From Alkaliphilus metalliredigens QYMF (GTDB taxonomy: Bacteria; Bacillota; Clostridia; Peptostreptococcales; Natronincolaceae), in NCBI RefSeq assembly GCF_000016985.1, contig NC_009633.1, positions 3,949,539 through 4,013,538 of the forward strand: 64,000 nucleotides of DNA. The letters run 5' to 3'. Of this stretch, positions 1-64,000 are shown piece after piece (positions within the stretch are counted from its first letter, which is position 1; every line of letters begins with the position of its first letter). Made by a program: the position numbers and the translations under genes. The notes under the pieces were generated by a model. It worked only from the letters and a program-made list of their open reading frames with translations. It ran no database searches and was not told the DNA's origin.

Positions 1-158
1 TTTTCCAACCCCTCTGGATTTGAGCACCATTTACATCTTAATGGGCACCCTTTGAAAAACACTAGAGTTCTAACCCCTGGCCCATCATAGGTATTATACT
101 TTTGGATGTTGAATATCCTTCCTGTATCTTTTATTGTATTTTTTGTACAATAGCTCAT
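1..158 (-). CDS. cutD: Choline TMA-lyase activating enzyme, radical SAM (5' end only)
   Basis: This is the start of the glycyl-radical activase that installs the radical on CutC using S-adenosylmethionine and a [4Fe-4S] cluster. Reading from the ATG at 158-156, the peptide contains [20 protein letters not shown], with the radical-SAM CxxxCxxC cluster motif (CPLRCKWC) and the SNPEG sequence that follows it in glycyl-radical activases. A ribosome site AGGAGA lies 8 bases upstream. Only 52 codons are present; the rest lies left of the window. It follows cutC by 130 bases on the same strand, the usual cutC-cutD order. The family call is secure from the motif; the symbol rests on the neighbouring cutC. 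Confidence 0.9.
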
Positions 159-288
159 ATTTAGAGTCTCCTATAATCTAGATTCCTTAGTCTTTCCCCT
201 AAGAGACGCTGAACCTTTTTATGAATTTTATAGGTAAAGCATCCCTTGAAGGTGTGTTTTAAATAAGTTTTTTTCATTAAAAGTTTGT

Positions 289-2826
289 TTAAATTTTTGT
301 TAACATGGTTCGACTTATGATCTCGTCTTGAACGTCTTTGCATAGTTCCACAAAGAAAGCACTATAACCAGCTACTCGTACGATCAAGTCCCGATATTGT
401 TCAGGATTTTTCTGTGCTTTAATTAACGTTTCATTGTCTAGGTAATTAAACTGCATTTCTCCTACCCCTAGCATAGAAGCAGTTCGAAGTAATGTTACAA
501 TTCCTTCTTCCCCTTCAGGAGTATCTAGCAAGCCAGACATAAGTTTAAAATTGTGTACCATACCAATATTCATATTGTCACAAGCCATTTTTGAAACGGA
601 TTTAATGGTTGCAGTAGGTCCTTTGAAATCAGCTCCTTGAGTTGGACTTATTCCATCGGACAACGGTGCCCAGGCTTTCCTGCCATTAGCAGAGGCTCCA
701 GTTAATTGCCCAAAAGGTGTATTATTTGAAATAGACAGTGTACCATGGCTTAATACTGAGTAAAGCGTTTTATACTTTCGATGCTCATTTTCTGTATAAT
801 TGACTAAATCCACAGCAATTAAGTCAGCATAGTCGTCATCGTTTCCGTATTTAGGCGCTTTTAAGCAATCATTTCTTAGCTCTTCGTGGCCCTCAAAATC
901 TTTATTTAACGCTTCATTTAGCTGTTTAAATGTGTATTTCTTTTCATCAAATACTAGCTTTTTAATTGCCGCCATGGAATCTACATAAGTAGCTAGTCCA
1001 CTCCAAACCACTCCTGGACCAAAGTTGTACATCGCTCCTCCTGAAGAAACATCTTTTCCTTTTTCCATACAACCTTCGTACATAATAGACATCAGAGGTT
1101 TTGGAGCTAATTCTCGGTGTACTCTTTGTGTAATTACTGTAGCAATACTACTTAATTTCGTAATGTAATTGATTTGCTCTTTTACGGCCTTTTCAAAATC
1201 TTCATAAGAGGCAAACCCATCTACATCCCCTGTGTCTGGACAAACTTTCTTTCCATACCAGAGAGGAATTCCTTTATTTAAAGCAAGCTCTATACAAATT
1301 GGCCACTGAGTATACGCCGTTGAAGTCCACTGATATAAACGCCCTGATTTTTGAGGTTCCACACAGCCCATTAAACAGTAATCTCTTGCATCTTCGATGG
1401 AAACCCCCTTTGCCAGCATCATTTTGATATGTACATCATCAAAATGACAAGCTGGGAACCCCATTCCAGATCGAACCACATCCACAATTTTCCTTAAGTA
1501 TTTTTTAGGAGATTTACTGTGGATCCTTGTTGCTAATGAAGGTTGATAAATCTTCACATGTCGAACGGCATCCATCAATAGATAAGTCAGATCATTGGTT
1601 GCATCTAATCCTTCTCTTGTCACACCACCTACACACATATTAATGAATGGCTGATAACCCGCAAAGAACTTGGAACTACCTTCACTTGTTAACCACATCA
1701 TTTCTGACATCTTAATTAACATGGAGCCCGCTAATTCAAAAGCTTCATACTCACTTAAGTTTCCATTTTTAAGATCTTGCTCAAAGAATGGGTGCATGTA
1801 CTGATCTACTCTTCCAATGGACATCCCTGTTTGATTTTCCTCTACAACAAGTAAGGATTCTACTGTCCATACCGATTGAATTGCTTCCCAAAAGTTGTTT
1901 GGTTTATGCGCAGGAACTCTTTTGTTTACTTCCGCAATTTTCATCAGTTCCGCTTTACGGTTAGGATTGCTTTCTTTTTGGGCTAATTCCATAGCATATT
2001 CCGACAACCTTCTAGCGTAAACCATAACCCCTTCAGTTGTTTGGATTACAGACTTGTAAAAATATATTTTTTCTATATCCTCTGGATTTTCATAACTTAG
2101 CTCATTAAGCTTTTCCTTCGCTTCTTCTTGGATATCAAGCATTCCTTTTTTCATTAAAATCACATCATATCCTGGATTGGAGTCCCCACCACCATTTAGT
2201 GCATGATAGGAACAGTCGGATACAAAGGATTCTCCTGAAATTTCCCAAACACCCGCTTCCCTAAATTGATCCTCACTGTGCTCGTCCACAGATTTCCCTT
2301 TCCAATAAGGGAAGATCTCCTCTACCAATTCTTTTTTATCTTCTTCAGAGATATAAAAAGGATCTTGAGACCTATTGGCAATGGTATCTAACTCTTCCTC
2401 TAGCCATCTCCATGAAATATCCGGTGAAAATGCCCCCGCTCGCGGAGCACCACATGGAGCACCGACGATCAGTTCATGGTCTTGAATTACTAAGGGAGCC
2501 GTTTCACAACAATAACGGAAGCTTTTAGCTCTTAACAATATTTTTGGCATTCCAGGGTTTTCTTTTGCAATTTTTGTAATGGCTCGCGCTCGGTGAATGG
2601 AAATCGATGGCTTCCATTTTAAGTAGTTGTCTTTTAAGGTTTTTAATCGTTCTGTAATTCCCGTAGGAATTCCCTGATGATTTTCTCTATATAAAGAAAT
2701 ATCTGTGTCTTCTTTTGGAATTTCTTGTGTGATTCCTTGAAAAATTTTCTTCAAAGCATTTCGTTCTTCTTCTGACATATTTTTAGTGGCTTCTACGAAT
2801 TTAATTGAGAATTCTCGAATATTCAA
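289..2826 (-). CDS. cutC: Choline trimethylamine-lyase (glycyl radical enzyme)
   Basis: This enzyme cleaves choline to trimethylamine and acetaldehyde, normally inside a bacterial microcompartment. It has 845 residues, the usual length. The thiyl-radical Cys488 and general base Glu490 sit in GCVEPQ. The glycyl-radical loop RVAGYSAFF has Gly820. Asp215 ([10 protein letters not shown]), Tyr207, Phe394 and Thr501 fall exactly one residue before the choline-binding positions Asp216, Tyr208, Phe395 and Thr502 known from Desulfovibrio alaskensis CutC. These choline-specific residues separate it from pyruvate formate-lyase, glycerol dehydratase and propanediol dehydratase. It lies 34 bases after a BMC shell gene and before cutD, so it is probably co-transcribed with both. 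The N-terminal extension before the PFL-like domain may carry a compartment-targeting helix; that is inference. Confidence 0.95.
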
Positions 2827-2860
2827 GCTTCATCCCTCCAATTTCCTTAATTTTCTCATT

Positions 2861-3163
2861 TTATGGATTAAGTGTTTCTAGGCTGTAACGGGAAATGATT
2901 TTTTCAATATCATGATGGGGACTAGGAATTACTAAAGAACTATAAACCTCAGACCCCATTTCTTTAACTGCTCTTATCCCACTTTCTACTGCAGCTTTAC
3001 AAGCTCCTACATCCCCTCTAACCAGAACAGAAATATAACCCGACGCCACATTTTCAAATCCAATTAGATCCACATCTGCTGCTTTACACATGGCATCCGC
3101 TGCTTCTAGTACGAAAACAATCCCAAAGGTTTCGATTAAACCCAAGGCTTTGTAATTATTCAT
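2861..3163 (-). CDS. Bacterial microcompartment shell protein (BMC domain)
   Basis: This is a single-domain BMC protein of about 100 residues, the class that forms hexameric shell tiles. The family core ALGLIETFG is at the N terminus, and a GDVGACKAAVESG stretch matches the second half of the domain. It forms part of the compartment that encloses CutC and confines acetaldehyde. I start at the ATG at 3163, which has GGGGTG 8 bases upstream; an in-frame GTG at 3175 would add four residues. It lies between the second shell gene and cutC. Its VIPSPHHDIEKII tail, like the tail of its neighbour, resembles those of PduA/EutM-type tiles. Confidence 0.9.
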   Translation of the reverse strand: MNNYKALGLIETFGIVFVLEAADAMCKAADVDLIGFENVASGYISVLVRGDVGACKAAVESGIRAVKEMGSEVYSSLVIPSPHHDIEKIISRYSLETLNP

Positions 3164-3187
3164 CGTTGTCTTCACCCCTAATCCTTT

Positions 3188-3487
3188 TTATTTATTATCA
3201 ATGTCATAAATAGAAACAATGTGACCTATATTTTCTATGGGTCTAGGCATAACATGTTGCGCTGTTAACTTCCCTATAGTAGAAGCAGCAGTCGCCCCAG
3301 CTTCTACTGCAGCTTTTACTGCTGCTACATCCCCTTTGATCATCACTGTAACTAATGTTGAACCGATATTTTCATAGGCTACAATTTCTACATTCGAAGC
3401 CTTCAACATCTTATCTGCTGCTTCTACTGCAGGAACCATTCCAATTGTTTCTATAAGACCTAGTGCTTCCTCACCGTGATACCTCAT
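3188..3487 (-). CDS. Bacterial microcompartment shell protein (BMC domain)
   Basis: This is a second hexamer-type BMC shell protein, about 99 residues. It shows EALGLIETIGMVPAVEAADKM at the start of the domain and GDVAAVKAAVEAG in the second half, with the common VMPRP(I) tail. I prefer the ATG at 3487 because the upstream ATG at 3499 has the AAGG ribosome site directly against it. It is separated from the next shell gene by 24 bases. The two tiles are clearly paralogous but differ at many positions, as is usual when shell tiles have separate pore functions. Trimeric, pentameric (EutN/CcmL) and aldehyde dehydrogenase genes are not in this window and may lie to the left. Confidence 0.92.
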   Translation of the reverse strand: MRYHGEEALGLIETIGMVPAVEAADKMLKASNVEIVAYENIGSTLVTVMIKGDVAAVKAAVEAGATAASTIGKLTAQHVMPRPIENIGHIVSIYDIDNK

Positions 3488-3520
3488 TTTTTTCTTCATC
3501 CTTTCGAATGTAATCTTTAT

Positions 3521-3787
3521 TTAGCTTTCAATAAAATTATTGATTACTTCTTCTCCTTCTGCATGGGCTCGAAAATAAATTCTTAGCTCCCCTTTGTTGT
3601 TTAACTCAAACCTGCTTTCTTCTAATAATCCATTGGCTTCAGCCGTCATTAGCGCGTTAATTACTTCCTCTTTGTTAAGAGCTTTGAATTTTCCATATTC
3701 TCCTCGAAGCGCATCAATTACATCTTCAGCTGAAGCTTCTTTCACCTTTGTAAAATGTTTTAAAATAGCGTAATTAAGCGGTTTCAT
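3521..3787 (-). CDS. Small cut-cluster protein, winged-helix-like
   Basis: This 88-residue acidic protein has no catalytic motif I recognise. The pattern (KHFTKVKEASAEDVIDAL, then NKEEVINALMTAEANGLL, then a beta-like stretch) looks like a short winged-helix fold, similar to small proteins found in amine and choline compartment clusters. Its start overlaps the end of the upstream transporter by 14 bases, so the two are translationally coupled. Its position between carrier and shell genes suggests a role in the choline compartment, perhaps regulatory or as an adaptor. The function is unknown. Confidence 0.7.
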   Translation of the reverse strand: MKPLNYAILKHFTKVKEASAEDVIDALRGEYGKFKALNKEEVINALMTAEANGLLEESRFELNNKGELRIYFRAHAEGEEVINNFIES

Positions 3788-4907
3788 CGATTATTTCCTC
3801 CTTGTCTTTATGGAATAAATCCATTGGATTCATAGCAATTACTAAGATTCCAAAAGCCATCATGATCGCTGCAAACCATTCTAATGCAGTTAAACTCCAA
3901 CCTGGTTCTCCAATAATCACACCCAATAATATCCAGCAACAAAGTGGACCAAAGAATGAGTAAGTTCCATTAGTTGCCATTCCTAAAGCAGCTCCCGTCA
4001 TACTATTTCCTTTGTACCACCACATAAATGAAATGAAGGCAAAGAACCCGGATACTGCAAACCAAATCATGGCTGAACCACTAGTAAATGCTTGTCCTGC
4101 AAGCTCAAAGGGAATAGAAATTCCTCCAGCAATGAACCCTAAAATCGGTAATAAGATGAAAATATTTGCTAATCCAGAAGTAACTTGTCTAACAGTGATA
4201 CTAATTTCAGAATCCACCATAGCTGATCCATATCCAGCCAGCACTCCTTCAAATCCCCATCCTAAGGCTGCCACCAAAGCCACGATTAAACCTAATCCAA
4301 CGCTATCAGCAGCATCTCCTCCAATACCAATACTTCCAATGATAATACTAGCCGTTACACAGATTAATACTCCCACGGACATCCTTTTATTTAATTCTTG
4401 CTTGTATAATACTCTTCCTAATATTGCTCCAATAGCAGGACAAAGGGCAGTGATGGGAATCGCAATGGAACCCGCTAATTGAATCGCAACAATATACGCT
4501 ACATTGGCAATCGGTCCACCAAGCAATGCAGCAACCATAATCATTCTTCCTGGTTTTGTATTTATCGTTCTAAAAAAATCTCCTAATTTCCCTTTAATGC
4601 CGTTGTTTAATAATGCCCATATCGCACTACAAATGTCGTTCACTGCTGTTCCTAAAGCTCCCAAAATAAATACTACCGTAAAAGCTGAAAGCCCAGTACT
4701 GTTTGCCCCATACCAGTCTGCCCAGACCCCCCTAGACATCCCTAGAGTAATAAAAGCTGCGAACATCCCATAGGTTAACCCCGATAACAAGCCTATGGTA
4801 ATTCCTTTTTTAAAAAATTTTGCTGACAATTCCTTTTTAGCTATCCGTGCTGATACATTTGAGTTTTTTACGTAAGACGGATTTGCCACATTTTCTGCTT
4901 GACTCAT
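3774..4907 (-). CDS. EamA/DMT-type membrane transporter of the choline cluster
   Basis: This 377-residue integral membrane protein has about ten hydrophobic segments and the duplicated layout of the drug/metabolite (EamA) superfamily. A soluble N-terminal stretch of about 35 residues precedes the first segment (GITIGLLSGLTYGMFAAF). Carriers of this kind sit beside cutC in several anaerobes and are plausible importers of choline or exporters of trimethylamine; the direction cannot be read from sequence. It is the first gene of the minus-strand cut operon, with a GGGGGGAG ribosome site 9 bases before the ATG. It overlaps the next gene by 14 bases. Confidence 0.8.
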   Translation of the reverse strand: MSQAENVANPSYVKNSNVSARIAKKELSAKFFKKGITIGLLSGLTYGMFAAFITLGMSRGVWADWYGANSTGLSAFTVVFILGALGTAVNDICSAIWALLNNGIKGKLGDFFRTINTKPGRMIMVAALLGGPIANVAYIVAIQLAGSIAIPITALCPAIGAILGRVLYKQELNKRMSVGVLICVTASIIIGSIGIGGDAADSVGLGLIVALVAALGWGFEGVLAGYGSAMVDSEISITVRQVTSGLANIFILLPILGFIAGGISIPFELAGQAFTSGSAMIWFAVSGFFAFISFMWWYKGNSMTGAALGMATNGTYSFFGPLCCWILLGVIIGEPGWSLTALEWFAAIMMAFGILVIAMNPMDLFHKDKEEIIDETA

Positions 4908-5172
4908 AACTCAAAACTCCCCCTCTTGTTCATTTTTTTATCCTTCTTTATTTAGTGCCTTTGCGATGATGCCACCCTTCAACAAATATTCTGAAAATAG
5001 CTTAAGCCCATTATAGCCCATCTAATTCTTCTGGCATTGCAGAAATCGTTTTTATTTACAGTATTATTTCTACATAGTTTTTAGATTAAATGGATTTTTG
5101 TCATCTTTGTATTTTATCGTTACATCTTTCATTTTTTATAGTGGGAATTCTCCCATAAATTCTTAGTCAAAA

Positions 5173-5199
5173 AAAACTTCCTTATATACAGGAAGTTTT
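5173..5199 (-). terminator. Rho-independent terminator of the choline-kinase-like gene
   Basis: A perfect 10-bp stem (AAAACTTCCT / AGGAAGTTTT) with a 7-base loop is followed on the minus strand by a run of T. It lies 30 bases after the stop codon of the gene ending at 5232. It separates that gene from the cut operon, whose own promoter must lie in 4908-5170; I see no strong consensus promoter there. The rest of the 324-base gap holds nothing else I can support. Confidence 0.85.
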
Positions 5200-5231
5200 A
5201 AAGTGTTATTTATTGTTTTTTTATCCTTGGG

Positions 5232-6149
5232 CTAATTATAATCAGCCATAGTTGCTATGGGGTATTCTGCTTCATTGTTCATTTCCCTTATGTTCTTTTT
5301 AAAGCGTTCATATCTCATATAGCAATATTGGAGAAAGTCATCTCCATTGTAATGTCGAATTAAAGCCCAAACCGTCCACAGTAGATCTTGAGCAAGAATA
5401 TAACATTTGATATTCCCTAATTCTTTATCATTTGGCACTCTTTGATAATAGCTTTTATAAAGGTTTTCGACGCCTTCTTGGGTTAGTCTTGATTCTAGTA
5501 TATATGCAGCAATATCCCAGTTTGGATCATTCATGCCAGAATACTCCCAGTCAACAAGATAAGCCACCCCATCTTTGTCCATAATAAAATTTTCAGGAAC
5601 CGTATCATTATGACATGGTAGAAAGTTCATTTCAGTCAGATGATTTTCCATGTATTCAAATAATTGTTCTTTATGCTCCAAATAATCAAAGAAAAAGCTA
5701 CCATTTAACTCTTCTACCAGTGATTCGTACTTATCTAACTCAGACTTAAAGTCGAATTCATTGGAAAAAGTGTATTTACTTTGATGAATTTTCCTCATAA
5801 TTTCAGATACTGCTTCTATATTTTGGGGGGAGTTTGGGTTCAAGTTTGCAATATTTTCACTGTTTGGGATGTACTTACTAAACTTTGTTCCACTTTCTTC
5901 ATCAAAATATACACATTCTGAATTAATTCCCATTTGAGAAGCAATACGATTATTTTCTTTTTCCACTTTTCGATCAATCATTTTATTCGTCATCCCTCCC
6001 GGTTGACGAATCACATACTCCGTTCCTTTAATTTGCATGATATAGTTGTAATTTGTTAATCCTCCAGCAAATCGTGATTTATCAAATTCGATTGAATCAT
6101 CTTGGAAATAAGTTTGTAATTTTTTTTCTACTACAGCCTCTATGCTCAT
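5232..6149 (-). CDS. Choline kinase-like phosphotransferase (APH/LicA fold)
   Basis: This 305-residue protein belongs to the aminoglycoside phosphotransferase/choline kinase superfamily. The catalytic Brenner motif is CHNDTVPENF (Asp and Asn of HxDxxxxN), and the metal-binding VDWEYSGMNDPNWD follows it 20 residues later, as in LicA-type choline kinases. The N lobe carries FAGGLTNYNY, a nucleotide-loop pattern typical of choline/ethanolamine kinases. It would divert choline to phosphocholine, competing with CutC, or salvage it for cell-surface decoration. It has its own promoter and terminator, so it is a separate unit from the cut operon. Substrate choice between choline and ethanolamine is inferred. 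Confidence 0.85.
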   Translation of the reverse strand: MSIEAVVEKKLQTYFQDDSIEFDKSRFAGGLTNYNYIMQIKGTEYVIRQPGGMTNKMIDRKVEKENNRIASQMGINSECVYFDEESGTKFSKYIPNSENIANLNPNSPQNIEAVSEIMRKIHQSKYTFSNEFDFKSELDKYESLVEELNGSFFFDYLEHKEQLFEYMENHLTEMNFLPCHNDTVPENFIMDKDGVAYLVDWEYSGMNDPNWDIAAYILESRLTQEGVENLYKSYYQRVPNDKELGNIKCYILAQDLLWTVWALIRHYNGDDFLQYCYMRYERFKKNIREMNNEAEYPIATMADYN

Positions 6150-6196
6150 TTCCTATCCTCCATCCTTACAATCAACCTTTTACATTTACTCGCTCC

Positions 6197-6225
6197 ATTA
6201 TAGCAAAACGTATATATTATATCAA
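6197..6225 (-). promoter_or_regulatory. Sigma-A promoter of the choline-kinase-like gene
   Basis: On the minus strand, TTGATA (6225-6220) and TATAAT (6202-6197) are separated by exactly 17 bases, close to the vegetative consensus. It reads toward the gene starting at 6149. The remaining part of the 369-base divergent gap (6226-6518) must also hold the promoter of the alcohol dehydrogenase gene; a TATGAT at about 6434 is the only weak candidate I see. Confidence 0.75.
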
Positions 6226-6518
6226 CATGTTGTTTTATAAGCTTTACATAACTTAAAATATGATTATAACTTAATGATAGGCTTTTACGCAACCCTTCAA
6301 CTAAGTTTATGGAATTTCGCCAACAACTTATAACATTTCTACAATAATCTAGACTTTATCCAACTTTATTTAAAAAACAGAATAAATAGTTATATAACCA
6401 GGTGACTATTTTCCAGTTTATCGTCACTTTTCTATGATACCATTATATATATCAATTTATTAATGAAGAAACTTGTCATTAGATTGAAGACTCATATTAC
6501 ATAGGAGGTCATGAAATA

Positions 6519-7673
6519 ATGAATCAATTCAAAATAGATTCTATGATTTACTTTAATGATGACGAATCAGAATCATTAGAATTTCTAAAAGGTATTAAGG
6601 GAGAAAAAGCTTTCATTGTTGCAGATTCCATCATGGACAAGCTAGGCTACTTAGAAAAAACAATTTCACATCTTAAGCATGCTAAAATTACTTGCTCAGT
6701 TTTCACTGGAGTAAAACCCGATCCAGACACGAGTACAATTAGTAATGGAATTAAAGAGTACAAAAAAACAGATGCCGATATCATTATCGCATTGGGAGGA
6801 GGTTCTGCTATTGATACGGCAAAGGCAATTATTTATTATTCTGCTAAATTATCTGATAACCACTTGTCAAAACATAAGCCTCTTTTTATTGCAATTCCTT
6901 CTACCAGTGGAACCGGTTCAGAAGTTACTGATTTCTCTGTAATTACCTCCGATGGACAAAAGATTTGTATTATTGATGATCTTATCGTTCCTGATATTGC
7001 ATTGCTTGATGCAACGTGCATTCAACATGTTCCAAAAAATGTTGTGGCTGATACAGGAATCGATGTTCTAGTTCACGCCATCGAAGCTTACATCTCTACA
7101 AAAGCAACAGACTTTACCGACGCCCTAGCTGAGAAATCCATTAAAATTATTTTTGAAGATTTAGAAACGGTATACTTAGATATTCATAATACAGCTGCAA
7201 GAAGACGAATTTTAAATGCTTCCTGTATTGCTGGTATGGCATTTTCTAATACAGGTCTTGGAATAAATCACAGTTTAGCCCATGCCTTGGGCTCAGCTTT
7301 CAACATCTCCCATGGAAGAGCAAACGCATTAGTTTTACAAGAAGTTATGAGATATAACGGTGATTTAGATGGTAAAGCTAACAATACTGCTGCTCATAAA
7401 TTTTCTAATTTAGCCAAGCAACTATATCTTCCAGCAAGAACCGTTAGAGAAGGTGCTTATCATTTTATTGCTGCCGTAAAGGAGCTTCAATCTTCTATAA
7501 ATATAGAAAGAGATCTCAAATCATTTGGTATTGATGAATTAGATTTAAATGCGCAAATCTCTTACTTAGCTGAAAATGCTCTGAATGATCGGTGCACACC
7601 AACGAATCCTAGAAAAGTCACAATTGAAGATTTAGTAAGGATTTATCGTAATTGCTATGAGTTATCGTTTTAA
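6519..7673 (+). CDS. Iron-dependent alcohol dehydrogenase
   Basis: This is a 384-residue group III metal-dependent alcohol dehydrogenase. The NAD-binding GGGSAIDTAK motif is at about residue 92, and STSGTGSEVT follows. The metal ligands are visible as D and H in DTGIDVLVHAIEAY and two His in NHSLAHALGSAFNISHGRAN. In choline and ethanolamine compartments, such an enzyme (CutO/PduQ/EutG-like) reduces acetaldehyde to ethanol and recycles NADH to NAD within the shell. Its place beside cutC supports that role. A GGAGG ribosome site lies 9 bases before the ATG. It is divergent from the cut operon and upstream of the sensor kinase. Confidence 0.9.
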   Translation: MNQFKIDSMIYFNDDESESLEFLKGIKGEKAFIVADSIMDKLGYLEKTISHLKHAKITCSVFTGVKPDPDTSTISNGIKEYKKTDADIIIALGGGSAIDTAKAIIYYSAKLSDNHLSKHKPLFIAIPSTSGTGSEVTDFSVITSDGQKICIIDDLIVPDIALLDATCIQHVPKNVVADTGIDVLVHAIEAYISTKATDFTDALAEKSIKIIFEDLETVYLDIHNTAARRRILNASCIAGMAFSNTGLGINHSLAHALGSAFNISHGRANALVLQEVMRYNGDLDGKANNTAAHKFSNLAKQLYLPARTVREGAYHFIAAVKELQSSINIERDLKSFGIDELDLNAQISYLAENALNDRCTPTNPRKVTIEDLVRIYRNCYELSF

Positions 7674-7937
7674 CACACTCTTTCCTTTTTTTCTTTAATA
7701 TTTGATTGTTTTCTGCTAACCTACTTATTTTTTAATTGTAACGACTGACAATTTTTGCTATTATGTTCATGATAAGACAATTTACTTTAAAAAAGTTTCA
7801 TACTACAATTAAACAACAATCTCTGTTTTACAAACGTTATCAGAAACGTTAATTCTTCAACCATATTCATCATTTATTTACTGTTTTCCATAAGAATTGC
7901 TTTAAAATTGATTGATATAATGAGGTGCTAAATCACG

Positions 7938-9131
7938 ATGATATCTGAAAATAATGCTATGAAAAAGATGATAGTTTCAAACTTTCATAACCGCTATAGC
8001 GGAATTCTCTCGTTATCCGATATTTCTCTTTTCTTGGTGGATCGAAATGGCGAAATTTTGCATGAGTTTATTTCCTCCCCTGATTTCTGCACGAATCTCT
8101 GTAAAGAAAGTAGTCAATCAGTTTGCTCTGACTATAGAAAACAAATAAAAAATCGTCATTATAATAATTTTTTTTGTAAATATGGTTTAAATAACATTAT
8201 TCTTCCTATCGAAGTGGATAATGAAATCATGGGTTTTATCGGGGGCATGCAAGTATATTTAAAGGAGAATGAATACAAAAAATACATGGTTAATGCCCAG
8301 TCTTTTACAAAGGAAAACGATGTAAAGTTAGAATTCATTGCTAAAGCCATCGGCTCATTAAAAACCGTAGAAAGCAATAAAATTGTCGTCCATGAGCAAC
8401 TCTGTCATCATATCGCTAAAAACATCGCATTAGACCTTAAGGATACCATCAATGAAAAAAAGCCTCATGTTTCTACCCTATCGATCGAAAAAGAAATGCT
8501 AGAAAAAAAGATCATCGACCTTGAAGTAAAAAATATGTCTTTGGTGGTCAATCCTCATTTTGTATTCAACACGTTAAATAGTATTGCAAGAATCGCCTAC
8601 TTTGAAAAATCTCATACGATCGAAGAACTTATTTATTGTCTTTCAGATCTATTGCGCTACAATTTAAACCAAGGAGATCAACTTCATACGGTAGCAGCAG
8701 AAATTGACAATATTGAAAAATATTTGCATATTCAAAAAGTACGTTTTAGGAGCCGTCTCGATTACGTCATTGATGTGCCTGATCAAGTTCAGTCTATGAG
8801 AATACCAAACATGATCATACAACCAATTGTTGATAATGCTATTAATCATGGGATTACGGGCAATCGCGATGGAGGTATAGTAAAAATCTATGCAGAAAGT
8901 ATGAAAAACACTTTGATAATTTTTGTTGCTGATAATGGGAACGGGTTTCCTCAAGAAGTCTATAACAAAATTCATCGTGGAGATTGTCCTTCTGGTTATG
9001 GTTTCTCAAGTACTGATAAACGTTTAAAGCAATATTATGGCAATGCCTATGGCTTGAAAATTGTCAAATCAGATTTTAGTGGTAGTACTGTTTCTATTAC
9101 CATTCCTAAGAAACATCCTGGAGGTGTTTAA
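7938..9131 (+). CDS. Sensor histidine kinase with PocR-like sensory domain
   Basis: This 397-residue kinase has no obvious membrane segments. Residues about 15-160 resemble a PocR ligand-binding domain, with a clustered Cys pattern (FCTNLC...SVC...FFCKYG). A short coiled coil follows, then a LytS/YesM-type kinase core with the phospho-acceptor His in NPHFVFNTLNSI and an ATPase domain with PIVDNAINHGI and DNGNGF. PocR domains commonly sense small organic substrates in diol and choline loci. Together with the next gene (2 bases apart) it forms a two-component system. I infer that it senses choline or a related amine and turns on the cut genes. Confidence 0.88.
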   Translation: MISENNAMKKMIVSNFHNRYSGILSLSDISLFLVDRNGEILHEFISSPDFCTNLCKESSQSVCSDYRKQIKNRHYNNFFCKYGLNNIILPIEVDNEIMGFIGGMQVYLKENEYKKYMVNAQSFTKENDVKLEFIAKAIGSLKTVESNKIVVHEQLCHHIAKNIALDLKDTINEKKPHVSTLSIEKEMLEKKIIDLEVKNMSLVVNPHFVFNTLNSIARIAYFEKSHTIEELIYCLSDLLRYNLNQGDQLHTVAAEIDNIEKYLHIQKVRFRSRLDYVIDVPDQVQSMRIPNMIIQPIVDNAINHGITGNRDGGIVKIYAESMKNTLIIFVADNGNGFPQEVYNKIHRGDCPSGYGFSSTDKRLKQYYGNAYGLKIVKSDFSGSTVSITIPKKHPGGV

Positions 9132-9133
9132 TC

Positions 9134-9874
9134 ATGAATGTCGTTATGATCGCTGAAGACGAAACCTTAGAACAAGAATTCCTTAAGTCCATTATCGCTG
9201 ATGCATTACACCCAGAAGATTTTTTACTTACCTGCGAGAGTGGAGTGGAAGCTATAGAGTTATCTAAAAAGCACCGCCCTAACATCATCATCATGGATTT
9301 AATGTTGGCAGAATTAGATGGTTTAAGTGCTATTGAAGAAATAAGAAATTTTTTGCCTGAAAGCTGCATAGCTATCATTTCAGCCTATTCCGATTTTTCT
9401 TATGCCCAAAGAGCCATTCGTCTTAATGTCCATGAATATCTATTGAAGCCCATTAAACCCGCTAAAATTAAAAGTATTCTTAACAAAATGCTTGAAACTC
9501 CAAGAGATTGTGACTCCTTTGATAAACCCCCAGCAGTAAATAACGATGAATATAAGCATTTTATCAAAGATTCTATTGCCTATATTAATGAGCATTTTAA
9601 AGAAAAGCTCACGTTAGAAATGGTTGCATCAAAAATCTATATGAATCCCAAGTATTTTAGTCAAACCTTCAAAAAAGAAGTGAGGATTTCTTTTACTGAG
9701 TATGTGGTAAAACTAAGAATGGAATTTGCTTGCAAACTGTTAGCGACCACCAATTATCCAGTTTATCGTATTGCTACCGAATGTGGTTTTTCTGACCCTT
9801 CATATTTTAATCGAGTATTTTGTTCTCATATGGATATGACACCTAAGGCTTACCGCAAAAAAATGAATCAATAG
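9134..9874 (+). CDS. Response regulator, receiver plus AraC-type DNA-binding domain
   Basis: This 246-residue protein has a receiver domain (residues 1-120) with acidic pocket EDE, phospho-acceptor Asp in IIMDLMLAELDG and the conserved Lys in LLKPIKP. An AraC/YesN-type double helix-turn-helix follows (about 140-245), ending with the signature GFSDPSYFNRVF...TPKAYRK. It is the partner of the upstream kinase, 2 bases away. In type I cut loci a two-component pair of this sort activates the compartment genes; here that role is inferred from position. The gene may be translated by coupling to the kinase through a GGAGG site inside the kinase's last codons. Confidence 0.9.
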   Translation: MNVVMIAEDETLEQEFLKSIIADALHPEDFLLTCESGVEAIELSKKHRPNIIIMDLMLAELDGLSAIEEIRNFLPESCIAIISAYSDFSYAQRAIRLNVHEYLLKPIKPAKIKSILNKMLETPRDCDSFDKPPAVNNDEYKHFIKDSIAYINEHFKEKLTLEMVASKIYMNPKYFSQTFKKEVRISFTEYVVKLRMEFACKLLATTNYPVYRIATECGFSDPSYFNRVFCSHMDMTPKAYRKKMNQ

Positions 9875-9970
9875 TTTCAATTCCCTGCTCTTTGTTTCGA
9901 TTTTATGACGTTCCCTTGCTTTCACGTAGTTATAATACGCGAAATAGTACAACCCCTCTAAAGGCAAAAC

Positions 9971-9994
9971 TCCCCTAAACGCTCCTTTAGGGGA
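9971..9994. terminator. Short hairpin after the two-component genes
   Basis: TCCCCTAAA and TTTAGGGGA form a perfect 9-bp stem with a 6-base loop. On the minus strand it is followed by GTTTTGCCTT, and on the plus strand by A/T-rich sequence without a clean T run. It lies between two convergent units and could end transcription from either side. Confidence 0.5.
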
Positions 9995-10042
9995 ATATAT
10001 AATGAATTTATATATTTAATCTTCTAAACCACTGATATCAAC

Positions 10043-10204
10043 CTATTTCTTCTGTATCAACACCACACACTCCATGTTGGTTTTGATAGAAAGATGATGA
10101 TTTTTCCCAAAATAAATAAAGAATCCTCCTGGGGAATATTCAAATTCTTTCCCACTATAATCCGTACTCTTTCCACAATATGGGATTAACACTTGTTGAG
10201 CCAC
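10043..10204 (-). CDS. Small ORF after the AraC-GyrI gene, unknown
   Basis: This possible 53-residue ORF starts at a GTG that lies 3 bases after the upstream stop codon, with no strong ribosome site. The reading frame stays open further upstream inside the AraC gene. The product contains VLIPYCGKSTDYSGKEF, GGFFIYFGKNHH and ends NMECVVLIQKK. Its composition looks like a real protein segment. It may be a small coupled gene or the tail of something lost. I recognise no family. Confidence 0.4.
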   Translation of the reverse strand: MAQQVLIPYCGKSTDYSGKEFEYSPGGFFIYFGKNHHLSIKTNMECVVLIQKK

Positions 10205-10206
10205 TC

Positions 10207-11082
10207 TCAAACAATCGGTATATAAATCTCTACTAGACGTTTGTCTCCCTGTTCTTCCACTTTAGGGTAATGTTCAAGAGAAAATCTGTCATCAGGTTTA
10301 TGACCACTTGTGGGAAGCCATTTGCCATACATATAATACCAGGCTTTGTCGTATTCACTTGGTTCTACCATAAAACTTCCAACAGCATACTGCCCTTCAT
10401 GAAGATTTAGAATACCAATATCTCCACTTACTGCAAGGTTCCTATCGACAGACATACAGACACTAAGCCGTAACTGATCTTCATCTGTTTCGTTCCCAAA
10501 ATCATGATAGATAACGAACCATCTTGAGGTTGATGAGATTAACCTCCTTTGATCTGCCCATTGATAAAGCTTCTGAAACAAATTAGAAAAAAGTTCACTG
10601 TCTCTCTTGTATGGTCCTGTATATCTGGTATAAATCAGCTTGATTGCCTTCTCTCTTCGTATCTCAATTTTCAGAGGATCTATTGTCATATCCTGATTAT
10701 CTAAGTACTTATTAACAAAATCAGTCTCGCTTACAGTACCATTTGTTTTTCGGTAACTACTACTGCAGACTCCATACTTAGATTTGAAGGCTTTTGCAAA
10801 AGAGGTCTGATTAGAAAATCCTACACTCATGGCAATGTCTATAATAGGTCGGTCTTTATCAAACAAAAGTATATGGGCTGCCTTTTCCAATCGTATCCTC
10901 TTAATGAATCCATATAAACTTTCTCCTGTCATAGAACCATATATTCTTTGAAAATGATACTCGCTAAAATTGGCTCTTTGAGATAAACGTTTTACTGTAA
11001 GGGATTCATCTAGGTGGTTTTCTATATAATCTTGTACTTTATTGATTTGTTCAACATAAGTATTCTTATTGTTTGCATTCAT
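10207..11082 (-). CDS. AraC-type regulator with GyrI-like effector-binding domain
   Basis: This is a 291-residue regulator. Residues 10-110 form an AraC double helix-turn-helix (VKRLSQRANFSEYHFQRIY, then GFSNQTSFAKAFK). Residues 130-291 form a GyrI-like small-molecule domain (the motif RYTGPY, and EIYIPIV at the end). Proteins of this layout (Rob/BmrR-like) bind amphipathic drugs or metabolites and activate export or defence genes. Its ATG overlaps the stop codon of the UvrA-like gene (11079-11082), so it is translationally coupled and probably regulates this operon. Confidence 0.9.
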   Translation of the reverse strand: MNANNKNTYVEQINKVQDYIENHLDESLTVKRLSQRANFSEYHFQRIYGSMTGESLYGFIKRIRLEKAAHILLFDKDRPIIDIAMSVGFSNQTSFAKAFKSKYGVCSSSYRKTNGTVSETDFVNKYLDNQDMTIDPLKIEIRREKAIKLIYTRYTGPYKRDSELFSNLFQKLYQWADQRRLISSTSRWFVIYHDFGNETDEDQLRLSVCMSVDRNLAVSGDIGILNLHEGQYAVGSFMVEPSEYDKAWYYMYGKWLPTSGHKPDDRFSLEHYPKVEEQGDKRLVEIYIPIV

Positions 11083-13739
11083 ATGAAGTCTCCTTCACGC
11101 TTTTGAAACCCCGCTTGAAGGATATGCCCCCCTTGAACACCACCAGGTCCAAGTTCAACAATGTAATCACATTTCTTTATCATTTTAAGGTTATGTTCTA
11201 TAATAATGATTGTAGCACCTTTTTCTTTCAGTTCTTTTAAAACATCTATGACTTTTTCAACATCTTCTTCATGGAGACCAGTGGTTGGTTCATCCAAAAT
11301 GTAAAGGATGTTTTTACACTCATTTTTATTTAACTCTTTAGCCAACTTTATTCTTTGTGCTTCACCGCCTGATAAAGTAGAAGCACTTTGACCAAGCTTA
11401 AGGTAACCTAAACCAACTTTATTAAGCATAGAAAGCTGCCTGACAATTTCCTTTTCCTCCTGAAAAACTTCTAGCAAATCATGAATTTCAATATCAAGGA
11501 TATCTCCTATGGAACAGTCTTTTCTTGTAATTTTCAACACCTCTTTAGAATATCTTTTCCCATGGCATTTGTTACAAGGAACATATAAATTATCCATATA
11601 ATGCATGTTCACTGCCACTTCTCCAAGACCACTGCATTCCGGGCATTGCCCTTTTTTAGAATTAAAGCTAAAGTATTCTTTTGACAGATTCTTCTTTTTC
11701 GCCTGCTGAGTATCTGCATAGCATTGTCTTATTAAATCAAACACACCTGTATAAGTTCCCGGATTCGATCTAGAATTACTACCAATTGCTTTCTGATTCA
11801 CATAGCACACATCTTCAAAGGATTCTATACCGATTACCTTTTGAAAAGTCCCCTTCTCTTCAACCGTTCTTCCCAATGAACTCATAATGTAAGGATACAG
11901 AGTCTTTGAAATAAGAGTACTTTTTCCAGAACCACTAACACCTATAACTGCTGTCATCATCCCGATTGGTATTGCAACATCAATATTTTTCAAGTTATTG
12001 GTAGTAACTCCTTTTAGTTGAATATAGGTGTCCTTTATGGCTTTGTTGTTATCCAGGGAGACACTGTCAATAACTTTGATAGTGTCAAAGTCATCGCTAC
12101 AGTCTTGTGATATAAGCTGATTTTCAATCTCTTTTCGATGATGTACAAAAACGAGTTCTCCACCATATCTCCCTGCTTTTGGCCCCATATGAAGATGCAT
12201 GTCGGCAATGGTCAAAAAGCTTTTCTTATGTTCTACTAAAATAACGGTGTTACCATACTTCTTTAAATCCACAATGGCATCCATCAAAAATCGGTAATCC
12301 TTAGGATGTAATCCTTTTGAAGGCTCATCCATGATATAAAGAATATTAGAAAGCCCTGTACCAAACTGAGTTGCCAATTTTAAACGCTGTGCTTCTCCAC
12401 CAGATAAGCTAGGTACACTTCTATTTAATGTTATATAGCCTAAACCTACACTTTGTATTTTTTTAAGTCTTTGATTAAGCTTTATAAAAATCATCCTTGT
12501 TTTATCCTGCTGTTCCTTGATAAGTTGCTCATAAATCCTATGGCACCATTTACGTAACTTATCGATACTTAAGCTTACAACTTCAGGATATCTATATCCT
12601 TGAATATTTACCAATCTACCTTCTTCAAGTAAACGTTCTCCTTGGCAACAACTGCAGGTCTTTTTAGACATAAATTGGTGTACTTGATCAGTACTTCTTG
12701 TAGCTTTAGTATCATGAGCTAGCCTCTGAATGAGATTTATAGCTCCTTCTACAGGTCTTCTGATCACCCCGCTTCTTCCCTTTGAATTTTCATAAGCCAA
12801 ACTAACTTCACGTCCATTTGAACCATAGAAGAATTGTTGCTTAAATTCCTTAGGTAATCGGTAAAAAGGCAATTCCAGATCTACATTCATATCATCAGCT
12901 AAGGCTAAAATTTCGCCTCGCATCCAATTTGCATTAGGTTTCTTCCTATGTTTTCTTAAATCACCATATAATGATGAAGCACCGTCCAATAGCGATTTCT
13001 CCGGATGCTCAACAATCTTCTCCTCATCAATACGCATCTCCACTCCTAACCCCTTACAAAGGGGACACATATAATCGGGATGATTGTAACTGAATACTTG
13101 TGGCGTTCTGTCAAACAAAATAGCACCACAGTCTTTACAAACATTGCTGTCATCAACAACTTGATGGCACCACGGACATACTCGCTTACCTATTGTGGCA
13201 AATAAAAGTTTGAAAACATCTGCAATCTTTGTTACTGATCCTACTGTAGATCTGGGATTTACCCCCAAATTTCGTTGTTCAATGGCTATAGATGGCTGTA
13301 AACCCGTTATCTTATCGACATATACATCAGAAAACGTATTATTCAACATCTGATTTGAGAGTACCAAATCCATAAACTGCTTTTGACTCTCAGTAAAAAT
13401 CGTATCAAAGGCTAAACTAGATTTACCACTTCCACTAACCCCGGTGATTAAGATGATGCTGTTTTTCAAAATAGATACGGATACATTTTTTAGATTATGA
13501 ATACGAGCGTTGTGTACATGTATCTCTTGATTATCATATTCATCTTTTATATCAAGATTTGTCTCAAGCTCAGCACAAAAAACATCATTTTCTTCATTTG
13601 AAGTCATTTCCAGTTGACGTTTTTCAGGTGACACTACTACCTCTTTTGCTCTGTCAAAGTTTTTATATTTGGTCCAATGAGATACCCAAGAAGGAAGTAT
13701 TGCCCCCTCAACTCTATCTATTGATGGCTGGTAGAACAT
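11079..13739 (-). CDS. UvrA-like ABC2 ATPase, C-terminal part of a TrmO-UvrA fusion
   Basis: The main body (from about residue 70) is a UvrA-family protein. It has two Walker A motifs (GVSGSGKSSL, GVSGSGKSTL), two LSGGEAQR signatures and CxxC zinc modules (CPWCHQVV...CKDCG, CPECSGLGE). It is shorter than housekeeping UvrA, like the UvrA2/DrrC group linked to drug resistance rather than UvrB-dependent repair. The first 70 residues are not UvrA: the frame stays open upstream to about 13835 and reads as a TrmO C-terminus (DGFQGTKVFQI, then ILPSWVSHW). The true start therefore lies in the upstream TrmO-like gene, from which it is split by a frameshift. Translation from the ATG at 13739 is possible but has no clear ribosome site. 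Confidence 0.85.
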   Translation of the reverse strand: MFYQPSIDRVEGAILPSWVSHWTKYKNFDRAKEVVVSPEKRQLEMTSNEENDVFCAELETNLDIKDEYDNQEIHVHNARIHNLKNVSVSILKNSIILITGVSGSGKSSLAFDTIFTESQKQFMDLVLSNQMLNNTFSDVYVDKITGLQPSIAIEQRNLGVNPRSTVGSVTKIADVFKLLFATIGKRVCPWCHQVVDDSNVCKDCGAILFDRTPQVFSYNHPDYMCPLCKGLGVEMRIDEEKIVEHPEKSLLDGASSLYGDLRKHRKKPNANWMRGEILALADDMNVDLELPFYRLPKEFKQQFFYGSNGREVSLAYENSKGRSGVIRRPVEGAINLIQRLAHDTKATRSTDQVHQFMSKKTCSCCQGERLLEEGRLVNIQGYRYPEVVSLSIDKLRKWCHRIYEQLIKEQQDKTRMIFIKLNQRLKKIQSVGLGYITLNRSVPSLSGGEAQRLKLATQFGTGLSNILYIMDEPSKGLHPKDYRFLMDAIVDLKKYGNTVILVEHKKSFLTIADMHLHMGPKAGRYGGELVFVHHRKEIENQLISQDCSDDFDTIKVIDSVSLDNNKAIKDTYIQLKGVTTNNLKNIDVAIPIGMMTAVIGVSGSGKSTLISKTLYPYIMSSLGRTVEEKGTFQKVIGIESFEDVCYVNQKAIGSNSRSNPGTYTGVFDLIRQCYADTQQAKKKNLSKEYFSFNSKKGQCPECSGLGEVAVNMHYMDNLYVPCNKCHGKRYSKEVLKITRKDCSIGDILDIEIHDLLEVFQEEKEIVRQLSMLNKVGLGYLKLGQSASTLSGGEAQRIKLAKELNKNECKNILYILDEPTTGLHEEDVEKVIDVLKELKEKGATIIIIEHNLKMIKKCDYIVELGPGGVQGGHILQAGFQKREGDFI

Positions 13740-13807
13740 AATCTGAAATACTTTTGTACCCTGAAACCCGTCAAATCCTTCGATATCAATGGTTCCATTA
13801 TAATAAT

Positions 13808-14455
13808 CTACCTGCTGTACTCGAACAACAGTCGAACCGGTGATCTTGTTGCAAATATCCCCGTTCTAGGAGCATTATTATATGGAGGATTGCACATACG
13901 AGTTCTGCGAAAGGAGTCTTTATCAAAACGGTGAAACCACCATAAAAGTCTGATGTAATCCCCTTTTTTTATGAATTCTCTGAGTTCCATGCTTGCTTCC
14001 ATTTCAACCAAAACATCCTTATGAAGTTGAATCACAGATCTATTTCCATTCATGGTATACTCTCCGATTACATGATCAGTATAATTTAAACAAAACCTTT
14101 TCTTAGGTTCCCCTGCCTCCAATACAACCTCTTCAGCTGGAAAATAGGGTTTTATATCTACGAGTTGTCCTGAGACTTTTACCTTTTCCAATATTTCTAA
14201 ATCCTCTGTCTTTTCTTGTGGGTGCTGTGTATTAGTTCCAGATATTTTAACTATGAGCTGTCCTGTCCTTTCACTTATTTCAAGAATTTTTGCCACATAT
14301 ACTTCAATCCTATCTTCCAGAAGGCAATAAAGCATGCAATGGGAAAACATATCCAGCTTATTCAGTGCTTTTTCATATCCTTCATGCAAATTTACAAGAA
14401 GTGCATTCTTCTTATCATCGACAGTTAACGTACCAATTTCCAACCACTTCATCAT
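13808..14455 (-). CDS. Tandem TrmO-like domains, frameshifted away from the UvrA-like part
   Basis: This 215-residue frame holds the C-terminal half of one TrmO-like domain (residues 1-95; FSH, then GQLVDIKPYFP) followed by a second TrmO-like domain with WWFHRFDKDSFRRTRMCNPP and RTGIFATRSPVR. TrmO family proteins methylate N6-threonylcarbamoyladenosine at tRNA position 37 using SAM. After RSPVR the family expects PN(P/S)xG; here the frame runs out in 7 unrelated residues. The missing sequence resumes in another frame (TVVRVQQVDYYNGTID) and continues without a stop into the UvrA-like gene. About 6 codons also appear to be lost at the break, so this looks like a deletion rather than a programmed shift. 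Confidence 0.75.
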   Translation of the reverse strand: MMKWLEIGTLTVDDKKNALLVNLHEGYEKALNKLDMFSHCMLYCLLEDRIEVYVAKILEISERTGQLIVKISGTNTQHPQEKTEDLEILEKVKVSGQLVDIKPYFPAEEVVLEAGEPKKRFCLNYTDHVIGEYTMNGNRSVIQLHKDVLVEMEASMELREFIKKGDYIRLLWWFHRFDKDSFRRTRMCNPPYNNAPRTGIFATRSPVRLLFEYSR

Positions 14456-14592
14456 AATCCTCCTACTCTCCTTAATTATCTAGGTCCATTATATCAAATG
14501 GTGGTCAGGGATACTTTTCCATTCCTGCTATCCTTTATTTTAGAAATTTTTTATAATTATTCAAGAGTTTCTGTACCTACTCATTGCCTTCT

Positions 14593-14807
14593 TCATATTT
14601 GTGCTTCCCATAGAATCGAATAAAGTCCATTGTTCTTAATAAGTTCCTCGTGCTTACCCTTTTCAGCAATTGAACCATTCTGTAGTACGACGATTTGATC
14701 TGCATTTCTTGTGGTTCGCAGATGATGTGCGATTACTATTACCGTGCGATTTTTTGCCAAATTGCTTATTGCCTGCTGAATTCGGTGCTCATTAATGGGA
14801 TCCACAT
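14593..14807 (-). pseudogene. ABC exporter nucleotide-binding domain, C-terminal remnant
   Basis: About 70 codons encode the end of a fused permease/ATPase exporter: VDPINEHRIQQAI, then KNRTVIVIAHHLRTTRNAD with the H-loop His, and a GKHEELIKNNGLYSILW tail. Walker A, signature and membrane domain are absent. Upstream, the frame continues into unrelated sequence. It is a decayed fragment, not a functional gene. The 200 bases between it and 15010 show nothing I can identify. Confidence 0.75.
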
Positions 14808-15009
14808 TGCTTGGCTGAAGGCCTGATTCAAATGCATGCTTCGCATAATACTTTGAGACATGACAGGTGTAATCAAAACATACAAAACAGATTTAGAGCT
14901 GTTTACTAAAATAATACACATAATCAATTAATTCATGATATTGATATTCATTTTCATCCAATGGTCAAAAAAATATTATTTCCATAGCTAATATTTTTAA
15001 ATTCGATTT

Positions 15010-15654
15010 TTAAATTTTTCTGTTTATTTCTGAATTACAAAATAACACCTCCTTTACAACACCCTTTTCTCCTGATATTTCAACCGTTACAGAAGAGTCA
15101 TTGAGAAGTTGATTCAGAATATATGCGGACTCTTTATTTGTTGAAAAAACAACTTCTGAAACTTTGCTTATTCCATTAGGGTGAATAAAATCTTTGGGTT
15201 TGGGATCAATGTTGAAATAACTCATTAAAAAAGGTAATCCCAAATCGTTTGGGAAAAAAACTTTGCATCTTAAATCTCTTCCATGAACATCGACCCTTCC
15301 TCCATTTTTTAGATAAACGCCTTTTCTTTTATAATTTTTCAGAATTGAGATTTCATATTCTAAATCCTCTGAATCGTTTTCAATACAGAACCCGAGCCAT
15401 CCTTCGCTTCCTAGATCCCATTCATCCAATCTTTGCACGAATTCCTTTTTTCCAGCAATCTTAAAAACACCTTTGACAAACTTAGGCATACCAGTAGATT
15501 CTAGCAGTTCAATATAAGGTCCTTCACTAAAATATATTAATGCATTTATTGGATTTTTCGGCTTTCCATATTCCACTACAAACCCTTTATTTTCCCATTC
15601 TTCCACAGCGTTTTTTAAATTGTTGACTTTATAGATTAAATGTCCTGCTCGCAA
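15010..15654 (-). CDS. VOC-superfamily (glyoxalase-like) protein
   Basis: This 214-residue protein starts with the VOC pattern AGHLIYKVNNLKNAVEEWENKGF and has ALIYFSEGPYIELLE and GWLGFCIEND, as in the Glyoxalase_3 group. The metal ligands usually expected (H, E) are present as H in GHLIY and E in IELLE. VOC proteins catalyse diverse reactions (isomerisation, ring cleavage, epoxide or thiol resistance) and the substrate here is unknown. It is followed at 15734 by a TetR gene on the same strand upstream, which may control it. Confidence 0.8.
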   Translation of the reverse strand: MRAGHLIYKVNNLKNAVEEWENKGFVVEYGKPKNPINALIYFSEGPYIELLESTGMPKFVKGVFKIAGKKEFVQRLDEWDLGSEGWLGFCIENDSEDLEYEISILKNYKRKGVYLKNGGRVDVHGRDLRCKVFFPNDLGLPFLMSYFNIDPKPKDFIHPNGISKVSEVVFSTNKESAYILNQLLNDSSVTVEISGEKGVVKEVLFCNSEINRKI

Positions 15655-15733
15655 TGTAATTTACTCCTCTCCGTATATAGTAGATTTTTTAATAGTTATA
15701 ATTATTCTGATTATGATTAGATATTACTTTTAA

Positions 15734-16363
15734 TTATTTTTTTTCATTGAACAACTCATTAAATACACTCTGCCACCCACCGGAATAAAATATTACTAAA
15801 AAATCCAAATTTTTAAGCGCTTCTTCATGACTCATATTGTGACGAACAGGCTCTAGTAGTGCATTAATATAACTTTCTGAAATAATATGTAGAGTTGAAC
15901 AGTCTATTTCAACATATAGATTATTCTTTTTTTTCATCCTATCTAAATAAGCAAGAGTGTGTTTTACCTCATAATCAACAATTGTATGCACAAAATCAGA
16001 TTTTGAAGAACCATCTGCCTCAACAACTAAGAGCCTAAAAACATCGAAATGTTTATAAATAAAATCATAGATTAAATAGAAATTATCTAGTGATTTTTGT
16101 ATAGTAATATCACTAATTACCGTCTCCGTATCATAATAAGAAGAACTCAATGCATCAAATATCTCTTTTACTTGAATGCAAACAGGATCCACAATTGCTT
16201 CAAAGAGAGCATTTTTATCCTTGAAATAAGTATATATTGCACCCGTTGTCATCCCTGTAGCTGCAGCAATATTACGCAACGATGCATCCTTAAATCCATG
16301 ATAGAGAAATTCTTGTTTGGCAAAATGCATAATTTTTTCTTTCACACTTAGTTCATTACTCAA
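15734..16363 (-). CDS. TetR-family transcriptional regulator
   Basis: This 209-residue protein has the N-terminal TetR helix-turn-helix (ASLRNIAAATGMTTGAIYTYFKDKNALFEAI, residues 24-54) and a helical ligand domain. A perfect palindrome lies 20 bases upstream of its ATG, consistent with autorepression. The VOC gene downstream is on the same strand with about 80 bases between and may be co-regulated. The ligand is unknown. Confidence 0.88.
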   Translation of the reverse strand: MSNELSVKEKIMHFAKQEFLYHGFKDASLRNIAAATGMTTGAIYTYFKDKNALFEAIVDPVCIQVKEIFDALSSSYYDTETVISDITIQKSLDNFYLIYDFIYKHFDVFRLLVVEADGSSKSDFVHTIVDYEVKHTLAYLDRMKKKNNLYVEIDCSTLHIISESYINALLEPVRHNMSHEEALKNLDFLVIFYSGGWQSVFNELFNEKK

Positions 16364-16382
16364 TCCAACTGCCTCCTCCTCC

Positions 16383-16403
16383 TAAGATAACAGTGTTATC
16401 TTA
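16383..16403. promoter_or_regulatory. Palindromic TetR operator
   Basis: TAAGATAAC-AGT-GTTATCTTA is a perfect 9-bp inverted repeat with a 3-base centre, placed between the promoter region and the start codon of the TetR gene at 16363. The size and position are typical of TetR autoregulatory sites. I did not find a second copy near other genes in the window. Confidence 0.75.
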
Positions 16404-16615
16404 CCTGTTTTTTATTATTTTGTCAAGAGATACCCGATACAGGTTAAATCTTTTGCTGCTTTTTCTTCATTTGTTTTTTGACAGCGACAGATACTATTAC
16501 ATATTTACAAAATACCATTCATAAGATTTATAACGACATCACCATTTTTCTCTTAAAAATGTCACTAATTATTATTTTCAATATAAAAATAACCATTTAG
16601 CAATACCATTTCCAA

Positions 16616-18091
16616 CTACTTAAGTGAATGCAGATGTATTTTCTTGAGTTCACATTTATTTTCGACTAACTTTTGTTTTGCAAAAGGCTTCCCATGAGAT
16701 GGGTAAACAGTTTTGAAATCTAGACTAATCATCTTCATCCATGAAGTTTCATAGTCTTTCAAACTTTCTATCCAAACTATTATATGATTACGGCTTGGTA
16801 TGCCATTCATGGCTGCATCGCCACAAAAAAGTACGCTATTTTCAAACAATAAACCAATGGAATCTTTTGTATGTCCAGGTAACTCAATAATCTTTGCTGA
16901 AAGCATTTTCTCAATTTCTAGCTTGGTATCTTTTGTTACAATCACATATCGATTTGGAGAATCAACTGGTTGAAATCGATGATCTCCTTTACCAAATAGT
17001 TTCATCATCTGACAAAAGCTCCATGCTATCACACTGCTACATCCACCATCGAATGAGTTTTGTCCAGTTTTTAGTCTTTTTATCGATTCAGGGTGAAGAA
17101 TTACTTTCGCTTTCGTCTTTTCAAGAATCTCATTTAGAAATCCAACATGGTCGTCATGTGCATGTGTAATAAAGACATATGCAATATCATCTAGTGATAT
17201 ATTTCTATTTTTCAATGCTTCCTTAAATTTTTTATAGTGCTCTTTGTAGCCTGTATCGATAAGCAAATACCCATCTTCCATTTCAATCATATAAATATTA
17301 CTAATCCTATTTCCAATGTTTATTATTCGATCCTCAGCAGGTTTTCTCATCTTGTAGGCACTTTCAATTCTTATAGCCAACTCGTTGTTTTCTTTTTCAA
17401 CTTCGTTAATATATGAAGGAATACCTTCTACGTTTCCGATTGCCCCACCAATGAGAATTGATTCCAATTGATTCCTAACCAAGTTTACATTCTTCACCCT
17501 CTTTTCATCCTTCACATTCTCGATTAGCCAAAGTGTATCTATCAAGCTATCTAAAATTTCTTCATTAATAAACGGTTTATCCCGATAGGAAAATTCTATT
17601 TTTCTAGATTCTCCTTGCCAATCCGGATTAACGAGAGACTCTCGAATGATATATTTTGCATGACCTATAGCACATTGATGACCTTGACAGGCATTGCAAA
17701 ATTCTGGTCCCATACAGATGTTTTCAAGATCTTCTTGAAGGTGTTGATAGTAATCATGAATCAATTTCGATTTTGCTTTGAATTTAGATTGTATGCCCAC
17801 GCTAACGCCTTGAATTAATTTCCTTGCCATTAAAGTTACAATTAATATTAAAACAAAGAAAAATGGAACAACAAATTTAGGATTTAAATATTGTTCGGGG
17901 ACAGTTTGCCACAGCTTTTGGATACCAAAAATCATAAATATGGACGCCGCAAATAATTTAATTCCTAATTCCGGAACCTTATCACCCAATTTTATACCTA
18001 CAAAAATGCCTAACGCTCCTGTGTAACTGGCAAGTGTTTTTGGAGAAATTTTGGCAAATAGTTTTCCATAGTAATTTCCAAATCTCTCCAT
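16616..18091 (-). pseudogene. 3' part of a TMEM165/GDT1-metallo-beta-lactamase fusion gene cut by IS21
   Basis: From 18016 downward this encodes the second half of a TMEM165/GDT1 (UPF0016) cation exporter (ALGIFVGIKLGDKVPELGIKLFA, two more membrane segments). A linker with a Cys cluster (CMGPEFCNACQGHQC) follows, then a metallo-beta-lactamase hydrolase with the metal motif THAHDDH and later GHTKDS and D in FCGDA. The first 23-24 codons of the 491-codon frame (18091-18022) are IS21 end sequence that happens to be open and offers an ATG. The first half of the gene lies beyond the IS at 20784-21218, and removing one 5-bp target copy rejoins the two in frame. Confidence 0.85.
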
Positions 18092-18143
18092 ACACTACTG
18101 CTTGTAATTTATCTTATAATCACTGAACTTTATTAAACGAATA

Positions 18144-18353
18144 TTAGTTTTTATCTCTTATGACTTTTCTGATTTGCTCATAAATATCTTGCTCCGTATA
18201 CTCGAAAATATGACCTTCATCATCTTCTACAGGAGATCCATACTCATTTAATAATTCCTGCTTTAAGCCATCAGAGATAGTTATCCTTCTGCTAAACAAA
18301 TACTTTTTTAAATCTTTCTCTCTTAACAACATAATCACAATCGCCTCCTTCAT
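18144..18353 (-). CDS. Small third ORF of the IS21 element
   Basis: This 69-residue acidic/basic protein starts 3 bases after the istB stop and lies inside the element ends. The sequence (RISDGLKQELLNEYG-like core, then EYTEQDIYEQIRKVIRDKN) has no known catalytic motif. Its tight coupling to istB suggests an accessory or regulatory protein carried by this IS21 branch. The ATG at MLLREKD is an alternative start. The function is unknown. Confidence 0.6.
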   Translation of the reverse strand: MKEAIVIMLLREKDLKKYLFSRRITISDGLKQELLNEYGSPVEDDEGHIFEYTEQDIYEQIRKVIRDKN

Positions 18354-18356
18354 CTA

Positions 18357-19100
18357 TTAAAACAATGATTCTCGATGTTCTAATCTATAGCTCTTACCTG
18401 TCATATTAAATAGCTCACATCTGTAAGTGATTCTATCTAACACTGCCGTGGTTAAAGCGGGGTCCCCTAATAACTCGGTCCAATCTTCAAGCCCTTTGTT
18501 GGAGGTAATAATTAACGATGTTTGTTCATGAAGGGCTGATATTAATTGGAAAAACAAGTTCGCTTCTTCTCTTGATATGGGGAGGTAACCTAGCTCATCG
18601 ATGATCAGAAGACTAGAAGATAAAACATTGTTGATTTTCCCTTTGCTTTTTCTTGATATCTCCTGTGTTTTTAAACAGTGCATCAGATTGTCCATGGTGG
18701 TGAAGCTAACCTTGTAGCCCATCTCTACAGCCTTGTACCCTAATGCAATACACAAGTGGCTTTTACCTACCCCTGGAGGGCCTAAAAGTATTAGATTATA
18801 CATTCTATCTATCCAGTCCATCTCAATAAGACTATTGATTTGTCTTTGGGTAATCGATCTTTGAAAGGTTAGATCGAACTCTTCTATTGTCTTAAGTACC
18901 GGAAAGCCTGCAGCCTTAACTCTGCGTTCCTGGGCCTTTTTCTCTCTGAGATCGACTTCGTTTTCTAATATTGACAGTAAAAGATTCTGATATGAAATGT
19001 TGTTTATGTCAGCATTTTCAACGATGGAATCTGCATTGGTATTTAAGTAGTTCAATTTGAGTTTTTTAGCGTGATCCTTTATTGATTCTAATTTTTCCAT
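18357..19100 (-). CDS. istB: IS21 helper ATPase IstB
   Basis: This 247-residue AAA+ protein has Walker [11 protein letters not shown], Walker [11 protein letters not shown] and arginine finger region DRITYRCE. IstB assembles on DNA and stimulates IstA-mediated transposition and target choice. The start overlaps the istA end by 13 bases, the usual IS21 arrangement. The length matches the DnaC-like family. Confidence 0.95.
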
Positions 19101-20662
19101 TTTCTTTTATCCTCCTTCAGGGCACTCATGTATTCTCTAATATCTCGTACTTGAGGCTTTAAATCCTGATATTTTGAAGGAGTAGTTATGTCAGCTTTAA
19201 AGTACTTCTTATTTAGTTGTCTGTTTTCTTCAAGTTTTAAGTACTGTATGGCATCCTTCAAGAGCCCTGCGCTAAACAATTTCCTTTCAATACAGTAGCT
19301 TAATGCCCTTTGAACAATTGATTTGTCTTGGTTTTTTACTGTATTCATTATTAGGGCAAATTGATCTTTAAAGTGTCTTGGCTTCTCTATTTTTAATACA
19401 TCAACAAATTCATTAGCCTTTTCAGTATGGTCTAAGCTTTTTAACACTTTGTTGTAGATTTCATGACTTGTACAGTGTTTACTCTCATTCCTATCATAGT
19501 GCTCTATTTTCACTAATTTTCCTTTATCCTGACTGATTTTATGTTCAATAATTAACTGTTCTGTATCTTGGTTCTTAATTTCCATGGTATCTTTCTTAAT
19601 AATTAATTTAACCTCTTTCCCTGGAGAATAGGTTCCCGTAGGGACTTGGTATCTATTTTGCTTGTAAAAAACTGTATTGTTTTTTCTAACGAGATAGGTT
19701 AAACTATTTGTATTAGTTGTGTTTACAAATAGAGTGGGTATTGGCTTTAAGTGTTCCTTTTCCAGGGCAAACACTTCTGCCGGTACCTTCTTTGTTGTTT
19801 CATGGACTTTTTTATTACCTCTTCTTTCTAACCATTTCAGCGAATCATCATTAAATGAGTCAATATCTACAAATGTTCTATTCTTTGCAAAATTATACTT
19901 GGCATATTTCACTACGGCTTCAATTTTCCCTTTACTCTGTGGGTCATAACCCCTGCAAAGGTACACTTTAAACTTAAGGGAATTAATATAGTTTTGAAAT
20001 CCTTCTGTGTATATGATATCTCCATGATTTTCTGATACCACTAGGACTCTGTCCTGGTCATAAACAACCTCCTTAGGCATTCCTCCAAAATATTCAAAGG
20101 CTTTATTATGGGCCTCAATGAATGTCTGGGTAGTAAAGGGCTTGTCTATCCAATAGATGTATTTATGTCTGGAATGGGATAAAACCATACCAAAGCAATA
20201 TACTTTGATTCTTGTTTTGTCAGGTTTATCTAGCCATATTTGGCCCAGGTCAACCTGTGCTTGATATCCCATAGGAAGCTCATCCACCTCCTCAAATTGC
20301 CTTGCTGAAACTACTTTAGGGAGCTTATGTTCTTCCCTTAAGTGATTGACATATAGTCGTAAAGTTCTATCCTTAAAGTCCAGCACATGATATTTTTCCT
20401 CTAGCCAATCATATATTTGAGCACTTGATAAATCCCTATGTTCTCTAATCCATGCTAAGACTTCGTCCTTATATTTGTCCACCTTCCTTTCTCTAGATTC
20501 AGTTCTTTGTCTTAAGCTTGCAAATTCATCTGGTGTCATATCCCAATATTTATGTACTGTTTTATAGTCGATCTCCAGCCTCCTTGCTACCTGTGATTTA
20601 TTCAGTCCTTTGGACTTGTATCCTTGGATTTCAGCAAACATATTCCACTCCTTCAATTTCAT
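19088..20662 (-). CDS. istA: IS21 transposase IstA
   Basis: This 524-residue transposase has an N-terminal helix-turn-helix ([21 protein letters not shown]) and an rve-type DDE integrase core. The catalytic residues are D in [12 protein letters not shown] in EVVYDQDRV and E in [13 protein letters not shown]. The C-terminal part is the family-specific DNA-binding tail. It starts 121 bases inside the element end and is followed by overlapping istB. Confidence 0.95.
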
Positions 20663-20783
20663 TCCTCCTCTGGTGTCACTAGCTAACTAATTCTACCAGA
20701 AGGGATATTATTATTGTAGTAAATTGGAAATTATTCTCCGTTTTTGTTTGCCAAAATCTCTCCCTTTTATTTTACCAGTTACA

Positions 20784-21218
20784 TCCTGTAGCAATCATAC
20801 CTGTAACGGTTCCCACTAATATCATAAATGGATAGGATGTATCTGCAGCCAACGTGATTGCTGTTAACTGTGTTTTATCACCAAGCTCACCTAAAAAGAA
20901 GGCTACAGCGACGGTAGCTATTGGTCCAAATTGAATTTTGGGTTCATCTTGGTCGTCATCAGACTTTAGTGTCCATAGTGCGAATCCTAAAAATGCAATT
21001 CCTGCTACCATCTGAATGGTGCTAATAGGAATCATTTGAGAAAGATAGCTTCCTATAAGCACTGCTAGACCGTGATTAAGAAAAGCTCCAATTCCGATTC
21101 CAATTAGAACCTTTCCAACGGAAAAACGCGTTGCAAAAGCCATTGCAAGAATTTGAGTCTTATCACCCATTTCTGCTATAAAAATCAACATAAATGCCTT
21201 TAGTATCTCTTGAATCAT
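20784..21218 (-). pseudogene. 5' part of the TMEM165/GDT1 (Mn exporter type) gene cut by IS21
   Basis: This encodes the first half of an UPF0016/GDT1 protein with both signature motifs, EMGDKTQ (residues about 12-18) and ELGDKTQ (about 110-116). It breaks at GMIATG, where IS21 DNA adds three residues and a stop. Bacterial members export Mn2+. I start at the ATG at 21218, which has AGGAGTGAGG just upstream, rather than the frame start at 21242. The gene is preceded by a Mn-type riboswitch, which supports the metal. With its 3' part at 18016-16616 the intact protein would have about 600 residues. Confidence 0.9.
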
Positions 21219-21340
21219 ATCCTCACTCCTTTTCTTTATCACAACATACTAACTGAATAAACCGTACTACTTCCTCTGACCAGGATTTATATGCTTCCAA
21301 CTGCTGTATACATAAAGACCTCCCAGATTAAATAAAAGAA

Positions 21341-21475
21341 GACTTTTAGATTATCAGACAATTCGCCCAATAATCTAAAAGTCTCGCTTCTTTAATATCA
21401 TTAAAGCAGATAAGACCAGGATCACTCCGGTATGTTGATCTTATCTTGGTTTCCCATAGCTACTCCCTTTTAGAA
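21341..21475 (-). ncRNA. yybP-ykoY Mn2+ riboswitch with expression-platform terminator
   Basis: Read on the minus strand, the leader has AAAAGGGAGTAGC (from 21475), then ATCAACATACCGGAG and the closing strand. These are the conserved pieces of the yybP-ykoY Mn-sensing aptamer. A 14-bp terminator stem follows (GACTTTTAGATTAT at 21383-21370 pairing with 21354-21341) and then a T-rich stretch. It lies 120 bases upstream of a GDT1-type exporter, a known class of target. Mn2+ binding is expected to prevent terminator formation and turn on export. Confidence 0.85.
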
Positions 21476-21555
21476 CTCATATTATTTTATCATTCCCCAA
21501 TATAATTATCAATAGAGTATCAAATTTATAATGTACTTAACTTAGGATTAACTTG

Positions 21556-21720
21556 TTATAATATCACCCCACAATTTTTAATTAGACTTACAATCTTCAT
21601 TATTTTCTTGTAGGCTTCCTTGGCAGTATTGGGGTAATCATTGAAATGAATAGTGGTGCGGATAGATAAAACATACTGCTCCGGTTGCTCTAATAAATTT
21701 ATTTTAGATATTATTGACAT
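21556..21720 (-). pseudogene. N-terminal fragment of a GyrI-like effector-binding protein
   Basis: A 54-codon frame reads MSIISKINLLEQPEQYVLSI, then RTTIHFNDYPNTAKEAYKKI, which matches the beginning of stand-alone GyrI-like domains (normally about 155 residues). It stops after about a third of the domain. I see no continuation, so it is a truncated remnant. Confidence 0.55.
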
Positions 21721-21941
21721 TTCAACGCCTCCAGTTTATTTCTTTCTTTTACCTCTTCGTATATCGACACATAGTTTAACATCCGTTACATAAAATCTAC
21801 TAAAATCTAACATTTAGAGATTTATTCCTTATTCAACGCAACCTGTTTCGTCATAAGACTACTTCAGTTTGATATGTTGCTCCAAAGGCTTAAATTCCTG
21901 CGTAACGAACAGTACATATCAGCATCATCTTGTTAGTGATG

Positions 21942-22160
21942 CTATGCTGATTTTCCATATCTTGAAAAATTTATTGACGCATTTTTGTCCCTATCAATCT
22001 CATTATTACATGATGGACAAATAAAAACTCTATCTTTAAGTTTTAAATCTTTCTTGATTTCGCCACAACATGAGCAAGTTTTACTTGAAGGATAAAACCT
22101 ATCCGCTTTTACAAATTCAATGCTATTAAATTTACTTTTATATTCTAAAATATATAGTTT
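21942..22160 (-). pseudogene. TnpB (IS200/IS605-type) C-terminal remnant
   Basis: About 70 codons encode the zinc-finger and last RuvC part of TnpB: FVKADRFYPSSKTCSCCG, then CPSCNNEIDRDKNASINF with the CxxC...CxxC zinc ligands and the catalytic D of DRDKNAS. Only the end of the gene survives; it is cut on its 5' side near the IS630 element. Just beyond the stop, AGCATCA and TGATGCT form a hairpin at about 21918-21942, like an IS605 right end. Confidence 0.8.
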
Positions 22161-22172
22161 GTAATAAATATT

Positions 22173-23255
22173 TTACATTTGCACACAAAGACGATCTATA
22201 ATCCTTGGAAGATCTTGATTAATAGAGCGGATAAATTTTCTTACAGCTATTTTTATTTTTCTAGTATCAGTATAGAAAACATTGTTTATTATCTCAGATT
22301 TTAACCATCCCCATAAGCCTTCAATAAGGTTAAGATTTGGGCTATAAGGTGGTAAGAATACTAATTCTAATTCTAATCTAGAGCGTTGTTCTTCTAGAAA
22401 TGGTTGAATCAGCTTAGCATGATGTATTCTAGCATTGTCTAAAATCATTACAATTTTACCAGTAGGATATATCTCTAGAATGTTTTTTAAAAAGCCTAAA
22501 AATATTTCTGCATCATATTTTTCTTCTTCTTGACAATAAATATGGCCTGTTTCATAGTTGAGTACACCTAAAAGCTTCACACCCTCACGTTTACCGTATG
22601 TAGGGATGATTGCTGCTTACCTTTTAAAAACCATGTCTTTTGAATGGCTTGGTAATCACGAATCATAGATTCATCCTGAAATAGAATATGGTCAATTTTT
22701 CCGTCAACTAGGTTTTTTTTAACCTCAAATTCTTGCTTAAAGGCTTCTTGCTTTTGGACATCAGCTTTTTCCAGTGTAATAGGTTCGTCTAGTATAACTG
22801 AGATCTAATCGATATAGCACTTCTGCCATCCCTCTTGGACTGTACTTTACATCAAATGTATTAATAACCCATTGACGAATGAGGGCAATAGTCCAGTTTT
22901 TTCTAGGTTCAAAGCCAACTTCATCTGGAGTCTTTGTGGTTACCACTTCTACTAGTTCTTCTTCTTGCACACTCGTAAGCATACGAGGAGCGCCAGGGCT
23001 ATATTTTAAGTTCAAACCCGAAATACCTTCTTTTTTATACTTTCTAATATAGGTACCCACAGTATGCTGACACAGATCAAGAGCATCTGCAATAGATTTA
23101 TTACTAGAGCCTTTTAGGTGATGAAGAATTACTATATACCGCCGATACATGCGTTTATCTTTTGAATTTCTTATAGCGTGCTTGATCGCTTCAATCTCAG
23201 AAATTTTGCTTTCGGTACCAAGAACATCATCATTTTTAAGCATTTTAACCACCAT
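22173..23255 (-). pseudogene. IS630-family transposase with two frame breaks
   Basis: Three frames make one IS630 transposase. The first (23255-22761) is a helix-turn-helix N-terminus. The second (about 22770-22610) has KADVQKQEAF and the first catalytic Asp in FQDES. The third (about 22610-22173) has the second Asp in MILDNARIHH and Glu in NLIEGLWGWLK. The first shift lies at an A5 run (GGAAAAAGC) and could be the programmed frameshift common in this family. The second, near 22608, is not at a slippery site and probably inactivates the gene. I could not define inverted ends. Confidence 0.8.
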
Positions 23256-23501
23256 CCTATTTAAAGTATTATAGTTTACATAATACCACGGAACAATTTG
23301 AATTAGCGGTGGTTATTTTTACCGTGTAATAAGTTTACTGCAAATTATATATTAGCAAATATAGTTTTCTTAAATTTAGATATGAATTCTGCGTCTATTG
23401 TTATTCTTCAAGCAATTTATATGACTAGTGGAGGTCTTTTGATAAATTATATAATCAACCATAGATCCTAAAATACGGACTCTAATTACAATCACCCTAA
23501 A

Positions 23502-23744
23502 TTGCAAATTCCTGTTTGGTCAATTATTCTAGCTGTAATTTTAATTAGCGACGTTTATAAATTAAATTATTTTATAGATTTTTGTCGAAGACTCTCGGCA
23601 ATACTCTCTCCCAATAATCCCGAAGCGGTCTTCAAGGTCTTTCGTTCCGTCGGCTTCTATACTTTGCCCTTTATCTTTATTTCGATAATGGCAGTATCAT
23701 ACACTGCAGCCAAGCTTGTTGCCATTAGGAGTACAGAAACATAA
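23502..23744 (+). pseudogene. C-terminal fragment of an unidentified membrane protein
   Basis: An 80-codon frame contains two hydrophobic segments (VWSIILAVILISDVY and YTLPFIFISIMAVSYTAA). In another frame just upstream, 23371-23465 reads as a hydrophobic stretch (SIVILQAIYMTSGGLLINYI), so the original gene seems to run from near the IS630 edge. No ribosome site precedes it. I do not recognise the family; it is probably a gene broken by the IS630 insertion. Confidence 0.35.
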
Positions 23745-23770
23745 AAGGGGCTGTGGGGAAATAGCCCCAA

Positions 23771-23820
23771 ACACAGAGGTACGGCAGGCTATTATTATGC
23801 AGCCTGCCGTACCTTTGTGT
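23771..23820. terminator. Strong hairpin between the membrane fragment and the flavoprotein gene
   Basis: A 20-bp stem (ACACAGAGGTACGGCAGGCT pairing with 23801-23820, one mismatch) has a 10-base loop. A second smaller GGGGCT/AGCCCC stem lies at about 23744-23766. The plus strand after the stem is T-rich. It lies 34 bases past the stop codon of the minus-strand flavoprotein gene and can serve both directions. Confidence 0.7.
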
Positions 23821-23853
23821 TTTCCTCCTTTGTGTTTTGTGTTTTTTTATTTG

Positions 23854-26118
23854 CTATTTTAATGCTGCTTTTCCAGCTTCTATTCCACCGATTCGACCTG
23901 AGTTAAATCCCCATCCTAGTGCTACACCATCTAATTTAGGATAAGCAACTCCATCTAGAACCGAACCTATAGACTCTACCCCGACTGCATATAATCCTGT
24001 GATTGGTCTTCCATCAGCTGTTAATGCCTGCATATTTTCGTCTACTCTTACACCACCTAAAGAACTATAGGCTAAAGGAACAGCCTTGATTGCATAATAT
24101 GGTCCTTCATTACCAAGATGATTCATATATTGAACTGGCTTATTGAAGTAGCTATCTCTACCTTCCTCAGCCATTTTATTATATCTTTCAACATTTCTTA
24201 CAAAGGTTGCAGGATCCATGCCTGTTACTTCTGCTAGTTCTTCAAGTGTATCCCCTTTATAAGCAATTTCGATCTCCTCTCCTGCTGCTAATACTGCTTC
24301 GATATTCTCCATCTTATAGTCAGGCTCAAGTGGTTGTAGAAAGAAGTTAGCTCCAGGAGGAACTGTATCCATACCTATTCCTGCTAAACCTTCTGCTTTT
24401 AATACTTCTACTTGTTGTTGAGATACTATTGTGAAGTTATGACTACCATTTGCTAAAACAAAGTTTGTGCTGGAGTTCATGGAGCCTGCCTTTGCATTTT
24501 CATCCATAAAGCGCTCTCCCCTTTGATTTACCTTTAAAAGACTAGGAGTGATAGAAAGTGTGTAAGGGATAGAAGTATCATAGATATCAAAACCGCCTAC
24601 TCTTCTTCTGCCAGCAACATCTGTTAAGTGGGCAGCCACACCACCTACATTCCATTCAACTGCCCCTGCCTCCAATGCCATTTCGAAACCTTCTCCAATA
24701 TTTTGAGCTAAGCCAAATATTTCATAGGAGTAACCATTATTGTATTGTTCCATCAAATCTTTATTTCCAAGCATTCCACCCGTTGCTATAATAACCGATT
24801 TAGCATTTACTGTAACCTTTGTCCCATCATATTTTTCAGCTATTACACCGACAACAGCACCATGGCTATCTACAATTAGTGACTTGCCTGTAGTTTCATA
24901 AAGCACCATATCTACATCCGATATAAGCTGTTCAAATGAATCTGCCACTCCCATACTACCTAAGGAATCATCTACATAATCTACTATCCAATGCTGCGAC
25001 CATGGGCTTAACCCCCAGTTAAATCCGCCTCTTTCTGCTAACCAATCTACTGTACTACCAGTAGTTTGTAAGAATCTTCTAAGCGTTCCTCCATTTACAT
25101 ACCAATGATTTTGTGCCATCCATTCTTCAAAGAGTTCGTCTTCATCCATTATGTCTACATTATTTTCTAATTGAATGCTTGCACCTAAAGTCATTGGTTG
25201 ACTTGATAGAGATCCAGTACCCCCAACACGACCTGATTTTTCTATTAATATTACACTTGCCCCTTCATCCTTTGCAGATGCAACTGCTGATGTACCTGAT
25301 GTTCCGCCACCAATTATTACTACATCAGCTTCGTAAACCTCTTCTGCCGTGTTTTTTTCTATAGGACGATTAAGGGCGGCAGGGTTTCCTCCAGCCTGTA
25401 CAATGGCATCCCTTACTGCCATCATAAAACCACTACTTGATACTGTGGCACCTGAAATAACATCCACAGCTAAAGATTGTGATTCCACAATTCTATCTGG
25501 CAATCGATCCGTAACCGTTTTTAATATTTGCGGTGTATCTCTTAACATAGCTACAGGATATTTAGCAGCCCAAAACTCTCTATCAATCATTTCATTTTCT
25601 TGCGGAATGTTATCTGTCAGCTCAATAGAAATGATTTCATTTTCAGACACCTCAACTGTTACTTCAAGTGTTCCAGCATAACCCTGTGCTTGTCCCACAT
25701 ATGTCCCAGGTGTCATCATCAGCTCTGGTAATTCTGCAGTCGCTTCACCTCTAGATTGTGCTATGGCAGATTGAGCCGCCTCTTTAATTGCTTTACTTGT
25801 CACTGTGGCACCTGAAATTGCTTCTACATCAGCTGAATTAGTTTCTAATATCGCTTCTGGAAGTTTTTCTAGTGCATTCGTACCTATTCCAGTTGTTTCA
25901 TTATCTCCAATAGCAATAACTGAAATCATTTTATCTTCATCAAAGGTGATAGTTACTTCTACTTCTCCACCATATCCCCTAGCTACACCAGTGAAGGTAG
26001 CTTCTCTGGTAGATCCTGTTTCTTTCGACGTTCCTGTCTCTTGACTACATCCAACCAACATAGATACCATCATAATTGTAATCAAGAAGAATACCACTTG
26101 TTTTTGCATTTGTTTCAT
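23854..26118 (-). CDS. Secreted lipoprotein flavoenzyme: two FMN-binding domains plus FAD-dependent reductase
   Basis: This extracytoplasmic flavoprotein starts with a signal peptide and lipobox (MLVGCSQ). Two tandem FMN-binding domains follow, each with an ApbE-type flavinylation motif (SGATVTS near residue 105, SGATVSS near 225). A fumarate-reductase/flavocytochrome-c FAD domain follows, with VVIIGGGTSG near residue 270 and the C-terminal GLYAVGVE...GG. In anaerobes such proteins take electrons from membrane carriers and reduce organic acceptors outside the cell. The acceptor is unknown. I start at the ATG at 26118, 10 bases after AAGGGGG; the open frame begins 27 bases earlier. A TetR gene lies upstream. 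Confidence 0.9.
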   Translation of the reverse strand: MKQMQKQVVFFLITIMMVSMLVGCSQETGTSKETGSTREATFTGVARGYGGEVEVTITFDEDKMISVIAIGDNETTGIGTNALEKLPEAILETNSADVEAISGATVTSKAIKEAAQSAIAQSRGEATAELPELMMTPGTYVGQAQGYAGTLEVTVEVSENEIISIELTDNIPQENEMIDREFWAAKYPVAMLRDTPQILKTVTDRLPDRIVESQSLAVDVISGATVSSSGFMMAVRDAIVQAGGNPAALNRPIEKNTAEEVYEADVVIIGGGTSGTSAVASAKDEGASVILIEKSGRVGGTGSLSSQPMTLGASIQLENNVDIMDEDELFEEWMAQNHWYVNGGTLRRFLQTTGSTVDWLAERGGFNWGLSPWSQHWIVDYVDDSLGSMGVADSFEQLISDVDMVLYETTGKSLIVDSHGAVVGVIAEKYDGTKVTVNAKSVIIATGGMLGNKDLMEQYNNGYSYEIFGLAQNIGEGFEMALEAGAVEWNVGGVAAHLTDVAGRRRVGGFDIYDTSIPYTLSITPSLLKVNQRGERFMDENAKAGSMNSSTNFVLANGSHNFTIVSQQQVEVLKAEGLAGIGMDTVPPGANFFLQPLEPDYKMENIEAVLAAGEEIEIAYKGDTLEELAEVTGMDPATFVRNVERYNKMAEEGRDSYFNKPVQYMNHLGNEGPYYAIKAVPLAYSSLGGVRVDENMQALTADGRPITGLYAVGVESIGSVLDGVAYPKLDGVALGWGFNSGRIGGIEAGKAALK

Positions 26119-26152
26119 TCGTATTTTCCCCCTTATGTAATTCACCTGTTTT

Positions 26153-26218
26153 GGTGACTTCGGTTCAGTGACCTTCGGTCGTTAATAAAATATTAAACTG
26201 TAGTTAAGGTTTTGTCAA
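26153..26218 (-). promoter_or_regulatory. Promoter and downstream operator of the flavoprotein gene
   Basis: On the minus strand TTGACA (26218-26213) and TAATAT (26195-26190) are 17 bases apart. Just downstream, at 26183-26153, lie two related half-palindromes, GACCGAAGGTC and AACCGAAGTCAC. The arrangement fits a TetR-type roadblock operator for the adjacent regulator at 26278-26868. Confidence 0.7.
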
Positions 26219-26277
26219 TAATCTAAAGAAGTTTTTTACAAATAAAAAAGGACTCTCCTTTTTAGAGACTCCTGCTT

Positions 26278-26868
26278 TTATATCATTGTCTTTATTATGT
26301 GGGATAAAGCATTACATCCTTCCTTGGTGACATCATAATTATTGTCTTCAATAGCCCACATGGCTAGAACACCTAATACGGTGGCTTGCCATAGATTAAA
26401 AAACTCCTTATTATCTATATTTTTTGTAAATTCCCCACTATTCCTACCTCGATCTAGTAGATAAAATAGATATTCTTTTTGTATATTCAAACCTACTTTT
26501 TCCCCAGACATTGATTCAGATATTAACATCTGTAAATAATTTTTAGAAAAAGCATACCCATCCTCTTTGACAAGCTCCATATAAGAATAAACATATTGCA
26601 AGTAAAGTTCTTTTGCAGATTTAGTTTCATCATAGGAAAACATTGTTGATAGCTTCTCATTTAATTGTATAGCTAATCGATAAAGTATATCTGTTTTGCT
26701 ATCAAAATAGTTATAAAAAGTCCCCTTTGCACATCCACAAGCATCACATATTTGGCTTATTGTCACTTTGTGATAACCATGCCTTTTCACCAACTCTAAG
26801 GACATGTCCAGAAGCTTATGATAGGTTTGCTCTGCTTGTATATCACGTTTTGTTTGTTTTTTACTCAT
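26278..26868 (-). CDS. TetR-family regulator next to the FMN/FAD lipoprotein
   Basis: This protein of about 196 residues has the TetR helix-turn-helix VTISQICDACGCAKGTFYNYFDSKTDILY near residues 32-60, then a helical ligand domain. I start at the ATG at 26868, which has AAAAGGAG 8 bases upstream; the open frame extends to 26907. It lies upstream of the flavoprotein on the same strand and ends about 60 bases from the promoter with the paired operator, which it probably represses. Confidence 0.88.
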   Translation of the reverse strand: MSKKQTKRDIQAEQTYHKLLDMSLELVKRHGYHKVTISQICDACGCAKGTFYNYFDSKTDILYRLAIQLNEKLSTMFSYDETKSAKELYLQYVYSYMELVKEDGYAFSKNYLQMLISESMSGEKVGLNIQKEYLFYLLDRGRNSGEFTKNIDNKEFFNLWQATVLGVLAMWAIEDNNYDVTKEGCNALSHIIKTMI

Positions 26869-27071
26869 TGCACTGACTCCTTTTATATTATTCCTGCTAA
26901 TTTCCACCGTCTAAAATGCTATCCTGATTTTAACACAAAACCATAATATTTGAAAGATCAGATATCAAGTAGCAAGGGGACGTATATTAGTATTTAAAAA
27001 TTTTAACAAAAACGATCCCCATGAGGTAAGCCTCTCAACCGTCATAAATTCCCTGTCAGTTACTTGTTTCC

Positions 27072-27538
27072 TTAGGGGATGGGGATATCCAAGTCATCCT
27101 CATAGTCTGAGTAATGCGTTAAGATTTTATCTGCAATCCCTTTGATTTCCGTATCATAGATAAGTTTCTCAATTGGATCCTGACCGTCATACTCATAATT
27201 TGGAAACATAATCTGCTGGCGGATGGACAGGGCATTGATATAATCCTATGGATTGGAAGAAGTCTTTGGCGACGACATAATGATAGCTAAATTACTTTCA
27301 ACATCAAAACTGGTTTGGTCTTGCAGCAGCTTGTTTCCGCCATCTGTGAAGATAGTATCATTGCCGTTCTCATGCTCATTAAATATTATACTCTGATTAT
27401 AGGAGTAGTTTGTTTCAACCATCGCCGCCATTTCCGAATAATCCTCTTTAGGAATTTTGTAATACCTGTATTCATCTTGATACAAAGTCATTACAAAGGT
27501 AGGCTCATATTTAAAACAGTAAGAAATAATTCACTCAT
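27072..27538 (-). pseudogene. Degraded gene starting like a BlaR1/MecR1 membrane peptidase
   Basis: A strong AAGGAGG ribosome site precedes an ATG at 27538 and the peptide MSELFLTVLNMSL, the typical first residues of M56 BlaR1-type proteins. The frame breaks within 15 codons. It continues as a soluble segment (MTLYQDEYRYYKIPKEDYSE) that is open to 27072 except for one TAG at about 27244. The membrane and HExxH parts are missing. It is a deletion remnant; the identity of the soluble part is unknown. Confidence 0.45.
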
Positions 27539-27781
27539 TGCTACACCTCCTTGGTCTATGCGGTATAGACTTCACATTGTAAATCTATCCTTAATAGACC
27601 CAATTATCAATGAGTATTTATAAAAATTATAATTATTAATCGTAGAGTACAAAAACCGCCAACCAAGAGAATTCACCTCATGATTGACGGTCGGTTAGCA
27701 CTGTTATTTTTCCACAGACACAGAGGAGACCTCTGAAAAAGTGGTCTGTCCCGTTGTCTGCTTTGTCTGCTTCATTAAACT

Positions 27782-28384
27782 TTAGTCGCAGTAATACTTT
27801 TCAATACCTGATAGTAGAACTCTAATGAGATTTTTAATTTCTCTTTCGCTATAATCCTTCAACATATTAACTTGTATCGCATTAAAAAGGCCAAAATAAA
27901 CGAGATAAATTAAGTCTACTATCTGTTTTGGGTCAGTTGTCCTTCTGATTTCTCCCTTTTCAATTAAACGTATGACATAGTCCATCTTTTGCTGATAAAT
28001 ATCTTCAATCAGGTTGTTTTGGAGTTTTTTAATAGGAGATAATTCTTCTATTGTATCGATTCCAAAAAAGAAATTAAGGCCGTATTTGGTATGTCTTTTG
28101 CCACAGTCATAGATTACAGCTTCAATAAAACTGATGATATGCAAATCTTGTGCAATGATTTTTGCATGGGTTTGCCGTAAATCTATCTCGTAGTAATTAA
28201 AGGCTGCTTTATATAAACCAAACTTATCCTTAAAATGATAATAAATAGGACCACGCGAAATACCAAGGGCATTTGTTATGTCTGTAAGATTAGTGGCAGC
28301 ATATCCCTTGATGGAAAATATCTCAAGGGATTTTTGAATTAAAATATTCTCCATATCTTTTTCTTTTGTATCTATTGGCATCAT
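27782..28384 (-). CDS. TetR-family regulator divergent from the FAD lipoprotein
   Basis: This 200-residue protein has the TetR motif TNLTDITNALGISRGPIYYHFKDKFGLYKAA near residues 25-56. It is divergent from the flavoprotein gene at 28677, with 292 bases between, which is the usual arrangement for a local repressor. The intergenic space includes a TTAACA...TGTTAA inverted repeat near 28434 that might be its site; the evidence for that is weak. Confidence 0.85.
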   Translation of the reverse strand: MMPIDTKEKDMENILIQKSLEIFSIKGYAATNLTDITNALGISRGPIYYHFKDKFGLYKAAFNYYEIDLRQTHAKIIAQDLHIISFIEAVIYDCGKRHTKYGLNFFFGIDTIEELSPIKKLQNNLIEDIYQQKMDYVIRLIEKGEIRRTTDPKQIVDLIYLVYFGLFNAIQVNMLKDYSEREIKNLIRVLLSGIEKYYCD

Positions 28385-28599
28385 ATATGAACCGTCCTTA
28401 CATATGTTTTTTTCATTTTAGCATATTTAATTGGTTAACACAATTGATATCTTGTTAATAAAAAACAGAGAATTTATGCATCTATGCATGTTTAAGTATT
28501 TTATGATGCTAAAATAAATCTAAATGCTAAAACAATTACAAATACTAAATTACATTATAAATACGTTTGAAAAAAATTAGTTATTGTTAAAAAAATATC

Positions 28600-28628
28600 T
28601 TGTACTATCCTTTTTTAGGAGATATAAT
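28600..28628 (+). promoter_or_regulatory. Promoter of the FAD lipoprotein gene
   Basis: TTGTAC (28600-28605) and TATAAT (28623-28628) are 17 bases apart and read toward the ATG at 28677, which has a GGGGG ribosome site 8 bases upstream. Confidence 0.75.
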
Positions 28629-28676
28629 AAACTCGTATTATACATGAACGCATAATATTTTCAAGGGGGAATACAA

Positions 28677-30134
28677 ATGTTAAGTAAAAAAAGATTTTTA
28701 GTCTTTGTTTCAGTTTTATTGATAGTAGGGCTTTTGGCGGGGTGTACAACTTCCAGTAACCCAACCGCAAAGGATGAGACAGATACAGAAGGCAAAGTAA
28801 TTGAAAAGGATATATTGGTAATTGGTGGTGGAGCAGCGGGCCTGGCGGCAGCAATTGAAGCGGCAGATGAAGGAGCTTCTGTTATTTTAGTTGAAAAAAT
28901 GTCTTATCTTGGAGGAAGCACCTTAATTTCAGCAGGAATTATGTACGGGGCTGAAACACCTATTCAAAAACAGCAAGGCATCACAGAAACTTGGGAAGAC
29001 TTAGCTGCCTATTGGATTGATATGGCAGAAGGGAATGTGGATGTAGATCTAATTAACTATATTGCATCCCATTCAGGTGAAACCTTTGAATGGTTAGAGG
29101 AACAAGGGGTAGAATTCGCTGAAGGTTTATCACCTCAAGGAGTTAGTCCTGCCCTGAGAGGTCATACTCCAAAAGAAGGCAGAGGAATGGGATTAATTCA
29201 ACCTTTAGAAAAAACTGCTAGAGAAAAAGGTGTTGAAATTCTTCCTAATGCACCAGCAACTAAGCTATTGGTAAATGATGAAAATGAAATAGTTGGGGCA
29301 GAAGTAGACGAAAAAGGTGAAAAGATCATCATCAATGCTAAAGCAGTAATTTTAGCCACAGGGGGATATGATCGGAACCCAGAGTTAATCGCAGAATATG
29401 CACCAGTTGCCAATAATTACACCTCCTATTCTGCAGTTGGTAACGTTGGAGACGGTTTAGTGATGGCAAGGGAAGTTGGAGCAGAAATCGTATCTAAAAA
29501 TAGTGTCATTGGATTCAAAGGTATGGGGCCTGATTATCCTTATACAACTCCTTTAGGAGGATTAGTTTTCCTACCAGGACTATATGTTAATCCAAATGGA
29601 GAAAGATTTGTACAAGAAAATGAACATTATGCTGTTGTAGTTGACATTATGGCGAAAAATGGATATGACGCTTATTATGTTATTATTGATAAAAACACAC
29701 CAACAGAAATCATTGAGTCAGGGATTGAAGACGGTTACGGATTTAAAGGAGAAACCATTGAAGACTTGGCTGAAGCTATTGGTCTGCCGGTAGAGAATTT
29801 AGTTGAAACTGTAGAACGTTATAACCAATTAGCTGGATTAGGAGTAGATGAAGACTTTGGAAAGGCTGGAGAATTAAATGTAATTGAAGAAGGACCTTAC
29901 TATGCTGTAAAGGTGACACCAGCTATGATTGGATCCATTGGAGGCCCAAAAGTTACTTTAGAAGGTAGAGTTTTAAATCCTGAAGGAAATGCTGTTAAAG
30001 GTTTATTTGCAGCAGGTGAAGTAGCCAATGGTCAACTGTATAATGAAGTTTATCCTGCAAGTGGTACTTCAATAACAATGTCCTTTACATTGGGAAGAGT
30101 AGCAGGAAGAGAAGCTGCAAAGGAAGTAAAATAG
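28677..30134 (+). CDS. Secreted lipoprotein FAD-dependent reductase (fumarate-reductase flavoprotein type)
   Basis: This 485-residue protein has a signal peptide with lipobox (LLAGC at about residue 19-23) and then a FAD_binding_2/succinate dehydrogenase-fumarate reductase flavoprotein fold. The dinucleotide motif is ILVIGGGAAGLAAAIEA near residue 45, with later ATGGYDRN, PGLYVNPNGERF and the C-terminal GLFAAGEVANGQLY. It lacks the FMN-binding domains of the larger paralogue at 23854, so it needs an external electron donor. It is probably an extracellular reductase for an organic acceptor or an alkene-acid respiration enzyme; the substrate is unknown. Confidence 0.9.
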   Translation: MLSKKRFLVFVSVLLIVGLLAGCTTSSNPTAKDETDTEGKVIEKDILVIGGGAAGLAAAIEAADEGASVILVEKMSYLGGSTLISAGIMYGAETPIQKQQGITETWEDLAAYWIDMAEGNVDVDLINYIASHSGETFEWLEEQGVEFAEGLSPQGVSPALRGHTPKEGRGMGLIQPLEKTAREKGVEILPNAPATKLLVNDENEIVGAEVDEKGEKIIINAKAVILATGGYDRNPELIAEYAPVANNYTSYSAVGNVGDGLVMAREVGAEIVSKNSVIGFKGMGPDYPYTTPLGGLVFLPGLYVNPNGERFVQENEHYAVVVDIMAKNGYDAYYVIIDKNTPTEIIESGIEDGYGFKGETIEDLAEAIGLPVENLVETVERYNQLAGLGVDEDFGKAGELNVIEEGPYYAVKVTPAMIGSIGGPKVTLEGRVLNPEGNAVKGLFAAGEVANGQLYNEVYPASGTSITMSFTLGRVAGREAAKEVK

Positions 30135-30410
30135 ATAATCATGCTCAAATAGGTTGTATAAAGAAATTGAACAGACATAGGAACATAATATGATATATTC
30201 CCGCAAACATTTTAAACAAAGCTTTCTCAACATTTATACTTCTAGCAAAATAGCCGAAATAAACACTCAATGTCTCGAAACCCTGTATTTATAACCTTTT
30301 TCTGTTTGCTATTCTTAAACCCTTGACATCAATACTACACACTCAACATGGCTTGAGAGGGTAGCATTGATGTCAGAGGTGATTTTTCACTCGAAGTACG
30401 CGAGAACATA

Positions 30411-30671
30411 TCAACCGTTTTTTTGCTTTGTTTCTTCACTATCGTTTTCATTATCGCTTTTCTCTTCTGCAACCTCTTCCAGTTCGATATTGCAGCAACC
30501 ACCTTTTTCTTTATTAGATACAAACAAGCCTCCAAATAAATTATGAAGAAAACCCCTCTTTACTCCATATTGCTTTTCGATTAATTTTATTAGCTCTTCA
30601 TCAGAAAGTCTATGCCTTTCTTTATAATCTAAATTTCCTTTTCTGTCGCAAATAATTCTAATGTTTGACAA
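30411..30671 (-). CDS. Small conserved-looking protein with GGCC motif
   Basis: This 86-residue protein begins MSNIRIICDRKGNLDYKERH, has LFGGLFVSNKEKGGCCNIELEEV and ends in an acidic-basic tail. The paired Cys followed by IELEE resembles short proteins near thioredoxin or arsenic genes in clostridia, but nothing nearby supports a role. Just beyond the stop, 30318-30380 ends in a frame reading SSHVECVVLMSRV, the usual tail of RlmD-type rRNA methyltransferases and evidently a remnant. Confidence 0.6.
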   Translation of the reverse strand: MSNIRIICDRKGNLDYKERHRLSDEELIKLIEKQYGVKRGFLHNLFGGLFVSNKEKGGCCNIELEEVAEEKSDNENDSEETKQKNG

Positions 30672-30835
30672 CAGACAATTCCCTGTCCCTTTGTCTGACT
30701 CTGTCCCTTTGTCTGAGGCTGGATTGTGTATCTGCTATTTAAACCATAACATCGCCCTCAAAACCAATTTGAAATGCACAGCATACAAAAATAAATTTGT
30801 ATACGAGATTTTCAACAAAACACAATGCTATATTT

Positions 30836-31756
30836 TCATATAAAAAATTTACTTATAATATTTTGTATGTACTCTTCATCTAAAGGGCTGGATTTATCTA
30901 TAATACTTTGCACACGTCGCTCGTTTACATCGAAGTCTTTAACAATTTCTTCTCTCCACTTTTCAGCATTTTTATGCATTGCCTTAATAAAATCATCTAA
31001 TTTGACACGGTCATTGAAAATCTCTTTGAGACTTGTATCTCCATATTTCTCTACAAAGGCACTTACACGAATATAACCATCAGGAGCAGTTGGGAATGTG
31101 TAAGACTTGAAAGGTTCCATATCTGAATTATCAAAAACCACATATCCCTTTTCACGCAATATGTCGTTTTCAGCATATTTGTTAACTACAGACAAGAAGT
31201 CATTTGCTTCATCAAGGTTATCAAAATAATTTTGTGCAATATACTTGGAAAGCTCTAAAGCAGTTTTCCTATTAACAGCACGATCTTCAATCGTGCCATT
31301 TGTATTGTTAACGGTGCCTCTAATTTTTTCGGCAATTTCACTTGCAATTAATGAAGTATTGTTTACTTTACCTTCTAGTTTTTCGTAAAGAAACGCTTCA
31401 AAGGTTCCTGCTTTAAATGTATATTCTACCCCAAGAATTTGAAATTCATTTTCCAAAGGATCGATGTTTTGTCGTTCTGAGATGCTCTTAGCAAAGTCTA
31501 ATTTCCTTTGTTCAGAATAGTCTTTGTTTAGAAACTGTTCATCAAACTTTAAGGGACTGTTAGAATCATGCTCTTTGAGAGCTAGAAACATCTTTCTTGA
31601 CTCATTACTTATGAAAACTTCATCGTTATGAACATTATTTGAACTGCTTTCCTTAACCTTATTAATCTTACTATTAGTAAGATTAGATACGGGGTAACTA
31701 GCTGTAGTAGTATAAAAAGTAACCCTGCTCAATTCAAATTCCCTCCATTTCTCCAT
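30836..31756 (-). CDS. Hypothetical 306-residue cytoplasmic protein
   Basis: This protein has no signal peptide or membrane segment. It contains SNESRKMFLALKEHDSNSPL and a helical, Asn/Lys/Glu-rich body, ending SSPLDEEYIQNIISKFF. Such proteins in clostridia often lie near flagellar or mobile regions, but I cannot assign a family. The reading frame has normal composition and is flanked by decayed genes. An upstream promoter is not clear. Confidence 0.55.
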   Translation of the reverse strand: MEKWREFELSRVTFYTTTASYPVSNLTNSKINKVKESSSNNVHNDEVFISNESRKMFLALKEHDSNSPLKFDEQFLNKDYSEQRKLDFAKSISERQNIDPLENEFQILGVEYTFKAGTFEAFLYEKLEGKVNNTSLIASEIAEKIRGTVNNTNGTIEDRAVNRKTALELSKYIAQNYFDNLDEANDFLSVVNKYAENDILREKGYVVFDNSDMEPFKSYTFPTAPDGYIRVSAFVEKYGDTSLKEIFNDRVKLDDFIKAMHKNAEKWREEIVKDFDVNERRVQSIIDKSSPLDEEYIQNIISKFFI

Positions 31757-32004
31757 ATAGTTTATTTTTTTGGCTAATGTTTTGGCATATATGCCGTTTA
31801 TTGCAATAAAGTATTTAGGATATTGTATTGCTCAACCTTTTTTAACATCCTCATTGTAATTTATATCGGATTTATTTGGAAAAAGTTTATATATCTTCCT
31901 TAATTAAATTACAAATAATACCCGTTAGAGCTGCTCAGAAAACACATTCCATCCAGAGGGAACAGCTCTACATATCCCCCTGCATGAAGGTGCGGTTTCT
32001 TATC

Positions 32005-32216
32005 TCAAGTATGCTTTGAAAAGAGCTTGTGGCTGGTAAGCATACCAATCACAGCGACAATGACTGAACCGATAATGATGATTACCCACATCCACAATGT
32101 AGCGTATTGACTTTAAAACGCAATATAGCCTTCGCTGAGCCCCAGCTCGGTTGCTCATTTCAAATAGCTGTCAGTAAACATGAACAAACGGAACTGCACG
32201 CCAATGGCATTCCAGC
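32005..32216 (-). pseudogene. ECF-type substrate-binding membrane protein (Trep_Strep) C-terminal remnant
   Basis: With two stop codons read through, the frame gives AIGVQFRLFMFTDSYLK, then ATELGLSEGYIAF and a last membrane segment (WVIIIIGSVIVAVIGMLTS, then HKLFSK). This matches the end of the Trep_Strep family of ECF transporter S components, which in Firmicutes sit beside paired ABC exporters. Only the last 70 codons remain. Confidence 0.55.
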
Positions 32217-32244
32217 AGGAAAAACGATATAAGAGATAAGAGCC

Positions 32245-32945
32245 GCTTAAAATCCTTTGCCTGAAGTTTTTCTATGTTTATTTTTGTTTTCATATCAGTA
32301 CATCCTTTCTTATTCCGCCACAGACCATTTTCAGCCTTTCGCTGTTCCTGTACCATACTCGCATACCAACCGCCTTTTTTCATCAGCGTTTCATGGTTGC
32401 CGCTTTCCTTTATTTGCCCTTTTCCAGAACAATGATGTTGTCTGCATTTATAATCGTGTTTAGCCGATGGGCGATGACGAACACGGTTTTTCCCTGCATC
32501 AAGCGCTTGAAAGCACGCTGGATTTCTCGTTCATTATCTGCATCCAGACTGGAGGTGGTTTCGTCCAGCAACACAATGGGGGCGTTTTTCAAAAGTGCCC
32601 TGGCTATGGAAACCCTTTGCCGTTCCCCGCCCGAAAGCGTTGAGCCTCCTTCTCCGATTACCGTATCATAGCCCTGTTCCATAGCGACTATCAAGTCGTG
32701 GCAGTGGGCAGCTTTTGCAGCCTCGATAATTTCATCCTCTGTGGCCTCAGGCTTACCGATTTTAATATTGTTACCCACGGTATCATGGAGCAGGTACACA
32801 TCCTGAAACACCACCGCAATTTGAGAAGCCAGTGCGTCCGGCGAAACGTCCTTGATGTCCTGCTGGTTTATTGTGATACTGCCCTCCGTAACATCCCCAA
32901 AACGAGAGATCAGGCTCATGATTGTTGTCTTTCCGGCTCCGGAGC
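32245..32945 (-). pseudogene. ABC exporter ATPase half, truncated and frameshifted
   Basis: The frame begins inside Walker A (SGAGKTTI at the junction near 32945). It has a Q loop (VFQDVYL), LSGGERQRVSIARALL, Walker B IVLLDE and H-loop IAHRL. One extra base at about 32412 ends it early; the next frame supplies QIKESGNHETLMKKGGWYASMV, the normal tail. A following gene starts at 32291 (MKTKINIEKLQAKDFKRLL) and is lost after about 25 codons. G+C is visibly higher than in the kinase it abuts, so the piece came from elsewhere. Confidence 0.8.
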
Positions 32946-34157
32946 GGTGTTTGCAATATATAAACCTAATCCATGATGTCCAGTTTTTGTTCTACTTTCA
33001 TTTTCCATAAAAAACTGCTCTTTTCCATACCTTAACATCTTTTTAGAAAAACCGTTGCCCTGATCTATTACTTGGATAGTTAGTTCACAATTATCCGCGG
33101 CACCATACATGGCAATAGTTGATCCGTTTGGAGAAAAGTCAAAAGCATTTATAATAATATTCATCATTGCACGTTCTAATTCATTTTCATTTCCTTTTAT
33201 ATATTGATTTTCTTCAATATCTATTTTCCAAACTAAGTTAATATTTTTTATTTTACTTAAAGCCTCGCTTTGACTTTTTAAAGAATTTAGCACTTTTATA
33301 ACCTTGATATTTTCATTTGGATGTTCTTTATCAATTTCATTTTTTGTAAAAGTCAATAATTCTTGAATATATTCATGCATTTGTTCACTGCTTTCCTTTA
33401 TATAATTGCAGTAGTTTTTTTGCTCCTTCGTCAATTCTGTTTCCTTAAGTAATTCGGTATTACCTTTAACTATAGTAAGAGGGTTTTTTATATCATGAGC
33501 CAAAGCTGAAACCTGTTCCCTCTTTTGCTTCTCTAATAACCATTGTTCCTCCAACGCAATCTTTAAAGAGTTTTTCATCTTTTCAATCCCTTTAAGGACC
33601 ATACCTATCTCTTCTATATTACTATTGCCTACGTTAAAATCTAAGTTCTGTTCTTGTATTTTTTCCGTTGTTATTAGAAGGGCTTTTAATTCACTATTAA
33701 CCCTTTTCGCAAATCTATTAGACCACAAGACAATTATTGTAATAAGTTGAAGAAAAAACAAAAATATAATAGCTACTTCTGCATTAGGTAAAACGCTCCT
33801 CAATTTTTCACTTCTAAAATGCATAGTTAATGGATAGTTAATAATCAATATATCCTTTTCTCTTGCAATACTAATAATATAATTTGATAAACCTATTGAC
33901 TTATCCCCTTTACTATAACTATCCCAATTTATTTTTTTATTCTCTGAAGAAAAATTTCCATATAAAAAGTGTCCATCTTCTGAATAAACGCCAAAACTAC
34001 TCATTGGTGTTAATAAATCCATTGTTACCTTAGGTGTATTCTTTAGTTCCTCATAATTCTTTTGAATCACTTTTTCAGAATAATTTGCTGGATACACCAT
34101 TGAGGCTGAAGCAAATAGGGAATAATTAACTAACAATAAAATAATAATTAAAACCAT
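32946..34157 (-). pseudogene. Sensor histidine kinase truncated at its ATP-lid end
   Basis: About 400 residues: one N-terminal membrane segment, an extracytoplasmic domain, a second segment (VAIIFLFFLQLITIIVLW), a HAMP-like region, HisKA with phospho-acceptor H in ALAHDIKNPLTIVKGN, and HATPase_c with N box (NIIINAFDFSP) and DQGNGF. It stops exactly after the G2 box GLGLYIAN, where the ABC ATPase fragment begins, so the last 20-30 residues are missing. The N-terminus also abuts a permease remnant. Kinases of this type accompany lantibiotic-immunity ABC genes, which are the neighbours here. Confidence 0.8.
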
Positions 34158-34420
34158 ATAGAACCTTTGTCTTTAGGATATAAAAATACTCCTTTATAGG
34201 ATAAGATTTTCTCTCTTGTAATTACTTGAGCAGAAATAATAGCTAGCATTCCTGGAAGAAACATAGTATACCACCAGTTATATGCTCCACTTTGACCTCC
34301 ACCCCATAAAACACATAATAAAAGTGTAAATAATGGTGCGATCACAACAAAATTATTCGTAGTTGTTCTTTTACTCTTTTGAAACTCTGCTTCATTCCCA
34401 TAGAAAAATTTTTTACTTTC
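34148..34420 (-). pseudogene. Lantibiotic-immunity ABC permease, fragment
   Basis: Frames give EFQKSKRTTTNNFVVIAPLF (typical first segment of MutE/EpiE-type permeases) and then WWYTMFLPGMLAIISAQVIT, ending FLYPKDKGSIW, where the family continues for another 150 residues. The rest is deleted and replaced by the histidine kinase start. Confidence 0.6.
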
Positions 34421-34633
34421 TTTTTACCTGAAATGATTTTCGAGTAATATTTCTCCGGAGGATGGTTTCATAATGCCTGTAATCATTTTTAATATAGTTG
34501 ATTTTCCTGCACCATTTGGTCCGAGTAAACCATAGACAGAATTCTTCCTAATAGATAACGAAACATTATTTACAGCTATTTCATTCTTAAACTTTTTGGT
34601 TAAGCCCTTTACCTCTAAAATATAATCTGACAT
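34362..34633 (-). pseudogene. Lantibiotic-immunity ABC ATPase with internal deletion
   Basis: The first 69 codons are intact (EVKGLTKKFKNEIAVNNVSL, Walker A GPNGAGKST). After SSGEILLEN the middle is missing. A later frame contains VKNFSMGMKQ, the ABC signature of this family, and then runs into the permease. Walker B is gone, so it cannot work. With the kinase it was once an immunity/sensing cassette of the type linked to bacteriocins or bacitracin. Confidence 0.7.
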
Positions 34634-34812
34634 CTTAATTACCTCCTAATTTCATCTTGTATTTAATCCATAATTAAATTATAAAAGGTAATTATAAGGA
34701 TTCTGTAAGGATTTATAATAAATATAGAATATTCAAGCTGTATAGTTTCATACAAATACATGAATGAGCAGAAAATATCAAATATTGTTCTATCCTTTCT
34801 TGTAAAATAAAT

Positions 34813-35193
34813 ATGAAAGGTAAGGTGATTATTTTGAAAACAACCACTGCTTATTATAAAAATTTTGAAGGAGACAGCTATCAGATTGGAGTATCGCTTG
34901 GAAAATGGGCGTTGTCCCAGCCTGAAATGCTCAAAGCCATGTTGCTTCCTGCAAATGCGTACCCTCAAAAAAAATTGCAGGAAATCACAGATCTACTGGA
35001 TAAATATTGCAGAGGTGCCAATGAGGAAATACAGGGATTTGCTGATACTGTTGGCATTGAGCTCGGTCAAGCATTGTTTTACGCCATGACATATTTAGAG
35101 CGCGGATGCAGCTTGATGGCTGCATTACCTGCCAAAACTGAGGAGGGACATACTATCCTTGCGAGAAATTATGAGTTCTCCGATGAAATGTAG
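34813..35193 (+). pseudogene. C45-type autoproteolytic acyltransferase, N-terminal fragment
   Basis: The 126-codon frame has FEGDSYQIGVSLGKWA and ANEEIQGFADTVGIEL, then the nucleophile Cys in ERGCSLMAA and HTILARNYEF. This matches the beginning of the C45 (isopenicillin-N acyltransferase-like/choloylglycine hydrolase) family, normally about 350 residues. It ends at a TAG directly before an unrelated GyrI segment. A good start with AAGG upstream is present, but the product would be inactive. Confidence 0.65.
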
Positions 35194-35196
35194 GAG

Positions 35197-35417
35197 AAAT
35201 GTGTCAAAAACAGTTTACTGGAGGAAAATACGCACGGTTTACCCACACCGGCAAGGTAGATACATTGCTTCAATCCTATCAATATATCTGGGGAACATGG
35301 CTATTTGTCAGCAATGTAGAGTTGGAAGTACAGGATGATTTTGAATGCTATAATGAACGGTTTCTAGGCGCAGATAACCTTCAATCTCAGATTGATATTT
35401 ATTTTCCGATTAAATAG
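35197..35417 (+). pseudogene. GyrI-like effector-binding domain, C-terminal fragment
   Basis: The frame reads TGGKYARFTHTGKV, then QSYQYIWGTWLF, and ends DIYFPIK, the last 65-70 residues of an AraC-type GyrI-like domain. The DNA-binding part is absent. It begins within 4 bases of the end of the C45 fragment, so the two pieces were joined by a deletion. Confidence 0.65.
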
Positions 35418-35491
35418 TGGCTATAAAATGAGTCCTGAACGAACAGAGATGTATTGTCTGTTCTTGTATAAAAAACGGCACACAATGATAA

Positions 35492-35563
35492 AGCCGTTGC
35501 ATCTTTAATACGATGCAACGGCTATTAACATTATAATGCGAGTATAGTCCAGTCCATACTCGC
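35492..35563. repeat. Two successive hairpins
   Basis: AGCCGTTGCATC/GATGCAACGGCT (35492-35523, 12-bp stem, 8-base loop) is followed by TGCGAGTAT/ATACTCGCA (35537-35564, 9-bp stem). They may be a terminator and a leftover regulatory hairpin. The first is followed by only a short A/T stretch. Confidence 0.55.
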
Positions 35564-35654
35564 ATAAAGGCAAAGGCAGTGGTCTAATTTGTTTCATATC
35601 GTATCTCCTTAGAATTTATATTTGCGTGGTGATATTTGGATTTTTGTATAGTAT

Positions 35655-36032
35655 AATAAAATTAAAAATCAAGTCGCCTTTGGTGATAAGGCCGTCGCTC
35701 TTTATCAAAAAGCTTTTGATCCTGACATTCTCAGTAGTTACCCAAATAGTGATGGCACATTTTTTCATGCTGAACTTGATATTCAGGGAGAGATATGAGC
35801 AGTCGCAGAACGCAATTCAGCACATGCCATTGAGGGTGAAACCATTACAGGCAATGTCATGCAGTTTTGTTTGGATTATGGCGAAGGCAATGAGGGTATG
35901 GTAAGAAAAGCATATGAAGCACTTAAAACAGATGATAAAATCATCATCCCCCTTGCGCTACGTGAATATAGTCCCCTCATGGTAGACTTAATTGACAAAT
36001 ATGGCATCCGTTGGTGTCTTTTTGATTTCTAA
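35655..36032 (+). pseudogene. PhnB-like VOC-family protein with one nonsense codon
   Basis: About 125 codons give FGDKAVALYQKAFD, FFHAELDIQGE, then a TGA at about 35797 where the family usually has a hydrophobic residue or Trp, then ITGNVMQFCLDYG and LIDKYGIRWCLFDF. This is a small VOC protein of the PhnB/YjdN group. The start codon is lost as well. A perfect 14-bp hairpin (36059-36101) follows. Confidence 0.7.
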
Positions 36033-36058
36033 AATTCAAGATCGAAAACTTGCCTTTA

Positions 36059-36101
36059 TTGCAAAAGCTGGTTTCCCATTATAGGAGACCAGCTTTTGCA
36101 A
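36059..36101 (+). terminator. Terminator-like hairpin after the VOC pseudogene
   Basis: TTGCAAAAGCTGGT and ACCAGCTTTTGCAA form a perfect 14-bp stem with a 15-base loop. There is no clean T run after it. Confidence 0.6.
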
Positions 36102-36322
36102 TCATTATCCATCTGTTTTTTTCTACTCATTTAAAAAACTCACGTGATTTACATTTAACTTTTGATAGATAATTACTAGAGGTATACAAACAACACGGTA
36201 TGCTCATAATCTCCCTGAAATTCGAATTCACTATACACATTTTTCAAACATTGGTTCAATATACTCTCTAATCAGTTTTATTCTATCCTTAGCTCGTGGC
36301 ATAGAAAGAGAAGCTATCGAAA

Positions 36323-36655
36323 CTAGCATTTGATTTTTCTATTGACATAAATCACATTTCCACCATCTCCTAAAGCTGCATAGATATGTTCTTTATCATC
36401 AACAATCCACCACAGATAGCCATACGACAGCCTTCTTCAGCGACTATGTTCCTTTGTACTCTCATCTATCCACCATTCCGGTATAATTTGTTTCTCATTC
36501 CACATTCTGCCATTTAAGTACAATTGACCTATTTTTGCCATATCCATAGGGGTCAAAATAAGACCCCAGCCTGCTGTATTTATCCCTTGCGAGTCGACAA
36601 CCCAACCGCTAACATTATTATCTTGGAAAAACGCAATATGTTCTTCTTTATTGCG
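36323..36655 (-). pseudogene. Class C-type serine beta-lactamase/hydrolase remnant
   Basis: The frame from 36655 gives GWGLILTPMDMAKIGQLYLN, then KQIIPEWWIDESTKEHS. After a frame break near 36436 it gives YGYLWWIVDDKEHIYAALGD and ends VIYVNRK. These are the late segments of the beta-lactamase/penicillin-binding hydrolase family; the catalytic SxxK region is missing. It is fused in frame to the UvrA-like fragment upstream. Confidence 0.7.
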
Positions 36656-37716
36656 TAACACCACATTGTGTTCAATGACAATCACCGAATTGCCACTGGC
36701 AACCAGCTGATCTAATAGCTTTAATAGCAATGCCGTATCATACAGGCTAAGTCCCGTCGTTGGTTCATCTAACACATAGAGCATATTGCCCTTTAACTGC
36801 CGTCCCAGCTCTTTGGCAAGCTTCACTCTCTGTGCCTCCCCACCACTTAAAGACGAAGATGGCTGACCAAGTGTTAAGTACCCCATTCCCATCTCCTCTA
36901 AGATACGCAGAGGTTTCACAATGCTATTTAGATCTACAAAGAAGAACAAAGCTTCGCCAATGCTCATCTCTAATACATGGATAATTGTTTTCCCTTTATA
37001 GTCTACCAAAAGACTTTCTTCATTAAATCGTTTGCCATGACACGTTTGGCAGAGCTTATCTACGGAAAAATCAGAGGTCAGAAAGATCCTTTCATAACCA
37101 CTCCCCCCACAGTCTAGACATGCTCCTTTCGAATTAAAAGAAAAATGTCCGGCACTCATATTTCTTATTTTTCTTCCGGCTGTTCTGCAAAAAGTTCCCG
37201 GATTTTATCCCCGATACCAATATAAGAGACGGGTGTAGAACTGGTGCTTCTTCCAATGGGCTCTTGGGATATATTTACAAAACTACTAATCTGATCTATA
37301 CCGGTTAGCCCAGTTGCATGACCATATTTCCTGGCACTGGCAAGACGTTTCAAAAGCGTCTCCTCAATCAGAGAACTCTTACCACTTTCGGATAATTCAG
37401 CAATACCAACCATGGCATGAAGTGGAAATACTACTGTTAAGTCTTTTAAATAATGGGTATTGCCATGTTCCAGGGTAAGACAGTCTTCCTTATCAAACGT
37501 ATCCCTTCTGACCTTCCTCTCTGACATTGTACATTTTCCAAAAATATACTTGCTAAGCAGAGTATCTACTTTCTCATATCCTCCATAACCACCCTGGTAG
37601 ACCACCGTTCCACCTTCTATTCCTGCTTTCGGACCAATCTCGATAATATGTTCGGCATAACAAATGAATTTTTTGTTTAAAAGATACACCATGCTATAAT
37701 AAAAACAGAGCATCAC
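36656..37716 (-). pseudogene. UvrA-like ATPase, C-terminal half, frameshifted
   Basis: The first part (37716-37165) begins in the middle of UvrA (HIIEIGPKAGIEGGTVVYQGG) and has a damaged Walker A, ELSESGKSSL in place of GVSGSGKSSL. A one-base loss in an A run near 37163 shifts the frame. The second part has MSAGHFSFNSKGAC, CxxCxG zinc modules, LSGGEAQRVKLAKELGR and Walker B MLYVLDEPTTGL. It is cut at IEHNVVL and joined to a beta-lactamase remnant. It is related to the better-preserved UvrA-like gene at 11079. Confidence 0.8.
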
Positions 37717-37742
37717 AAATATCGCAAGGGCTGGTGAATATT

Positions 37743-38672
37743 ATGGAATTAAAACAACTGCAGTATTTCCAGGTATGTGCAGAGCAAAATTCATTAACCA
37801 GAGCAGCGGAGATATTGTATACGACACAACCTAATGTCAGTATGGCAATCCGTGCATTGGAAAAAGATGTGGGGGCAAAGCTGTTTATTCGAAAATCTAA
37901 AGGTGTTGAATTAACAGAGTGTGGCAGAAGAATTTATGATTATGCTATGAACGTGCTCAAAAATGTAAATTTAATTTCGGAGACTGGACGCATGAGCGAT
38001 CAGATGACCTTTAGCATTGCTACTAATCCCAGTAGCAATATGGCCGTTCTCTTTTCACAGTTTTACCAAAAAAACAACTCATCTGGAATCCATTTTCGCT
38101 ATACAGAGTGCGGTGCTGAACAGATGATTGAGATGCTCCATGACAGAAAATATGAACTAGGATTTGTTTTTGTGGCCGAGAATAAACGAAGGGCGTTATC
38201 TCAAATTCTGGAGAGGAAGCATCTAGAATTCATTCCCTTAGTGATGACAGATATGGTTCTATATGTAGGAAAAGAGAATCCACTATATGGCAGGTCGTCT
38301 ATCCTCCCCCAAGAACTCTTGAGTCTTCCCTTCGCTCAATTGGAGGAGGATTATTTTACCATAAATGATATGTTGGAAAGTTTGATGCCAAATCAAGTTA
38401 ATGGGAATATGTTAGAGCGTGTCATGGTGACGAACAGCAATCATGTCATGATTCAAATGCTTAAACATACAAATTTATGTAATCTTGGTAGCTACTGGCT
38501 TAGAGACGTATATCGACAGTATGATTTTCAGCGCATTACTATCTCAGGATTTGAGGAAAAGGTTATGTTTGGATATCTGAAAGCCAGAATGGAGCCCCTA
38601 ACTCCTATGGGAAAAGCTCTCCTTTCTTTTGTGGAGAAAGCTCTCAATGAGGAAAATGTAAATCTGACATAG
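37743..38672 (+). CDS. LysR-family transcriptional regulator
   Basis: This protein of about 309 residues has the LysR helix-turn-helix MELKQLQYFQVCAEQNSLTR...TTQPNVSMAIRALEKDVGAKLF and an effector domain. I start at MELKQ (37743); the open frame begins at 37734. It is intact within a decayed region and divergent from the UvrA-like remnant. The MATE exporter 130 bases downstream on the same strand is a candidate target. Confidence 0.9.
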   Translation: MELKQLQYFQVCAEQNSLTRAAEILYTTQPNVSMAIRALEKDVGAKLFIRKSKGVELTECGRRIYDYAMNVLKNVNLISETGRMSDQMTFSIATNPSSNMAVLFSQFYQKNNSSGIHFRYTECGAEQMIEMLHDRKYELGFVFVAENKRRALSQILERKHLEFIPLVMTDMVLYVGKENPLYGRSSILPQELLSLPFAQLEEDYFTINDMLESLMPNQVNGNMLERVMVTNSNHVMIQMLKHTNLCNLGSYWLRDVYRQYDFQRITISGFEEKVMFGYLKARMEPLTPMGKALLSFVEKALNEENVNLT

Positions 38673-38684
38673 CATATATAAAAC

Positions 38685-38709
38685 ATGATATAAGGATTTT
38701 TTATATCAT
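38685..38709 (+). terminator. Weak hairpin after the LysR gene
   Basis: ATGATATAA and TTATATCAT form a 9-bp A/T stem with a 7-base loop 13 bases after the stop codon, followed by A/T-rich sequence. It may be a weak terminator. Confidence 0.4.
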
Positions 38710-38806
38710 AGGATATAAAAAACCTAATATACCAGATAAAATTTACGAATGATATAATGATTTTGAGATATTATAAAAGTTCCGTTGGATTTTTGGAGGT
38801 ATATAG

Positions 38807-40177
38807 ATGGGGAGTAAAATTTCTAGACAAACAGAACTATCCATGACGGAAGGCCCCATTGGCAAGATGCTCTTTATTTATACAATGCCCATACTTACTT
38901 CTCAGATATTGCAGCAGTTTTATAGTGTGGCAGACGCAGCACTTATAGGTCAATATGTAGGAGTAAATGCATTAGCCGCTGTAGGAATCTCAAGCTTGCT
39001 TTTATCCGTAATTATAAATTTTTTCATTGGGATTTCTACTGGAATCAGTGTATTGACTTCACAGCTATTTGGAGCAAAGGAGTATGATAAGCTTAGAGAT
39101 AATATATCTACTTCTATACTTCTTTGTATAGTAGCAGGTATTGTGATGACCGTAGCAGGACTGGTAGGTACAGATTATTTCTTGGCATGGCTACAGACAC
39201 CGGGTGAAATCTATCCCTTAGCTCAAATATTTCTACATATCTGTTTTTGGGGAATGGTACCACAGCTTTTATTCAATATCGGAGCAGCTATACTTCGATC
39301 ATTAGGCAATACTCGTTCTTCTTTGTGGTATCTTGTTCTATCGTCCACGACAAATCTAATACTAAATTTCTGGTTAGTCGCAGGCTGGAATATGGGGATT
39401 ACAGGTGCGGCACTGGCAACAGTTTTGTCACAGTGGTTATCCGCCCTACTGGTTGTTTCTAAACTATTCAGACTGGATAAAAGATATGCTCTATCCATAT
39501 CACTGATGAGGTTACAACAAGATGTTTATAAAGAGTTATTATCCAAAGGACTTCCATCCGGTATGCAGGCTATATTTATGAGCATTTCTTCTTTAGTCAT
39601 TCAGACTTCTATTAATTCCTTTGGCACAGTGGCTGTGGCAGGAATGATCCTATATGCACGTATAGAAGGATTTTTGTATTATCCACTTTTTTCCTTTGGG
39701 ATGGCTGTCACAGGATTTGTGGGGCAGAACATGGGGGCGCATAAAGAAGATAGAATACATCGAGGAATGTTTCTTGCAATGATAACATCAGTTCTTTTTT
39801 CAATTGGTATGAGCATTTTGTTAATCTTCTGTTCGGAACCTGTGCTGAAAGTTTTTACAAGTAATCAAGCAGTAATAGAAAGCGGAAGACAGGCCATCCT
39901 ATATATTTTTCCTTTTTATTTTTTATACGGAATAAATCAAGTTTACATCGGCGCTATTCGAGGACTTGGTGATACTTCGTACCCTATGATAACCTCGCTA
40001 TTATTCTATTGCATCTTTCGGGTGACCTTTTGTACGGGAGTGTTGCCATTGTGGCATGATATGAGAGTGATCTATGCCGCATATGACATCAGTTGGATGC
40101 TTATAGTAATTCTACTATATTTTCGATTTGAAAAATTGAGTCATAAACTACTAAATGATATTATCATAACTACTTGA
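38807..40177 (+). CDS. MATE-family multidrug efflux transporter
   Basis: This 456-residue membrane protein has about 12 hydrophobic segments in two homologous halves, beginning SMTEGPIGKMLFIYTMPILT, the usual MATE start. It would export cationic drugs or metabolites with Na+ or H+. A GGAGG ribosome site lies 8 bases before the ATG. It follows the LysR gene and may be controlled by it. Confidence 0.92.
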   Translation: MGSKISRQTELSMTEGPIGKMLFIYTMPILTSQILQQFYSVADAALIGQYVGVNALAAVGISSLLLSVIINFFIGISTGISVLTSQLFGAKEYDKLRDNISTSILLCIVAGIVMTVAGLVGTDYFLAWLQTPGEIYPLAQIFLHICFWGMVPQLLFNIGAAILRSLGNTRSSLWYLVLSSTTNLILNFWLVAGWNMGITGAALATVLSQWLSALLVVSKLFRLDKRYALSISLMRLQQDVYKELLSKGLPSGMQAIFMSISSLVIQTSINSFGTVAVAGMILYARIEGFLYYPLFSFGMAVTGFVGQNMGAHKEDRIHRGMFLAMITSVLFSIGMSILLIFCSEPVLKVFTSNQAVIESGRQAILYIFPFYFLYGINQVYIGAIRGLGDTSYPMITSLLFYCIFRVTFCTGVLPLWHDMRVIYAAYDISWMLIVILLYFRFEKLSHKLLNDIIITT

Positions 40178-40198
40178 TCACTAAACTTTAAGGAGCAT

Positions 40199-40378
40199 TT
40201 AGTATGTTCCCATAAAGATCCCATCCATTAATTGGTAAATTCTAAAATAAGGTATCATCATAAAAAGACCACTGAAAAATGATAGTAACACCGATAAAAT
40301 TAGCCAGTATTTGTCTTTACCTGCCCATGTAAGCAGGAGTAATACAGGATTTGTTTTTTTCTCCTTCACTTTGACCAT
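40199..40378 (-). pseudogene. ABC exporter permease, N-terminal fragment
   Basis: A 59-codon frame reads NPVLLLLTWAGKDKYWLILS, then SGLFMMIPYFRIYQLMDGIF. This is the first membrane region of a fused permease/ATPase half-exporter of the kind that sits with Trep_Strep ECF proteins. It stops after the first segment. A 14-codon ORF with a GGAGG site (MYIKKTKVIGLKEI) lies just upstream at about 40393-40437. Confidence 0.6.
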
Positions 40379-40583
40379 CCTTTCTGCTTAAATTTCCTTT
40401 AGTCCAATTACTTTCGTTTTTTTAATATACATCTGATTATCCTCCAAATTTAGTATATATATTGGTATTCACCTTAAAAGATAAGTCACGTCTTTTGCCC
40501 GTGCTGCGTATGGCTGCGGCTGTAAATAAGATGGTGGATATCCCTAAATTTTCCCTTCAAAAGAGGAATTTGTCTACCTAATT

Positions 40584-41109
40584 ATGTTATACAAAAGAAA
40601 CATTGTTAAAGCGTCTTTTGAAAGTCTAATTAAAGATGGAAAAGCCAATAAGGAAACCTTTCGACAGTTTTTGTACAAAGTTTATTTATCCGACAATAAC
40701 ATCTTTGATTATTTGAAGGATGACGAAGTATCCATGCTAAATGCGCGTTGGCCCCCAAAATATTCGGCAGGAAATGCACCCCATGTCCCTATCAGGAGGT
40801 CAAAAGCAACGTGTTGCAATAGCCAGTGCCATAGCATCAGAAAGAGAGATAATTATATTTGACGAACCCACAAGTGGATTAGATTTACGACATATGATAC
40901 AGGTGTCGAATAACCTGAAACAGCTTAAAAATATGGGTAAAACTATTGTAATTATAACCCATGACTTAGAACTCATCTTAAAAATATGTGATTATATTCT
41001 ACATTTAAGAAATGGAAAGGTACATAAAGAATATTGGCTTGATGAAACAAAGGCCATTAATCTGATGACATTTTTCACGCAACAAGTAATACATAGTGAG
41101 ATTGTGTAA
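40584..41109 (+). pseudogene. ECF-type ABC ATPase, C-terminal fragment
   Basis: The last 115 codons encode SLSGGQKQRVAIASAIASER, Walker B IIIFDEPTSGLD and H-loop IITHDLELI, the end of an EcfA-type ATPase. Upstream, in another frame, 40584-40760 encodes an unrelated or decayed segment (KRNIVKASFESLIKDG). Walker A is absent. Confidence 0.75.
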
Positions 41110-41263
41110 TCATTGAATTCACAATCTCATTTTCCTGCTTTAATCTTTCTTCTTGTTTTTGATACTGAGCAGCAATTTTCATGTGGTTATTTTCATTAAT
41201 TAAATTTGCAGTTTCTTTAACAGAAAAACCATAGCTCCGATTTAAAACTACCTTTAACAATGA

Positions 41264-41840
41264 CTATTTTGTTTTTGCAGCACTTTCTCCAGCTATTTTT
41301 CCAAAAACATTGATATCTAGAAATGCATTACCACCTAACCGATTTGCACCATGAATATGACCGGTTACTTCTCCAGCAGCATAGAAACCAAGAATAGGCT
41401 GATCTTCTGCTCCTAATACACGGGCATTCGTATCGATTTTCAGCCCTCCCATTGTATGATGCACCGTTGGGGCACGTTTAGCAGCATAATATGGCGCATT
41501 ACCCATTTTTTTATCGTATGTTTTTAATCCAAACTCATCTGTCCCACCGTCAACAGTAGCGTTATAGGCATCAAGGGACTTTTGCAAATTACCAGCATCT
41601 ACATCTATAAGAACCGCTAATTCCTCTAGTGTGTCTGCTTGGTATGTCTTCCCGGTTATCACATTATTTTTTATTGGCTGTTCATCGGGATTGTATCTTG
41701 TAGCATCAGCAATAATCCACATAGTACCACCCGGTTGAGCGTAAGTCGCGTCGCATAAGCGGTAAGTCATCACTGCACCAAAACCACCTGTTGCTATAAC
41801 AATGCCATTTTTAGCAATGATAGCATTAATTATAGTAACC
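41264..41840 (-). pseudogene. FAD-dependent reductase with internal deletion
   Basis: The end of a fumarate-reductase-type flavoprotein: GIVIATGGFGA joined directly to LCDATYAQPGGTMWIIAD, then TLEELAVLIDVDAGNLQKSL and the closing GGLKIDTNARV, GFYAAGEVTGH, NRLGGNAFLD. About 150 residues are missing between the two parts, and the N-terminal half is absent. It belongs to the same superfamily as the genes at 23854 and 28677. Confidence 0.75.
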
Positions 41841-41861
41841 TATAAATGCAATACTTTTAAA

Positions 41862-41904
41862 ACAACCCCGCACATTTGTTTATGGAAACAATGTGCGGGG
41901 TTGT
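41862..41904 (-). terminator. Terminator of the chemotaxis receptor gene
   Basis: ACAACCCCGCACATT and AATGTGCGGGGTTGT form a perfect 15-bp stem, followed on the minus strand by TTTT. It lies 30 bases past the stop codon of the receptor gene ending at 41934. Confidence 0.8.
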
Positions 41905-41933
41905 ATCTATTATAAAGGCTTGTATCATTATGA

Positions 41934-43931
41934 TTAGATTTTGAAGTGGTTAACCTTCGTTAATAGGTCTTCTGCAAGTCGAGCTAATTGATCAGCACTG
42001 TGTGTAACTTCTTCCATCGAAGCAAGTAATTGTTCCGAGGAAGCAGCTGTTTGTTCAATACCAGCAGCTGACTCTTCAGAAACAGATGTAATTTCTACAA
42101 ACGATTGGCTCATTGTTTCGCTATCCTTTGCAATTACAGCTAAATGACTCGATATACTTTGGAACATGGTTACCATAGTACTTACAGATTGATTAATTCC
42201 TGTAAACCTTTCACCAGTGATAGTTATTTGTTTAGAGCCTTCTTCCACCACTTCATAACCATTTTGAAGTGAATTCATTACATCATTTGATTCCTTCTGA
42301 ATACCAGTGACAATTTTTGTAATATCACCAACCGAAGATGTAACCTCTTCAGCTAACTTACGAACTTCATTTGCAACTACTGCAAACCCTTTTCCATGTT
42401 CACCTGCTCGTGCAGCCTCAATAGCTGCGTTAAGTGCAAGTAAATTCGTTTGCCCTGCAATCCCTTGAATCACTTCTACTAGCTTTGAAATTTGGTTTGC
42501 CTGTTGATCAAGACTTCGTACTTTTTCAACTCCATCTTGTACTATCTGATGGACCATCTCCATTTGAATTATGGATTGTTCCATTGATTCTTGCCCTTTT
42601 TCAGTTTGCTCAATGATACCTTGTGACTCATTACGCATGTGTAGGGTACTATTACTAGCCTCAGTTACCTTTTCAACAAAGCCCTCCATTAGCTCAGATA
42701 TTGTTCCTGAGCTAGTTGCTTGTGATTCTGCTCCTAAAGAAAGCTCCTGCATTGTTGTGGCAATTTGTTTGCTTCCTTCCGTCACCTCGCTTGCTGATTG
42801 AATCAAGTATTCACTATTGCTTGACAATTGATCGGTTGCATCAGAAACACTTTTAATTATATCAATTAATGAATCTTGCATTTTCTTTGTGGCATGTACT
42901 AGGTCACCGACCTCATCTTTCCTTTTGATAAGGTTTTCAGGCACTGCTTGAGTAAAATCGGCATTAGCAAGTATATTTAGGTGTTTAGATACCTCTGTAA
43001 TCGGCTTAGCAAGCAGATTGGCTAAGAAAAATGCCGAGACTATGACGAGCAAAACAGCTACTAATATGAGCAACGCTGATGAACGAGCCATGACTTGAAT
43101 TTCTGAATACACTTCGCTGGTAGGCGCCGTTACTACGATTTTCCATCCAGATTTAGCGACAGTGGAAAATGCTGCAATCTTCTCATCCCCATGGCCATCT
43201 GTGTAAGTCACGTAGCCCGTATCGTTGGATAATATTTCCTTCTCAAAAGCTTGCAATGTTTCCTCATTCATACCGACATTGCTATAATTCTCACCTATGA
43301 TGTCCTGGTCGGGATGATAGATGAAATCGCCATTTGACGATAATAAAAAGCCGAAGCCGGTATCTGCAATTTCAATTTTTCCTACAGTATCAGAAAGTGC
43401 ATCCAGTCTGACATAGCTGGCAATTAAACCATTAAAATTATTGTCTTGATCAAGTACGGGTACAGCCACAACGATTTGCTTGTTTCCCGTTTCCGCATTT
43501 ATAATAATATCACTTACTGCGTATTCTTTAGTTTCAGCGACGGCCTTGAAATAATCCCTTTCCTTCAGATTAATACTAGCGACACCGATATTTCCATCCT
43601 TGTCCACAACGCTAGCAAGTTCTACATCCGAATCATTTACTTCCAAATGATGCAAAACAGACTGTATGTAATCTAAATCCATTTCTTTAAACTCAGGATA
43701 AGCATCGAGATTGTTTGAAAGTTGATCTGCCTTGCTATCAATCCAATCGCTCAGTGAATTCCTATTCAGCTCGGCCAGTGCCGTCTGCTGCTGTTCAATA
43801 TTATTTTGTAAAAAAGAACTAAACTGACTTGATTGCAAAGCTGCTAAACATAGAAGTGGAATAAGTGCGATGCACAACATACTTAACATAATTTTGAACT
43901 TCATGGTCCCAAAAAACTTCATAATATTCAT
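41934..43931 (-). CDS. Methyl-accepting chemotaxis protein with dCache-type sensor
   Basis: This 665-residue receptor has a first membrane segment at about 10-30, a periplasm-side double-Cache ligand domain at about 35-275 ([20 protein letters not shown], then [16 protein letters not shown]), a second membrane segment at about 281-303, HAMP, and a long signalling hairpin with the tip [20 protein letters not shown]-like ([20 protein letters not shown]) followed by [20 protein letters not shown]. dCache_1 receptors usually detect amino acids, amines or organic acids. The ligand is unknown. It is a single-gene unit with its own terminator and a GAGGAG ribosome site. Confidence 0.93.
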
Positions 43932-44299
43932 TGTTTCACTCCTCTGTGATGTCTGATTTTTTATATATGGAACATTTACCCCAAAACACCGATAGGTATT
44001 AGGGCAATATGTTTACCAAAGTCTTATGTAATGTAATAAACGAAGCACAGCTCTATTTATAATAGTAAAATGATGGAGTAATATGTATTTTTTTGTCGAT
44101 TTATGTTCATTATATAATCTTACCATATATTTGTAAAGTACTAATAAACAACTTTAAGTCTAATATAATATTGTTCCTGTCACTTAATAATATCTGGAAG
44201 AATACAATCACGTAAACCGTCAATAAAAATGGACACGATTACTTATATGATCCATTTTTTGTTTTAGAAAAGTAATTTTCATAATCAGTTTATGAATAT
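43932..44299. other. Intergenic space upstream of the chemotaxis receptor
   Basis: These 368 bases hold the leader of the receptor gene and the outer edge of the IS1634 remnant. I see no clear vegetative or SigD-type promoter, hairpin or coding segment in it. Confidence 0.4.
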
Positions 44300-44868
44300 T
44301 TATGATTTATTTTCCTCCATCGCTCTGCGGATACGATCAGCATTGGATTTTGGCTGTATTTCTGAATAGTATCGATAGCCCTGGATGTTTTTAGCATCAT
44401 CTTTTTGTGATGGTTTACCAGGTCTATGACGTTCTTGGCTTTTTACTTCAAAGGTGATGTCATAATACTTTACTTTCTTTAAATCCTTTAACTTGATTTT
44501 ATCGGAGTGATTGCCTTTGCTAGGATTTTAGAGAATATATTCCGACTACCTGCTGCGTGAAAAAGGTCAAGAAAGCCTCCCAAACGATCATCGTTGATTT
44601 GCTCTAATGAAATAGGCTGATGGAAAAGTCCTTCAATGTCCTTGTCTTCATAGTATTCTTTAAGTCTATAGATAGGATGATGATCATCGCACATGTTTAC
44701 AATCATCATCATGGCAAGAACACCATATGGAATTTCCTCGGGTCTACCCGTAGAGCTTGAAAGCGCAGTATTAATCAATGCCGGCACACCAAGTGCTTCA
44801 CATAGAGTTACAATAAAACCTTCTTTACCAACGTTTTATGTTTCAACGATACTAGGATCAACCATCAT
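44300..44868 (-). pseudogene. IS1634-type transposase, internally deleted
   Basis: The gene starts at 44868 after a strong AAGGAGG site (MMVDPSIVET), hits a TAA after 10 codons, then reads GFIVTLCEALGVPALINTAL, RPEEIPYGVLAMMMIVNMCD and FLDLFHAAG (the DUF4277 N-terminal domain). The catalytic middle is missing. A different frame gives the last 70 codons (KKVKYYDITFEVKSQERHRP, ending AMEENKS). It cannot be active. Confidence 0.7.
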
Positions 44869-45093
44869 GAGAACCTCCTTGAAATATATTCATATGACGG
44901 TATTTCGACGCAAAATTGAAAAATCCTTTTTGGAAATTCATTACATTTTAATTCCGTTTTTTCTAATTTAAGTTAAGCGGAATATAAGTTTTATAATTTT
45001 TTACGAAACAGAAAAAAACCGGTCAAGGTAAACTTTCACCCCAACTGGCTTGTCAAATTCATTTATTCAATTCTATAATCAATTTTTGTCCCA

Positions 45094-45210
45094 TCAAGCA
45101 AATAAGCCTAAATCTTCTTTTTCTTCTTTCATAAGTATATGAATGTGGTTTCCCATCAAACAATAGGCATATATCTTATATTCACTTTTTTTCCTTCCTG
45201 TTCTTGGAAT
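45094..45210 (-). pseudogene. Y1 (REP-associated) transposase remnant A
   Basis: About 38 codons: IPRTGRKKSEYKIYAYCLMG, then NHIHILMKEEKEDLGL, the HUH motif region of Y1/TnpA_REP transposases. The block between the N-terminal PRTGRKKS and SEYKIYAYC is deleted, and everything after the HUH motif is lost. It is nearly identical to the copy at 61444-62041, and the match continues upstream through ATAAATTCTTC. Confidence 0.75.
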
Positions 45211-45314
45211 TTTTATCACCCTAAGTTATCTTATTATTTTATAAATTCTTCATCAACCGCAAGAACCGTTTCCTTGGTTGTGGTTATAACATGTAGGTTA
45301 AGTAAAAGTCATTT

Positions 45315-46232
45315 TTAAGGAAACCTTTTTAAGTCACTTCTTTTAAATGTCCATTCAGGAGTAGGGATGATCTCTCCCTCAAAGTTTAAAGAGTACCATG
45401 GACTCAAGTCCCTATCCATGGGATTTACTAATATCTGTGTTTCTTGAGCTGGCATGTAACTTTGGGCTAATAAAAATAATTTTTCCCCTGTAGGTTCATT
45501 GACTGCCATATCCACAACAACTACTGCGTGACCAGGACTACCGCCTTGGATGAATACATCTCCGATCTCCATTTCATTTAAATCAACTGAGATCAATTCA
45601 TTCTCTAATGAAATGGTGCCGGCATAGATAAAAATAATATCCATGTAACGCCTAAAATCTTGATATGTATTAGAAGGTTCTGTTCTTTTCACCCAAAAAC
45701 TTCGATTTCCTTCCACAACAATGCGATAGCCTTCCATCCATTTACTATAATCTACCCTAAATCCATTGGTAAAATTAAAGTGTATCTTCTCATAGGCACC
45801 CATTCCGTACAAATACTCTCCTCTAAGACGCATAATCGCATCCGCACACTGCTGTAAATCCCGATCACCTATTTCCATATCTACTACTGCCATGTAGATA
45901 TTACTTTTATTTTTCTCAGCACCATTATAATAAAGTACTGGAGAGCCATGGGGCTTTAAGTGGAGAGTTCTTAAATATTCAGCATAGGAGCCATCTGCCA
46001 CAGTAACCCGTTTAAAATCTATGGGTGTCAATATCCTTGTCTTAATGGTTGCTCCCTCTACCACAAGGGATTGCTTCGGCAATTGTGTTTCCGGGATTTT
46101 ATCTACCTTTATTTCTTGATCTTCAGTATTGGGTACTTCCCCTTTAAGCTGAATATTTGTACAGGCTAGTAGTTGTGTAGACAGTATTGAAACCATCAAA
46201 CACTTTAAAGTAATATTCAATATTTTTTTCAT
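45315..46232 (-). CDS. DUF4846 lipoprotein
   Basis: This protein of about 305 residues has a signal peptide and a lipobox (STQLLAC). The body carries the DUF4846 features SYAEYLRTLHLKPHGSPVLY, DLQQCADAIMRLRGEYLY, KIHFNFTNGFRVDY and GDVFIQGGSPGHAVVVVDMA. The family is a predicted extracellular enzyme of cysteine-peptidase/NlpC-like layout, with the SPGHAVVV segment near its possible active site; no biochemical function is established to my knowledge. I start at the ATG at 46232 (MKKILN). It lies between two transposase remnants. Confidence 0.85.
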   Translation of the reverse strand: MKKILNITLKCLMVSILSTQLLACTNIQLKGEVPNTEDQEIKVDKIPETQLPKQSLVVEGATIKTRILTPIDFKRVTVADGSYAEYLRTLHLKPHGSPVLYYNGAEKNKSNIYMAVVDMEIGDRDLQQCADAIMRLRGEYLYGMGAYEKIHFNFTNGFRVDYSKWMEGYRIVVEGNRSFWVKRTEPSNTYQDFRRYMDIIFIYAGTISLENELISVDLNEMEIGDVFIQGGSPGHAVVVVDMAVNEPTGEKLFLLAQSYMPAQETQILVNPMDRDLSPWYSLNFEGEIIPTPEWTFKRSDLKRFP

Positions 46233-46329
46233 ATTCCACCTCTTCATATTAGGGAGTTTTTTTTTATTAATAGATGTTCTTCACATAGCCCGCCTACCTG
46301 GCCATATTCTGCCCCACTTCTAATAGTAT

Positions 46330-46595
46330 CTAATCGATTACTTTTCTGACTGAACTATCCTTTGGTTCATCATTTCTTATTATGTCTTTATCCGTAAGAC
46401 TTTTTCTATCTTCATAATCTAAACAAATGTCCACACTGGTCATACTTTCTATTATATATACATAATTAGAGCATAATCTTTGCATTGTTAAAGACAATGA
46501 CTCTGTTCCTTCTCTCATTAATAAATGTATATGGTTTCCCATCAAACAGTATCCATAAAGTCTAAATTCACTTTTTTCCGTGCTTGCCTAGCCAT
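46330..46595 (-). pseudogene. Y1 transposase remnant B
   Basis: The start MARQARKK at 46595 shifts frame and continues SEFRLYGYCLMGNHIHLLMR, then LTMQRLCSNYVYIIES, and breaks into unrelated sequence with RKSLTDKDIIR. The HUH motif NHIHL is kept. As in remnant A, the segment between RKKS and SEFR is missing. It diverges in sequence from A and the 61444 copy, so it is an older member. Confidence 0.7.
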
Positions 46596-46782
46596 ATCTA
46601 CTCACCTAAGAAAAATCATATCAAAACTTTTCTTTTCAGACAAGCCCCCTATCCCCTTGGCTTGCTATAAACAAAGGATGCTTAGTCTTCAAGCACTAGG
46701 CATCCTCAGTTAATTTTCTTTAATCATCCAATTTACTTAATAAGCAATAACTCAATAGAATCTCAACATTTTTATAAAAATA

Positions 46783-48048
46783 CTAGATTTTATCCGTTGC
46801 CAGTTCCATTGCTTTTACATTTTTAGCATTGCTTTTTTTAGCTTTCTGTACCATTATAAGGCCACATAGGATACCTACTACATTCATAGCACTTGCAATA
46901 ATATAGGCTCTAGAATAACCCTCTCCACTTGCTTCAACAGCTACAGCAGCAATTCTTGGGCCTACCACAGCCGCCACCCCATAGGCTGTGAAAATAATTC
47001 CATAATTCATCCCTAGGCTTTTCGCTCCAAATTTATCTGCCGTAACAGAAGGCATAATACCTAAGAAACCACCAAAGCTTAGGGCAATTCCAAATGTTGA
47101 TATAATAAATAATACAATATTATCTGCTATATTCAAGACAAGTAACATACTTGCACTTACAGCAAACATTAAAGCCATTGTATTGTATCTTCCAATTCTA
47201 TCAGAAACAATCCCCCAAAATATTCGTCCAAAGGTATTGGCTAGGGCCAGTATACTTACACAAATAGCCGCTACGCTTGATGTAAGTCCGATCTGCCCCT
47301 GTGCAATTGGTGATGCATGTCCTATAATCATAAGCCCCGATACGGCTCCAATGATGTAGATAACCCACAGAATATAGAAGGTACCTGTTTTCATCATCTC
47401 CTCTGGTGATAGGTCTAGACCTGAATTAATAGATGTTTTTGACTTAGAATTAGCTGGTTCCCATCCTTTGGGCTTCCAACCAGGTTGAGGTGATTTTATG
47501 ATTGAAGAGCATAGGGCAATTAATATAAAAAATATTATGCCCATTAATTTAAAGGTTGTTAAAACATCATACCTATTAATTAATCCCTCTGCCAAAGGTG
47601 CTAGAATAACTGCTCCTGACCCAAAGCCTGCTGCAACTAATCCACCAGCTAGTCCCCGTTTATCTGGGAACCACTTTACTGTATTGGCAACTGTACAGCC
47701 ATATACTGCGCCAATCCCTAAACCACCTAACACGCCATAGGTTAAATAAAGCATCATTACAGAGTTTGTCAATCCGGTCAAGTAAATACCTGCACCAAAT
47801 ATGACGCTACCTAGTAACGTAATCATCCTAGGTCCCTTTTTATCCTGGAACCTTCCAAATATCATCATTGACACTGGCACTAAAGCTAAGCTTAATGTAA
47901 AAGCCAAAGATACTTCAGCTGTAGTTGAGCCTAGAAGCTCAACCAGAGGTGTCTGAAAAACACTCCAGGCATAAGCTGCTCCTATACATATATTCATGAT
48001 AATACTTACAATTAATATCGTCCATCTATTTCCTCTTAACTCTGTCAT
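46783..48048 (-). CDS. MFS transporter of the oxalate/formate antiporter (OFA) family
   Basis: This 421-residue protein has 12 membrane segments. The first reads RWTILIVSIIMNICIGAAYA followed by WSVF, the OFA family hallmark, and the loop FGRFQDKKGPR matches the MFS signature. OFA members exchange oxalate/formate or carry other small carboxylates. The substrate here is unknown. It is a monocistronic-looking gene. The amidohydrolase gene further upstream is separated from it by a transposase element. Confidence 0.88.
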   Translation of the reverse strand: MTELRGNRWTILIVSIIMNICIGAAYAWSVFQTPLVELLGSTTAEVSLAFTLSLALVPVSMMIFGRFQDKKGPRMITLLGSVIFGAGIYLTGLTNSVMMLYLTYGVLGGLGIGAVYGCTVANTVKWFPDKRGLAGGLVAAGFGSGAVILAPLAEGLINRYDVLTTFKLMGIIFFILIALCSSIIKSPQPGWKPKGWEPANSKSKTSINSGLDLSPEEMMKTGTFYILWVIYIIGAVSGLMIIGHASPIAQGQIGLTSSVAAICVSILALANTFGRIFWGIVSDRIGRYNTMALMFAVSASMLLVLNIADNIVLFIISTFGIALSFGGFLGIMPSVTADKFGAKSLGMNYGIIFTAYGVAAVVGPRIAAVAVEASGEGYSRAYIIASAMNVVGILCGLIMVQKAKKSNAKNVKAMELATDKI

Positions 48049-48456
48049 TTTGTCACTTCCCTTTTATATTATTATCGATGTCTCCTTATTTATTGTTATT
48101 TTTTTAACAATCTTAGTCGCATAAATACCCTCCTCAATCCTTTCTTATGGCTTTTTAATAGTTTGAAACTAATTCATAAAACTATCTTACATCAAACTTT
48201 TAAAGATGGCTATAATTTTTAGCTTTCTATTTTTTTCTTAGGCTTTATTTACGTCTATTTCTTGTTGTAATAAATAAATAGATTTAAAAACTACAAACAT
48301 TACTATAGTTTTGCACTTTTAAAATAATTAACAAAAACTGACTGACGTAATAATTCACAAAATAACTTTAGCACCCATAAGCCAACGAAAGAAGCAATTC
48401 AATCAAAGATTAAAGAGATGAAAGAGCGTAAAAGAAAATATCAGAAGCAAGGGGAA
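48049..48456. other. Leader of the OFA gene and a transposase-like tail
   Basis: This gap contains A/T-rich leader DNA for the carrier gene. At about 48378-48450 a plus-strand frame encodes KPTKEAIQSKIKEMKERKRK, then YQKQG, which looks like the basic tail of a lost transposase. No other feature is visible. It ends at the left repeat of the Y1 element. Confidence 0.35.
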
Positions 48457-49323
48457 GCAAGGGGACGGGGTTATCGCTTTGGTCCTGTGTAACATATTAT
48501 AATTTCCAAATAATATTCGCCGAGACTCCAGTAACTCTTGCCAGCTGCCTTGTTGATATTCCTTCTATCTCTAAGGCTTTCTTTAACATCATTTCCTTCT
48601 TTTCTTTTGATTCATTTTGTAACGTCCATGCTTCTACCTTAAATTCATTTTTTATTATCCGTCTTAATTCATCGTCTGATATATTCTTCTTTTTCCCCTC
48701 GATTTCTAAGCACTCATCACTATTATTCTCTTTGTTAAATTTAACAAATAATTCAATAGCTATATCATTGTCTTTAGCAAATATTTTAAGTACATATTCC
48801 TTATCTATTATTTTGGGGGTTACTGAATACTCCCGATAACTACTCCATCTATAGTCTTTTATGTTTCTTATCATTCCTGCTTTTATAGGATTCTGATGAA
48901 TGTATCTTATAACCGTCAAAAAATATGATTCTGTCTCTACAGGTTCACTTTTAAATCGATCCTGAAATAAATTTCCTATCCGTTCATATTTCTTGTTATA
49001 CCAATATACATAGCTTCCACTTATCCACCTCATTATTTGTTCTAGTGGTTCTTTTCCTTCTTTTAACAATAGATGTATGTGATTATCCATGAGACAGTAT
49101 GCATATATACTATATTCACACTTTTCTTTATATCTTATTAAAGTTTGTAATAACTTTTCTCGATCTTCGTCATCCTCAAATATGCTCTGTCAGTTTATTC
49201 CCCTCAATATTATATGGTATGTTCTAGTTTGACTCTTCTTTCTGGCTGTTCTTGGCATAATTATCACCTCATGCTCATCTTACTATGATTTGCTTCACAA
49301 AGCAACACCCCCGTCCCTGCGCT
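48457..49323 (-). mobile_element. Y1/REP-associated transposase element with inverted G-rich ends
   Basis: The ends are related as inverted repeats: GCAAGGGGACGGGGTTATCGC at 48457-48477 and, on the other strand, GCGCAGGGACGGGGGTGTTGC at 49323-49303, sharing GGGACGGGG. Between them is one transposase gene. A GGGGACGG block also follows the copy at 61444 (61391-61402), which supports it as an element end. Exact borders are inferred. Confidence 0.6.
48497..49258 (-). pseudogene. Y1-type transposase with C-terminal helix-turn-helix, one nonsense codon
   Basis: From the ATG at 49258 (ribosome site GAGGTG) the frame reads PRTARKKSQTRTYHIILRGI, meets a TGA at 49192-49190, and continues FEDDEDREKLLQTLIRYKEK, then the HUH motif NHIHLLL, the catalytic-region RYIHQNPIKAG and RWSSYREY. 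It ends with a helix-turn-helix tail (GISTRQLARVTGVSANIIW). The TGA probably replaces CGA (Arg). The 197-codon part after the HUH motif is intact. Y1 transposases of this class mobilise or maintain REP-like palindromes. Confidence 0.85.
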
Positions 49324-50212
49324 TCTTTTGCAGAACACTTCTATCTAATTTTAAAGCCTTCGTTCCATTCTCCAGACACATTTTTTCGATCTCATATCTA
49401 TTTAGACCTATTTTCTCAAAGTGTGCCATTTCATCAAATAAGCCTTTCCCATGATCAACCCCATAGGCTCCTGAATCACTTCCTAGTACCACATTGCATC
49501 CTAGCTCAACCGCTTTTCTAATATTTTCTATCTGTTCCTCATATACTCTACTTATTATTTCCCTTTCCATTTTGAATTTATTGCTATGGGTATTGAGAAT
49601 ATTCCCTAGGGGAGAAAGTGTGGGAGTCCACAGGATTTCCTTTTCAGCCATATAATAAACTTCTGCTTCAGAAATTAGATAACCATGTTCTATGGTATGA
49701 ACACCTGCTGTGATTGCCTTTTGTACCCCATCTTTTCCATTAGCATGTACCATAACAGGGATGTTATGCTCCCTTGCTGTCTCAACCATATATTTTAATT
49801 CCTCTAGAGTAAAAGTCGTTTCTCCAACCTCACCATATTTCTTAAAATCTACTATGCCAGTTAAGATAATTTTCAAATGGTCTAACTTGTGATCTAAAAG
49901 AATCTTAAACGTTCTCGTGAAATCTTCTTTATCCGTTATTGACTCTCCTAAAAAATTGCCGTAATGCCCTTGTTTGTATAGGGCATATATAGGGGATTTG
50001 TAAATCACACCTTCTTCTTCAGCGATTTCCCTGGCTAATTTAGAGGCATAGATCCCATCTCCTCCATCCCGTAAAGCATAGATTCCAGCTTTTTTATATT
50101 CCTTCAATACCCTTCTGACCCACTCTATTTGGGTCTCTCTCCTGGCACTTTCCCATTCTTGCTTATTATACAAATGATTTAAGGCTATATGAATATGGGC
50201 GTCAATTAACAT
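49295..50212 (-). CDS. Amidohydrolase-family metal-dependent hydrolase
   Basis: This 305-residue protein has the N-terminal metal motif DAHIHIAL (HxH), then HAN in VMVHANGKDG, IEHGYL and the late metal Asp in VLGSDSGAYG, the order expected for imidazolonepropionase/prolidase-like amidohydrolases. The substrate is unknown. The last ten codons (KKRRDGGVAL) lie in the G-rich end of the Y1 element, so the natural C-terminus has been replaced. No partner gene is coupled to it. Confidence 0.85.
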   Translation of the reverse strand: MLIDAHIHIALNHLYNKQEWESARRETQIEWVRRVLKEYKKAGIYALRDGGDGIYASKLAREIAEEEGVIYKSPIYALYKQGHYGNFLGESITDKEDFTRTFKILLDHKLDHLKIILTGIVDFKKYGEVGETTFTLEELKYMVETAREHNIPVMVHANGKDGVQKAITAGVHTIEHGYLISEAEVYYMAEKEILWTPTLSPLGNILNTHSNKFKMEREIISRVYEEQIENIRKAVELGCNVVLGSDSGAYGVDHGKGLFDEMAHFEKIGLNRYEIEKMCLENGTKALKLDRSVLQKKRRDGGVAL

Positions 50213-50254
50213 TGTATATCCACTCTCTTTACTAAATTATTTTATGTTTCTTAA

Positions 50255-50628
50255 TTACGAATTTACACCTTCTGATAACCGTCTTTCAGTAATTGTGTCG
50301 TCCAAAACCAATATTTTGACACGCTTTGGCTTTGTTAGCTTTTGTAATCCTTCAGTAACTCGTATCGCCAGTAACGATAAAAATCGATAATATGTATTCT
50401 TAGAAAGCGCCTGATCCTTACGTTCAGATTCAAGAAAACGATAAAGGTTCTTGCTTTGAAAGACTAAAAGAATCAAAAACGGAAAACCTTAAAAACTGAT
50501 GTACCTTGATTTTTGCGAATCCCAGCTTTTCTAAGCAGTTAGGCAATCTTTAATGTTTTCAAAGAGTGTAGTAAAGCATTTTTACTCTTTTCAGATGGGT
50601 CATAATGATGTATCATTGTGGTATGCAT
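50255..50628 (-). pseudogene. IS4-type transposase, N-terminal remnant
   Basis: From the ATG at 50628 the frame reads MHTTMIHHYDPSEKSKNALL, meets a TAA, continues LLRKAGIRKNQGTSVFKVFR, shifts by one base near 50480 and then reads LVFQSKNLYRFLESERKDQA, YYRFL joined to SLLAIRVTEGLQKL, and LVLDDT with the first catalytic Asp. The rest is missing. It carries a nonsense codon, a frameshift and an internal loss of about 8 codons. Confidence 0.7.
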
Positions 50629-50895
50629 CTCTCTTATCTGGATTTTAAAGTGTTTTCTTCGTAGTTACATTTTATCAGATTGAGGTGTATTTTTGTGTCT
50701 ATATACATATTATTTTCGTAGAAACATTAGATTTCACAGTACCTTAAGTCCCGTTTAAGGGTGGGAAAGTTGAGTAGATAAAAATACCTTTATCAATAAA
50801 ATAGGATGACTAATTAAAGTAGAAACACCACACCCACTCCATGATGCAGTACCAAATATTCAAATATATGGATTTTCTATTAAGAGTTCCGAAAA

Positions 50896-50923
50896 AAAAA
50901 ATCAACCAAAAGGTTGATTTTTT
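50896..50923 (-). terminator. Terminator of the met-larA operon
   Basis: AAAAAATCAACC and GGTTGATTTTTT form a perfect 12-bp stem with a 4-base loop, 5 bases past the stop codon of the LarA-like gene. It has T runs on both strands. Confidence 0.9.
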
Positions 50924-50928
50924 CAATG

Positions 50929-52212
50929 TCAATTAATTATTGGTAATGTATTTCCCCCATAGGGCATTAGAGTAATTTTAGGCTCTAGAGGACTTAATTT
51001 GCAGGCTAGATCTAAAGCTTCATCTAAGGAGTTAGCTGGTAGAAACCCTAATTTTTCCACATGATCCCTAGGAAGAGTTGAAATGAGAATTAACTTCCTG
51101 TAAACCCCTGTATAGGCAGCTTTATAGGCAGCATAGCCAGGAACAGTGAAATTCTTTTTTAGTGCCTTTTCCATTTCCTCTAGGGTCTTATATTGAAACC
51201 AATTCAAGAACTCTGAAGCTCCTAAACCATCGCTGCATTCAGATGCTAAAATAATCACACTATTTTCCTTTCCTCCATAAAGGCAGTTATCCATTGTCTT
51301 CACCGTTTGATATAGATTTATATCCTTTGGATACCCCCCGGCAGATGCAATAATAATATCTGACTTTTCCTTTAACTCAATTCCATATACTTCTCGTATT
51401 ATTTCACAACCTTCAAGCCACGCTTCCTGAAAGTCACCAGCAACAAATTTCAGGAACCTACCATCAGCATCTAAGACTGCATTTATTAGGAAATCTGGGT
51501 TTATCATTCTGCATATTTCTGTGATGTCTTCTCGCATGGGATTTCCATCTATCTTGTTTGATGCAGCCTTGGGATTCAATCCGGTATTAATGCCTTCATT
51601 AAAGGTAAGCCTGTGATTATGCTGAATTGTCTCTAATCCTGCAACTCCGGGCACCATTCCCTTAGCTCCACCTCCGAAACCAGCAAAAAGGTGAAAGGCT
51701 ATACCCCCTGTGAGAATCACTCTATCGGCCTTTACTATTCTTTTATTAATAAAGATTGGAGTATTGAAGCTTGATTCTCCAACATAATCTAATCCCTTTG
51801 AATCAAAACAATCATGATCATGTATTTTTATCCTATTATAAACTTCATTTCCCACAATAGCTTGCTTTTCCCCTTCATTTGAGGGTCTGTGGGTACCTAA
51901 TGCAATTAATATATCAATATGACTATCTTCTACACCCATAGCATTTAGGTAATCTATTAGATGGATTAAAAATTGATCTGTTTTAATCCACAGTCTAGTG
52001 ATATCACTAACTACTATTACAACGGTTTCTCCTTTTTTAATCACATTCTTTAAGGAAGCAGAAGCTGTAGGATTTTCAATGGCCCTTATTACTGCCTCCT
52101 TAACATCTATTATTGGGGCGGCTACCCTTGGTAAAAGTGTATTTAATATTAACTTTTCATTAATTTTACAGAGAAGCTCACCTCTCCCATATTTAAAGCT
52201 ATAGTTTTTCAA
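50929..52212 (-). CDS. LarA-family nickel-pincer racemase homologue
   Basis: This 427-residue protein is a full-length member of the LarA (lactate racemase, DUF2088) family, which racemises or epimerises 2-hydroxy acids with a nickel pincer nucleotide cofactor bound to a Lys. The cofactor Lys is seen in FAGFGGGAKGMVPG, with the catalytic His candidates in ALGTH and AFHLFAG and the Ni-ligand His in HNHR. It starts 11 bases after metQ and ends at a strong terminator, so it is the last gene of a SAM-riboswitch operon. That context suggests a methionine-derived 2-hydroxy acid as substrate rather than lactate. No larB/larC/larE cofactor genes are in the window. Confidence 0.87.
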   Translation of the reverse strand: MKNYSFKYGRGELLCKINEKLILNTLLPRVAAPIIDVKEAVIRAIENPTASASLKNVIKKGETVVIVVSDITRLWIKTDQFLIHLIDYLNAMGVEDSHIDILIALGTHRPSNEGEKQAIVGNEVYNRIKIHDHDCFDSKGLDYVGESSFNTPIFINKRIVKADRVILTGGIAFHLFAGFGGGAKGMVPGVAGLETIQHNHRLTFNEGINTGLNPKAASNKIDGNPMREDITEICRMINPDFLINAVLDADGRFLKFVAGDFQEAWLEGCEIIREVYGIELKEKSDIIIASAGGYPKDINLYQTVKTMDNCLYGGKENSVIILASECSDGLGASEFLNWFQYKTLEEMEKALKKNFTVPGYAAYKAAYTGVYRKLILISTLPRDHVEKLGFLPANSLDEALDLACKLSPLEPKITLMPYGGNTLPIIN

Positions 52213-52223
52213 TAAAATCCCTC

Positions 52224-53030
52224 CTAGAATGCCGACACAACAGCTCCACCAAAGCTTTCCTCTATAAATTGTCTAATCTCACTGGAATGATATATTTCAA
52301 CAAGCTTTTTAATTCTTACATCCTCCTCAAGCTCTGGTCTAGTAACAATATGGTTTACCCAGGGAGAATTCTTATCTTCAATAAATATTGAATCCTCTAC
52401 AGGATTCATCCCTGCCTCAATGATAAAATTAGTATTAATTACAGCCACTGCCACATCCGGTAGAGCTCTAATAAGCATTGGTGCCTCCAGCTCAACTATT
52501 TTAATGTTTTTAGGATTTTCTACTATATCCCTAACTGTTACCGCAGTACCTGCACCTTCCCTGAGTTTAATAACTCCGGCTGTCTCCAATAGGATCAATG
52601 CCCTAGCTTGATTTGTCGAATCATTGGGAACTGCTACCTGTTGGCCTTCAACTAGTTCACTAGGTGAAGCGATTTTATCAGAATAGATACCCATTGGAAA
52701 GTTTACTGTTGGTGCGATGGTAATAAGATCCATGCTTCTATCTGTATTAAATTTAATTAAGTATGGTTCATGCTGAAAAATATTAGCATCCAATTCCTTA
52801 TCAAATAGCTGTATATTGGGTTGAATATACTCATTGAAAACAACTAATTCTATATTTAAGCCCTTATCCTCAGCCAATTCTTTAACCTTTTTAGCAATTT
52901 CTTCATGGGGCCCACCTGTTACACCAATCTTTAATGTATCTTCATTACCAGCAGCGGTTTTAGCTCCACAGCCCGTTACAATTAATGCCAATAAAACAAT
53001 AGTTATAGATATTAGTATGATTTTTTTCAT
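52224..53030 (-). CDS. metQ: Methionine-binding lipoprotein of the MetNIQ importer
   Basis: This protein of about 268 residues has a signal peptide and lipobox (LIVTGCGAK). It is an NlpA/MetQ-type binding protein with KIGVTGGPHEEI, QPNIQLFDKELDANIFQHEP and NTNFIIEAG, which form the methionine-binding cleft in the family. I start at the ATG at 53030 with GGAG 8 bases upstream. It follows metI and metN in one operon under a SAM riboswitch. Confidence 0.92.
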   Translation of the reverse strand: MKKIILISITIVLLALIVTGCGAKTAAGNEDTLKIGVTGGPHEEIAKKVKELAEDKGLNIELVVFNEYIQPNIQLFDKELDANIFQHEPYLIKFNTDRSMDLITIAPTVNFPMGIYSDKIASPSELVEGQQVAVPNDSTNQARALILLETAGVIKLREGAGTAVTVRDIVENPKNIKIVELEAPMLIRALPDVAVAVINTNFIIEAGMNPVEDSIFIEDKNSPWVNHIVTRPELEEDVRIKKLVEIYHSSEIRQFIEESFGGAVVSAF

Positions 53031-53081
53031 TTTTTTCTCTCCTTCAGTCATTTTTTGTGTTTATTTTGCTTGTTGTTTAAT

Positions 53082-53759
53082 TTAGTGACTTAATTTCTTT
53101 TGAAAATATTCCCCTGTACTTTGAACAACATTTACGATCAGCAGCAAAATTATTGTGCTTACAATCATGATGTCAGTTCTATAATATTGATAACCGTATC
53201 GTATAGCGAAATCCCCAAGACCTCCACCTCCCACCGTTCCAGCTATGGCAGAAAAACCGATTAAGCTAACGACGGTTATGGTTAAAGCATATATGATTCC
53301 AGGTAAGCCCTCCACAAGTAATACCCTATAGATTATTTCAAAGGGGCTAGATCCCATGGCCTGTGCTGCTTCAATAACTCCTGGATCTATATCTAACAGT
53401 GCTGACTCCACCTGCCGTGCCACAAAGGGAGCGGAGGCAAATATTAGAGGTATTATTGCACCCCTAAGACCTATTGTTGTGCCAGCTAAAAATCTTGTAA
53501 TAGGTATAATGGCCGTTAACAAAATTACAAAAGGTAAAGATCTAAATATATTCACTACCTTTCCCAATATAAAATTTATCAATTTATTTTCCACCAGATT
53601 CCCTTTTCTTGTAATAACTAAGATTACACCTAAAGGAATTCCGATTATGGAGGCAATTAATCCAGATATAAAAACCATAATCAAGGTATCCATAAATGCT
53701 TTAACTAACTCAGGAAACAATTCAACTACATTGGGTAGCATTTGATTTACTAGCTCCAT
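53082..53759 (-). CDS. metI: Methionine ABC importer permease
   Basis: This 225-residue permease has five membrane segments and the EAA loop EAAQAMGSSPFEII near residue 135, as in MetI. It overlaps metN by 38 bases, which couples translation. Together with MetN and MetQ it takes up methionine and probably related compounds. Confidence 0.93.
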   Translation of the reverse strand: MELVNQMLPNVVELFPELVKAFMDTLIMVFISGLIASIIGIPLGVILVITRKGNLVENKLINFILGKVVNIFRSLPFVILLTAIIPITRFLAGTTIGLRGAIIPLIFASAPFVARQVESALLDIDPGVIEAAQAMGSSPFEIIYRVLLVEGLPGIIYALTITVVSLIGFSAIAGTVGGGGLGDFAIRYGYQYYRTDIMIVSTIILLLIVNVVQSTGEYFQKKLSH

Positions 53760-54786
53760 ACTCTCTTAATACCTCCACTCGTATTTTATTGCTTTCAAGA
53801 AGTGCAATTGCTTCTTGAATCTTTCCTTCATTACCCGTAAGACTGACCACAAGACTTCCAAAGGGGATCCCCTGTAGGCTTTCTATGCTTCCAAAAAGTA
53901 TGTTTACCATAATCCCATACTCTCTAGATATTCTAGAAATAAAAGGTTGCCCCGTTACCTGACCAACAAAGGTAACTTTTACAGTTAATTCATATTGACC
54001 TGGATCCCTGAGGAAATTCTGATTTATCAACTCATCTAGGCCTTCATAACCCATGGTCTTAGCAATAAATTCCCTGGTAATATCTGTTGCTGGATTAGAA
54101 AAGACATCTATGATGCTTCCCTCCTCTACTACCTCCCCAGCATCCATCACGGCCACCCTATTGCAAACTTCCTTTATAACCTCCATTTGATGGGTAATAA
54201 TTACCACCGTTAAATTGAGCTTTTGATTAATCTCTTTCAACAGGTTTAAAATTGACCTTGTATTCTGAGGATCTAGGGCTGAGGTTGCCTCATCACATAA
54301 TAATACCTCTGGATCATTGGCAAGGGCCCTTGCTATGCCCACCCTCTGTTTCTGACCTCCACTTAGCTGAGAGGGATAAGAATAAATCTTATCTTTAATT
54401 CCAACCAATTCTAAAAGTTTTACCACTTTTTCATTTATTTCAACCTTTGTTAAACCTTTACCCTTTAAGGGGTAAGCTATATTATCATACACAGTCCTCC
54501 TCTTCATTAAGTTAAAGTGTTGGAAAATCATTCCTATTTTTTCTCTTTGTTTCCTTAATTCCTTTGGCGATAGTTCTGTTAATTCTATGCCATTTATTGT
54601 GACTTTCCCAGAATCCATTTTTTCTAAAAGATTAATGCATCTTATCAAGGTGCTTTTACCAGCCCCACTATATCCAATTATTCCAAATATATCTCCTCTT
54701 TGTATTTTCAAGCTAACCTTTTTTAATGCCTTAACAGCTTCTTTGTTACTTCCATAGGTTTTGGTTAGTTCATGTAATATAATCAA
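53722..54786 (-). CDS. metN: Methionine ABC importer ATPase with NIL domain
   Basis: This 354-residue ATPase has Walker A GYSGAGKST, Q loop IFQHFN, signature LSGGQKQRVGIARAL and Walker B VLLCDEATSAL. A C-terminal NIL/ACT-like domain (about 270-345) binds methionine and inhibits transport when the cytoplasmic pool is high. It is the first gene of the operon, 55 bases after the riboswitch terminator. Confidence 0.95.
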   Translation of the reverse strand: MIILHELTKTYGSNKEAVKALKKVSLKIQRGDIFGIIGYSGAGKSTLIRCINLLEKMDSGKVTINGIELTELSPKELRKQREKIGMIFQHFNLMKRRTVYDNIAYPLKGKGLTKVEINEKVVKLLELVGIKDKIYSYPSQLSGGQKQRVGIARALANDPEVLLCDEATSALDPQNTRSILNLLKEINQKLNLTVVIITHQMEVIKEVCNRVAVMDAGEVVEEGSIIDVFSNPATDITREFIAKTMGYEGLDELINQNFLRDPGQYELTVKVTFVGQVTGQPFISRISREYGIMVNILFGSIESLQGIPFGSLVVSLTGNEGKIQEAIALLESNKIRVEVLREYGASKSNATQCS

Positions 54787-54841
54787 TTTTCAGCCTCCTT
54801 TCTTTACCATAGAAATAGCACATACTTTTTACCAAATAAAA

Positions 54842-54870
54842 AAACCTCTTCTCAAAGAGAGAAAAGGTTT
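54842..54870 (-). terminator. Expression-platform terminator of the SAM riboswitch
   Basis: AAACCTTTTCTC and GAGAAGAGGTTT (one mismatch) form a 12-bp stem with a 5-base loop and a T run on the minus strand, between the SAM aptamer and metN. A second hairpin (AACCC...GGGTT at about 54888-54902) lies between it and the aptamer and may be part of the anti-terminator. Confidence 0.85.
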
Positions 54871-54910
54871 ATCTGCATAAAAATAACCCAAGAAGGGTTT
54901 CATTATCCAT

Positions 54911-55011
54911 TCTCATCTCCCAGAACTATGTTCTGCTGGATTTAGCACCGTCACATATGTGTGGTTGCTGAAACATCATCGGGCCAGTCCCTCAGTTTCT
55001 CTTGATAAGTT
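54911..55011 (-). ncRNA. SAM-I (S-box) riboswitch
   Basis: Read on the minus strand, the S-box core is complete: CTTATCAAGAG, GAGGGACTGGCCC, GATGTTTCAGCAACC, GGTGCTAAATCC, then GATGAGA at the closing strand. SAM binding is expected to favour the downstream terminator and switch off metN-metI-metQ-larA. The consensus is strong enough for the call without other evidence. Confidence 0.97.
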
Positions 55012-55027
55012 ATATTTAGTTTTTATA

Positions 55028-55566
55028 TTAGATATGATTATATAGTGTATAAAATGTTTTGTCAACAATAAAATTAATTTCCTTCTTTTCTTTTGATTCA
55101 TTTTGTAACGTCCATGCTTCTACCTTAAATTGATTTTTTATTATCTGCCTTAATTCATCATCTGATATATTCTTCTTTTTTTCCTTGATTTCTAAGCACT
55201 CATCATTATTATTCTTTTTGTTAAATTTAATAAATAATTCAATAGCTATATCATTGTCTTTAGCAAATATTTTAAGTACATATTCCTTATCTATTATTTT
55301 GGGGGTTACTGAATATTCCCTATAACTACTCCATCTATAGTCTTTTATATTTCTTATAATTCCTGCTTTTATAGGATTTTGATGAATGTATCTTATAACC
55401 GTCAAAAAATATGATTCTGTCTCTACGGGTTCACTTTTAAATCGATCTTGAAATAAAGTTCCTACCCGTTCATACTTCTTGTTATACCAATATACATAGC
55501 TTCCACTTATACGTCTCATTATTTGTTCTAATGGTTCTTTTCCTTCTTTTAACAATAGATGTATGT
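55028..55566 (-). pseudogene. Y1 transposase copy truncated at both ends
   Basis: This 180-codon segment is nearly identical to the copy at 48497-49258 (SGSYVYWYNKKYERVG, RYIHQNPIKAG, RWSSYREY). It begins abruptly at IHLLLK, with the match ending at 55566 at ACATAC next to unrelated DNA, and ends within KEKKE, before the helix-turn-helix. Its cut 3' end lies 17 bases from the SAM riboswitch. It cannot be active because the first His of the HUH motif is lost. Confidence 0.85.
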
Positions 55567-55719
55567 CACTAGTGTTCAATTAATGGATTTTAAATCCATT
55601 GACAATACTTCGTATCCAGTACTTTCATAATTTGACTTAAATTTAGACATGAAAATAGTCAGTAACCTTTGCTTTAATATAATTACACACTAACCATATT
55701 TGCAAGGGGGTACTGACTA

Positions 55720-55845
55720 TTGGTTAATGATAATTATATCACTATTTTCGAAAAATTATTAGACATCATTGATTGGAAAAAATTGAAAGAATCTACTTAT
55801 CTACTAGTGCTTAGTAACCTCCTTCTTTGGGGAAGATATGTGTAA
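55720..55845 (+). CDS. Small ORF with strong ribosome site, unknown
   Basis: A TTG start 10 bases after CAAGGGGG opens a 41-residue ORF, VNDNYITIFEKLLDIIDWKK, then LLVLSNLLLWGRYV. It could be a small protein, a leader peptide, or the first codons of a truncated transposase. It ends just before the chimeric transposase gene. I recognise no family. Confidence 0.35.
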   Translation: MVNDNYITIFEKLLDIIDWKKLKESTYLLVLSNLLLWGRYV

Positions 55846-55873
55846 ACTAATCCCAAAGAAATGGAGGAACATC

Positions 55874-57303
55874 ATGAAAAAGAAATATATCGTAAAACTG
55901 ACCAATGAAGAACATCAAGAACTAACAGATATAATAAGTAAAGGTAAATCACCGGCATATAAAATCAAACATGCAAACATTCTTCTCAAGGCCAATACAG
56001 ACGGACCAAACTGGATTGATAGACAAATTGCAGAAGCGTTTAATTGCCATAGCAATACGATAACAAATGTCAAAAAACGCTTCGTAGAAGAAGGTCTTGA
56101 TAGTGCTCTTGACCGAAAAAAGAGAGATCCTTCTACTTTGCCTAGAAAATTTGATGGTGTAGATCAAGCTAAAATAATAGCTCTTGCCTGCAGCACACCA
56201 CTGGCTGATCATTCTCACTGGACATTGAGGTTACTCGCTAATAAAGTTGTTGAATTAAATATAGTTGATTCTATTTCACATCAAACAGTTTCCAGGATTC
56301 TAAAAAAAATGACTTGAAGCCTCACCAAAGTAAGTATTGGATGATACCCCCTGAACAAGATGCTGCCTTCGTATGCGCTATGGAAGATGTCCTTGATTTA
56401 TACCAGAGACCCTATGATAGTAATAAGCCTGTAGTTTGTATGGATGAACAGCCTATACAACTTATTAGGGAAACTCGTACCCCTCTCCCCTTAGAACCTG
56501 GGAAACCTGAACGACACGATTATGAATACGAAAGAAATGGTACAGCAAATGCTTTTATGTTTACAGAGCCTTTGGGTTGTAATCGTTCTGTTCATATCAC
56601 AGAGACAAGTGCAAAGGAAATATTTGAAGTAGAAAAACTTAAAGCCCTAGCAGATAAAGGTTATTACAATGCACAGGATTTAAAAAAATGCGAAAAAGAA
56701 GGTATTACAACCTATGTTTCAAAACAAGTATTTCCCAATACTACAGGAGAGGAATAATATTATTTAGACAAATTTGAATATGATAAAGAGGAAAATATTT
56801 ATATATGTCCTAAAGGAGAAAAACTTTATTGTAGAAGACAAAAACCTATAAATGAAAATACAAAAGAAATAGTATATCAAAATTTCAAAGCCTGTAGTAA
56901 ATGTAATTTTAAAGATCAATGTACAAAAGATAAAAGAGGCAGACGAGTAAGAAGACCAATAGATCAAGATATCTTAGATAGAGTAGACCAGAGGATGATA
57001 GAAAACAAAGAACTCTATAAGCAAAGACAAATGATCGTAGAGCACCCCTTTGGAACGATAAAAAGAGGGCTAGGCATGACGTATTTTCTGACAAAAGGGA
57101 TGCAATCAGCAAAAACGGAGATTTCTTTTGCCTTTTTAGCCTATAATATGAAACGAGCACTAAATATACTGGGAATAAAGGCAATAATGAGGAGACTAAC
57201 AGACAAAAAAGCATTTGTTAGCCTCCGATTTTGTAAATATTATCGTATACTTAAAAACATTTGCCAATTTAACATGAAATCCATGAAAAGTGCAATGGAA
57301 TAA
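55874..57303 (+). pseudogene. Chimeric transposase: IS630 N-terminal part joined to IS1182 C-terminal part
   Basis: Residues from MKKKYIVKLTNEEHQELTDI to about FMFTEPLGCNRSVHITE are an IS630-type protein: helix-turn-helix and the first catalytic Asp in VVCMDEQPIQL, with an internal frame change at 56311-56316. From TSAKEIFEVEKLKALADKGY onward it is an IS1182-type C-terminus (LADKGYYNAQDL, KACSKCNFKDQC, VEHPFGTIKRGLG with the catalytic Glu/His region), interrupted by one TAA at 56757. Neither half is complete, so this is a recombination product and is probably inactive. A GGAGG site precedes the start. Confidence 0.8.
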
Positions 57304-57410
57304 TAATGCAATTTAGCGCAGTCTTACGGTTCTTTGTGCTTGATCCTTTGTCCTTGACCTTGACTTCCCTACCGGCTACTACCCTAACATCCTTTTATAA
57401 TAGATAAACA

Positions 57411-58265
57411 TTAATAATATGATACTACATATTCTGATTTTAAGTTGTTTACAATGCTATTTTTTACACTTATATAATTTTGCGCAAAATATAAATTTTT
57501 AAAATGTTCAAGGTTATTATCTAAACTAAGAATATCGTTTATCAATATAACATGCATATCTCCGGAATCCATGACATGATAGACATCACCTACTGAATAT
57601 GTATTAATATTATTAGTAGTATGCATATCTGTTATTTCGCTATAATCATGATCGGAATCTAAATTTGTATGCATGTGATTTATGATACTATCCATTGATG
57701 TTGTGTAACTAATAAAAAATTCTATGTTGAATTGATCTTCAACTTCATGTATCTCTTTACCCTCTTTAAGCATAGTTTCAACGTCAACGGCATGATGATG
57801 ATCAGTTGTTTCATAGACATATATTTCATATAGTCTTATGTCAGGATCGCCATAGTGGTTCATCAAAAAACTTTGTATCTGTGAGACATTTATATCATCT
57901 TGTTTATAAATTTGATATACATTATATACCTCAATTAGTTTTTGTCTACCTATTTCACTATTTATAGTGTATCCTTCAAATGCAGGAAATAGTTCGCTTA
58001 ATTCATGTAAATCCTCGTCAGTAGGTGCTTGAATATTTCGATTTTCGCTTTCCAATTGTATTAGATAATCGCCTACTTTCTGGTTAATGATTGCCACTTT
58101 GTAATTATCATTAAGAATACTGTTTAATTGGTTTTTCGTCAAAACAGTCTCATTTTCTACCTTAAATACTGGTTCATCTTTGACAACATTATAAATAAGA
58201 AAGGCATTTGTAAATAGACTTAGTGCCAATATGGCGTAAACAATTTTATCTAATATTTTTTTCAT
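57411..58265 (-). CDS. Membrane-anchored PrsA/SurA-like foldase with His-rich region
   Basis: This 284-residue protein has one N-terminal hydrophobic anchor (residues 8-27) and then an extracytoplasmic body. Residues 35-130 resemble the SurA/PrsA N-terminal chaperone domain, and 135-260 resemble a degenerate parvulin (PpiC) domain (RLYEIYVYET, VGDVYHVMD). The parvulin part is rich in His and Asp (TTDHHHAVD, NHMHTNLDSDHDY, DMHTTNN), which suggests metal binding; that is inference. It lies 107 bases after a secreted Cys-rich protein and probably folds or protects it. It may be expressed by read-through of the hairpin between them. Confidence 0.7.
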   Translation of the reverse strand: MKKILDKIVYAILALSLFTNAFLIYNVVKDEPVFKVENETVLTKNQLNSILNDNYKVAIINQKVGDYLIQLESENRNIQAPTDEDLHELSELFPAFEGYTINSEIGRQKLIEVYNVYQIYKQDDINVSQIQSFLMNHYGDPDIRLYEIYVYETTDHHHAVDVETMLKEGKEIHEVEDQFNIEFFISYTTSMDSIINHMHTNLDSDHDYSEITDMHTTNNINTYSVGDVYHVMDSGDMHVILINDILSLDNNLEHFKNLYFAQNYISVKNSIVNNLKSEYVVSYY

Positions 58266-58307
58266 CCTAGTTCACCCTCCTCTGCCAATATTATTTCATT
58301 TTTAAAA

Positions 58308-58354
58308 TATGTCCGTCTATCACTCCACTAAACATCGAATAATAGACGGACATA
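58308..58354 (-). terminator. Intercistronic hairpin between secreted protein and foldase genes
   Basis: TATGTCCGTCTAT and ATAGACGGACATA form a perfect 13-bp stem with a 21-base loop 18 bases past the stop codon of the upstream gene. A short T run follows on the minus strand. The large loop suggests a partial terminator or an mRNA-processing/stability element that sets the ratio of the two products. Confidence 0.6.
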
Positions 58355-58372
58355 AATTATTGAGAGTATGAT

Positions 58373-59188
58373 TTAATTTCCAGTATACGTTGTATGCATA
58401 TGAAAACGACCATAATGTCCTATTAGCCCCGAACAACTGGCTTGTTTTGATTGAGGAGAAGCAGCACAGAATGGATTAGAAGTATAATCTGCTAGGCAGT
58501 TACTATAAGAACCCAGTGCCCAGTCGCAGTCGCTTGCAAAGAAATTCAAAATTGCACTTGGTGAAGCTTGGTTTGAATAGTAAGTACCATTACCTAAGTA
58601 GCCGTTAAATCTGTTGCAATGTAACCGATATCCATATACACCTTGCTCACCATTAGACCAATATGGATCCGTTGGACTGGCATTGATTGTAAAATCGGAT
58701 TTTTCAAGATTTTCCATACTTTTATTGTCAACAGAGATCATATAACTGATATCAACATCAAATATTACTGTAGCCTCTGTGGTATCACCGCTGATAAGCT
58801 GTGCATAGCTTTCATTGGTCACAGGGTCATAAACTTTAACTTCTAGACTCTTATTTGTTTGAGTCAGTACTTTTGCTTGACCATGGCTGTCCAATTCAAT
58901 ATCGGCACCATCAATTGTTACCTCGATATCTGTATAAGTTACTAGACGTTCAAACCGCTGTTCAGCACTATTATAGAACCAGCCAGTAGCAACAGCAGCC
59001 TCAATGGCCTGTTCTAAAAGTTCACTATCATCACCATCTAATTCTGGCATTTCAATAATTTGTCTAAACTTAACGTCAAGAGTTTTTTCGTCTAGTGTCG
59101 GACTACCCGCATTTGCAACCAAAGCAAAACCAGTAATCATAAGAGTCATAGCAATAAATACGCTTAAGATTTTTTTAGACCTATTCAT
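58373..59188 (-). CDS. Secreted Cys-rich protein with pro-region, unknown family
   Basis: This 271-residue exported protein has a clear signal peptide (NRSKKILSVFIAMTLMITGF, cleavage near ANA-GS). Residues about 30-185 form an acidic pro-region or beta domain without cysteine. The last 90 residues hold all five Cys (HCNRFNG, SDCDWA, SNCLAD, PFCAAS, ASCSGL) and are rich in Gly, Asn, Ser and Tyr, ending GHYGRFHMHTTYTGN. The layout resembles a bacteriocin-like or surface peptide made as a larger precursor, but I recognise no family. A BlaI-type operator core lies upstream, a foldase gene lies downstream and BlaR1/BlaI genes precede it. Confidence 0.7.
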   Translation of the reverse strand: MNRSKKILSVFIAMTLMITGFALVANAGSPTLDEKTLDVKFRQIIEMPELDGDDSELLEQAIEAAVATGWFYNSAEQRFERLVTYTDIEVTIDGADIELDSHGQAKVLTQTNKSLEVKVYDPVTNESYAQLISGDTTEATVIFDVDISYMISVDNKSMENLEKSDFTINASPTDPYWSNGEQGVYGYRLHCNRFNGYLGNGTYYSNQASPSAILNFFASDCDWALGSYSNCLADYTSNPFCAASPQSKQASCSGLIGHYGRFHMHTTYTGN

Positions 59189-59351
59189 AAAATAAAACCT
59201 CCCATTTTTATAATTTTATCATTCTTTACCACCGAAATTAATTTTGCCTCCTTTTAACATTATTTCACGAAAATAGATATTGGTGGCTACAGTGAATCTA
59301 TTATCACCCATGCAGGCTACTTATTATTGACAGAGGTAACCTGCTATGGGG

Positions 59352-59361
59352 TATCGTGATT
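59352..59361. promoter_or_regulatory. Putative BlaI-type operator upstream of the secreted protein
   Basis: TATCGTGATT matches 9 of 10 bases of the core TATCGTGATA that occurs twice in the palindrome at the blaI promoter. It lies 164 bases upstream of the secreted-protein ATG. The rest of the 310-base gap (59189-59498) is leader sequence with a GGGAGG ribosome site before the ATG; no consensus promoter stands out, though TATATTAT near 59377 is a weak -10 candidate. Confidence 0.5.
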
Positions 59362-59498
59362 TGAGTTTAATAATATATGTTTAAAGCACTAAGATGTGTT
59401 CTTTATCAGCAGATTGGTCTTATTATGAATACTACTTGTTGTGCTTTGACAATCTAGATACAATACAAATCTTTTTAGTAGTATTTTTATTGAGATAG

Positions 59499-60869
59499 CT
59501 ATTGTATTTTTCTTAAAGTAATCCAAACAAATTGATTGTCATAATTACTATAGATAAATTCAGCAACAACTTCCATTTCACGATCATAGTATATATGCTT
59601 CATCAAACGTTGTTCACCATCTTCTGTCTTTTGTAAATAGGCATCACCCAGCAAGTTACTTACCTCATCTATCGTGGATATGCTTTGATTGTTATTTACA
59701 TTTATTACTACCTCTGAATTAAAAGCAAAAATATAATTGACATAACCGTCCTCAATATCTAATACCAATTCACTAAAATAGTAAGTATAGTCACCTTCTC
59801 TATTTATAAAGCGATTACTCTCTTGATATATTGATAAGTCAATCTCTCCAATATTAGAGCCAATTCCTATCCTATCAACAGTAATATTGGACAAATCGGT
59901 TGTTTCAAGGCCTTCTATTTCCCATTCACTATGCTGATTTTCAACAAATCTAAATAGCGAATCGAAAGAAGGATTGAATATCAATAACAATATAATCGTA
60001 AAAAGAATTATGCTAATCACTACAATACCAATAGTAGTATTTTTCTTTTTATTTAACACATTTTTAACCCGCTTTCTCGTATTGCTTTCTCCAAGAGCAA
60101 GCATTGACCTTGTAATTTTTATTGGGGTTTTGCTAAAATTGTAAATAGTTTGAGCATATTCTTTTCGAACGCTGCTCCCTAAAGTCGCTACTACTTTTTC
60201 ATCGCAGCTCATTTCAATATCATTACTCAAATATTTAAATGCCATCCAGACAAATGGATTAAACCAGTGAATTGCCAGTACAAAGTATGCAAAGAATTTG
60301 ATCAGATAATCCTTTCTTTTAATATGAATTTGCTCATGGCAAAGTACATATTTAAATTCGTTTTTAGTTATGCCCAAGGGTACATATACTTTAGGATTGA
60401 GCAGTCCGAAAATGAGAGGAGTAGTAATCTGATCTGTTTCAAAAACATTATCTTGTATTTTTATGGCAGTCATCAGTCTTTTCCTGGCTTTATTGTATGC
60501 GATAGCCTCATTTAGCAGAATTCCAGCAAACCCTATAAACCAAACAACAAATAAAAATATCAACATAAACGTTAAAAATGGGTTGTTTACTGATAAAGTT
60601 TCGGCACCAGATAAACTCCTGCCAATGGAATAGGGAATATATTCTGGTCGGGTAAAAATATTGTTGATTCCATAACCTCTAAAAAAATTTAAAACACCTG
60701 TGAAGTTGATGGAAAAAGGAATAATAAGTTGAAACCATACAATCCCCCATAAAATATACGAATACTTTTTAGGAACAGTCCTTAAAAAGAATCTTCCAAT
60801 TAAAGCTAAAATAATTAAATAGCTGCCTGCAATGCTCATATTTAAAATTGATATAAATATGTATTGCAT
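59499..60869 (-). CDS. BlaR1/MecR1-type M56 membrane peptidase and signal sensor
   Basis: This protein of about 456 residues has N-terminal membrane segments, the zinc-protease motif HEQIH (HExxH) in CHEQIHIKRKD near residue 180, the downstream SNDIEMSCDE with the third metal ligand Glu, a further membrane segment (IGIVVISIILFTIILLLIF) and an external C-terminal domain of about 130 residues. That domain is not the penicillin-binding domain of classical BlaR1: I see no SxxK-type motif. It probably senses another signal and triggers cleavage of BlaI. The ATG at 60869 has a GGAGGAG site; the open frame begins at 60896 inside blaI. Confidence 0.85.
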   Translation of the reverse strand: MQYIFISILNMSIAGSYLIILALIGRFFLRTVPKKYSYILWGIVWFQLIIPFSINFTGVLNFFRGYGINNIFTRPEYIPYSIGRSLSGAETLSVNNPFLTFMLIFLFVVWFIGFAGILLNEAIAYNKARKRLMTAIKIQDNVFETDQITTPLIFGLLNPKVYVPLGITKNEFKYVLCHEQIHIKRKDYLIKFFAYFVLAIHWFNPFVWMAFKYLSNDIEMSCDEKVVATLGSSVRKEYAQTIYNFSKTPIKITRSMLALGESNTRKRVKNVLNKKKNTTIGIVVISIILFTIILLLIFNPSFDSLFRFVENQHSEWEIEGLETTDLSNITVDRIGIGSNIGEIDLSIYQESNRFINREGDYTYYFSELVLDIEDGYVNYIFAFNSEVVINVNNNQSISTIDEVSNLLGDAYLQKTEDGEQRLMKHIYYDREMEVVAEFIYSNYDNQFVWITLRKIQ

Positions 60870-60873
60870 TGCA

Positions 60874-61248
60874 TCACTCCTCCTTGTATTCGTCAATCAA
60901 GTTTTTAATTTTATTGACTTCTTCTTTGGATAATTTTTTGTCTTTTAAAAATGCAGTAATAAAGCTAGGCAAAGATCCCCCAAAAGTTCGCTCAATCATG
61001 GAATTGCTCTCATATTGATAAACGTCTTCTTTGGTAACTAAAGTAGTCACAATAGAATTGTTATTTTGCATGATCCCTCTTTCACATAGCTTTCTTAAAA
61101 CTGTGTAGGTCGTGGTTCTTTTCCACCCCAATTGCTGTTCACAAATATTCGCCAATTTTCTTGATTGAATCGGTTCGTTATCCCAAACAATACAGGTAAA
61201 TCGATATTCTGCATCAAATAATTTTAAATTTTTGCTCATTATAGCCAC
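60874..61248 (-). CDS. BlaI/MecI-type repressor
   Basis: This 124-residue protein has the BlaI/MecI winged helix (residues 10-75; FTCIVWDNEPIQSRKLANIC and TTTYTVLRKLCERGIM) and a C-terminal dimerisation part with FLKDKKLSKEEVNKIKNLID. BlaI proteins repress by binding dyads and are inactivated by proteolysis through BlaR1. Its stop codon is close to and upstream of the BlaR1 start, so the two form an operon. Its promoter overlaps a large palindrome. Confidence 0.93.
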   Translation of the reverse strand: MAIMSKNLKLFDAEYRFTCIVWDNEPIQSRKLANICEQQLGWKRTTTYTVLRKLCERGIMQNNNSIVTTLVTKEDVYQYESNSMIERTFGGSLPSFITAFLKDKKLSKEEVNKIKNLIDEYKEE

Positions 61249-61257
61249 TCCTTACTT

Positions 61258-61311
61258 CTGTTTATCGTGATAGACTACGGTCAGTCTATCACGATAAACA
61301 GATATTGTCAA
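61258..61311 (-). promoter_or_regulatory. blaI-blaR1 promoter and double operator
   Basis: On the minus strand TTGACA (61311-61306) and TAGACT (61288-61283) are 17 bases apart. A perfect inverted repeat of 19-bp arms (CTGTTTATCGTGATAGACT, 61258-61276 and 61283-61301) with a 6-base centre covers the spacer, the -10 box and the start region. Each arm contains the small dyad TATC-GT-GATA, so two repressor dimers could bind side by side, as for BlaI/MecI. This fits strong autorepression. Confidence 0.85.
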
Positions 61312-61443
61312 TATAGAAATTGATAAACTAAAGTAGGGGAATAAAAATTTCATTCCCCTCTTAGTCAAGTAACAGATGTCACTTCATAACCCAAGGGGAC
61401 GGTTCCGGTTGACTCTTGCCCTACAAGAACTCTCTCGTTATAT

Positions 61444-62041
61444 TCATACTTTTAAAACTATATTTCTACTTATCCCCGTAAGCCTTGCTATTTGTCTTGT
61501 TGATAGGCCCTGCTCTTTTATTGTTTTTAAATATTTATCCCGATTATCTTTTTCTAATTTTTGAATGTCTGTACAATGAATTATATTACATGTATTTTTA
61601 ATGATCTCTACTGCTTCATTATCTTTAATTCGCCTTTTTTCACTAATATCTAAACATTCATTACTACTTTCTTCTTCATGGAATTTTTTAAATTCTTCTA
61701 TGGCTTTTTCCTATCAGCATTAAATTCATCTAATATAAAATCAATGTCTACAATTTTTTCTTTTACTATATACTCAGTATAACTGCTCCAGTTATACCAA
61801 TATACATAGCTTGCTCCTATACGTCTCATTGTTATGCCTAAATCTTCTTTTTCTTCTTTCATAAGTATATGAATGTGATTTCCCATCAAACAATAGGCAT
61901 ATATCTTATATTCACCTTTATCTTTATACTCTAACAGTGTATGTAAATACTTTTTACTATCTTCTTCATCCTCAAAAATTATTTGCTTATTGATCCCTCT
62001 TATAACAATACGATAAATTCCCGTTTCACTGTTCTTGACAT
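61444..62041 (-). pseudogene. Y1 transposase with internal deletion and frameshift
   Basis: From 62041 the frame reads MSRTVK, shifts by one base near 62010, then IYRIVIRGINKQIIFEDEED, KIYAYCLMGNHIHILMKEEK, GASYVYWYN joined directly to WSSYTEYIVKEKIV (about 45 codons lost), and after a further break ends with the helix-turn-helix GLSTRQIARLTGISRNIV. The HUH motif is intact. It lies within a group II intron remnant. A GGGGACGG block at 61391-61402 marks its 3' end. Confidence 0.75.
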
Positions 62042-62064
62042 TTTTATCACCCTAAATTATCTTA

Positions 62065-62282
62065 TCATTTTATAAATTCTTCGTAAGCCTTATTTAGGTT
62101 ATTTGATTGTAAAATCTGTTCCATCAGTTCGTCCGTCTGAAAACCTGTGATGATGTCATTGTTATTTGCCGCCACCTTCAGATTCACAGTCGCCTGCGAC
62201 ACCTTTGCCTTAAGCTATACACTTCCCACTACTAGGGTGTGCAGGACTTTCACCCGTTAGATTACGCCCATACTGGGCACAC
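62065..62282 (-). mobile_element. Group II intron 5' fragment with start of reverse transcriptase
   Basis: On the minus strand the intron begins GTGTGCCCAG (the GUGYG 5' end), followed by ACGGGTGAAAGTCC and AAGGTGTCGC, pieces of domain I. An ORF starting at 62124 reads MEQILQSNNLNKAYEEFIK, the typical first residues of intron-encoded reverse transcriptases, and is cut by the Y1 element after about 16 codons. Only about 220 bases remain, so it cannot splice. Confidence 0.65.
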
Positions 62283-62288
62283 TGCAAA

Positions 62289-62323
62289 AGCGGCAGGATA
62301 GCTTTTTTTGCTATGCTGCCGCT
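62289..62323 (-). terminator. Terminator of the ABC exporter operon
   Basis: AGCGGCAGCATAGC and GCTATCCTGCCGCT (one mismatch) form a 14-bp stem with a 7-base loop, followed by TTTT on the minus strand. It lies 21 bases past the permease stop codon. The intron fragment begins 7 bases further on. Confidence 0.85.
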
Positions 62324-62343
62324 CGGTTTTATGCTTTTGAAAA

Positions 62344-63162
62344 TCATGTTCTTTTCATATATTTCCATACGGTCAACGGAATAAATATCGCAAGTATCAC
62401 CATAGCGCCTAATATAGCGAACCAAAAGTCCGTACCGATTGTACCGTAAATCAACATCTCCCGAATCGCTGCTACCGCTTTTGTTAGAGGGTTGATTTTA
62501 TCCACAAAAAATTGTAACCCGCTCGGCATGGTTTCTACCGGCACAAAGGCATTTGATAAAAAAATCAACGGAAACATGATTAATATACTTGTCGATGAAG
62601 CGGCGGCGGCTGTTTTCATAGATAGGCTAATATAAGTAAACAACCAACTTAAACACCATGCGAAAATAGTCATAAAAGCTATACAAGCTATAATAGCAAG
62701 TATTCCGGCTGCTGGTCTAAATCCGATGAAATGACCGACAGTAAAAACAACGCTTCCCGCTATAACGTAGCGAACTAAATCCGCAACCAAAATTCCTGCA
62801 ATGGGTGCTATTCGGGCAATCGGCATGGATTTGAAACGGTTTGTCGTACTTTTGTCAATATCTTCGCGGGTTTGTACGCCAGCCGTTGCACAATTCATTA
62901 TAAATGTTTGCATTAAAATTCCCGGTATGACGATAGGCAGATAGCTTGCCGTATCGCCGGAAATTGCCCCGCCGAAAATATAGGTAAACAATAATGTGAA
63001 TGCAATCGGCATAAGGGTTATATCCATAAATGTTTCGGGATTGCGGAACGATTTTAACAATGCCCTGTATGCGAAAGTAAACATGTTCCTGATTACGAAC
63101 CCTATACCGACACGGTTTTTTAATTTACGCTCGTTGGCGGGTATAATCGCTGTATTTGTCAT
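62344..63162 (-). CDS. ABC-2 type exporter permease (DrrB-like)
   Basis: This 272-residue protein has six hydrophobic segments and the ABC-2/DrrB family features (AYRALLKSFRNPETFMDITL, PIVIPGILMQTF, PLIFLSNAFVPVETMP). It pairs with the ATPase upstream, whose stop codon it overlaps by 4 bases. DrrAB-type exporters confer drug or antibiotic resistance; the substrate here is unknown. The operon has higher G+C than its neighbours, a sign of transfer. Confidence 0.9.
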   Translation of the reverse strand: MTNTAIIPANERKLKNRVGIGFVIRNMFTFAYRALLKSFRNPETFMDITLMPIAFTLLFTYIFGGAISGDTASYLPIVIPGILMQTFIMNCATAGVQTREDIDKSTTNRFKSMPIARIAPIAGILVADLVRYVIAGSVVFTVGHFIGFRPAAGILAIIACIAFMTIFAWCLSWLFTYISLSMKTAAAASSTSILIMFPLIFLSNAFVPVETMPSGLQFFVDKINPLTKAVAAIREMLIYGTIGTDFWFAILGAMVILAIFIPLTVWKYMKRT

Positions 63163-64000
63163 ATCAAAAACCCTCCTTTATTATGCCCCACTTTGCTTGT
63201 TAAGGCAAAGTATACCTCGTCAAGCGTTGGTTTAGTTACATTTATTTCTGTAAGCTGAATACTCGCTTCTTTCAGAGCCGCAAGAATGTCCGTTAATTTA
63301 TCGGTGTTATCCATTGGCGCAGACAATTCTGTCGCTTCCGAAATCTGTACTTTAACCCCAAGCATTTGTTCAATGATACATGCCGCATTATGAGTATTAT
63401 CAGCGTTTAGAACCTTTACTTGCAATGAAGTAGAAGCTATGGATTTTTTTAATCCATCCGGCGTGTCATTTGCGATTACGCGCCCCTTATCAATTACAAC
63501 GATGTTGTCGGCAAGCTGGTCTGCTTCGTCTAAATATTGTGTTGTCAATAAAACGGTTGAACCATTTTTAACAAGAGTACGAATCGTTTGCCACATTTGC
63601 GTCCGTGTCCGTGGGTCGAGCCCCGTTGTCGGCTCGTCAAGGAAGATAAGCGGCGGTTGAGAAAGCAGACTTGCGGCAAGATCAAGGCGGCGGCGCATAC
63701 CGCCGGAAAATTTTGATAATTCACGATTTGCCGCTTCCGTTAAAGAAAATTCCTCTAATAATTCTTCTGCTTTGTGTTTTGCTTCTTTTCGAGAAAAGCC
63801 AAGCAATCGTCCGAAGATTTTTAGATTTTCCATTGCGGTCATATTTTCATCAATAGAAGCGAATTGACCTGTCAAGCCAATAAGTTGCCTTACGATTTGC
63901 GTGTCTTTTTTAACATCGTAACCGAAAATTTTAGCATAGCCGGAATCGGGTTGTGAAAGCGTGGCAAGCATATTGATTGTTGTTGTTTTACCCGCACCAT
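63159..64000 (-). CDS. ABC-2 type exporter ATPase (DrrA-like), cut by the window edge
   Basis: The frame enters from the right edge inside Walker A (GAGKTTTINML) and continues through Q loop (IGLTGQFA), signature KFSGGMRRRLDLA, Walker B PLIFLDEPTTGLD, the H-loop region (LLTTQYLDEAD) and the DrrA-type C-terminal tail. About the first 40-50 codons lie outside the window. It overlaps the permease gene by 4 bases. Confidence 0.92.
   Translation of the reverse strand, partial: GAGKTTTINMLATLSQPDSGYAKIFGYDVKKDTQIVRQLIGLTGQFASIDENMTAMENLKIFGRLLGFSRKEAKHKAEELLEEFSLTEAANRELSKFSGGMRRRLDLAASLLSQPPLIFLDEPTTGLDPRTRTQMWQTIRTLVKNGSTVLLTTQYLDEADQLADNIVVIDKGRVIANDTPDGLKKSIASTSLQVKVLNADNTHNAACIIEQMLGVKVQISEATELSAPMDNTDKLTDILAALKEASIQLTEINVTKPTLDEVYFALTSKVGHNKGGFLI

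What the first reader, a model, noticed from the sequence alone, without database searches (positions are those of the whole stretch)
57411..61311. BlaI/BlaR1-controlled secreted Cys-rich protein with a dedicated foldase
Four minus-strand genes form one neighbourhood: BlaI repressor, a BlaR1-like protease whose external domain lacks a penicillin-binding motif, a signal-peptide protein with five Cys only in its last 90 residues, and a PrsA/SurA-like foldase rich in His. The core TATCGTGATA in the blaI promoter palindrome recurs (9/10) upstream of the secreted protein. The family knowledge is that BlaR1 cleaves BlaI on sensing an external ligand. The inference is an inducible secreted effector, possibly a bacteriocin-like or stress-response protein, with its own folding helper.
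Basis: partly seen in the sequence, partly recalled or inferred. Interest (0 to 1): 0.78.

Follow-up and report, generated by a model that had tools for sequence, protein, structure and literature searches.

The report
BlaR1 with immunity-like toxin sensor
A four-gene cluster encodes an undescribed family of secreted, probably antibacterial, cysteine-rich proteins with its own folding helper and a BlaR1-type switch whose outside part is related to the small membrane proteins that sit beside (and probably protect against) the same secreted protein in other bacteria, so the switch may sense the cell's own weapon rather than penicillin.

Summary
The four genes are real: BlaI, BlaR1 (M56), a secreted 271-aa protein with five Cys at its C-terminus, and a PrsA-like foldase. 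The BlaI promoter palindrome is perfect and conserved in a relative; the second "site" upstream of the secreted gene is not.

The secreted protein matches nothing in Pfam, NCBIfam or PDB but belongs to an unnamed, rare Bacillota family (motif HCNRFNG...SDCD...C...C...CS...YHxH; 32 loci besides the window).

The key find: BlaR1's external domain is not penicillin-binding. It is homologous to stand-alone membrane-anchored proteins encoded right after secreted protein + foldase in two other genera (one found by a blind search), to orphan copies in genomes or on a plasmid without the secreted gene, and to the tail of a LytTR-linked DUF3021 membrane protein. Best reading: an immunity-type domain reused as sensor, so the secreted protein (self or foreign) is BlaR1's inducer. 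Antibacterial activity, immunity and binding are inferred, not shown; a metal-handling role remains a rival.

The parts
60874..61239 (-). BlaI/MecI/CopY-type repressor, 121 aa
   Evidence: Pfam Penicillinase_R E 3.5e-19; NCBIfam BlaI_of_BCL 1.7e-14 and CopY_TcrY 4e-12, both below cut-off
59499..60869 (-). BlaR1-type M56 membrane metalloprotease, 456 aa, starts 4 nt after the BlaI stop
   Evidence: Pfam Peptidase_M56 E 6e-45, residues 8-270; HEQIH; 465-aa homologue in L024
59499..59960 (-). External sensor domain of BlaR1 (153 aa); homologous to stand-alone membrane-anchored immunity-like proteins
   Evidence: BLASTP to L029 lipoprotein E 1e-24 in an ORF set, to L112 E 9e-17, L114/L115 ~3e-13, L056 DUF3021 tail 2e-15, Sarcina plasmid protein 6e-31
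58373..59188 (-). Secreted CNRFNG-family protein, 271 aa: signal peptide, beta-rich N-domain (res. 32-150), Cys-rich C-domain
   Evidence: family of 32 further loci; AF2 N-domain pLDDT 84-96
58376..58657 (-). C-terminal Cys-rich domain (HCNRFNG...SDCD...YHxH), putative mature effector
   Evidence: 14 invariant columns over 25 members; no PDB match; fold not predicted with confidence
57411..58265 (-). TM-anchored PrsA/SurA-like foldase with degenerate parvulin region, 284 aa
   Evidence: family in 9 of 10 subfamily-1 loci; best PDB profile hit PrsA 4wo7 E 0.03; L030 member SurA_N_3 27.9 bits vs cut-off 27.2
61258..61301 (.). BlaI operator: perfect palindrome CTGTTTATCGTGATAGAC-8-GTCTATCACGATAAACAG overlapping the blaI promoter (-35 TTGACA starts at 61311)
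   Evidence: same layout in L024
59352..59361 (+). 9/10 match to the operator core; probably chance
   Evidence: not conserved in L024, 2.6% chance in shuffles; 7 vs 4.5 expected in window
59307..59350 (-). Hairpin upstream of the secreted gene; a hairpin of unrelated sequence lies at the same place in L024
   Evidence: RNA fold -21.3 kcal/mol, L024 -19.1 (no shuffle control run)

Best explanation
The cluster makes and controls a secreted, disulfide-rich, probably antibacterial protein of an undescribed family. The Sec-exported precursor is folded outside the membrane with the help of the dedicated PrsA-like foldase and is probably cut after its N-domain to release the C-terminal HCNRFNG domain. 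BlaI holds the palindromic promoter shut. BlaR1 carries, in place of a penicillin-binding domain, a domain homologous to the membrane-anchored proteins that accompany the same secreted protein elsewhere and that probably protect the producer. When the secreted protein binds this domain, BlaR1's M56 protease is activated, BlaI is cleaved and the cluster is switched on: immunity-type domain and receptor in one protein, responding to self or to a competitor's version. Shown by sequence: the gene family, the foldase linkage, the sensor-domain homology and linkage, the conserved BlaI operator. Inferred: antibacterial activity, immunity, binding as signal, proteolytic maturation, regulation of the secreted gene by BlaI.
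For: Sensor domain vs lipoprotein next to CNRFNG + foldase in Gottfriedia (L029): 35% over 136 aa, E 1e-24. A blind search of 169 Paenibacillaceae genomes with the sensor profile gave 5 hits, one of which lies directly behind a new CNRFNG gene and foldase (L112: A2 E 1e-38, A3 E 4.5e-32, A8 E 1e-25). In the 25 CNRFNG genomes the sensor profile hits only at the CNRFNG locus in two (L024, L029) and one remote BlaR1. Three orphan membrane-anchored copies lie in genomes with no CNRFNG gene and one on a Sarcina plasmid, as orphan immunity genes do. The same domain is the tail of a DUF3021 membrane protein behind a LytTR regulator (L056), the layout of LytTR regulatory systems, some of which control bacteriocin genes (PMC6193735). 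CNRFNG genes lie next to small outward-facing anchored proteins far more often than other genes, next to S8 proteases and LytTR two-component systems (L112, L047), and occur on plasmids and in viral contigs.
Against: No member is known to kill anything; the C-domain fold is unknown. BlaI/BlaR1 accompany the family in only 2 loci. The domain also occurs in a Paenibacillus BlaR1 (L075) that is not next to a CNRFNG gene, so it may have other ligands. A wider profile (A6) reaches a broad set of secreted lipoproteins in unrelated contexts, so the more remote A4-A5 link (hhalign 92%) may be only superfamily-level. No BlaI site upstream of the secreted gene is conserved. No separate immunity gene or S8 protease is present in the window, so immunity would have to come from BlaR1 itself. 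Copper genes follow one homologue (L039).
Confidence: 0.5

Rival explanations
1. Non-lethal secreted factor (signal, adhesin or envelope-stress protein): BlaR1 senses its unfolded or unprocessed form as quality control, and the anchored proteins are partners rather than immunity proteins.
For: N-domain looks weakly like CnaB/transthyretin-type beta domains (Foldseek, all E > 1e-3); no toxin family match; foldase linkage fits quality control.
Against: Patchy, rare, mobile distribution (only the own genome clearly positive among 394 of the order) and orphan partner genes without the secreted gene suit toxin-immunity better.
Confidence: 0.2
2. The sensor domain is a generic secreted-lipoprotein fold that BlaR1 proteins use for an unrelated ligand (e.g. 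cell-wall fragments); its link with CNRFNG genes is accidental.
For: Same domain in an unlinked Paenibacillus BlaR1; broad superfamily.
Against: Window and L024 domains are closer to the CNRFNG-linked lipoprotein (35-38%, E ~1e-27) than to the unlinked BlaR1 (22%, E ~2e-5); linkage recurs in four loci of distinct lineages, one found blind.
Confidence: 0.15
3. Metal-handling system: the CNRFNG C-domain (conserved Cys and His) binds copper or another metal, the His/Met-rich foldase helps load it, and the BlaI/CopY-type repressor answers metal or envelope stress.
For: CopC and CopD genes follow the CNRFNG gene in L039 (CopC E 3.5e-19, CopD E 1.4e-16; the CopC frame opens 4 nt after the CNRFNG stop); the Priestia foldase carries about 12 repeats of DEHTSHDMEGMNM; conserved His190, Cys and YHxH in the family; BlaI also resembles CopY at 4e-12.
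Against: Copper genes at only 1 of about 32 loci; most other foldases are not His/Met-rich (5-7 His in most); does not explain the varied membrane-anchored neighbours, the orphans or the plasmid/prophage placement.
Confidence: 0.13

Closest known systems
BlaI-BlaR1 / MecI-MecR1 (M56) regulatory pairs
   Same: repressor plus membrane M56 protease with external C-terminal sensor; palindromic operator over the repressor's own promoter
   Different: sensor is not a class-D-like penicillin-binding domain but a 153-aa immunity-like domain; target is a secreted-protein cluster, not a beta-lactamase
SdpABC-SdpRI / YitPOM-YitQ (Bacillus subtilis secreted toxins)
   Same: secreted toxin made from a precursor, membrane protein giving protection, own repressor (PMC6818787)
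   Different: no sequence relation found; here sensing would go through an M56 protease with an external domain
RsiV-SigV lysozyme receptor
   Same: membrane regulator that binds an antibacterial protein directly as its signal (PMC4183432)
   Different: anti-sigma factor cut by signal peptidase; here BlaI cleavage by M56 is expected, and the ligand would be the cell's own product or a competitor's version
LytTR regulatory systems (HdrRM/BrsRM)
   Same: membrane switch plus regulator, some controlling bacteriocin genes; one DUF3021 membrane protein behind a LytTR regulator carries the same external domain (L056)
   Different: different transducer; signal unknown in LRS (PMC6193735)
PrsA/SurA foldases
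   Same: SurA-type N-domain, parvulin-like middle part, membrane anchoring outside the cell
   Different: TM anchor instead of lipid, parvulin region degenerate, dedicated to one secreted protein

Membership tests
BlaI/MecI-BlaR1/MecR1 pair | BlaI-type winged-helix repressor | tested here: met
   Pfam PF03965 E 3.5e-19
BlaI/MecI-BlaR1/MecR1 pair | M56 membrane protease with HExxH | tested here: met
   PF05569 E 6e-45; HEQIH
BlaI/MecI-BlaR1/MecR1 pair | external penicillin-binding sensor | tested here: not met
   no SxxK/KTG, no Pfam match, homologous to another domain family; NCBIfam BlaR1 models below cut-off. So: BlaR1-like M56, not a beta-lactam sensor
BlaI/MecI-BlaR1/MecR1 pair | dyad operator over the repressor promoter | tested here: met
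   61258-61301, conserved in L024; binding itself not tested
PrsA/SurA foldase | SurA-type N-domain | tested here: inconclusive
   L030 member just above cut-off, others below, window member none; PrsA best PDB hit E 0.03
PrsA/SurA foldase | parvulin PPIase domain | tested here: not met
   no Rotamase family match in any member scanned; similarity only by alignment to PrsA
Bacteriocin / toxin-immunity system | secreted protein, adjacent small membrane-anchored partner, orphan partners | tested here: met
Bacteriocin / toxin-immunity system | antibacterial activity and protection | not testable with these tools
   needs experiment
SdpC-type toxin family | sequence match to a curated toxin model | tested here: not met
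   no NCBIfam/Pfam toxin match for 25 members

The most novel reading that the evidence does not exclude
A toxin-immunity domain has been moved onto at least two unrelated signalling membrane proteins (M56 BlaR1 protease and a DUF3021 LytTR-linked protein), so that the immunity module serves as receptor for the toxin and drives its own regulon; some BlaI/BlaR1 pairs without penicillin-binding sensors would then be toxin sensors.
Probability: 0.4. Interest if true: 0.8.

Novelty: new variant of a known kind. Interest (0 to 1): 0.62.

Why it matters
BlaI/BlaR1 pairs are read as beta-lactam sensors by default, yet M56 proteins without a penicillin-binding part exist and their ligands are unknown (for instance on the pCD6-like plasmids of C. 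difficile, PMC6807378). Here the external domain comes with a testable ligand: the secreted protein encoded beside it. It also uncovers an unnamed family of secreted Cys-rich proteins across Bacillota with foldase, subtilisin and partner genes, and suggests a route by which immunity proteins become receptors.

Tried and rejected
Exact-pattern scan with the single protein found no relatives in genome contigs; the order and phylum searches found only the own-genome copy and one remote phylum member as real relatives. Phage collection: no match. AF2 of the whole protein: N-domain good, C-domain poor; of the C-domain alone: pLDDT 54.6, no use for fold search. Foldseek of the N-domain: only weak CnaB-like matches. 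Rfam: only a SAM riboswitch elsewhere. Operator search over the genome: 10 exact core matches, no clear enrichment over the reversed control (5+5 vs 3+3), none of the distant ones extends to the full arm, so no wider BlaI regulon was seen. The second BlaI site was rejected. The wide sensor profile A6 was dropped as too broad. PDB profile search with the sensor family: nothing credible. Literature: no description of this family or of a BlaR1 with such a sensor found in the held library.
Full report
Observation. The four minus-strand genes are present as described. BlaI (60874-61239) and the M56 protein (59499-60869) are 4 nt apart; the secreted gene starts 310 nt after blaR1 and the foldase gene 107 nt after the secreted gene. 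The five Cys of the secreted protein are residues 191, 221, 231, 241 and 252. The blaI palindrome is a perfect 18-8-18 repeat at 61258-61301 that overlaps the promoter and is kept, with changes, at the same place in the relative L024. The 9/10 copy at 59352 is not kept there and is within reach of chance.

The secreted protein. No Pfam, NCBIfam, PHROG or PDB family covers it. Distant searches gave a plasmid copy in Priestia megaterium (28.5% over 97%, E 7e-22), one in Lactobacillus helsingborgensis, a broken second copy in the same genome split by an in-frame TAG, 25 further loci in Bacillota, two viral contigs, one remote phylum member and one found later in Paenibacillaceae. All but the remote one share HCNRFNG (ACNRFNG in Priestia), nearly all share SDC(D) and further conserved Cys, and most end in YHxH. 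The C-domain fold could not be predicted; the N-domain is a confident beta-rich domain.

Subfamilies and neighbours. In the window's subfamily (window, L017, L024, L025, L026, L027, L029, L030, L031, L112) a foldase gene is beside the secreted gene, or separated from it only by the S8 gene, in nine of ten; L024 has none, the L026 foldase frame is interrupted and L031 is cut by the contig end. Five of the ten also have a small membrane-anchored S8 subtilisin whose gene overlaps the foldase gene by a few to about 20 nt. None of the other loci searched has the foldase, and BlaI/BlaR1 occur only in the window and L024. Other loci have LytTR response regulators and GHKL kinases next to the gene (L112, L047) or a LytTR regulator nearby (L027). 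Eighteen of 31 CNRFNG genes (a list that includes the window) have a small protein with one N-terminal membrane anchor as immediate neighbour, against 43 of 342 other genes in the same loci (crude ORF calling and hydropathy rule; a stricter count of 14 still gives Fisher 3e-5). These partners belong to several families (DUF5412, DUF5301, PF22374, unnamed).

The foldase. Family members match PrsA best among solved structures (4wo7, E 0.03; 6vj4, E 0.55), and one passes the SurA_N_3 cut-off; no parvulin family match exists. So 'PrsA-like' is likely, PPIase activity doubtful.

The sensor. The 153-aa external domain of BlaR1 lacks penicillin-binding motifs. It is 62% identical to that of L024, 35% (E 1e-24 in the ORF set) to a lipoprotein that follows secreted gene and foldase in Gottfriedia (L029; the secreted gene there is frameshifted), and homologous to a DUF3021 protein behind a LytTR regulator (L056, E ~1e-15) and to a Paenibacillus BlaR1 (L075). 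As an independent test, a profile of these five was run on 169 Paenibacillaceae-type genomes (family of G415; names are not given by the tool): five hits. One lies directly behind a new CNRFNG gene and foldase gene (L112), three are orphan anchored proteins (L113-L115) in genomes where a C-domain search finds nothing, and one is the L075 BlaR1. A further orphan is on a Sarcina plasmid (35%, E 6e-31). This pattern (partner beside the secreted gene, orphans elsewhere, fusions to two different transducers) is what a toxin-immunity domain reused as a receptor would give.

Mechanism. From known BlaR1 biology (PMC7593790) ligand binding outside activates the M56 domain, which removes BlaI. I infer that the ligand is the secreted protein. 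Direct sensing of an antibacterial protein by a membrane regulator is known for RsiV and lysozyme (PMC4183432), and toxin/protector/repressor sets are known for SdpABC-RI (PMC6818787). Whether the BlaR1 domain also protects the cell is open; no other immunity candidate is in the window cluster.

Caveats. The sensor family blends into a broad set of secreted lipoproteins when the profile is widened, so only the close relatives carry weight. One homologue is followed by copC-copD, and the Priestia foldase has a long His/Met repeat, so a metal role is kept as a rival. Nothing here shows killing, binding or induction. All E-values from the small local sets are for those sets only. That the genome is Alkaliphilus metalliredigens is only a recollection from its size (4,929,566 bases) and was not tested.

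Noticed in passing
L019 8881-10222 (G000:C1:666880-668221): Second CNRFNG copy in the same genome is broken: the N-domain has lost its normal start and an in-frame TAG separates it from the C-domain; a GHKL-kinase fragment lies upstream and an intact 157-aa anchored protein (PF22374, homologue of PDB 4q0y) downstream.
   Followed up: partly
L017 4933-6237: The Priestia megaterium pBM700 foldase carries about 12 near-perfect copies of the 13-residue His/Met-rich unit DEHTSHDMEGMNM, reminiscent of metal-binding repeats.
   Followed up: no
L056 6468-8081: LytTR regulator followed by a DUF3021 membrane protein with an external domain related to the window BlaR1 sensor; a membrane-anchored S8 protease (9658-10575) and a CPBP protease are nearby.
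   Followed up: partly
L039 9521-12214: On plasmid pGIAK2 a CNRFNG gene is followed directly by CopC and CopD genes.
   Followed up: partly
window 55028-57303 and 61698-61889: IS200-like and DDE transposase remnants flank the cluster, which suggests a mobile history.
   Followed up: partly
window 54910-55011: SAM riboswitch (RF00162, 87 bits) in front of a methionine-type ABC transporter operon.
   Followed up: no
window 59307-59350 and L024 about 9800-9870: Strong hairpins of unrelated sequence at the same place upstream of the secreted gene in both genomes.
   Followed up: no
L120 2163-4127 (C. difficile pCd18_5): Small plasmid with BlaI, a 327-aa M56 protein with hardly any external domain and a secreted peptidoglycan-binding-domain protein: another BlaI/M56 pair next to a secreted protein.
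   Followed up: no
L036 7876-8352: Near the Staphylococcus massiliensis CNRFNG gene lies a 158-aa protein that looks by eye like a secreted bacteriocin of another kind.
   Followed up: no
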